From: a virus
Virus record (IMG/VR): IMGVR_UViG_3300034418_003025
Coordinates: 1 to 30,346 of that record
Direction: 5' to 3' (one strand)
Length of the DNA stretch: 30,346 nucleotides
Part shown: positions 1 through 30,346 of the stretch, piece by piece
Numbering within the stretch: position 1 is the stretch's first letter
How the letters are laid out: every line of letters begins with the position of its first letter
The notes under the pieces: generated by a model
The model's input: only the letters and a program-made list of their open reading frames with translations
Databases searched by the model: none
Told to the model about the DNA's origin: nothing
Program-made: the position numbers and the translations under genes

Positions 1-2
1 AT

Positions 3-137
3 TACTATGGCTATTCGTTAGAGATTATAACCCAAGAGTTAAATAGATTCTCAGATAATTCGGGGGGATATATCGGAAGGAATACTTGCTTGCAGGATAT
101 TATTGATGCTGAGGGTGAAAAGTGGGAAGACTTATAA
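3..137 (+). CDS. 3' end of an unrecognised gene (partial)
   Basis: An open frame enters from the left edge and stops at a TAA at 135-137, leaving 44 C-terminal residues (ending GEKWEDL). It is the only + frame open across this stretch, and it precedes a non-coding leader. The segment is acidic at its end and has no motif I recognise. Its start lies outside the window, so neither length nor function can be judged. Confidence 0.45.
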   Translation, partial: YYGYSLEIITQELNRFSDNSGGYIGRNTCLQDIIDAEGEKWEDL

Positions 138-163
138 ACACTACGCCCATGTGCTTTCAAATC

Positions 164-230
164 ACATCACCTCACACCGTAAATGCTATGGGGTTTTGGT
201 GGTATAAACCAATAAACAAATAGGTGATGT
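164..230 (+). promoter_or_regulatory. Leader region with nested inverted repeats
   Basis: A perfect 9-bp inverted repeat (ACATCACCT at 164-172, AGGTGATGT at 222-230) encloses a second dyad, GGTTT at 192-196 with AAACC at 206-210. It lies in the 111-base gap before the gene at 249. It could form a branched RNA leader or act as a protein-binding dyad. I see no TAnnTTTG promoter box here, and I cannot say which role applies. Confidence 0.3.
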
Positions 231-248
231 CTTACCATCAATTACATT

Positions 249-827
249 ATGGCAAATCATTGTTACAATGAAATTTTCTTAGAAGGAAATGAAGAGTCTA
301 TAAAAGAATTAAAAGATAGACTTACAGGTACATACGATAAGTTTAATTATTTAAACGGATGGTGTGACTATATTCTAAAGGTCAGAGATGACTTCAACTA
401 CAACTTTGATGAAGACCAACGTGATCACTACTTCTATGGTAGTAGATGGTTTGAATTTCTGGTGGACTACAATGATGATGATAATTTGCAGATTAGTGGG
501 AGTAGTGCATGGTCACCTATGGAAAAGTTTACTGAAGAGCTATGCAAAGTATATAACCTCAAAGGTACTATTGAGTATAGCGAATCAGGGTGTGACTTTG
601 CGGGTATTACAGAGTTTGATTCTAATGGCGAGACATCTAGACAAGAGTTTACATACTCAGAGTACGAATACAAGTATCTAGATAGAGATTACTGGATTGA
701 AAATCAAATTGAATATCTGCAAGATGTCTCTAAAGAAGACATTGATGACTTTGTTAAAGAGGTAAGTAAGTATGCATCTGAAGAAGATGTCAATAAAGTT
801 TTAAATTCATTAAATCAATTAAAATAA
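249..827 (+). CDS. Api92/DUF1281-like ferredoxin-fold domain protein
   Basis: This 192-residue protein opens with MANHCYNEIFLEGNEESI. That resembles the start of the Api92-like (DUF1281) family found in phages and plasmids, in which 'M-x-N-x-C-x-N' is followed by a beta strand, a G and a helix. The middle and C-terminal parts (W-S-P-M-E-K-F near 90, then an acidic 'YSE-G-FAG' segment near 110-120) also resemble that family. The C-terminal third is strongly acidic and probably helical. The family has no firmly established biochemical role, so none is assigned. It is the first gene after the structured leader and is followed 6 bases later by the next gene, so the two are probably co-transcribed. 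The family match is from memory of its pattern and has not been tested by a search. Confidence 0.55.
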   Translation: MANHCYNEIFLEGNEESIKELKDRLTGTYDKFNYLNGWCDYILKVRDDFNYNFDEDQRDHYFYGSRWFEFLVDYNDDDNLQISGSSAWSPMEKFTEELCKVYNLKGTIEYSESGCDFAGITEFDSNGETSRQEFTYSEYEYKYLDRDYWIENQIEYLQDVSKEDIDDFVKEVSKYASEEDVNKVLNSLNQLK

Positions 828-833
828 AAACAA

Positions 834-1385
834 ATGGGACTAGACATGTATTTATACAAACGTACTTATGTACAAAACTGGGATCATATGGAGGATGAGG
901 CTAAACACTCTATTACTGTAGAGGGGCCTGAAGCTTCCCATATTGATACTAAAAGGATAACTAATATTGAAGAGCAAGTTGGTTATTGGAGAAAGGCTAA
1001 CTCTATTCATAAGTGGTTTGTCGACAATGTTCAAAATGGAGTTGACGAATGTCAAGAATCTATTGTATCAAAAGAGCAATTACAAGAGCTTCTAGATATC
1101 TGTAAGACTTTACAAGAAAAAATAATTCTACAAAAAGGAATTATTGAAAATGGTAAAGTGTTACAAGAGGCAAAGTTTACTCCTAATTATGAGCTAGGAG
1201 ATATGGTAGTAAACGAAGAACTATGTAAAGAGTTATTGCCTACTAGTAAGGGACTTTTCTTTGGATCTACAAACTATGATCAATGGTACTTTGATGATAT
1301 TAAACATACTGTAGAAGTGCTTACAGAAGTCTTACAGAATACAGATAGCTCAGGCGTATCCTATTATTATCAAGCTTCTTGGTAA
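834..1385 (+). CDS. Conserved phage protein of unknown function
   Basis: This 183-residue protein begins MGLDMYLYKRTYV and contains VGYWRKANSIHKWFVDNVQ at about residues 50-68. I recognise both signatures from a widespread phage and plasmid family that carries no functional name. The middle (about 80-115) looks like a charged helix or coiled coil. A C-terminal part contains 'LPTSKGLFFGSTNYDQWYFDD', the other conserved block of that family. There is no signal peptide or membrane segment. It starts 6 bases after the upstream stop, and its own stop abuts the GTG start of the HTH gene. Membership in a conserved family is fairly certain; its role is unknown. Confidence 0.7.
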   Translation: MGLDMYLYKRTYVQNWDHMEDEAKHSITVEGPEASHIDTKRITNIEEQVGYWRKANSIHKWFVDNVQNGVDECQESIVSKEQLQELLDICKTLQEKIILQKGIIENGKVLQEAKFTPNYELGDMVVNEELCKELLPTSKGLFFGSTNYDQWYFDDIKHTVEVLTEVLQNTDSSGVSYYYQASW

Positions 1386-1386
1386 A

Positions 1387-1698
1387 GTGCCTCTGACTTT
1401 AAGAACTAAGGTATACCTTAAATTTCTAAAAGGAGAACCTTTCCATAAGATAGCTCAAAGATATGATGTGTCTCATAGACAGATTTCATCTATAACTAGT
1501 ATGCAGATAAACAATCGTTTACTACATGCTAAGATTCTTCCTAAGATAACTAACAAACAAAAGAAATACTCTCACTATGAAATACTTAGCGAGAAGCATT
1601 ACCTGGAGCTTAGTTATAATGACGTAATTAAAGATTTAACACCTGAAGAATTAAAAGAATATGAAAAATCGTATAAAATACTTCCTTTCCATTATTAA
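1387..1698 (+). CDS. Small helix-turn-helix protein
   Basis: The frame opens at GTG 1387, one base after the TAA of the upstream gene (1383-1385), so its translation is probably coupled to that gene. The 103-residue product is basic. Residues about 18-40 (PFHKIAQRYDVSHRQISSIT) read as a helix-turn-helix of the 'x-I-A-x-x-Y-x-V-S-x-x-x-I' type, which suggests DNA binding. The C-terminal half is Lys-, Glu- and Tyr-rich without a recognisable domain. It could be a transcriptional regulator of the replication block that begins about 100 bases downstream. That is inference from the motif and position only. Confidence 0.55.
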   Translation: MPLTLRTKVYLKFLKGEPFHKIAQRYDVSHRQISSITSMQINNRLLHAKILPKITNKQKKYSHYEILSEKHYLELSYNDVIKDLTPEELKEYEKSYKILPFHY

Positions 1699-1776
1699 AG
1701 ATTCTAACTATTATTACTTATTAGCAGCAAGAAAGACTAAGTATAGTTTTATTGCACATGTTGCTTTTATATTGCA

Positions 1777-1791
1777 TGAAATTAAATTTCA
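1777..1791 (+). promoter_or_regulatory. Palindrome in the gap before the DNA polymerase gene
   Basis: TGAAAT, a three-base spacer TAA, then ATTTCA form a perfect dyad 6 bases before the polymerase start codon. The 99-base gap also holds three TTGC-type repeats (1752, 1761, 1772), and TAGTTTTA at 1744 is one base from the Bacteroidetes -7 box. The dyad could be an operator for a small regulator such as the HTH protein just upstream, but such short AT-rich dyads also arise by chance. Confidence 0.25.
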
Positions 1792-1797
1792 CTTATT

Positions 1798-3813
1798 ATG
1801 ATTTACTTCCTAACTAATCAAAGAGAGATTGAAATAGAATCCAATTCTGACATCGTACTATCTGATAAACAAACCGCATGGGATTTTATTAATTCTCTTG
1901 ATGAGATAGCAGTTGACACTGAGACTACAGGGTTTGATCCTTATAGTTGTGAGATGTTAAGTGCTCAGTTAGGTAATGAGGTACATCAAGTGGTCTTAGA
2001 CTTATCTGATACTCATAATCATTACTTCTTAAAACAAGTAATAGAGCATAATAAAGATAAGGTGTTTTTATTTCAGAATGCAAAGTTTGATTTAAGATTT
2101 CTTATGGCTAAGGGGATATTTATTGACAGAGTATATGATACGTTCTTAGCAGAACAAGTCTTATACAATGGCATTAAAGATCACCGTAAAGGTTTAGATG
2201 CCCTAGCTATGAGATATCTTAATGAGAGCTTAGATAAATCTATACGAGGAGATATCCATAAACATGGCCTTACTTATGAAGTAATTAAGTATGCTGCTGA
2301 TGACGTAAGGGTATTACCTGGTATAAAAGCCAAGCAAAGAGAAAGAGCTTTAGAAAAAGAATTAGGTAAAGCTATCTCTTTGGAGAATTTATTTGTAGTA
2401 GCGCTAGCCTATACAGAAATGTGTGGCATTAAAATTAACCTAGAGGATTGGGAGAAGAAGTGTAAAGAGGATGATGCTGTTATGCATAGTTATATATCTA
2501 AACTAGATGAATGGATTTTATCTAGGAAAGATGAGTATCCTGAGTATATTGAGAATCAATTAGATTTATTTTCTGATGAATTAAGGACTAAGATTAATTG
2601 GAATAGTCAAAAACAATTGATCCCTATCTTTAAGAATCTAGGATTAAATCTAGAGGTAAAGGATAAAGTCACTGGGAAACTAAAAGATTCTATAGAAGAT
2701 TCTGTTATTAGAACCCAGAAAGATAAATCTGACTTAGTAAAAATATACTTAGACTATACTAAATCCTCTAAGGTTGTTTCTACTTATGGCAGAAACTTCA
2801 TTAATAATGTTAGTGAGGTTACTGGTAGAGTACATACTTCTTTTAAACAAATACTTAAGACAGGTAGAATAAGTAGTTCTCCTAATATTCAAAATATTCC
2901 AGCAGTCCCTGAAGATTCTGAAAGGACTAAGGAACTATATGAAAGGGAATGTTTTACGCCTGAAGAAGGTAATGTGTTTATTGATAGTGATTACTCTTCA
3001 CAGGAGTCTGTCATACTTGCTAACTTTTCTATGGAGCCTAAGCTTATAGAGTTTTATAACTCTGGAGCTTCTGATCTTCATTCTTTTGTTGCTAAAGCTT
3101 TATATCCTCAAGAGATAGGAGATACTCCTACGGAAGATATCAAGAAGAAGTTTAAGACTCTTAGACAGAATGCTAAGGCTGCAAACTTTGCTCTTGCTTA
3201 TGGTGGCACTGGAGATACTATTGCCAAAAACCTTGGAGTTTCTAAGGATGTAGGATCTTCTGTAGAGAAAGCATTTTTTGATGCATTTCCTGCATTAAAG
3301 AACTATTTCGATAACCGTAAAGCAGAGTCTCTTTCTAAAGGTTATATTTTAGTAAGTAAAGTTAGTGGTAGAAAAGTATTTATAAATGAATTTGATGAGT
3401 TTATACAGCTAACTAATGAAGTAGATAGAAAAGAGTTTTGGGATTATTACAGAGAACAGAAAAATAATAATGGGCCTCACTTTGAGGATCTCAAATCAAA
3501 AGTCTCTAAGTTTTTCAAGACAAAAGGATCTATAGAACGAGAAAGTATGAACTTTCCTATTCAAGGTTGTGCTGGTGAGCAAACTAAACTAGCTACCGCT
3601 ATGCTTTACAAGGTAATCAAAGACAGAGGGTTATTATTCACAGTTAAGATTGTTAATTTAATACATGACGAGATTCTTCTAGAGTGTCCTAAGGATATGG
3701 CAGAAGAGTTTGCAGATATTCTTAAAAAATGTATGGAAGATGCAGGCGCTGTGTATTGTAAGACAGTAAAACTACACGCGACTCCTATGATTAGTAATCA
3801 ATGGATTCATTAA
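1798..3813 (+). CDS. polA: Family A DNA polymerase with 3'-5' exonuclease domain
   Basis: This is the replicative DNA polymerase, 671 residues long, without the 5' nuclease domain of bacterial Pol I. The N-terminal DnaQ-like proofreading domain shows Exo I (D40-x-E42), Exo II (N94...D98) and Exo III (Y165-AAD-D169). The polymerase domain has 'GRISSSPNIQNIP' at 356-368. Motif A is at about 396-400 with metal-binding D398. Motif B has R456, K460, F464 and Y468. Motif C is H622-D623-E624. All catalytic residues are present, so both polymerase and exonuclease should be active. Phe at 464 is the residue that, in Pol I-type enzymes, favours discrimination against dideoxynucleotides. Motif A reads DYSSQES where Pol I has DYSQIEL, an insertion-like variation. 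It heads the block of replication genes that follows. Confidence 0.97.
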   Translation: MIYFLTNQREIEIESNSDIVLSDKQTAWDFINSLDEIAVDTETTGFDPYSCEMLSAQLGNEVHQVVLDLSDTHNHYFLKQVIEHNKDKVFLFQNAKFDLRFLMAKGIFIDRVYDTFLAEQVLYNGIKDHRKGLDALAMRYLNESLDKSIRGDIHKHGLTYEVIKYAADDVRVLPGIKAKQRERALEKELGKAISLENLFVVALAYTEMCGIKINLEDWEKKCKEDDAVMHSYISKLDEWILSRKDEYPEYIENQLDLFSDELRTKINWNSQKQLIPIFKNLGLNLEVKDKVTGKLKDSIEDSVIRTQKDKSDLVKIYLDYTKSSKVVSTYGRNFINNVSEVTGRVHTSFKQILKTGRISSSPNIQNIPAVPEDSERTKELYERECFTPEEGNVFIDSDYSSQESVILANFSMEPKLIEFYNSGASDLHSFVAKALYPQEIGDTPTEDIKKKFKTLRQNAKAANFALAYGGTGDTIAKNLGVSKDVGSSVEKAFFDAFPALKNYFDNRKAESLSKGYILVSKVSGRKVFINEFDEFIQLTNEVDRKEFWDYYREQKNNNGPHFEDLKSKVSKFFKTKGSIERESMNFPIQGCAGEQTKLATAMLYKVIKDRGLLFTVKIVNLIHDEILLECPKDMAEEFADILKKCMEDAGAVYCKTVKLHATPMISNQWIH

Positions 3814-3825
3814 ATAATAATTAAA

Positions 3826-4110
3826 ATGAAATATGATCAAACTAAGCTCAAAAGAGCGCTCTATGATAAGCTAAAAGATTTTGATTGGTTTTATGAGGAT
3901 AAAGATCCTTTAGCTATGAGTCACGAAGATGTTCTTCATAAATTCAGAGAAAGTCAGATATGGCATCTTATGAAGAGTTTTCCTAACAGAGTAGAAGCTG
4001 CTAGAATTTACTATCTGGAATGCCCTAAAAATGTATACAATCAACAATATCTAGAAAATAAACTAGGTATTCAATTGTATGGCAATAAATGGATGTACCA
4101 TGCAAGCTAA
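3826..4110 (+). CDS. Hypothetical small protein between polymerase and helicase genes
   Basis: This 94-residue protein is mostly helical and rich in Lys, Asp and aromatic residues. I recognise no domain, signal peptide or membrane segment. It starts 12 bases after the polymerase stop, and its 3' end overlaps the helicase start, so it is likely translated as part of the same replication operon. A helper of the polymerase or helicase is conceivable from position alone. Confidence 0.6.
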   Translation: MKYDQTKLKRALYDKLKDFDWFYEDKDPLAMSHEDVLHKFRESQIWHLMKSFPNRVEAARIYYLECPKNVYNQQYLENKLGIQLYGNKWMYHAS

Positions 4111-5131
4111 AGCACAGAAACAAAAGATTGCTTTAAATGCAAGTAAGGATAATCCTTTTTTATTCTTAGAGTGGTTTACTGGATTAGGTAAATCAAAAGC
4201 AGCATTAGATATTATGGAGTATCATAAAGATGCAAAGTGGGTAGTGGTTTGTAAAGAACTAAATCACATGATTACCTGGAAAGATGAGGCAGATAAGTGG
4301 AAAGTAGATTTCACAGATGTCACTCTTATATCTTATGATTCACTTCATAAACTTCCGCAGGATGAGTCACTTAATCTAATTTTAGATGAGGCACACGCAT
4401 TAACTCCTACAAGGGTTAAGAAGCTAAAAGCCTTAAAGATTAATAGAATATTGGCTTTGACTGCAACCATGCCTTGGACTAAGAAATCACTTTTATATTC
4501 TTTAGGGAATTTTAAAGTGTATTCTATTCCTATGTCTAAGGCAATAGAAGATGGCATCTTACCAGAGCCAACTATTTATCAAATTAAAGTAAACCTATCT
4601 CGTAAGGCAAGAGCCTCATACGATAAGATGTCAAGCAAGATTGATTATTGTATGCTCAATGATAATGTAGATACTGCTAAAATACTAGGAGCGCAGCGTA
4701 AGAGATTATTAGCTGCTGCAAAAACAGGGTACGTTAGACAATATCTTGATTACGATAAAAGGTTTGTATGTTTTACAGGGTCTATAGAACAATGTAATTT
4801 AATAGGAGGAGAGAATGCAATTCACTCTAGTAAATCTAATAGAGTAGAGGTCATAACTAAGTTTAATGACTTAGAGATAGATCATTTATTCGCTGTCAAT
4901 ATGCTTAGAGAATCTATGAATCTTAGGAATATAGAGGTGGGCTATATTGTGCAGTTAGATAACCAAGAGAAAAGCACTATCCAAATGTTAGGTAGAAGTT
5001 TTAGATCCAAAAATCCAACTATGTATGTCTTTATCGCGAAAAAAACGGTCGACGAGAGATACGCGGAAAATGCGTTCTCCCAGATCCCAAAGAAGTTCAT
5101 TAAAGTTATTGACGCCCATGTACCAAGATAG
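4100..5131 (+). CDS. Superfamily 2 DNA/RNA helicase
   Basis: A compact two-lobe helicase of about 343 residues. Using the ATG at 4100, motif I is TGLGKS (27-32), motif II is DEAH (96-99), motif III is TAT (121-123) and motif VI is Q-MLG-R-SF-R (295-302). These place it in SF2, near the DEAD/SNF2-like helicases common next to phage polymerase genes. ATP-driven remodelling or unwinding of DNA is expected; the substrate is unknown. An ATG at 4079 would add 7 residues but lengthens the overlap with the upstream gene from 11 to 32 bases, so 4100 is preferred. The last 33 codons (from 5033) use G/C-ending codons (GCG, GTC, GAC, TCC, CAG) unlike the rest of the gene, and the gene stops with TAG. Confidence 0.92.
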   Translation: MQAKAQKQKIALNASKDNPFLFLEWFTGLGKSKAALDIMEYHKDAKWVVVCKELNHMITWKDEADKWKVDFTDVTLISYDSLHKLPQDESLNLILDEAHALTPTRVKKLKALKINRILALTATMPWTKKSLLYSLGNFKVYSIPMSKAIEDGILPEPTIYQIKVNLSRKARASYDKMSSKIDYCMLNDNVDTAKILGAQRKRLLAAAKTGYVRQYLDYDKRFVCFTGSIEQCNLIGGENAIHSSKSNRVEVITKFNDLEIDHLFAVNMLRESMNLRNIEVGYIVQLDNQEKSTIQMLGRSFRSKNPTMYVFIAKKTVDERYAENAFSQIPKKFIKVIDAHVPR

Positions 5132-5139
5132 TTTAGCGG

Positions 5140-5598
5140 ATGCAATTTCTTTTTATGGTAACCAGGAAAGTGGTGATTATGAAAGTTAAGTACAAAAGAT
5201 TAACTATAAGGCAATTAATTCACAACTGGATTAATAGAAAAATGGGAATTGAAGAAATAGGGTATCATGTATCTGAGTGTAGTCTAGAAATGAAGGGCAT
5301 AAACTGGAGAAGTAGTTATGATTGGGACACTGGTATTTATTATTGTATTTATCATTGTCATTTATCTAGAGGTAATTTAAATATTTACTTCGATGCATTA
5401 GTCAGATGCAATGCTACTTATGCCTTTAATGGAGGAGGACGAGATATCGAATATACTCCTACTGAGTATGGAGTTGCTGAGGTTAACTTTATTGATAACA
5501 ATAAAGAAAATACTTGGAGTATTCCTATAATCCCTAAACTTCAAAAACAGGTAGAATTTCTTATGAATAATACTAAAAATCCGCCCAAAATTTCTTAA
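5140..5598 (+). CDS. Hypothetical protein
   Basis: This protein has 152 residues if ATG 5140 is used. ATG 5179 (MKVKYKRLTIRQ, 139 residues) is a real alternative because AGGAAAG lies upstream of it and the extra 13 residues look unlike a conserved start. The central part (about 50-120) alternates hydrophobic and polar residues, suggesting a beta-rich fold. It contains 'ALVRCNATYAFNGGG' and then 'YTPTEYGVAEVNFI', which resemble unnamed phage proteins. There is no catalytic signature or membrane segment. It is the last gene before a 61-base gap. Confidence 0.65.
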   Translation: MQFLFMVTRKVVIMKVKYKRLTIRQLIHNWINRKMGIEEIGYHVSECSLEMKGINWRSSYDWDTGIYYCIYHCHLSRGNLNIYFDALVRCNATYAFNGGGRDIEYTPTEYGVAEVNFIDNNKENTWSIPIIPKLQKQVEFLMNNTKNPPKIS

Positions 5599-5603
5599 AT
5601 TTG
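5596..5603 (+). promoter_or_regulatory. Possible Bacteroidetes-type -7 element (TAAATTTG)
   Basis: TAAATTTG matches the TAnnTTTG consensus and overlaps the stop of the upstream gene. It would place a transcription start near 5610, about 50 bases before the gene at 5660. No TTG/TTTG box is visible 19-21 bases upstream, and such octamers are frequent in this AT-rich DNA, so support is weak. A short CCCCT/AGGGG dyad follows it in the same gap. Confidence 0.22.
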
Positions 5604-5659
5604 TGTACCCCTCAAGGAAAAGCAGACTTAAGTTATTAGGGGAAACATTCTAACAATTT

Positions 5660-6229
5660 ATGAAAATTTTAATAGATCTTAAAAAGGATTTACATCCTAT
5701 TGGGCAACTTATCCTCCATCTTTTACACAATTCCCAGTATGAAGAGATAGAAAAACATTTCCAAAACACTTACCCTCAATACATTAGAGGACTAATCAAA
5801 ATGAAATATATCTTAAATACTGACGATGACTCTATAGAGCTTTCTAAGTTGGTTCTAAATAAATCTAAACTAAAGACTATTCTAGGAGAAGTAGAATCTT
5901 CTTCTACATGGATAGATTCTTATAGAGAATTATTTAGAGGCAAAAAGACAGGAGCTATGGGCACTAAGAGTGCGTGTATCAAGAAGATGGATAAGTTTAT
6001 AAAAGAGTTTGGTTATAGTAAAGAAATAATTTTAAATGCAACAGAGAGGTATATTGCTACTAGTAGAGATTATGCCTATCTACAGCAGGCAGATTACTTC
6101 ATTTACAAAAACGAATCTTTTATGGGCTCTTCTGTAGAGAACTCTAAGTTGGCTACTTATTGCGAAGAGATAGAAATGCTAGATAATAACCAAATAACAG
6201 ACGGAGCATGGAATATCCAGAGCATTTAA
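5660..6229 (+). CDS. Conserved phage protein overlapping the DnaB-like helicase gene
   Basis: This 189-residue, mostly helical protein contains 'KTGAMGTKSACIKKMDKFIKE' at about 95-115. After it comes 'NATERYIATSRDYAYLQQADYFIYKNE', ending near residue 155, and then 'SKLATYCEEIEM' (about 164-175). I have seen this arrangement in unnamed proteins beside dnaB in Bacteroidetes phages, but it has no functional name I can vouch for. Its last 22 bases overlap the start of the DnaB-type helicase gene, so the two are translationally linked. A role as a loader or regulator of that helicase is a reasonable guess from position and helical content, and no more than that. Confidence 0.7.
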   Translation: MKILIDLKKDLHPIGQLILHLLHNSQYEEIEKHFQNTYPQYIRGLIKMKYILNTDDDSIELSKLVLNKSKLKTILGEVESSSTWIDSYRELFRGKKTGAMGTKSACIKKMDKFIKEFGYSKEIILNATERYIATSRDYAYLQQADYFIYKNESFMGSSVENSKLATYCEEIEMLDNNQITDGAWNIQSI

Positions 6230-7293
6230 ATACGCCTTTGTGGGACCAATTAGAGGCCCAAATAAACTTAGGTATGCAAGGGAAGAATAAAGGGCTTCCT
6301 ATGGGCTTTAAAAAGCTTTCTAACTATATTTCTAATATCCAACCAGGAAGATATGACTTAATAGGTGGAGCTACTGGTACAGGTAAAACTGCACTAGTAG
6401 ATTCTGCTTATATGTATAACCCTATTAAGTATATTACACAGGAAAAAGAAACTGATTTTAGTATCAAGATTCTATATTATAGTATAGAGATTACTCCCCT
6501 ACAGAAAATAGCCAAGATGGTGTGTAGGAAGTTATTTGAAGACTATAGTATATTAGTTGACTCTGAGAGTTTATTTTCTAGGGGCAATAGATCTTTGCTA
6601 GATAAAGATATTGCTAAGAAAGTATTTGCTACTAGAGATTACTTTGAGAAGATGCTATCTGATCATGTTATCTTTTACTCTGCAGCTTCTCCTGATTATG
6701 TGTGGATGACTGTTAAGGATTATGTAGAGAAGAATGGCACAATTGTGCGCAACTCTAATAAAATGATACAAGAGTACATTCCTCATAAGCCTAATGAGAT
6801 TGTCTTAGTTATCATTGATCACATATCTTTAATAGATAAGAACTCAAAAGATTCTAATAAGAAGGAGGCTATAGATAGGTTGAGTAAGATGCTGGTGCAA
6901 TTTAGAAATCTATTCAACATAAGCCCAGTAGTAGTATCTCAATTTAATAGAGGTATAGAAGGTATGGATAGAAAAAGATTAGATTCTTTAGAACCGCAAC
7001 TAAGTGACTTCAAAGACACTGGTGCTACTCAAGAGGATGCTAATACTTCTATTGCTTTATTTAACCCTTTTAGATATGGGATAGAAAAACATAATGGTTA
7101 CGATATCAAAAGACTAAATAGACATTATAGATCACTAAGTATCTTAAAGAATAGAGATGGTCAAGATAATCTAGCATTAAGTTTATTTTTTATGGGGGCA
7201 AATGGATTATTTCGTGAGTTACCTCCCTCACAAGATTTTATAAATAATCCTGAACTGTATAACAAAATTTTAAAATACTCAAATGGCAATTAA
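6208..7293 (+). CDS. dnaB: DnaB-type replicative helicase (RecA-fold domain)
   Basis: This hexameric-type helicase would unwind DNA ahead of the phage polymerase. At 361 residues it corresponds to the C-terminal ATPase domain of DnaB with little or none of the N-terminal primase-interacting domain. The Walker A is GATGTGKTA (54-62). 'YYSIEIT' at 90-96 supplies the catalytic-type Glu of motif H1a (E94). Walker B is IVLVIIDH (198-205, D204), followed by VVVSQFNR (241-248). 'SDFKDTGATQEDANTSIALF' (266-285) matches DnaB motif H4, which contacts DNA. The ATG at 6208 overlaps the previous gene by 22 bases, and the stop overlaps the next gene by 11. The missing N-terminal domain suggests that primase recruitment or loading uses another protein. 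Confidence 0.92.
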   Translation: MEYPEHLNTPLWDQLEAQINLGMQGKNKGLPMGFKKLSNYISNIQPGRYDLIGGATGTGKTALVDSAYMYNPIKYITQEKETDFSIKILYYSIEITPLQKIAKMVCRKLFEDYSILVDSESLFSRGNRSLLDKDIAKKVFATRDYFEKMLSDHVIFYSAASPDYVWMTVKDYVEKNGTIVRNSNKMIQEYIPHKPNEIVLVIIDHISLIDKNSKDSNKKEAIDRLSKMLVQFRNLFNISPVVVSQFNRGIEGMDRKRLDSLEPQLSDFKDTGATQEDANTSIALFNPFRYGIEKHNGYDIKRLNRHYRSLSILKNRDGQDNLALSLFFMGANGLFRELPPSQDFINNPELYNKILKYSNGN

Positions 7294-8029
7294 AATTGGT
7301 ATTATGGGTGCTCCAAATACTGGTAAATCATATTCCAGAAGTTTTTTGGAGAATCCTGAGGAGGTAGTTATTTTGGCATCATCTGCTAAGGCTACTTACT
7401 TAAAAGATAATAAAGGTAAGCCCTTACAAAAGCTGCCTTCTATGGCAGAAATGAAGGAACTTGTACAAAACAAAGAACATATTTCTGGCAACTGGGCAAT
7501 AATGCCTGATATTAGGAGTGTAGAGTCTAATTTAAAGGTGATAAGTAATTATATGCCTCACATTAAGACTGTTATTATTCCTGATTTTACGCATTATATT
7601 AGTAAGATACTAGCTAGTGATTCTTTTATGAAAGCTAATTCTGGAGGTGGTGCATTTGCTAGATTCTGGGACTTAGCTGCTTCTAGTTTGAATGCTTTTT
7701 TCTTGGCATCAGATAGCCTAAGAGATGACCTTATTATTGTATTAGAGTTTCATGCAGAATACAATGATACAGAAGAGGTGTTCCAAATATTTGTTCCAGG
7801 TGGTAAGATGCTTTCAGAGAAATTTAAGCCTGAGAGTTATTTTGACATTATGTTATGTACTTATATCCAAAAAGACGAAGCTGGCAATATCAATCCTGAT
7901 AGTTATAAATTTATAACAAGGAAATACAGTCATTACAATGCCAGGTCTATGGAGATTCTTAAGGACACACTTATTCCCAATAATTTACAAACTGTAATAA
8001 CTGCAGTTAGGGAATATTTTCACATTTAA
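7283..8029 (+). CDS. RecA/Sak4-like P-loop ATPase
   Basis: This 248-residue single-domain ATPase has a Walker A near its N-terminus (G9-APNTGKS, 9-16) and a probable Walker B (TVIIPDFTHY, 96-105, D101). Its architecture matches the Sak4-like / phage nucleotide-binding AAA_24 group of RecA-related proteins, which stimulate or perform single-strand annealing with a phage SSB. The two following genes encode proteins with SSB-like tails, which fits that partnership. It overlaps the helicase gene by 11 bases. A terminase-type or kinase role is less likely, since no nuclease or kinase lid motif is visible. Assignment to Sak4 rather than another RecA-fold branch is moderate. Confidence 0.75.
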   Translation: MAIKIGIMGAPNTGKSYSRSFLENPEEVVILASSAKATYLKDNKGKPLQKLPSMAEMKELVQNKEHISGNWAIMPDIRSVESNLKVISNYMPHIKTVIIPDFTHYISKILASDSFMKANSGGGAFARFWDLAASSLNAFFLASDSLRDDLIIVLEFHAEYNDTEEVFQIFVPGGKMLSEKFKPESYFDIMLCTYIQKDEAGNINPDSYKFITRKYSHYNARSMEILKDTLIPNNLQTVITAVREYFHI

Positions 8030-8048
8030 TTTTTAATTTTTAATTTTT
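8028..8048 (+). repeat. Tandem 7-bp repeat, three copies of AATTTTT
   Basis: Three perfect copies of AATTTTT fill the gap between the ATPase stop and the ATG at 8052. The stretch CACATTTAATTTTT at 8021-8034 recurs exactly at 8608-8621, in front of the next gene at 8635. The paired placement suggests a shared translation or regulatory signal for the two SSB-like genes. In AT-rich DNA, slippage could also explain the tandem part. Confidence 0.6.
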
Positions 8049-8051
8049 ACT

Positions 8052-8603
8052 ATGGGTAATTTAATTATCGGTATCCCTACCAATAAAAGGGAAATGACTT
8101 CTGATGAATATGAAGGAAGAAGTGCAGTTGTACTAAAAGCAACTGAAGAAGGAAAGAGAAGTAAGATAGGATTTACAGCTGCATTGTGCGCTGACTTACA
8201 ACTTTCTGAGAATAATGTAGAGCTAAATGTAGCTGTGGATATGGGGGAAAATGGTATCAATGATATCTATTTTGTGCCTACTGTAGGTAAGAAACTTAGT
8301 AATAGAATAGGGCGTCAGCTAAGAACTATTGCAGATAAGAAGATTTACAACTACATAACACAGGAGTATCTAAATCTTGGTGAGACTGTATCTGAAGATG
8401 TGGTTCTAGATGTAGAAATAATTACAACTATGAGTCCATATTCTTGGGCAGTTCGACTTATTACTCCAAACCAAGAGAAGTCTCCAGTAATTGAGGAGGC
8501 AATTGTAGAAGAAGAAACCTCTTTGCCTTCTTGGGCTAGCGAAGAGCCAATAGATTCTACTGATATAGAGGTAGATTCAAATGAGGAGTTAGCTCCTTGG
8601 TAA
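8052..8603 (+). CDS. Putative ssDNA-binding or replication accessory protein with acidic tail
   Basis: This 183-residue protein has a beta-rich-looking body (about 1-145) without a motif I can name. A long acidic tail (about 148-183) ends EELAPW. An acidic, disordered tail closed by a few hydrophobic residues is the protein-interaction signature of single-stranded DNA-binding proteins (bacterial SSB ends DDDIPF). The gene lies between an annealing-type ATPase gene and another acidic-tailed protein, followed by primase. That context favours ssDNA binding or a replication accessory role. The body shows no readable OB-fold signature, so function is inferred. It could also be an unrelated acidic-tailed protein. 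Confidence 0.6.
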   Translation: MGNLIIGIPTNKREMTSDEYEGRSAVVLKATEEGKRSKIGFTAALCADLQLSENNVELNVAVDMGENGINDIYFVPTVGKKLSNRIGRQLRTIADKKIYNYITQEYLNLGETVSEDVVLDVEIITTMSPYSWAVRLITPNQEKSPVIEEAIVEEETSLPSWASEEPIDSTDIEVDSNEELAPW

Positions 8604-8634
8604 TTAACACATTTAATTTTTTAATATTATAAAT

Positions 8635-9231
8635 ATGAGTATTGATTTAAACAGCAATGAATTTGATAATGGAAGTAATTCTGTTAGTATTTTTAATGGA
8701 GGTAATGCGGGTGTTTGCAGTAATTGTACAATAACCACTTTAGCAAAAGATCCAAATGAGACTAGAAGACTACCAAATTGGAAGTTAATTGCTACTGATG
8801 AAAGTGGAGCATCCACTGATTTGTCTTTTTATTATGTAGATGATCCCTCGAATATGTATTATGAGGCTAATCTAAAAAAGCAAGGTAAGATTCTTAAGCA
8901 TCTTGTTAAAACTATTGCAGGGCCAGATGTAAAGATTCCTATCTTTAATTCTAACGAAGAGATGCTAGATAAGTGTATGGAGCTAATTACAAACAAGGCA
9001 AAGGGTAAGACCTTTTCTGTGTTTGCAAATTATGGTACTGTAGGAAGTAAGCAAGTTAGTGGGTATATAAAGATTCGCTCTTTTGTCCCAATGGTTTCTT
9101 CTAATAGTAACTCAGACACTTTGCAGGAAACTCCATATGATACTATGCAGAGACCTCAGGCTGATGCTGCCTCAAGTAATGGAACTGTTGAAGCTACAGG
9201 CAGTACCTTGAAAGAGGACGATTGGATTTAA
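8635..9231 (+). CDS. Putative single-stranded DNA-binding protein
   Basis: This 198-residue protein starts MSIDLNSNEFDNGSNSVSIF, a start I associate with an unnamed family encoded beside replication genes in Bacteroidetes phages. The body (about 30-150) alternates beta-type stretches (NWKLIATDESG, SFYYVDD, SGYIKIRSF) with a helix near 75-115. This is followed by a low-complexity Ser/Asn/Gln/Thr-rich linker (about 150-190) and the acidic tip KEDDWI. Body, flexible linker and acidic hydrophobic tip is the SSB layout. The primase start codon overlaps its end by 10 bases, coupling their synthesis. ssDNA binding is inferred from layout and context; no OB-fold motif can be proven by eye. Confidence 0.62.
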   Translation: MSIDLNSNEFDNGSNSVSIFNGGNAGVCSNCTITTLAKDPNETRRLPNWKLIATDESGASTDLSFYYVDDPSNMYYEANLKKQGKILKHLVKTIAGPDVKIPIFNSNEEMLDKCMELITNKAKGKTFSVFANYGTVGSKQVSGYIKIRSFVPMVSSNSNSDTLQETPYDTMQRPQADAASSNGTVEATGSTLKEDDWI

Positions 9232-10250
9232 ACTCCATCATATATGATGAAAGATTAACTAAAGAGTCTATACTAAAATTTATATCTGAATTAGATATAT
9301 ATAGTTTTTATATAGGCAAAGAAGTTCTTTCATTAAAACCTATAAATAGTCCGTTAAGGAGGGATAATATTCCCTCCTTTTCGGTCTTTTATGCTTCTAA
9401 GTCTGGTAAGTATTTATTTAAAGACTTTGGCAATGGTATGTCAGGAGATTGTTTTACGCTGGTACAGATTATGTATGGGCTTTCTTACAATGGAGCTTTA
9501 GAAAGAATAGCTATTGACTTTGGGATAACTACTAGTAGCATATCGCCTAGTATTAAGCCTATAAGTAAAGTAAGTATTCAGAAATTAAGTAACAAAGAGA
9601 AAGTTAACTTACAGATTAAAAGCAAACGTCCTTCTTTAAAAGATAAAGATTTTTGGAGCCAATTTGGTATAACACCTCAGGTTCTTAGTAAGTACCTGGT
9701 TAAGGTAGTGGATTTAATATTTATTAATAATAATATTATTAATCCTAAAACTAACTGTTATGCCTACTTGGAATTTAAAGATGATACCCCGACCTATAAA
9801 ATATACCAACCTTTTAGTAAGGAGTATAAGTTTATGAATAATAATGATTATTCTGTGTGGGAGGGATGGACGCAAATGCCTAGTACTGGAGATTTACTTA
9901 TAATCACTTCATCTAGAAAAGATGTAATGAGTATAGTAAGTACTACAGACTATCCAGCAGTAGCACTACAATCAGAAAGCGTATTACCCAAGAAGCAAGT
10001 TATAGAAGAATTAAAGTCTAGGTTTAAAGACATATATATATTATATGACAATGACTTTAATAGTAACGAAAACAATGGCAGAAAGTACGGTGCTAATCTT
10101 GCAAATGCATTTAATTGTATTCAAATAGAAATACCTTCTGAATATGAGAGTAAAGACTACTCAGATTTAGTAAGAAATCATGGGCAACACTTAGCCAAGA
10201 ATTTATTAGAAAGTTTAATAAAAACAAACACGGCATGCACCCGACATTAG
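9222..10250 (+). CDS. DnaG-type primase with degenerate zinc-binding region and TOPRIM domain
   Basis: This protein would synthesise RNA primers for the phage polymerase. The N-terminal region (about 40-100) follows the CHC2 zinc-domain pattern. 'SPLRRDNIPSFSVF' and 'KDFGNGMSGDCFTLV' take the place of 'CPFHxExTPSF' and 'CFGCGxxGDxIxFV', so none of the usual metal ligands remains. The TOPRIM-like core is at about 223-320, with 'IITSSRKDVMSIV' where cellular primases have a catalytic Glu, and YDND at 275-278 for the D-x-D pair. The start is TTG 9222, with AGAGG just upstream and a 10-base overlap with the SSB-like gene. No in-frame ATG exists until residue 73, so TTG is well supported. The 342-residue product lacks a helicase domain, which is supplied separately by the DnaB-type protein. 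Confidence 0.82.
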   Translation: MDLNSIIYDERLTKESILKFISELDIYSFYIGKEVLSLKPINSPLRRDNIPSFSVFYASKSGKYLFKDFGNGMSGDCFTLVQIMYGLSYNGALERIAIDFGITTSSISPSIKPISKVSIQKLSNKEKVNLQIKSKRPSLKDKDFWSQFGITPQVLSKYLVKVVDLIFINNNIINPKTNCYAYLEFKDDTPTYKIYQPFSKEYKFMNNNDYSVWEGWTQMPSTGDLLIITSSRKDVMSIVSTTDYPAVALQSESVLPKKQVIEELKSRFKDIYILYDNDFNSNENNGRKYGANLANAFNCIQIEIPSEYESKDYSDLVRNHGQHLAKNLLESLIKTNTACTRH

Positions 10251-10714
10251 AAATTAACCTGCCTAAGTTTCCTACTCACGCCCAGATATCTAAGAATAAG
10301 TGGGTAAAAATATCAGGTAATACTTTTTATTCAGGAACACATTACATTATTAGAAATAAAGTCTTTAGAGTTATGCATGATTATATAGATCATTACATGC
10401 CTAAAGACATCATATTTACTAGAATAGAAACAGAGATGATATTTAAAGCCCCTATTAATTACGGGACTGTGAGAAGGACTAAAACTAAAGGGATATCTTG
10501 GAATCCCCCTAAGGATGATTATGTACCCAATTGGGACATAGATAATTTAGCGTGGCCTTGGACAAAGGCCATTTTTGATACAATTATATCTAACAATATT
10601 GTGCCAGATGATAACATTAAATATGTAATAGGGAACTCCTATAAATATGAAGAATGTGATTCTATGGACGATAGAAATATTAACTTAAAAATTAAAGCAT
10701 ATGGGATGGACTAA
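10235..10714 (+). CDS. rusA: RusA-like Holliday junction resolvase
   Basis: This 159-residue protein carries the acidic signature of RusA-family endonucleases. 'PNWDIDNLAWPWTKAIFDTI' (98-117) includes D101, D103, N104 and D115. 'VPDDNIKYVIG' (123-133) follows with D125 and D126, and a final strand 'NINLKIKAYG' closes the fold. RusA enzymes are small dimers that cut four-way junctions or branched replication intermediates with Mg2+ bound to these aspartates. The spacing of D-x-D-N, D and D-D agrees with the family. A Trp-rich insertion (WPW) and a slightly longer N-terminal half are unusual. The gene overlaps primase by 16 bases, and a nuclease gene of the recombination type follows, consistent with resolving replication or packaging intermediates. 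Confidence 0.75.
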   Translation: MHPTLEINLPKFPTHAQISKNKWVKISGNTFYSGTHYIIRNKVFRVMHDYIDHYMPKDIIFTRIETEMIFKAPINYGTVRRTKTKGISWNPPKDDYVPNWDIDNLAWPWTKAIFDTIISNNIVPDDNIKYVIGNSYKYEECDSMDDRNINLKIKAYGMD

Positions 10715-10850
10715 ACGGTATATAGAACTTATAGATGCAGGGATAGAAGAATCTACTGCAATAACTGTTATACAAAATTTAAGAAAAAAACATGAAGAAT
10801 TATCGAGAAATGCCAGGAGTCAATCAAAGTCTTCTGAAGAAATTAATTAA
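10701..10850 (+). CDS. Possible 49-residue gene bridging resolvase and nuclease genes
   Basis: An ATG at 10701 opens a 49-codon frame (MGWTKRYIELIDAGIEE..., stop TAA 10848-10850). It overlaps the resolvase end by 14 bases and covers the otherwise empty 77-base gap. It then overlaps the nuclease start by 59 bases. The product would be a charged helical peptide without a known motif. Filling the gap exactly argues for it, but the long 3' overlap argues against it. Confidence 0.38.
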   Translation: MGWTKRYIELIDAGIEESTAITVIQNLRKKHEELSRNARSQSKSSEEIN

Positions 10851-11730
10851 AGGGCCCTTTTTTACTGAATCAGATCCAAGTAGTGATCATTTTATACTAG
10901 GTACTCTTACAGAAGACTTATATAATGGTAAAGCAGAAAAGTATAAAGCTGTTACCTTTCCTCCTAAAACTACTAATCTAGGTAAGTTTATTGGGGCTAT
11001 ATGGCAGTTTGCCTTAGACTATGATAGAATGCCAGACTCTTCTGAGAGAGCATCTATTTATGATGTTATTGGAATTAAAAAGCCTGCATTTTCTGAAATG
11101 GACGCTAAGGCAGAAGATTTCTTTGGGGCTAATGGTAACCTAGATCCTACAAAACATATTGTTGTTAGCGAGGATATTATGGGTAAAGCTACTGCTATGG
11201 TAGATAAACTTATATCTGATTACTATGTCAAAGAATTACTATCTAGTAACTCTGAAAAGACTGTACAAACCTCTGCGGTATTAGATGCTGAGTATGAGGG
11301 GCGTATAAAATGTAAGGGGGAATTAGATTATTTGATTATAGATAATGCTAATAAGACTGTACAAATTGTAGATCTTAAAACTACGAGTAGTTATAACTAT
11401 TCTTTTAACTCCTCTTTTTGGTCTTTTAGATATGATATACAAGGCGCATTTTATTATTTCTTAGTAGAGTCTATGCTTGCCCATTCTTTTTATGAAGGAT
11501 ATACGCAACTTAACCCTGTGTTTGTAGCTGTAGATCCTTGGACGCCTCATCCTTTAATATTTAAAATGTCTAATGATACTTTAGATAAAGGTAAAAATGG
11601 TTATAAAGATCATTATGGTAACTATCAACCAGGATGGGTTAAATTGATAGAGCTTTATGAATTTTATGAAAGTAATGGTTATGAATATCCTAGAGAAACT
11701 GTAGAATCTGAGGGAGTAATTATGATATAA
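10792..11730 (+). CDS. PD-(D/E)XK family nuclease (RecE/exonuclease-like)
   Basis: This 312-residue protein has a C-terminal nuclease core. 'CKGELDYLII' (174-183, D179) is followed by 'VQIVDLKTTSSY' (190-201, D194-x-K196), and then the helix 'YDIQGAFYYFLV' (214-225, Q217). This D...D-x-K...Q-x-x-x-Y arrangement is that of PD-(D/E)XK exonucleases of the RecE/RecB/DUF3799 type, which use Mg2+ to resect DNA ends. The N-terminal half (SLLKKLIKGPFFTESD...FILGTLTEDLY) matches the family's opening 'S.L..l..SP..F......G...H' block. With an annealing-type ATPase and SSB-like proteins nearby, a recombination function is likely. The upstream gap may contain the small frame starting at 10701. Confidence 0.85.
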   Translation: MKNYREMPGVNQSLLKKLIKGPFFTESDPSSDHFILGTLTEDLYNGKAEKYKAVTFPPKTTNLGKFIGAIWQFALDYDRMPDSSERASIYDVIGIKKPAFSEMDAKAEDFFGANGNLDPTKHIVVSEDIMGKATAMVDKLISDYYVKELLSSNSEKTVQTSAVLDAEYEGRIKCKGELDYLIIDNANKTVQIVDLKTTSSYNYSFNSSFWSFRYDIQGAFYYFLVESMLAHSFYEGYTQLNPVFVAVDPWTPHPLIFKMSNDTLDKGKNGYKDHYGNYQPGWVKLIELYEFYESNGYEYPRETVESEGVIMI

Positions 11731-11731
11731 T

Positions 11732-12406
11732 ATGATGAAGTTTACATATACAAGTTTATTTGTATTTCCTTTACTAGGGATACCTAAGAATTTATTTTCA
11801 ATATCAAAGTATTCTAAAGGGAAATATATAGGAACTAGATTTGTTAATGCATATCTGCATCATGAAGGAATAGATACTCCTATCAACTCTATCTGTGTTG
11901 TCTACTCTAACTTTATGGATAAAGATCAGGCTGCTTTTCAGGATACCCTAGAGGCATACGATAATTTTCGATTTACTTATGATTTGTTGAAGGGTTATAT
12001 GTGTGTTAGTGTGTTTTCTATTCCTGAAGATCAACTAGAAGCCTATAATTTATTTCTAGAGGGTCAGTATAGCAAATACCCTAACAGGAGTAAGTCATTG
12101 TGCTATGATTATGTACCTGGAGATATAGACCTTATGGTTCCTTTTCTTCAGAGTATATTTTTGAAAGAGTCTCCTAGAAGAGAAAAGCTAGAGCGTGATC
12201 TTAAAGTAACTCTAAGTGATGATGCAGAACTATGGAGTATATATGATCCCGAAAAAGAATCTATTAATCCTTTTAATATTAAAAAGTTAAAATCAAAAAT
12301 AATTGAATATGCAGAATTATGGCCAAGACAAGTTCGTCCCCATGAATTTTTGGACGAAATTAATGTCCCCGAAATGGGCAAGAGTTCTACAGAATTTATT
12401 GAATGA
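11732..12406 (+). CDS. Conserved-looking protein of unknown function
   Basis: This 224-residue protein starts at ATG 11732, one base after the nuclease stop; a second Met at 11735 is equally possible. It shows no catalytic motif I recognise. The sequence alternates aromatic-rich segments, such as 'NFRFTYDLLKGYMCVSVFSIP' at about 78-98, with charged helices near the C-terminus. The sequence 'FVFPLLGIPKNLF' at the N-terminus is hydrophobic but too short and Pro-broken for a membrane helix. The end overlaps the uracil-DNA glycosylase start by 44 bases. Its place between a recombination nuclease and UDG hints at DNA metabolism, with no direct evidence. Confidence 0.7.
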   Translation: MMKFTYTSLFVFPLLGIPKNLFSISKYSKGKYIGTRFVNAYLHHEGIDTPINSICVVYSNFMDKDQAAFQDTLEAYDNFRFTYDLLKGYMCVSVFSIPEDQLEAYNLFLEGQYSKYPNRSKSLCYDYVPGDIDLMVPFLQSIFLKESPRREKLERDLKVTLSDDAELWSIYDPEKESINPFNIKKLKSKIIEYAELWPRQVRPHEFLDEINVPEMGKSSTEFIE

Positions 12407-13013
12407 TAAAAGTACAAATGACCTAATCTCTACGATTGGTAGTTATTATAAAACAAAAGATTTATGCCCTAATCAAAAAGATGTGTTTAGGGCATTTAAA
12501 GAAGTTGATTATTCTAACTTAAAAGTTGTAATAATAGGTCAAGATCCTTATCATGATGGTAAATCTGCCTGTGGGTTAGCTTTTGCTAATTCTATGGATA
12601 AACAAGGAGTAAGTCCTTCTTTAAAACGAATACTAAATGAGACTCCTAATAAAGGTTACTTTACAGATAAAGATTTATCTAGCTGGACGTCTCAAGGAGT
12701 ACTACTATTAAATACAGCATTGACTGTAGAAAAAGGAAAACCAGGATCTCATGTGGATCTCTGGAAGAATTTTACGAAGAAAACAATAACATCAATATCA
12801 AATTCTACTTCAGGATTAATTTTTATGCTATGGGGAGCTCATGCTCAATCATATAAAAGCTGTATAGATGAAAATTTGCATTATATACTAGAAGCTGAAC
12901 ACCCTGTAGCAGGAGCATATCAAGGAAGGTCTTGGCAATCTAATGATTGTTTTGATAAAGCCAACGATATACTCTTAAAAAATAATGGAGTAGACTTTAT
13001 AATAAACTGGTAA
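12363..13013 (+). CDS. ung: Family 1 uracil-DNA glycosylase
   Basis: This enzyme removes uracil from DNA by hydrolysing the N-glycosidic bond. With the ATG at 12363 the product has 216 residues and begins like bacterial Ung (PKWARVLQNLL, then PNQKDVFRAF). Motif A is GQDPYH (59-64, catalytic D61), the central 'GVLLLNTALTVEKGKPGSH' block is at 112-130, and the second catalytic His is H180 in EAEHPVAGAYQGR. In typical enzymes that last motif is HPSPLSxxR, with a Leu wedge that flips the base. Here P-L-S is replaced by A-G-A, so the wedge residue is missing or displaced. An open frame extends to 12303, but those residues lie inside the upstream gene and lack family similarity. The rIIA-like gene starts immediately after the stop. 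Confidence 0.93.
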   Translation: MSPKWARVLQNLLNDKSTNDLISTIGSYYKTKDLCPNQKDVFRAFKEVDYSNLKVVIIGQDPYHDGKSACGLAFANSMDKQGVSPSLKRILNETPNKGYFTDKDLSSWTSQGVLLLNTALTVEKGKPGSHVDLWKNFTKKTITSISNSTSGLIFMLWGAHAQSYKSCIDENLHYILEAEHPVAGAYQGRSWQSNDCFDKANDILLKNNGVDFIINW

Positions 13014-15218
13014 ATGGAAATACAAAAAATAACAGACGCAGAGGTAGAATCTTCTGACGCGTTTGAATCTTTAGACTTTAAATTTAATGAAGACGCAATG
13101 TCTTTAATGTTTAAGTCTTTCACAGACTCATTATATTCTAATAAGATAGGGTCTATTGTTAGGGAGATTGTTTCTAATGCAGCAGATGCTAATCAAGAAA
13201 ATAACTCTGTTAAGCCTGTAGAGATACACCTAGAGACGTTAATAACAGATTCTTTAGAACTTACTGTTAAGGATTATGGCAAGGGTTTATCTCCTGCCTT
13301 AATTAAAGATACCTATACTCAATATTTTGCATCAACTAAACGAGGTACTAATGAGCAAATAGGAGGTTGGGGTATTGGAGCTAAGACTCCTTTGAGTTAT
13401 GCTAAGAGTTTTTATCTGATTACACATCATGGAAACAAGAAATATAAATACTTAGTAAGTAGGGGTGAAAATGCTCCTCAGATTAATTTAATATTTACTG
13501 AAGACAGTACAGACATAGGTACATCAGTAGTAATAAATTTTAAGAAAGACGACCTAGTTACTTTAAATCAAGAACTGCAAAGTCAACTAAAGTATTTTGA
13601 TAATATAAATTATTATGGTTGTTCTATAGATAATAACTATAAGCTATACTATTTTAATAATTTTATTGTAAAACCTGGTAATACTAAATTAGAGCTTTCT
13701 TTAGGTAGGGTGCGCTATCCTATTATGGATTCTGTAATAGATGATTCTATGTCTGATATACAGGATCTTAAAGGTAAGCTTAGTCATTTACATTCTAGTA
13801 ATATCCAAGGGTTACCTATAGCATTAAAATTTGATATAGGAGAGTTAGATGTTACTTTAAGTAGAGAGCAACTAGAATATACTGATAAGACTAAATCAGC
13901 TATAAGAACTAGAATACAAGATGCTATTGAGGAAATTAATGATTTAGTTGCAGTTAATGATAAGACTTATAATAATCTAGAAAGTTTCTTTGAGGAAAAT
14001 ACTCAAGATGTGTCTGAAGGTAACTATATTAAGTTAGAAGACGATACTTATTTTTCTCTTTCTGACAGGGGATCAACTTCTAGATACAGTTCATATCGTG
14101 TACCTGTTTTTAAGAGTCCTAAAGTAATTATAAAGTCTCTTAGCACTGATGACCGTTCTTTTCTAGCATCAGATTTACATAGTATAGGCTACTATCTTAA
14201 CTTTACTCAGCGTACAGTTAGTTATGGGAAACCTACTTCTGTAAAAAAATCAGTAAATACCTTATATCGTTTAGCAAGTAAATCTATACTTAATTTTATT
14301 GATAGCTTAGAGGATAATAAAATGATATTATTAGACGAAAAGTTTAATAGAAATAAACTTTTGTACTTAGCTAATAATGGTCTCTCAAAAAATGATAGTA
14401 CTTATGATAAAACAGAGTATACAATAAATTGCGCAGAATTTAATTTTAAAGATGAGTCAGATACGGACAAACAGTCTAAAGTAGTTAAAGAGGTATATGC
14501 TTTTTTAAATAAAAAGTTAACTGTTTCAAGTAATATAGAAGTTCCAGAGAATTGGTTAACTAAGTATAAGGAGATTAACACTAATACAAAAAAAGCTGTA
14601 GATAATACTAAAATTAATCTTATTTCTGTAAGCGGGGGTGCTTTTAGAACTAAACTAAGTTTAGAAGACCTTAGAAGTAAAAAGGGAATGATAATATATG
14701 GCACTCAAGATAATAGATCTGCTTTAGATAGCGCTAATCGTATATTGACTAGAGAAGAAAAGCACTATGCACTATACGTTTGTTCTATAGATAATTTACA
14801 TTACTTTGATAATAATCCTAGATTTATTTATATAGAAGATATTAATAATTACTTGCAAAAAAAGTTTATTAATATATGTGTTATAGATAGAATTGATACT
14901 CTAAGAAGATGTAGTAATGCATTTAGTTTTTATAAATTTCACTTTAGCAATAGTGTAAGTAATTTAAGTAAAAAAGTAGATATACTAGATGAATTTTACA
15001 AGAGTAAAAGCCACTACATTGGAGCAAAGTATTTTATGGGAATAGAGCTTGACGATATAAACATAGAAGAGTATGAATGTATCTTTATCCATAAGAACCA
15101 AGCTTATGATATTATCCAGGTCTTAAAAAGCGCAGAAGCGGAACTAGAAGAGGTGTATTCCTTATTATATCCAACTAACAAAATGTTATATAAATCTTTT
15201 AATAATAAAAAACAATGA
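13014..15218 (+). CDS. rIIA: rIIA-like GHKL-fold ATPase
   Basis: This 734-residue protein has an N-terminal GHKL (Hsp90/histidine kinase type) ATP site. The N box is REIVSNAADAN (50-60, with E51, N55 and D58), G1 is DYGKGLS (87-93), and the ATP-lid glycines are GGWGIGAK (117-124). The remainder is long, Lys/Asn-rich and lacks other known motifs. In T4-like and many Bacteroidetes phages, rIIA is encoded beside rIIB; the pair affects lysis timing and overcomes RexAB-type exclusion, probably at the membrane. Here the same order is kept, with a 4-base ATGA overlap into the rIIB-like gene. The ATG directly follows the UDG stop, so the three genes form one coupled unit. Identity as rIIA rests on the GHKL signature, the length and this neighbour. 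Confidence 0.88.
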   Translation: MEIQKITDAEVESSDAFESLDFKFNEDAMSLMFKSFTDSLYSNKIGSIVREIVSNAADANQENNSVKPVEIHLETLITDSLELTVKDYGKGLSPALIKDTYTQYFASTKRGTNEQIGGWGIGAKTPLSYAKSFYLITHHGNKKYKYLVSRGENAPQINLIFTEDSTDIGTSVVINFKKDDLVTLNQELQSQLKYFDNINYYGCSIDNNYKLYYFNNFIVKPGNTKLELSLGRVRYPIMDSVIDDSMSDIQDLKGKLSHLHSSNIQGLPIALKFDIGELDVTLSREQLEYTDKTKSAIRTRIQDAIEEINDLVAVNDKTYNNLESFFEENTQDVSEGNYIKLEDDTYFSLSDRGSTSRYSSYRVPVFKSPKVIIKSLSTDDRSFLASDLHSIGYYLNFTQRTVSYGKPTSVKKSVNTLYRLASKSILNFIDSLEDNKMILLDEKFNRNKLLYLANNGLSKNDSTYDKTEYTINCAEFNFKDESDTDKQSKVVKEVYAFLNKKLTVSSNIEVPENWLTKYKEINTNTKKAVDNTKINLISVSGGAFRTKLSLEDLRSKKGMIIYGTQDNRSALDSANRILTREEKHYALYVCSIDNLHYFDNNPRFIYIEDINNYLQKKFINICVIDRIDTLRRCSNAFSFYKFHFSNSVSNLSKKVDILDEFYKSKSHYIGAKYFMGIELDDINIEEYECIFIHKNQAYDIIQVLKSAEAELEEVYSLLYPTNKMLYKSFNNKKQ

Positions 15219-16501
15219 ATAACACTATTATAGCACATAGAGCAGATGACTCTATTTCTTTATTTATTAATGGCGAACACTTTTCTCATGTATATGACAG
15301 CATAGAAGATGCACGAGAAGAGTTTAAGTACATTATGTCTGTTAAGGCAGACCCTACAGATGAATCTGTAGCAGAGTTAACCCATAGGTTTTCTCCTAAA
15401 TATAAACAACAAGTAATAGATTTACTTGAGAAGAATAAAAATGGAGATTACTTTATTAAAGGTGTTAACTACCCGTTACCTACTGCTCTAATGATTAGAA
15501 TTAAAGATCAACTAGAAGAGGGGTTACCTGTACATAACTTGGTAAACTTCTTTAAGTGGCTTTGTCTTAATCCTGATGAGCATGTTAGAGAGTCTTTGTT
15601 TCGTTTTATGGAAACTTTTAATATGCCTATTACTGATATGGGTTACTTTATTGGTTATAAAAGCGTAGCGTGGGCAGGCCAGAAAGAAAAAGTATTTGCG
15701 GAGACAATCTGCCATGCTTACATTTCTAAGAAAGCTAACAATGAAGATCCTAAAGATGTATTGATTTATCAAAACATTACTATACTAGAAGACGGCAGTA
15801 TAGACCCTGTAGTGGATTCTTACTTTACTTTGGACAGTTCTACTGTAGATGACGTTTCAGAGCATTTAAAAGAGCTGTATGTAACTACAAATAGGGTTGA
15901 GGTGTCTCCTTACGAGTATGCTTTACTCAGTGAAGAGGATAGAGACAATCTTATTGAAGAAGATGGTTGCTATTATAAGGAGGAAGAAGTAGATCTTACT
16001 CCTAATTATCTAGGTAATGCAGAAGAGTTATTTCCTAAAGTAAATGAGTTATTTAACAAAGACGAGAATGATTTTACTGATTGGCATACTAGAAAGTCTT
16101 CTATTAAATTAGGTACTCCTAGTCAACTAGATAGAGATAAGTGTGACAATGACGAAACTGTTAGTTGTTCTAGCGGGCTACATGTGGGCGCTCCTGGATA
16201 TGTTTCTAAGTTTGGAGGTAGTGAAAGTGTTATACTAGCTTGCCTAGTAAACCCTATGAATGTAGTAGCAGTTCCTTTTGATTATGAATGGCAAAAGCTA
16301 AGATGCTGTGAGTATCTTCCTTATGCTATTTGTGAATTTAAGGAGGGTAAAATTTCAGAGATTGAAACTAAATACTTTGAAGATGACTACTCTGAGATTC
16401 AATTAGAGGAACTTAACAGTAAACTTAAGGACTTACCTGCTGAAGAGGATCAAGATCAAGTATCTATTCTTGAGGACAGGATTGTGCTTTGTAATAAATA
16501 A
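15215..16501 (+). CDS. rIIB: rIIB-like protein
   Basis: This 428-residue, acidic protein resembles phage rIIB proteins. An N-terminal part has charged helices. A central block (about 100-160) contains 'LVNFFKWLCLNPDEHVRESLFRFMETFNMPITDMGYFIGYKSV'-type sequence, the conserved region I associate with rIIB (W-x-x-x-L-x-x-N-P, then T-x-x-G-x-x-x-x-Y-K). A C-terminal part has 'SSGLHVGAPGYVSKFGG' (about 321-337). In T4-like phages, rIIB acts with rIIA in lysis control and exclusion resistance. It overlaps rIIA by 4 bases and is the last gene before a strong terminator, so it ends this transcription unit. No membrane segment is seen. Confidence 0.85.
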   Translation: MNNTIIAHRADDSISLFINGEHFSHVYDSIEDAREEFKYIMSVKADPTDESVAELTHRFSPKYKQQVIDLLEKNKNGDYFIKGVNYPLPTALMIRIKDQLEEGLPVHNLVNFFKWLCLNPDEHVRESLFRFMETFNMPITDMGYFIGYKSVAWAGQKEKVFAETICHAYISKKANNEDPKDVLIYQNITILEDGSIDPVVDSYFTLDSSTVDDVSEHLKELYVTTNRVEVSPYEYALLSEEDRDNLIEEDGCYYKEEEVDLTPNYLGNAEELFPKVNELFNKDENDFTDWHTRKSSIKLGTPSQLDRDKCDNDETVSCSSGLHVGAPGYVSKFGGSESVILACLVNPMNVVAVPFDYEWQKLRCCEYLPYAICEFKEGKISEIETKYFEDDYSEIQLEELNSKLKDLPAEEDQDQVSILEDRIVLCNK

Positions 16502-16533
16502 AAGAAAGGGGGAGTTACGTCCCCCTCTTTTTT
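16502..16533 (+). terminator. Intrinsic terminator after the rIIB-like gene
   Basis: GGGGGA (16508-16513) pairs with TCCCCC (16520-16525) around the loop GTTACG. An extra A-T pair and flanking A/T pairs extend the stem, which is followed by a run of T with one early C. It begins directly at the stop codon of the rIIB-like gene and separates the replication unit from the ribonucleotide reductase unit. Confidence 0.88.
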
Positions 16534-16540
16534 ATCTTTG
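16533..16540 (+). promoter_or_regulatory. Probable Bacteroidetes-type -7 promoter element (TATCTTTG)
   Basis: TATCTTTG fits TAnnTTTG exactly and lies just downstream of a strong terminator and 23 bases before the ATG of the ribonucleotide reductase gene. That is where a new promoter is needed. The expected -33 TTG/TTTG box is absent, because that position falls inside the terminator stem. Either the promoter is weak or a phage factor or polymerase assists it. If used, the leader would be only about 15-18 bases. Confidence 0.4.
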
Positions 16541-16563
16541 TTTCCCTTTTTTTAAATATCAAT

Positions 16564-19095
16564 ATGAATTATCAAGAAGCACTAAAAGCTGCCAAAGAAT
16601 ACTATGGCGGAGAGGAACTTGCGGCCTCTGTATTTTTAAATAAATACGCAGTTAAAAACCCAAGTGGGGAGTATGAAGAAGATACTCCTGATAAAATGCA
16701 CAGAAGACTTTCTAAAGAGTTTTACTCAGAAATAAAAGAGTGTTCTATAAAAAGTAAATACTTTTCAGATGAAGAATCTGTGTATGAGTTATTTAAAGAT
16801 TTTAAATATGTAGTACCTCAAGGCTCTATAATGAGCCAACTAGGACATCCGTATTCTACTGGTAGTTTAAGTAACTGTTTTGTAGTAGGAACTCCTTATG
16901 ACTCTTATGCAGGTATACTACAAAAAGATCAAGAATTAGTACAGCTAATGAAACGTAGAGGTGGAGTAGGAATTGATATTTCTACATTGAGACCTGATAC
17001 TACTCCTGTGAAAAATGCAGCAGGATCTTCTACAGGGGCTGTTAGTTTTATGCATAGATTCTCTAACACAACAAGAGAAGTTGCACAGAATGGCCGTAGA
17101 GGAGCATTGATGATATCTATGGATATTAATCACCCTGATGTATTAGACTTTATTAAGATTAAAAGAGACCTAACCCAAGTAACAGGTGCAAACATCTCTA
17201 TTAAACTTAATGATGAGTTTATGAAAGCAGTCGAAGAGGATAAAGATTATATCTTACGATTTCCTTGTGACGCTGAAGTTCCTAACTATGTAGTTGATTA
17301 CGATAAATTACTTGAAATCAATACAGATGAGGATACTGTACATATCAGAAGAATTAAAGCAAGAGAATATTGGGATGAAATAATCAAGTCTGCACATGGT
17401 GTAGCAGAACCTGGATTAATGTTTTGGGATAATATGGTTAACTATTCTCCTGATGGAGTATATCATCAGTATAGACAAGTTACTACTAATCCTTGTAGTG
17501 AGATAGCTATGCAGCCATATGATGCTTGTAGGTTAATCTGTATGAACTTATTTTCTGTAGTCGAAGAGCCTTTTACTATATACTCTGAGATTAATTATGA
17601 TTTGTTATATGACATAGCATATAGAATGCAGCTATTAGCAGATACTGTAGTAGACTTAGAGGTAAATAAGATTGTAAAAATCTTAGATAAAATAGAAGAA
17701 GACCCAGAGCCAGAGGAAGTTAAATATACTGAGTTTAATCTTTGGAAAAAAGTTTTAGAGACTGCACAAAATTCTCGAAGAACAGGTACTGGCTTTACTG
17801 CATTAGGAGATATGATTGCTGCCTTAGGGTTAAAGTATGATTCTCCAGAAGCAATGAAGGTAATTGAAAAGGTTATGCGTACTAAACTTAGAGCAGAATT
17901 AAATGCATCTATAGATTTAGCTAAAGAAAATGGTCCTTTTGAAGGTTGGAACCCTTCTCTTGAGGTAGAAGCTTCAGAAGATCCTAATAGTTTTTATCAT
18001 ACTATTTGTACTGAGTTCCCTGTAGAGTGGGTAAGGATGTTAGAGAATGGTAGAAGAAATGTATCTTGGTCTACTGTTGCCCCTACAGGTACAGTGTCTT
18101 TAATGACTCAAACTACTTCAGGACTTGAGCCTTTATTTATGGCGTATTATATGCGACGTAAGAAAGTTAATCCTAACGATGAAGATTCACGAGTAGATTT
18201 TACAGATCAAAATGGAGATACTTGGCAAGAATTTCCAGTTTTACATCCTAAGTTTAAAGAGTGGATTACAATTAATGTAGACGAATCAACGGCTAAACCA
18301 ATTGAGGACTACTCTGAGGCTGAACTTAAAGAGTTATTTGAAAAGTCTCCTTGGTATAAATCTACAGCTAATGACATTGATTGGATTCAAAGAGTAGAGA
18401 TTCAAGGTCTTATACAGAAGTACATTACTCATAGTATTTCTTCTACTATTAATTTACCTAATGATGTAAAAGAAGAAGAGGTATCTGAGATTTACTTGGA
18501 GTCATGGCATAAGGGATTAAAAGGAATTACTGTTTACAGAGATGGATCTAGAAGTGGAGTGCTAGTATCTAGCGATTCTTCTCCTGAATCATTTAAGTAT
18601 AGTGATGCTCCTAAACGTCCTAAGTGCCTGCCTGTAGATATTTATACTACTGTTAGTAAGGGCAAGAAGTGGAATGTAATTGTAGGACTTTATGATAGTA
18701 TTCCTTATGAAGTCTTTGCCATAGAACACTTTACTAATAAAGAAAAAGGTGAGCTATGTAAAGTCAGCAGAGGGCATTATGATTTAGTACAAGGAGAAGA
18801 ATTAATTTTAGAAAATATAACATCTAAGATGACCGCTGAGGAAGATGCTTTAACTAGAATGGTATCTACTGCATTAAGACATGGGGCTGATATTACTTTT
18901 ATAGTAGAGCAGCTTAATAAGTCTTTTGGAGATATTACTTCTTTTGGAAAAGCAACAGCCAGAATCCTTAAAAAATATGCTGATCCTGCCTTACTAAATA
19001 AAGGAGTTACCTGCAATGAATGTGGGTCTTCTAATGTAGTATTTGAAGAGGGTTGCTATAATTGCAAGGACTGCGGGGCATCTGGGTGCTCTTAA
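16564..19095 (+). CDS. nrdJ: Class II (adenosylcobalamin-dependent) ribonucleotide reductase
   Basis: This enzyme reduces ribonucleotides to deoxyribonucleotides for DNA synthesis. The 843-residue chain has the catalytic set: C105 in GSLSNCF, N309-P-C311-S-E313, and C322 in ACRLICMNL. It also has 'RRGGVGIDIS' (131-140), 'RTGTGFTALGDMIAALG' and 'APTGTVSLM'. No ATP-cone precedes the barrel. The opening 'LAASVFLNKYAVKN...EDTPDKMHRRL' is typical of B12-dependent NrdJ, and no radical-generating NrdB gene is nearby, supporting class II. The last ~29 residues form a Cys-rich tail (C-x-x-C...C-x-x-C-x-x-x-x-C) resembling a zinc ribbon or redox tail used to regenerate the active-site disulfide. The enzyme would depend on host cobalamin. 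It leads the second + strand unit. Confidence 0.94.
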   Translation: MNYQEALKAAKEYYGGEELAASVFLNKYAVKNPSGEYEEDTPDKMHRRLSKEFYSEIKECSIKSKYFSDEESVYELFKDFKYVVPQGSIMSQLGHPYSTGSLSNCFVVGTPYDSYAGILQKDQELVQLMKRRGGVGIDISTLRPDTTPVKNAAGSSTGAVSFMHRFSNTTREVAQNGRRGALMISMDINHPDVLDFIKIKRDLTQVTGANISIKLNDEFMKAVEEDKDYILRFPCDAEVPNYVVDYDKLLEINTDEDTVHIRRIKAREYWDEIIKSAHGVAEPGLMFWDNMVNYSPDGVYHQYRQVTTNPCSEIAMQPYDACRLICMNLFSVVEEPFTIYSEINYDLLYDIAYRMQLLADTVVDLEVNKIVKILDKIEEDPEPEEVKYTEFNLWKKVLETAQNSRRTGTGFTALGDMIAALGLKYDSPEAMKVIEKVMRTKLRAELNASIDLAKENGPFEGWNPSLEVEASEDPNSFYHTICTEFPVEWVRMLENGRRNVSWSTVAPTGTVSLMTQTTSGLEPLFMAYYMRRKKVNPNDEDSRVDFTDQNGDTWQEFPVLHPKFKEWITINVDESTAKPIEDYSEAELKELFEKSPWYKSTANDIDWIQRVEIQGLIQKYITHSISSTINLPNDVKEEEVSEIYLESWHKGLKGITVYRDGSRSGVLVSSDSSPESFKYSDAPKRPKCLPVDIYTTVSKGKKWNVIVGLYDSIPYEVFAIEHFTNKEKGELCKVSRGHYDLVQGEELILENITSKMTAEEDALTRMVSTALRHGADITFIVEQLNKSFGDITSFGKATARILKKYADPALLNKGVTCNECGSSNVVFEEGCYNCKDCGASGCS

Positions 19096-19097
19096 CT

Positions 19098-19601
19098 ATG
19101 AAAACAAAAAAGAGAACTCCTACGGGAGAAGCAGAATTATTTAGAGCTATATGGGGAGAACGTCCCCATATATGCACTAATTGTAAAGTTCCCTTAGGGG
19201 AAGAGGCTAAAACATTTTTCTTTTCTCATATAAAAGGTAAAGGAGCTTATCCAGAATTAAGGCTAGACAAAGAAAATATTCAGTTACTTTGTTGGCAATG
19301 TCATACAGAATATGACCATGGCTCTAGAGAAAAATATGAGAGTAGAAAAGACATTAACCTAGGTAAAGAAGTAGTAGATGATGTTAACTATAGAGGATTC
19401 TATTTTGCCTCATGTGACATGTTAGCGAATATTGTATTGCAGATGTCGGGAGAATATTTTACCAAACAAGAAATACATCTACTTAATAAACAAAACACAA
19501 ATACTCAAACTACTAAAGATTTTACTAATCAAGAATGGGAAACATTCTTAGAAGGAGTTAGCGAGTACTGGGAAAGTAAATTAAATATAAACATATTTTA
19601 A
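19098..19601 (+). CDS. HNH-type nuclease domain protein
   Basis: This 167-residue protein starts at ATG 19098, two bases after the reductase stop. An in-frame ATG at 19062 lies inside the reductase gene and is not favoured. The N-terminal domain shows C26-x-x-C29, H44 (FSHIKGKGAYPELR), N60 and then C65-x-x-C68-H69. This is an HNH treble-clef core with two zinc-binding Cys pairs, as in many phage endonucleases. The C-terminal half (about 85-167) is helical and unknown. It could be a free-standing homing endonuclease inserted behind the reductase gene, or a recombination or replication nuclease. The residue layout SH...KG...N...C..CH is close to an unnamed phage family. Nuclease fold is likely; biological role is uncertain. 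Confidence 0.75.
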   Translation: MKTKKRTPTGEAELFRAIWGERPHICTNCKVPLGEEAKTFFFSHIKGKGAYPELRLDKENIQLLCWQCHTEYDHGSREKYESRKDINLGKEVVDDVNYRGFYFASCDMLANIVLQMSGEYFTKQEIHLLNKQNTNTQTTKDFTNQEWETFLEGVSEYWESKLNINIF

Positions 19602-19602
19602 A

Positions 19603-19929
19603 ATGGATTTTAACGAATATCAAAAGAAAGCAGTAAAAACTGCCGTGTATCATAAAGCTCACCAGATTATTTATCCTGCACTAGGACTAGGTAATGAAGC
19701 AGGTGAAGTTTTAGGAAAAGTAAAAAAGGTATTAAGAGACAACGATGGACTATTTACAGATGATCAGGTTTCTAAAATAGCTGATGAAGTAGGAGATGTT
19801 CTATGGTACATGGCAGCATTGTGTAGAGACTTAGGTGTGAACCTTGAAGACATTGCTCAAAAGAACCTAGACAAACTAGAGGATCGTAAAAATAGAAATG
19901 TTCTAAAAGGAAGTGGAGACTCAAGATAA
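19603..19929 (+). CDS. MazG-like nucleotide pyrophosphohydrolase
   Basis: This 108-residue all-alpha NTP pyrophosphatase carries the metal-binding motifs GNEAGEVLGKVKK (E32, E35) and DEVGDVLWYM (E62, D65), the E-x-x-E ... E-x-x-D signature of the MazG/dUTPase-like superfamily. Such enzymes hydrolyse non-canonical or regulatory nucleotides to monophosphates. In phages they are thought to clean the nucleotide pool or lower host alarmone levels. The single-domain length is normal. It begins two bases after the HNH stop, within the same unit as the ribonucleotide reductase, so a nucleotide metabolism role fits. The exact substrate cannot be read from the sequence. Confidence 0.9.
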   Translation: MDFNEYQKKAVKTAVYHKAHQIIYPALGLGNEAGEVLGKVKKVLRDNDGLFTDDQVSKIADEVGDVLWYMAALCRDLGVNLEDIAQKNLDKLEDRKNRNVLKGSGDSR

Positions 19930-19964
19930 ATAAAATTGTTAAAGATTAAGAAATTAAATAAATT

Positions 19965-20288
19965 ATGAAAAATATAATTACATCAATTAAAGAGCTAATA
20001 AAAGGAATATCTATTAAATTTTATAAGGTTAGACTAAGTGTTAAAGTAGTAAAATATGAAAAAGATATTAAGCATATAAAGTACTTTAGAATGTCTGAAA
20101 GAGACTACGGAAAAAGGTTACTTTATATAGTTACTTTAAACGATGAAAAGTATACTTACGAACATGATTATGTTTATAATATGCTAATTGATAAATATAA
20201 AAAGAAGGATTGTTGGAAAACATATAAGTATTACTCTAATACAAATAATATTCCTAAAGATGCTTTAAAGTATGTTTCCAAGATATGA
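19965..20288 (+). CDS. Hypothetical basic protein
   Basis: This 107-residue product is rich in Lys, Tyr and Ile, strongly basic, with no recognised motif, signal peptide or membrane helix. The gene is among the most AT-rich in the window and follows a 35-base AT-rich gap. Its stop overlaps the next start by 4 bases (ATGA), which supports real translation within the small-gene run. Nucleic acid binding is conceivable from charge alone. Confidence 0.6.
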   Translation: MKNIITSIKELIKGISIKFYKVRLSVKVVKYEKDIKHIKYFRMSERDYGKRLLYIVTLNDEKYTYEHDYVYNMLIDKYKKKDCWKTYKYYSNTNNIPKDALKYVSKI

Positions 20289-20491
20289 AAGTAAAGGAGA
20301 AAGTAAAAAGTATTATAGATGCCCAACAAGATAAAGGTTTATCTAAGTATGGTGTTTACGTCGATGACGCTGACTTAACTGCAGAAGAGTGGATTGAACA
20401 TGCCCAAGAAGAGTTAGCAGATATGCTGGTATACTTGGAGTGTCTTAAAAGAAAAATTTCAAAACGATTAATTGATATATTAGATGAGTGA
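20285..20491 (+). CDS. Short MazG-like / all-alpha pyrophosphohydrolase-type protein
   Basis: This 68-residue protein contains 'KYGVY' and then 'EEWIEHAQEELADMLVYLE' at 34-52. The helix E38...E42-E43...D46 matches the second metal-binding helix of all-alpha NTP pyrophosphatases. Small phage proteins with 'YG...W..HA.EE..D...YL' are common and unnamed. It is too short for a full MazG domain and may work as an oligomer or no longer be catalytic. It is joined by 4-base and 8-base overlaps to its neighbours. Confidence 0.68.
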   Translation: MKVKEKVKSIIDAQQDKGLSKYGVYVDDADLTAEEWIEHAQEELADMLVYLECLKRKISKRLIDILDE

Positions 20492-20585
20492 GTTAATAGC
20501 AGTAGGAGGAATGAGTTTAGTAATCTTTGTATTACTAGTTGCATTTTGTGCATTACTTTATATGGTGTTTTATTATGAAGACTGA
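20484..20585 (+). CDS. 33-residue single-span membrane peptide
   Basis: ATG 20484 opens a 33-codon frame that overlaps the previous stop by 8 bases and the next gene's ATG (20575) by 11. About residues 11-30 (SLVIFVLLVAFCALLYMVFY) form one strong transmembrane helix, with a short N-terminal segment and an acidic end (YED). It fills the gap between two coupled genes exactly, which favours a real gene. It could be a small holin-like, host-membrane or rII-associated peptide; the sequence does not decide. Confidence 0.6.
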   Translation: MSELIAVGGMSLVIFVLLVAFCALLYMVFYYED

Positions 20586-20850
20586 GTTATCAAAGCAACA
20601 ATCAGAGCTTATTGTAATTATAGGACTAATGACAGCAATTCGTGAACTAACTCATTGCTATAAAGAAGACACTAGCTATACAAACAAGTATATATTAAAT
20701 AACTCAGAAAGAGCTTTAAATCAAATGTTTAGGCATTTTGATAAGACGGAACTAAATCAAGATCCTTCTATAGATATTGTTGTAGATAAATTTATAAACT
20801 TGGCTACAGATATAAAAGAAGAGATTGAAGACATACTAGAAAATAATTAA
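20575..20850 (+). CDS. Hypothetical helical protein
   Basis: This protein has 91 residues from ATG 20575 (MKTELSKQQSELIVIIG). A TTG at 20539 would extend the frame, but only into the membrane-peptide gene with unlikely residues. It looks all-helical, with an acidic C-terminus (IKEEIEDILENN). No motif is recognised. The ATG overlaps the membrane peptide gene by 11 bases. Confidence 0.62.
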   Translation: MKTELSKQQSELIVIIGLMTAIRELTHCYKEDTSYTNKYILNNSERALNQMFRHFDKTELNQDPSIDIVVDKFINLATDIKEEIEDILENN

Positions 20851-20853
20851 AAG

Positions 20854-21291
20854 ATGGAAAAATTTACTACGTTAATCAATACTCGGACTAAGGAGTACAT
20901 TAATATAATTGGAAACGAAAAAGAATCTCAAGTAGTTATATCGGAAACTCCTGTATTTGTTAGTCCTGATACTGTGATTTCAGACTTAATAGTAAAGTAT
21001 CCTAACCTAAATACAACTGATATTGGGATTATAGACATTACTGTAGAAAGAAAAGGCTTTAGTAAGCCAGCAGGTATTATGGATAATAAGATGGCTATCT
21101 TTAAGTTTTCTAGTAGGATGGAGGACTGTCCTCTTTGTAATACTAGGTTAGAAGAAGATGCTGCATTAGTCATGGTAGCGGGTACTTCAGAGGGCAATGT
21201 AGCTACGGGTACTCCAGTGCATGTAGATTGTCTTATTCGCCATTCTGTTTACTATAAAGAAGATAAGTTAATAGCCGCTAGGGTGAAATAA
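20854..21291 (+). CDS. Hypothetical protein with a CxxC...HxxC zinc-binding motif
   Basis: This 145-residue protein has a beta-rich N-terminal two-thirds, followed by C92-P-L-C95 and, 27 residues later, H123-V-D-C126. That is a plausible treble-clef or zinc-ribbon site. The region between contains Gly/Ala-rich sequence (MVAGTSEGNVATGTP) that could form a loop. No catalytic signature is visible. It starts 3 bases after the preceding stop. A structural or nucleic-acid-binding zinc protein is possible. Confidence 0.65.
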   Translation: MEKFTTLINTRTKEYINIIGNEKESQVVISETPVFVSPDTVISDLIVKYPNLNTTDIGIIDITVERKGFSKPAGIMDNKMAIFKFSSRMEDCPLCNTRLEEDAALVMVAGTSEGNVATGTPVHVDCLIRHSVYYKEDKLIAARVK

Positions 21292-21313
21292 ATTAACTGT
21301 ATATTTGATAATT

Positions 21314-21457
21314 ATGCCTAACTTTTTATTAGAAATAGGAATTTATCCTGGAGTATTAATCGGAGTAAGAACTTACATTGAAAAGTCATATACTCAATAC
21401 GTTTTATATCTCCCTTTTATAGATATATGCCTTACAGTAGAAAATTCTAATTATTAA
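21314..21457 (+). CDS. Small conserved phage-type protein (47 residues)
   Basis: ATG 21314 starts a 47-codon frame. The pattern 'LEIGIYPGVLIGVRTY' followed by 'YVLYLPFIDICLTVE' resembles very small beta-hairpin proteins that I have seen in many Bacteroidetes and Bacillus phages, all without function. TATATTTG at 21300-21307 matches the Bacteroidetes -7 box, but it lies too close to this ATG to give it a leader and could instead serve the following genes. The next gene starts 4 bases after its stop. Confidence 0.6.
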   Translation: MPNFLLEIGIYPGVLIGVRTYIEKSYTQYVLYLPFIDICLTVENSNY

Positions 21458-21461
21458 ATTA

Positions 21462-21599
21462 ATGTCGCCAGAAGAATACGAAGAGTACAGACTAGCTATA
21501 GGTATGTGGAGAAGTTTCTACGGAGAGTTACCTGCTACCACAGATGAAATATTTAATTTTTATAAAAAAAATATAAATAATAATTATGAAAAAGTTTAA
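21462..21599 (+). CDS. Hypothetical 45-residue protein
   Basis: ATG 21462 opens a 45-codon frame (MSPEEYEEYRLAIGMWRSFY...). It has an acidic start, aromatic residues and a basic Asn/Lys-rich end. It overlaps the next gene by 14 bases and follows the previous gene by 4, so it fits the coupled small-gene run. No motif is recognised. Confidence 0.5.
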   Translation: MSPEEYEEYRLAIGMWRSFYGELPATTDEIFNFYKKNINNNYEKV

Positions 21600-21717
21600 A
21601 GTACATATGATGTATGACCCTAAAACAGGTAAGGGCTATAAGGCAAATAAACCTGCAGATCATACTCGAATGAAAGCAAAAGGATATACCCACACTAAAC
21701 CTAAAACTAAAAAGTAG
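21586..21717 (+). CDS. Small basic phage protein (43 residues)
   Basis: ATG 21586 starts a 43-codon frame with TAG as stop. The sequence 'KVHMMYDPKTGKGYKANKP' and the end 'KGYTHTKPKTKK' resemble a recurrent tiny basic protein family in phages ('YDPKTG...A.....H..L..KGY.H'). With about a third of its residues Lys or Arg it probably contacts nucleic acid, but no function is established. Confidence 0.62.
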   Translation: MKKFKVHMMYDPKTGKGYKANKPADHTRMKAKGYTHTKPKTKK

Positions 21718-21719
21718 TT

Positions 21720-21842
21720 TTGTCTAAAAAGTTATCTAAGAGAACTAAGGAAAAACCTAGAGTTTTTAAAACTTTAGAGTCGCTTGAAATTCTATTAAAG
21801 GAAAAAGACAGTGACTTAAAAGAAAAGAAAGAGGGGCTTTGA
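21720..21842 (+). CDS. Possible 40-residue basic/acidic peptide with TTG start
   Basis: TTG 21720 begins a 40-codon frame ending TGA 21840-21842, two bases after the previous stop and directly merging into the terminator stem. The N-terminus is basic (MSKKLSKRTKEK) and the rest is a charged helix. Support comes from tight packing and exact termination at the hairpin. The TTG start keeps confidence moderate. Confidence 0.42.
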   Translation: MSKKLSKRTKEKPRVFKTLESLEILLKEKDSDLKEKKEGL

Positions 21843-21855
21843 CCCCCCTTTTTAA
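21826..21855 (+). terminator. Terminator between convergent units, probably active in both directions
   Basis: AAAGAGGGG (21828-21836) pairs with CCCCTTTTT (21845-21853, one G-T pair) around an 8-base loop. It is followed by AT-rich sequence on the + strand, and the - strand reads into CTTTCTTTTCTTTT. It lies between the last + strand small gene and the stop of the - strand giant gene (21880), where both transcripts must end. Confidence 0.8.
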
Positions 21856-21879
21856 CCATAGATTTATTGTCCGACGTAT

Positions 21880-24800
21880 TTACTTATCTTCTTCTGAAAA
21901 GATAAAGTAAGTGGTTCCATAAATAGGATTAAGACCTTTTTCTAGTACCATAGATTCTAAGTAACTATTCTTTATTTGGGGAGACCCTAGCTCATATAAG
22001 TTTTTAGCATATACTGAGCGTATTAATTGTTTCTCGAATCTAGTCATTCCCTTGTATTGGCCTCTTTCTAAGTCATCCCAATTAAGCATCCATTGTAAAT
22101 CTGCAAATGATTCTACAACATTGATACCTGCAGCAGGAGATTTAAGTACTTCCATTAATGTAAAAGGAGACCAGAAAGCTCTTTGCTCTAGCAATACCCT
22201 TGAGGTTTGATAGGCACTGTACTGTAACCACCACATATCATCATCATCTTCTGAGGCTATTGCATTTACTGCAGCTCCTAGTATACTTAATACACTTAAT
22301 GCACCAAGGTCTGCTGATACCCTTAAAATATTAATCTTTTGATAGGGCTTTAGATCTTTCCAAAATGTCTTTAACAAAGCAGGATTTCCTTGTGCGGCAG
22401 CGCGTATTGCTGAGTATAATTCTTTATCTGTAAGCAGGCTTCCAACAGTCCTGTAAGTACCTTCTTCTGTTAATCCAGTTAAAGGAGATGTATGCCTTCT
22501 GTGGAATCTATGTTCTATCCCATTAATTAACCATCCTCTGTGCATACCTGCAAAACGAGATAAAGCATTACGATTAAAGTTATTTTTATCTAAACTACCT
22601 TGTTCCCCCTTTAATCTAGGAGAAAGCTCTGCTACTATATCTCTAAATCTAAATAGATCTTTTTTATCTACTCCTGATACAACTCCGTCTTTGATTTTTA
22701 TCTTATTATATAAAGAGTTGCTTCTATTAGCTTTCCATATTTCTTCAGTAGCCCCTTTTTGCGCTAGGTATTCTTCTTTCAAGTAAAGCTTGCCATCAAT
22801 ATATCTTAAGTTATCAGCTATTGCTATTGTTAAGGTAGCTTGGCGAGTGCCGTCTAATACTGAGTAAGGAGCATACGCCAAATCATCTAAGGTTATCCTT
22901 GCTCCTTTTGCTTTAAACCTTAATAATTCAGCCTCATTATCAAACCCAGTTCCCACATACTTCATTATAAGGGAAAGCTTATTTGTTTTAAGCCTCTTCC
23001 CTACATCATTCATAATGCCTGGTAAATTCTTTACTGCTTCTGCTTGAGAATATCCTATAGAGTCTTTTGCTATTAGCCTACCTCCTATGCGCTCTATTAC
23101 CTGATCTATGTTACCTTTTATAAAACCAGATAGTGCAATCGGTAGACTAAATGCAAGATTACTTTTTTGAACAAAATTGTATAAACCCTTTAAGATTTTA
23201 TCAACTTGTACTTCTTTCCCTAAAATCTTTGCAGTCATTGATTCTTCAGACTCCCCAAATAAATAAATATTTAAGAAGTTTTCTAACAGCTCATAAGTTT
23301 TAGTAGCCTCTCCAGTTATGTCTGCTTTAGTTCCTTTCTTAGTTTTAAATTCTTGCCTAGCGACTGCTCTTTGTAATGCTTCTAACTCTGAACGAGAGTT
23401 TACTGCTTCCTTGTACCCCGTAGACATTTTTGCAAACTTTATCATACTTGCAGTCAAGTCTTTACTTAGTATTTTAGGATCTATTTTATTAGTGTAGTAT
23501 ACAGGTATAAACTTATTTTTTATACCTCTGTAATTAGTAACCTCTGCGCCATAGGTATCATCATCTCCGTATCTTAAAACACCTTGTTTTACTTTTTCCT
23601 TCAAGCTATTGTACCTACCATCCCTTACTAACTCTGCTTTTGAAGCTCCTACTTGGGGCATCATAAACTTTTTATCTCCTGTTCTTTGTCTGAAAGGAAG
23701 ATTCTCTTTATAAGTAGCCATAGTATTTATGTACTCCTTATAGTAAGCGTTATCTTTTATACTATCGTAGGTTTTGTTTAGTAGAATATCACTTAGTCCC
23801 TCTTCTGTGTTATCTATTATCTCAATTTTATACTTAGTCTTATCATTTTCTTTTTCTCCTACTTCTACAACTTTCCCAAATTTTCTAGAAGGGTAATTTT
23901 TTTCAGTATAAAAATTTACTTTGTCTCCTACTTTAAAATCTTTACTATTAGAATTAGTAATTGTAGTACCTACATAGGTTCTTTCTAAAATTTCTAGGTC
24001 TGCTTTACCTAAGTTTCTTATAGTTTTATATCCACTAGTATCATAATACTTTTTACTAAAGTTGCTCCAAACTTTGATATACTTATCAAGCATAGCCTTT
24101 TCTTCAGTGGATTGTTCAGATTCTTCTTTTTCTTTAATTAGTTCAATTTTAAGTCTAAGATCGTTGTAATCAGTAATTCCATCAGAAGCGAATGTTTTTA
24201 CTAAAGACTCTAATACCTCTTCGCGGGCTTGTTGAAGTTTTCCTTGATTATACTTAGATACAACATTACCTGTAAGATTTCCTTTAGAATCTTTTTCAAA
24301 CATGCTGTCAAAATCAAAACCTGCTCTTTCTGATTCTTCGTAAAGTCTTTGAAGTTTAGCCTCTACCTCTTCTCCTACACTGTTCTTTTCATTATCAATT
24401 CTTTTAAGTATTTTATAAGCCGCTAATAATAATTTATTATCGGTTTTTCTAAGACTCCTTATCTTGTTAGTGTAGCTAAGTAAATCTGTTCCAGCTTCTG
24501 CTTTTAAAATTTTTACTATATCCCCTGGTTCATAATACTCTAGTTCACTACTAAGTATTTGATCATATGCATGTAAATCTAAGTCTTTATATATATTAGA
24601 TAAATTCCCTATAGACCTAGTTGCATTAGTTATAAGACTATTTAATTCAGCGAGTTCTTCTTCTGATAAATTAGTTTCTTCACTGTCTACTATTCTCTGT
24701 AGGTTAAGTCCTATTTCAGCAATCATGTCTTCGTGAGCGCTAAGAAACTTAACTCCTGTGTTAATTTTATCAATATCTAAACTACTTCCATTTGACTTCA

Positions 24801-26646
24801 TAGACTCAGAGTCTTTACTAAACTCCTGTATCACCCCATCTAAATATTGCATGTAATTTAACAGTCCTTTTGCAGTCTGTTTATCAGCAAGGTCTTTTAT
24901 TATTTCATCTCTTTTTTGCTCTAATCTTTTTCCTTGTAAATCAGTCTTAGCGCCTCTTCCTATACTTTCATTTATTACTCTAACTTGATTGTTAAGGTCT
25001 GCAATAATATCGTCTCCTAGTTTTTCTTTAAAAGCCTCAAGGCTAGCTTTCTCTAAATTAAAAAATACACTTGAAGGATTATTATATGGATCGCTAACCT
25101 CTTCTAATCGTTCCCCTGATCTTATCTTAGTGGCTAGTGCCCCCATTGTTTCTCTTACTCTACTTTGTAAGTAGAAAGAATTAGGAGTTCCAAACAGTGC
25201 AGTAATCTTATCCCATATCCTCATTATTAAAGATCTAGTGCTACTTGGAGCATCTGCAGGATCTTTGAGTAATTCGTTAGTAAGGACCTTACCTAGTATC
25301 TCTATCTTAGAATGAGCATCAGCCTCTGAGTCATCTAGTCCTAGTTCTCTTTTATATGCTTCAAAGTAGGTAGCGTAGTCTTGCTTGTATTCTTCTGTGG
25401 CTTCTATTACCTCTAGTAAAGGCGCAACTAACTCGTGGTTTAGTCCCAGCATTGCAATAGCAATGTGTCCTATTTCTTCTCCTAGTATTTCTACTTGCTC
25501 AGGAAGTGTTAAAGAAGAATCAATACCTACTATCTTATTCATAGCGTCTGCTACACCTGCTACACCCGCAGCATCGCTTTTAATTCTTCCTTGCTTTTTA
25601 AGTACGTTTACTACCTCTGATAGCCCTTCTACTCTTATGCCATTTATTTCTGCAAATTGTGTAAGAATCTCTTTAAGCTGCTCTGCCTTTTTTAAGGTCA
25701 TCTTAGGGGCGTTCGCTGATTCTCTTACCCTTTCTGCTACTCTTATGCCTTGAAGCCTGCTAAGAGCTTCTTTTGTTACTCTAGTTTCATAAGCTCCTAT
25801 AGTTTCATCAATACCCTTGTCTAAAGTCTCATGTGCTTTTTCATGTAGTAAGGCAAAAGTCAAGAACTCTTCAAATGATTTAAAGACATCCTCTGGTAAT
25901 GCAACTGCTCTACTACCATCTGCTAAAGGCGCAGGAGTAGTCCAGGCTTTATCCTCGTACTTCTTTCTCATTTGGGCAGCTACTATCTGAATCTTCTCCC
26001 CTTTGTTTACATTACGCATTGCTACTTTAATGCCCCTAGTAGAAGGTATCTCATCTAAGAACTCTATCATAGTCCCTTCAAACTGAAGGCTATTTTTTAT
26101 GTCGCTCATAGAGAGCATAGACTTTACCTGAGTCCCTGTAACATTAAAGAATAACTTAGTCTGTTCAAACTTATCAGGGAACTTTATATAGTATACAGGC
26201 CTATTTGTCTTAGGTTCTGCTTTTGTAGCTTTATGTATTTCAACTCCATCTAAGTTGTTATACTTTCTTTTTAGTGCATTTAAAGCATTAAGAGTATCTG
26301 TATATGAATTAGGGTTTTTAGTAATGTATAACCTTTTAATGCCATCTCTTCCAGTAGCAAATCTAACTGCATTATACCTTAAGGTTTTATTTCTTTGGAT
26401 TAATAGTTTTTTTACATCAGCAGAGGACAACTGATCGTTTGTAGTGTTTGCAGTATTAATTATGTCAAAAGGATTTTTGACGCCTATTAAAACCTCAGCT
26501 ACACTAGGAAGATCTTCTATAGACTTTTTATTTCTAGACTGCCATGCAACTATTCTATGCTCTAATACAGTAGCAGATCCATTAAAGTTTCTTAGTAGTG
26601 TTTTAAATTCTGCACTACTTTTATTTATGCATCCCTTCTTAGCCAA
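21880..26646 (-). CDS. Giant zincin-motif protein of the crAss-like RNA polymerase module
   Basis: This 1588-residue protein starts at TTG 26646-26644, overlapping the RNA polymerase gene by 8 bases; no in-frame ATG occurs until residue 177. The opening (CINKSSAEFKTLLRNF) looks like a genuine N-terminus of crAss-like giant proteins. HEKAH (268-272) is a canonical HExxH metalloprotease motif, with candidate third ligands E281 or E287. A second, degenerate motif EEIGH is at 390-394. Long charged helices follow. A beta-barrel-like insert has 'FKVGDKVNFYT...GKVVEVGE...YKIEIID', similar to KOW/SH3-type barrels. A hydrophobic segment (LGALSVLSILGAAVNAIA, about 1447-1464) precedes an acidic DDDD patch and a Trp-rich C-terminal domain. 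Such proteins are probably packaged and ejected with the polymerase. Protease activity and membrane insertion are inferences. Confidence 0.85.
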   Translation of the reverse strand: MAKKGCINKSSAEFKTLLRNFNGSATVLEHRIVAWQSRNKKSIEDLPSVAEVLIGVKNPFDIINTANTTNDQLSSADVKKLLIQRNKTLRYNAVRFATGRDGIKRLYITKNPNSYTDTLNALNALKRKYNNLDGVEIHKATKAEPKTNRPVYYIKFPDKFEQTKLFFNVTGTQVKSMLSMSDIKNSLQFEGTMIEFLDEIPSTRGIKVAMRNVNKGEKIQIVAAQMRKKYEDKAWTTPAPLADGSRAVALPEDVFKSFEEFLTFALLHEKAHETLDKGIDETIGAYETRVTKEALSRLQGIRVAERVRESANAPKMTLKKAEQLKEILTQFAEINGIRVEGLSEVVNVLKKQGRIKSDAAGVAGVADAMNKIVGIDSSLTLPEQVEILGEEIGHIAIAMLGLNHELVAPLLEVIEATEEYKQDYATYFEAYKRELGLDDSEADAHSKIEILGKVLTNELLKDPADAPSSTRSLIMRIWDKITALFGTPNSFYLQSRVRETMGALATKIRSGERLEEVSDPYNNPSSVFFNLEKASLEAFKEKLGDDIIADLNNQVRVINESIGRGAKTDLQGKRLEQKRDEIIKDLADKQTAKGLLNYMQYLDGVIQEFSKDSESMKSNGSSLDIDKINTGVKFLSAHEDMIAEIGLNLQRIVDSEETNLSEEELAELNSLITNATRSIGNLSNIYKDLDLHAYDQILSSELEYYEPGDIVKILKAEAGTDLLSYTNKIRSLRKTDNKLLLAAYKILKRIDNEKNSVGEEVEAKLQRLYEESERAGFDFDSMFEKDSKGNLTGNVVSKYNQGKLQQAREEVLESLVKTFASDGITDYNDLRLKIELIKEKEESEQSTEEKAMLDKYIKVWSNFSKKYYDTSGYKTIRNLGKADLEILERTYVGTTITNSNSKDFKVGDKVNFYTEKNYPSRKFGKVVEVGEKENDKTKYKIEIIDNTEEGLSDILLNKTYDSIKDNAYYKEYINTMATYKENLPFRQRTGDKKFMMPQVGASKAELVRDGRYNSLKEKVKQGVLRYGDDDTYGAEVTNYRGIKNKFIPVYYTNKIDPKILSKDLTASMIKFAKMSTGYKEAVNSRSELEALQRAVARQEFKTKKGTKADITGEATKTYELLENFLNIYLFGESEESMTAKILGKEVQVDKILKGLYNFVQKSNLAFSLPIALSGFIKGNIDQVIERIGGRLIAKDSIGYSQAEAVKNLPGIMNDVGKRLKTNKLSLIMKYVGTGFDNEAELLRFKAKGARITLDDLAYAPYSVLDGTRQATLTIAIADNLRYIDGKLYLKEEYLAQKGATEEIWKANRSNSLYNKIKIKDGVVSGVDKKDLFRFRDIVAELSPRLKGEQGSLDKNNFNRNALSRFAGMHRGWLINGIEHRFHRRHTSPLTGLTEEGTYRTVGSLLTDKELYSAIRAAAQGNPALLKTFWKDLKPYQKINILRVSADLGALSVLSILGAAVNAIASEDDDDMWWLQYSAYQTSRVLLEQRAFWSPFTLMEVLKSPAAGINVVESFADLQWMLNWDDLERGQYKGMTRFEKQLIRSVYAKNLYELGSPQIKNSYLESMVLEKGLNPIYGTTYFIFSEEDK

Positions 26647-29600
26647 AATTGCAATTATTTATATAGTTTGTAATATCTTCTTGCTCTCTAGGAGATAAGT
26701 TATCCCACTCTGCTTGTTCAAAAGCTTGAGCCTGTGTAGCACTTAACTTAGTTTGTTCAGAGTATTCTTCAAAGGTAACCTTTTTAGCAACTTCAGATTT
26801 TTCTTCTGTTGGTAATTCAACAGGAGTTCCTATATCTTCTGCGGAAGGTTCAACTTCTTCAGTAATTCCTGTAGATAGTTCAAACTCACTAAGAGTCTTT
26901 TTATTACTTTGTTCTGAAGAAATAAGAGACTCAAGTGATTTTTCTGTAGGGGTATAATCTTGCCTGTAAAACTTAGTTCCCAAAGAAGATACTTCTATAT
27001 AAGTTATTTCCCCGTCACTTGCCTCATCTAAAGCAAACAGCCTATCCCCTTCTTTATCTCTTTTTATTAAAAAGTCTACAGCATTTCCTTTAGTGTTTTT
27101 ATAATAAGAAGGAACTTCTCCATTTACTTTTTTTATAACCAATGTCCTTTCTTCTTCTTTGGCAGCCTCGTCTGCTTTTAATAAGAAGCTGTTATCTTCT
27201 TTAAATACGTTTCTTACATAGAGAGATATAAAGTCATCGAATGGTACGTCTACATTATTTAAAAGAGATTCTAATCTTTCTTCTATACTTTCCTCAGTTC
27301 CAAATTTTTCATTAAAAGCATCAGGATGAATTAAATTCATCATACTAAAAGGACTAGGAGTATACCCTGTAGTCTTTAATGCATAAGCTAAAAGATTACG
27401 GGCAAAGCGTTCAGTCTCTTCGTTATTCATCATTGCTAGCCACTCTTCGTGGGCAAGGTTTATTTGATCTTTGCTAATTGCACTCCTATTTACCACAATT
27501 CTGTCTTCCTCTAAACTAGGATCAACCTGTTGAGTTTCTAACCTTAAGGCGCTAATCAAAGTAGGGTAAGACGCAGCATAATCTCTTTTAAATTTTATAA
27601 AGGCTTTATGGACTTCTTCCATAACTGCTTCAGTAGAAAATCTTGCTAGTCCCTCATGATTAGCTATATGATAAGTCTCAGCATGTTTAAATATGTTTGA
27701 GATAACCCTATCATTTAAAAATGCATCAGCAGGCACTGTGTCTAAAAACTTTGTTACTAGTCCTTCAAATGATTTATTAAAGTAAGGAAAGAACTTTGCG
27801 TAGGCTTCTCTTACAGGATCATGAGCATTTTCCTTATACATCTTAAGAATACCATCTTCACTAAAGAACCCTCCAGTGCCTTGTATTGAAGTAAAGTTGT
27901 CTTCTGTTACTTTCTCTACCATTTTGTTTTGGAGCATTACCCCTGCAGCACTTGTAGCAGCAGCTGAAGCATCCAACTTAGTACCTCTTATTACTGTAGA
28001 AAGATCTGCGCCAACTTCAGATAACTTAATAAAAGTATTTAAAAGTTCTTCTTTTTCTGTACTTATATTATTTTTAAATGTAAAGTCAACTTGAAGGTCA
28101 CTATTAAATAAATCTTCTAAATTTAAATTAGTATATCCTCCAGAAGATTCTGATTCTTCTCCCCTGTTGTTTTGTAGTTCAGTAAGTGCTTTTTGAGCTT
28201 CTACTAAAAAGGGTTTACCCGTCAGTAAACTGGACCTATGTAACTTTCTTGCTAAAGGAGTAGAAAATAATGCAACAGTATAATCTATAGGAAGTCCTAG
28301 TCTTATAGCCGCCATGTAGGCATCTGCAGTATTTATATTTAAGTTAATAAATGCAGCTAAAGGCTCTTTAGTATTATCTACAATAGCAGTAGCAAATTCT
28401 TGTAGATTATAATCTATATTCATGTTATTGCTACTAAGAGACTTATACTCTTGTCCATTAATAGTTATAGGATCCTTAAGCTCTACTTCAGTAAACTTAG
28501 CTTTTATATTGTTTATTAAATGATTTACTAAAACTCCAATTAGGTTACCTCCTGATTGAACTCTATCATAAAACTCTAAATGAGTAAGAGGATTTGCTAT
28601 ATTATATTTTTTAGCTTCTTCTGCTTCTATAATTTCTCCTTTTCTTTCTATAGACATGCCAGCTAGCTCCCCTGCACTTTCAGCTTTATACTTGCTTACA
28701 TTATTTTTTAGGTATGCAGTATAGGCAGCGTCCTTTAAATTTTCAAAATGTCCAGGCCCTATAGACTCTTCACCATGACTTTTTAAATTAGAAGAAATTG
28801 CATAGTATATAGAAATCAATCCATTTTCTCTTGCTTTCCTAGATTGATTTGGCCCTAGATCTACGTCAAAAGGCTCATCTACTACGACTTTATCTATTTC
28901 TTTTCGTTCTCCACCTTCATAAAGAGTAGTGTTATGAGGAGTAAAGACAAACATTTTATCAATGTCAAAGTCAAGACCTGTTCTACTAGTAATCCCTTTA
29001 GGTAAAACAATATTTCCTCCTAAGTTAGCTGGAAGGAATCCTTTGACCTCTATAGCAACTATGGAGTATTTAGATTCTGTAGGAGTACGAAATCCTACCA
29101 ACTTTAATACTTCAGGATCTACCTTACTCATATCTATAGTCCCGTCTTCTTTTACAGGGAGATCTAGTAAGTCTTTTGACCAAGCGGGAAGATAGGCTTC
29201 CATTGTTAGCGTATTAGTCTTCTCATCAACTTTATACTCTAAATTATCTGATAAACCATAAGAAGTAAAGTTTACAAACTGGCCTCCTGGCAACTTTTGC
29301 TTAAATACTCTACTTTTAAATAACGCTGCTACTACAGACTCTGCTTCTTTAGATCCATAACTAGAATATAGCTTAGGTATTATTTCTTTATCAGAAACCT
29401 CTATACTATTATTTATACTATTAATAATAGCTGTAGGAGCCCCCCTGTTAGTTAATACTTTTACAATCTCTTGTCTAAGTTCTCGATAGTCCTCTTCAGA
29501 GTTATTTACTATACTTGTTAGTCCGTCACTATCTTCTTTAAGGTTAGCCTCTGTAAGTTGACTTAATAAAATTGACAAGTCAGCTCCTTTTACATTAGTT

Positions 29601-30346
29601 CCTCCTACATTATAGTTAGCTCCAAGAGCTATATTATTCATCATATGATTTCTCATCTGAGAACCTATTCTTGCGACATGCTCATACCAGTGTGATGGAG
29701 TGTTTTGAGCAAGTAGCATATCTTTTAGGTTAACCTCCATAATCTCGTCAACCCCAGGATTTCCTACTTTAACAGCACTTGAGAAAGCTATTAAATCTGC
29801 TTTCTCTTCATTTACATACATTTCATTGTATGCTTCTGCTAGATTACCAGCATTGCCTCCTAGAACTACTAGCTCAGGAGTAAGTACTTGTATAGAGTTT
29901 TTAAGTTGTACGGGGGACGATGTACCTATAGATATTCCCTCATCATTCTTAACTTCTCTTTCTGTAAACATAAAGGGCTTAAACCCTTTAAATAAATCTT
30001 GATTTTGTTTTGCAGTTAATGGATTTTTAAATGCAGTGCCTGGTTTCCAATTTTTGGCAGCTTTAAAATATTTATTATAAGCAACTTCTTTATCCGCATC
30101 CCACTGTTGTATGGCTTCCATATACTCCTTGTACTTAGGCATAGAAATAAAGGTCGCCCCATCTGTAGTATTATTCTCAGCTTTTTCTATAAGATCTTGT
30201 GTAATCTTGTCTTGTTTTCCTGCTTTTTGGAGAGCAGCTGTTTCTTTATCACTATTTTCTACTAAGACATCTGCTTTTACTTTAACTTTTGCAGTTATAG
30301 ATTCTGCGGGAGAAGTACCTGGAGTATTCCCTTGTTTTACTCTTTT
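26639..30346 (-). CDS. Virion-type RNA polymerase with double-psi beta-barrel signature (5' end outside window)
   Basis: The frame stays open from the right edge (no stop, no Met before 30142), giving at least 1235 residues; the start lies outside. Counted from Met 30142, 'KLPGGQFVNF' (283-292) resembles the Lys-bearing barrel. 'FRTPTESKYSIVAIE' (351-365) leads to 'GLDFDIDKMFVFTP' (389-402). This reproduces the beta-prime pattern R-x-P-T...x-D-F-D-x-D-x-M-x-V, with D391, D393 and D395 placed to bind catalytic Mg2+. The 'KNSIQVLTPEL' and 'FSSAVKVG' blocks upstream and 'LSPREQEDI' near the C-terminus recur in crAss-like virion RNA polymerases. Those enzymes enter the cell with the DNA and transcribe early genes. 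The central Gly of the usual DFDGD is Ile here. Its stop overlaps the TTG start of the giant zincin protein. Confidence 0.85.
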   Translation of the reverse strand, partial: KRVKQGNTPGTSPAESITAKVKVKADVLVENSDKETAALQKAGKQDKITQDLIEKAENNTTDGATFISMPKYKEYMEAIQQWDADKEVAYNKYFKAAKNWKPGTAFKNPLTAKQNQDLFKGFKPFMFTEREVKNDEGISIGTSSPVQLKNSIQVLTPELVVLGGNAGNLAEAYNEMYVNEEKADLIAFSSAVKVGNPGVDEIMEVNLKDMLLAQNTPSHWYEHVARIGSQMRNHMMNNIALGANYNVGGTNVKGADLSILLSQLTEANLKEDSDGLTSIVNNSEEDYRELRQEIVKVLTNRGAPTAIINSINNSIEVSDKEIIPKLYSSYGSKEAESVVAALFKSRVFKQKLPGGQFVNFTSYGLSDNLEYKVDEKTNTLTMEAYLPAWSKDLLDLPVKEDGTIDMSKVDPEVLKLVGFRTPTESKYSIVAIEVKGFLPANLGGNIVLPKGITSRTGLDFDIDKMFVFTPHNTTLYEGGERKEIDKVVVDEPFDVDLGPNQSRKARENGLISIYYAISSNLKSHGEESIGPGHFENLKDAAYTAYLKNNVSKYKAESAGELAGMSIERKGEIIEAEEAKKYNIANPLTHLEFYDRVQSGGNLIGVLVNHLINNIKAKFTEVELKDPITINGQEYKSLSSNNMNIDYNLQEFATAIVDNTKEPLAAFINLNINTADAYMAAIRLGLPIDYTVALFSTPLARKLHRSSLLTGKPFLVEAQKALTELQNNRGEESESSGGYTNLNLEDLFNSDLQVDFTFKNNISTEKEELLNTFIKLSEVGADLSTVIRGTKLDASAAATSAAGVMLQNKMVEKVTEDNFTSIQGTGGFFSEDGILKMYKENAHDPVREAYAKFFPYFNKSFEGLVTKFLDTVPADAFLNDRVISNIFKHAETYHIANHEGLARFSTEAVMEEVHKAFIKFKRDYAASYPTLISALRLETQQVDPSLEEDRIVVNRSAISKDQINLAHEEWLAMMNNEETERFARNLLAYALKTTGYTPSPFSMMNLIHPDAFNEKFGTEESIEERLESLLNNVDVPFDDFISLYVRNVFKEDNSFLLKADEAAKEEERTLVIKKVNGEVPSYYKNTKGNAVDFLIKRDKEGDRLFALDEASDGEITYIEVSSLGTKFYRQDYTPTEKSLESLISSEQSNKKTLSEFELSTGITEEVEPSAEDIGTPVELPTEEKSEVAKKVTFEEYSEQTKLSATQAQAFEQAEWDNLSPREQEDITNYINNCNFG

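Follow-up and report, generated by a model that had tools for sequence, protein, structure and literature searches.

A predicted crAss-like virion-type RNA polymerase in which a DFDID catalytic loop is the normal state of its family

The window analyzed here, a 30,346-nucleotide stretch of a viral record (IMGVR_UViG_3300034418_003025), ends in a minus-strand open reading frame (26639-30346) of 1,235 amino acids, whose 5' end is open at the window edge. The whole gene was found in two related, 86%-identical contigs, where it encodes proteins of 3,794 (L002) and 3,788 (L003) amino acids. The window therefore holds the C-terminal third of a gene for approximately 3,790 amino acids and, because the 5' part of the gene lies outside the window, the full domain set of the window phage is taken from these relatives. 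Based on the open reading frame, on homology and on the related contigs, the gene was annotated as the C-terminal part of a giant crAss-like virion-type RNA polymerase.

Predicted secondary structure and alignment with the RNA polymerase gp66 of phage phi14:2 placed a putative beta-type barrel region (DPBB-B), with an invariant lysine in the motif QLKNS, at approximately 29189-29983 on the minus strand. A beta-prime-type barrel region (DPBB-A) that carries the catalytic loop would extend over approximately 28889-29104 on the same strand. This region includes RTPT (29078-29089, minus strand), which corresponds to the conserved beta-prime R-x-P-T and whose Arg and Pro were invariant across relatives, and DFDID (28958-28972, minus strand), the predicted metal-binding loop of the active site, which was assigned by homology and by alignment of relatives. 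The Arg of RTPT and the first Asp of DFDID were 39 residues apart, confirming an earlier note on this DNA, in which R-x-P-T was read as being followed by D-F-D-I-D about 40 residues later; both motifs fall within the interval 28820-29320 stated there. In an alignment of 47 relatives, which were found partly via the same motif, the R-x-P and DFDIDKMF columns were invariant. The DFDID motif was the single match to GAYNNNGAYNNNGAYAAR in the window, and likewise in both of the closely related contigs.

Downstream of the polymerase gene, a minus-strand gene of 1,588 amino acids (21880-26646) encodes a homologue of phi14:2 g065 (phmmer E 7.5e-19; blastp E 2.8e-17), whose annotation reads RNA polymerase associated virion protein. 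The full-length relative L002 showed a weaker match to g067 at residues 64-190 (blastp E 1e-6 over 138 amino acids), and from residue about 1,940 onwards the protein resembled the RNA polymerase of cr111_1. In phi14:2, each of g065, g066 and g067 is a gene of its own, and MS/MS proteomics is cited in their annotations. These sequence comparisons point to a gp65-like partner gene downstream of the polymerase gene and to a gp67-like partner fused upstream in the complete relatives. Annotations of other crAss-like phages, CrAssphage ZA among them, already record fused RNA polymerase subunits. HExxH motifs, as in zinc peptidases, were observed at residue 1687 of the L002 protein (HEAFH) and in the window gene at 21880-26646 (HEKAH); none was present in phi14:2 g066 or in the examined part of g067.

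The rest of the window encodes a DNA polymerase, helicases, a primase, an exonuclease, rIIA/rIIB-like proteins and ribonucleotide reductase. The rIIA-like and rIIB-like genes, identified with PHROGs, are adjacent (13014-16501) and lie between the replication genes and ribonucleotide reductase. Among phage records, window positions 5000-26000 had a single near match, Leptolyngbya phage Lbo-JY46, with 75% identity over 288 bases (16905-17192) within the ribonucleotide reductase gene.

A phmmer search against all PDB chains gave a single match, 6VR4 (phi14:2 RNA polymerase gp66; E 3.1e-14), and a profile of the 47 relatives matched the same entry with an E value of 2.7e-191 over positions 4-686 of 695. 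Since the phmmer alignment covered the same region and placed DFDIDKM on DFDIDKM, the motif was not regarded as a chance occurrence. Strong matches in the viral library were largely crAss-like phage proteins, while Pfam and PHROGs scans of the polymerase returned nothing meaningful because the family is too divergent for them. Structure prediction, which the earlier note had called for, was performed with AlphaFold for a 701-residue barrel segment and yielded a model of moderate confidence (mean pLDDT 76; pTM 0.77). At E <= 0.001, a Foldseek comparison of this model with the PDB matched only 6VR4 (E 7.3e-22; TM 0.68 by query length), over 778 alignment columns spanning the region that contains both barrels in gp66. 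RNA polymerase largest subunits ranked after 6VR4, with E values above 0.01. The model is thus consistent with the presence of both double-psi barrels in one chain of the predicted protein. Together, phmmer, profile and predicted fold bore out the earlier assignment: the gene encodes a double-psi barrel of the beta-prime type, belonging to a virion-type RNA polymerase of the crAss-like kind.

The window protein resembled phi14:2 gp66 in its two-barrel region, alignable across about 690 profile positions, its identical DFDID loop, the R-x-P that precedes this loop and the g065 homologue encoded downstream. However, overall identity of the two proteins was about 23%, and gp66 is a protein of 2,180 amino acids separate from g067, whereas the complete relatives of the window gene have a g067-like N-terminus. 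Polymerases of Crassvirales (for example crAss001 gp50, cr111_1 and CrAssphage ZA) belonged to the same family by tblastn and profile and also had a hydrophobic residue at the position of the Gly of DFDGD, but in several of them this residue was Val where the window protein has Ile (DFDVD in both crAss001 and CrAssphage ZA). Cellular beta-prime, phiKZ gp55 and P23-45 gp96 share a DxDxD loop in a two-barrel active site but have Gly in that loop, which reads DFDGD (PMC7618050; PMC10770324). Fold matches of cellular and phiKZ polymerases to the window model were weak (E above 0.01), and the NADFDGD loop of cellular-type beta-prime was replaced by TGLDFDIDKM in the window protein.

The earlier note had considered Ile at this position unusual, an interpretation that did not hold, since gp66, its own reference, itself reads DFDID (residues 1361-1365) and Ile or Val is the norm of the family. 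To limit circularity, 20 phage records were gathered by tblastn with a 615-amino-acid region rather than by a motif scan. This procedure imposed no preference for Ile over Gly beyond ordinary substitution scores; the weakest matches aligned mostly around the motif, so that some bias toward DFDxD remains. Ile was found in 11 records (one of them DYDID, in Flavobacterium phage FpV4), Val in 8 (one of them DLDVD, in cr111_1) and Gly in none, and one gene (cr116_1) was interrupted inside the motif. Ile or Val was therefore present in 19 of the 19 readable motifs. No paper turned up when the literature was searched for DFDID; the gp66 structure paper lay outside this search.

Viral contigs were also scanned for G-x-D-F-D-x-D-K-M, in which any residue was allowed at the position in question, and this gave at least 120 stretches. 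Among those listed, 36 were new and comprised 30 stretches with Val, one of which was a short fragment with a weaker score, two family members with Phe and four chance matches; the other 84 were already known from scans with Ile and Gly, and at most three of these carried Gly. L242 and L247 were crAss-like RNA polymerases with DFDFD. When viral contigs were scanned for DFDGDKM, 29 stretches were found, mostly in a cellular-type NADFDGD context, and only L208 and L224 matched the full crAss-like profile (380 and 212 bits, respectively). A table in which 65 of 65 viral contigs carried Ile was dropped as evidence because its scan pattern was DFDIDKMF, and an apparent Pro at the position in L116 was a chance match elsewhere in that protein.

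In cr116_1 (L080, NC_055882; about 3027-3906), the RNA polymerase open reading frame broke within the codons of the DxDxD motif, straight after TGSDFD, and was followed by an open reading frame with a LAGLIDADG-like stretch (LIGLLIGDG). The break probably reflects the insertion of a mobile intron or an intein-type element into the catalytic motif; Rfam detected no known intron at the break. Interruptions in the DxDxD motif have been published for the zeta group (PMC7886860).

Among 151 distinct relatives, Ile was found in 119, Val in 28, Phe in 2 and Gly in 2, proportions that do not represent natural frequencies because some searches used the motif and Ile was over-sampled. The tabulation of the Gly position that the earlier note had proposed thus showed Ile or Val nearly throughout the crAss-like enzymes, with Gly rare. 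In a FastTree tree of these 151 sequences, from which the motif columns were left out, the residue at this position changed at least 19 times. L208 and L224 were each placed among relatives with Ile (SH-like support 98 and 93, respectively), the placement of L224 being less sure because of its long branch. Their separate positions among Ile relatives suggest that Gly arose independently in these two proteins.

The two double-psi barrels of the phi14:2 polymerase are located in its single chain (PMC7886860). According to a review, in vitro work confirmed the polymerase activity of this virion enzyme, which drives rifampicin-resistant early transcription (PMC10136315). Homologous proteins are present in crAss001 virions (PMC10172136). 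In view of the homology, the predicted fold and the identical loop, the window protein most likely works in the same way as the phi14:2 enzyme. By analogy with gp66 and crAss001, the polymerase would be packaged in the capsid, ejected together with the phage DNA and transcribe early phage genes, while the catalytic Mg2+ would be held between the two barrels by the three aspartates of DFDID. At the position of the Gly, Ile is the ordinary residue of the family; it is exchanged for Val and, in rare cases, for Phe or Gly. We assign a probability of about 95% to the reading that the gene product is the catalytic part of a DNA-dependent, crAss-like virion-type RNA polymerase with both barrels in a single chain, in which this Ile is ordinary and which would share packaging, ejection and early transcription with gp66.

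A lineage-specific adaptation, in which Ile or Val instead of Gly adjusts how crAss-like polymerases bind metal, how fast they work or how accurate they are, would fit the occurrence of these residues in nearly all crAss-like enzymes as opposed to NADFDGD in cellular-type viral polymerases from the same collection; it is nevertheless unlikely, since the residue changed at least 19 times on the tree and the two proteins with Gly stand apart from each other, which looks more like tolerance than like a tuned trait. It is very improbable that the barrel has degenerated into an inactive partner and that a different subunit, bearing a canonical DFDGD loop, carries out catalysis, a reading that the earlier note had raised because of the missing Gly, since all three Asp residues of DFDID are kept and invariant among the aligned relatives, gp66 with the same loop is reported to be active (PMC10136315), which also removes the doubt that Ile had cast on activity, and no other DxDxD-K site occurs in the window or the two related contigs, which are fragments. 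The search for a second DxDxD barrel was negative: the 3,794-amino-acid L002 protein contained just one D[FYL]DxD, and a canonical DFDGD barrel, which the earlier note had named as evidence against its own assignment, was absent from this protein, the window and the two related contigs.

The window gene is a fresh member of the already known family of crAss-like virion RNA polymerases, and DFDID is the normal state of that family. The main value of this result is a correction: the Gly of DFDGD is not required by the two-barrel polymerase fold, a counter-example (6VR4) has been in the PDB since 2020, and for archaeal PolD the DFDGD motif was already noted not to be strict (PMC4996933). It is unlikely that a near-invariant Gly has become, in crAss-like polymerases, a site at which Ile, Val, Phe and Gly exchange freely with measurable changes in catalysis; if this were true, natural variants would be on hand that cellular enzymes do not offer. 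The remaining interest is small, in that the Ile/Val/Gly exchange is an easy target for mutagenesis, and the role of this loop position may be probed with the natural variants in the residue table, members of one enzyme family that carry Ile, Val, Phe or Gly.
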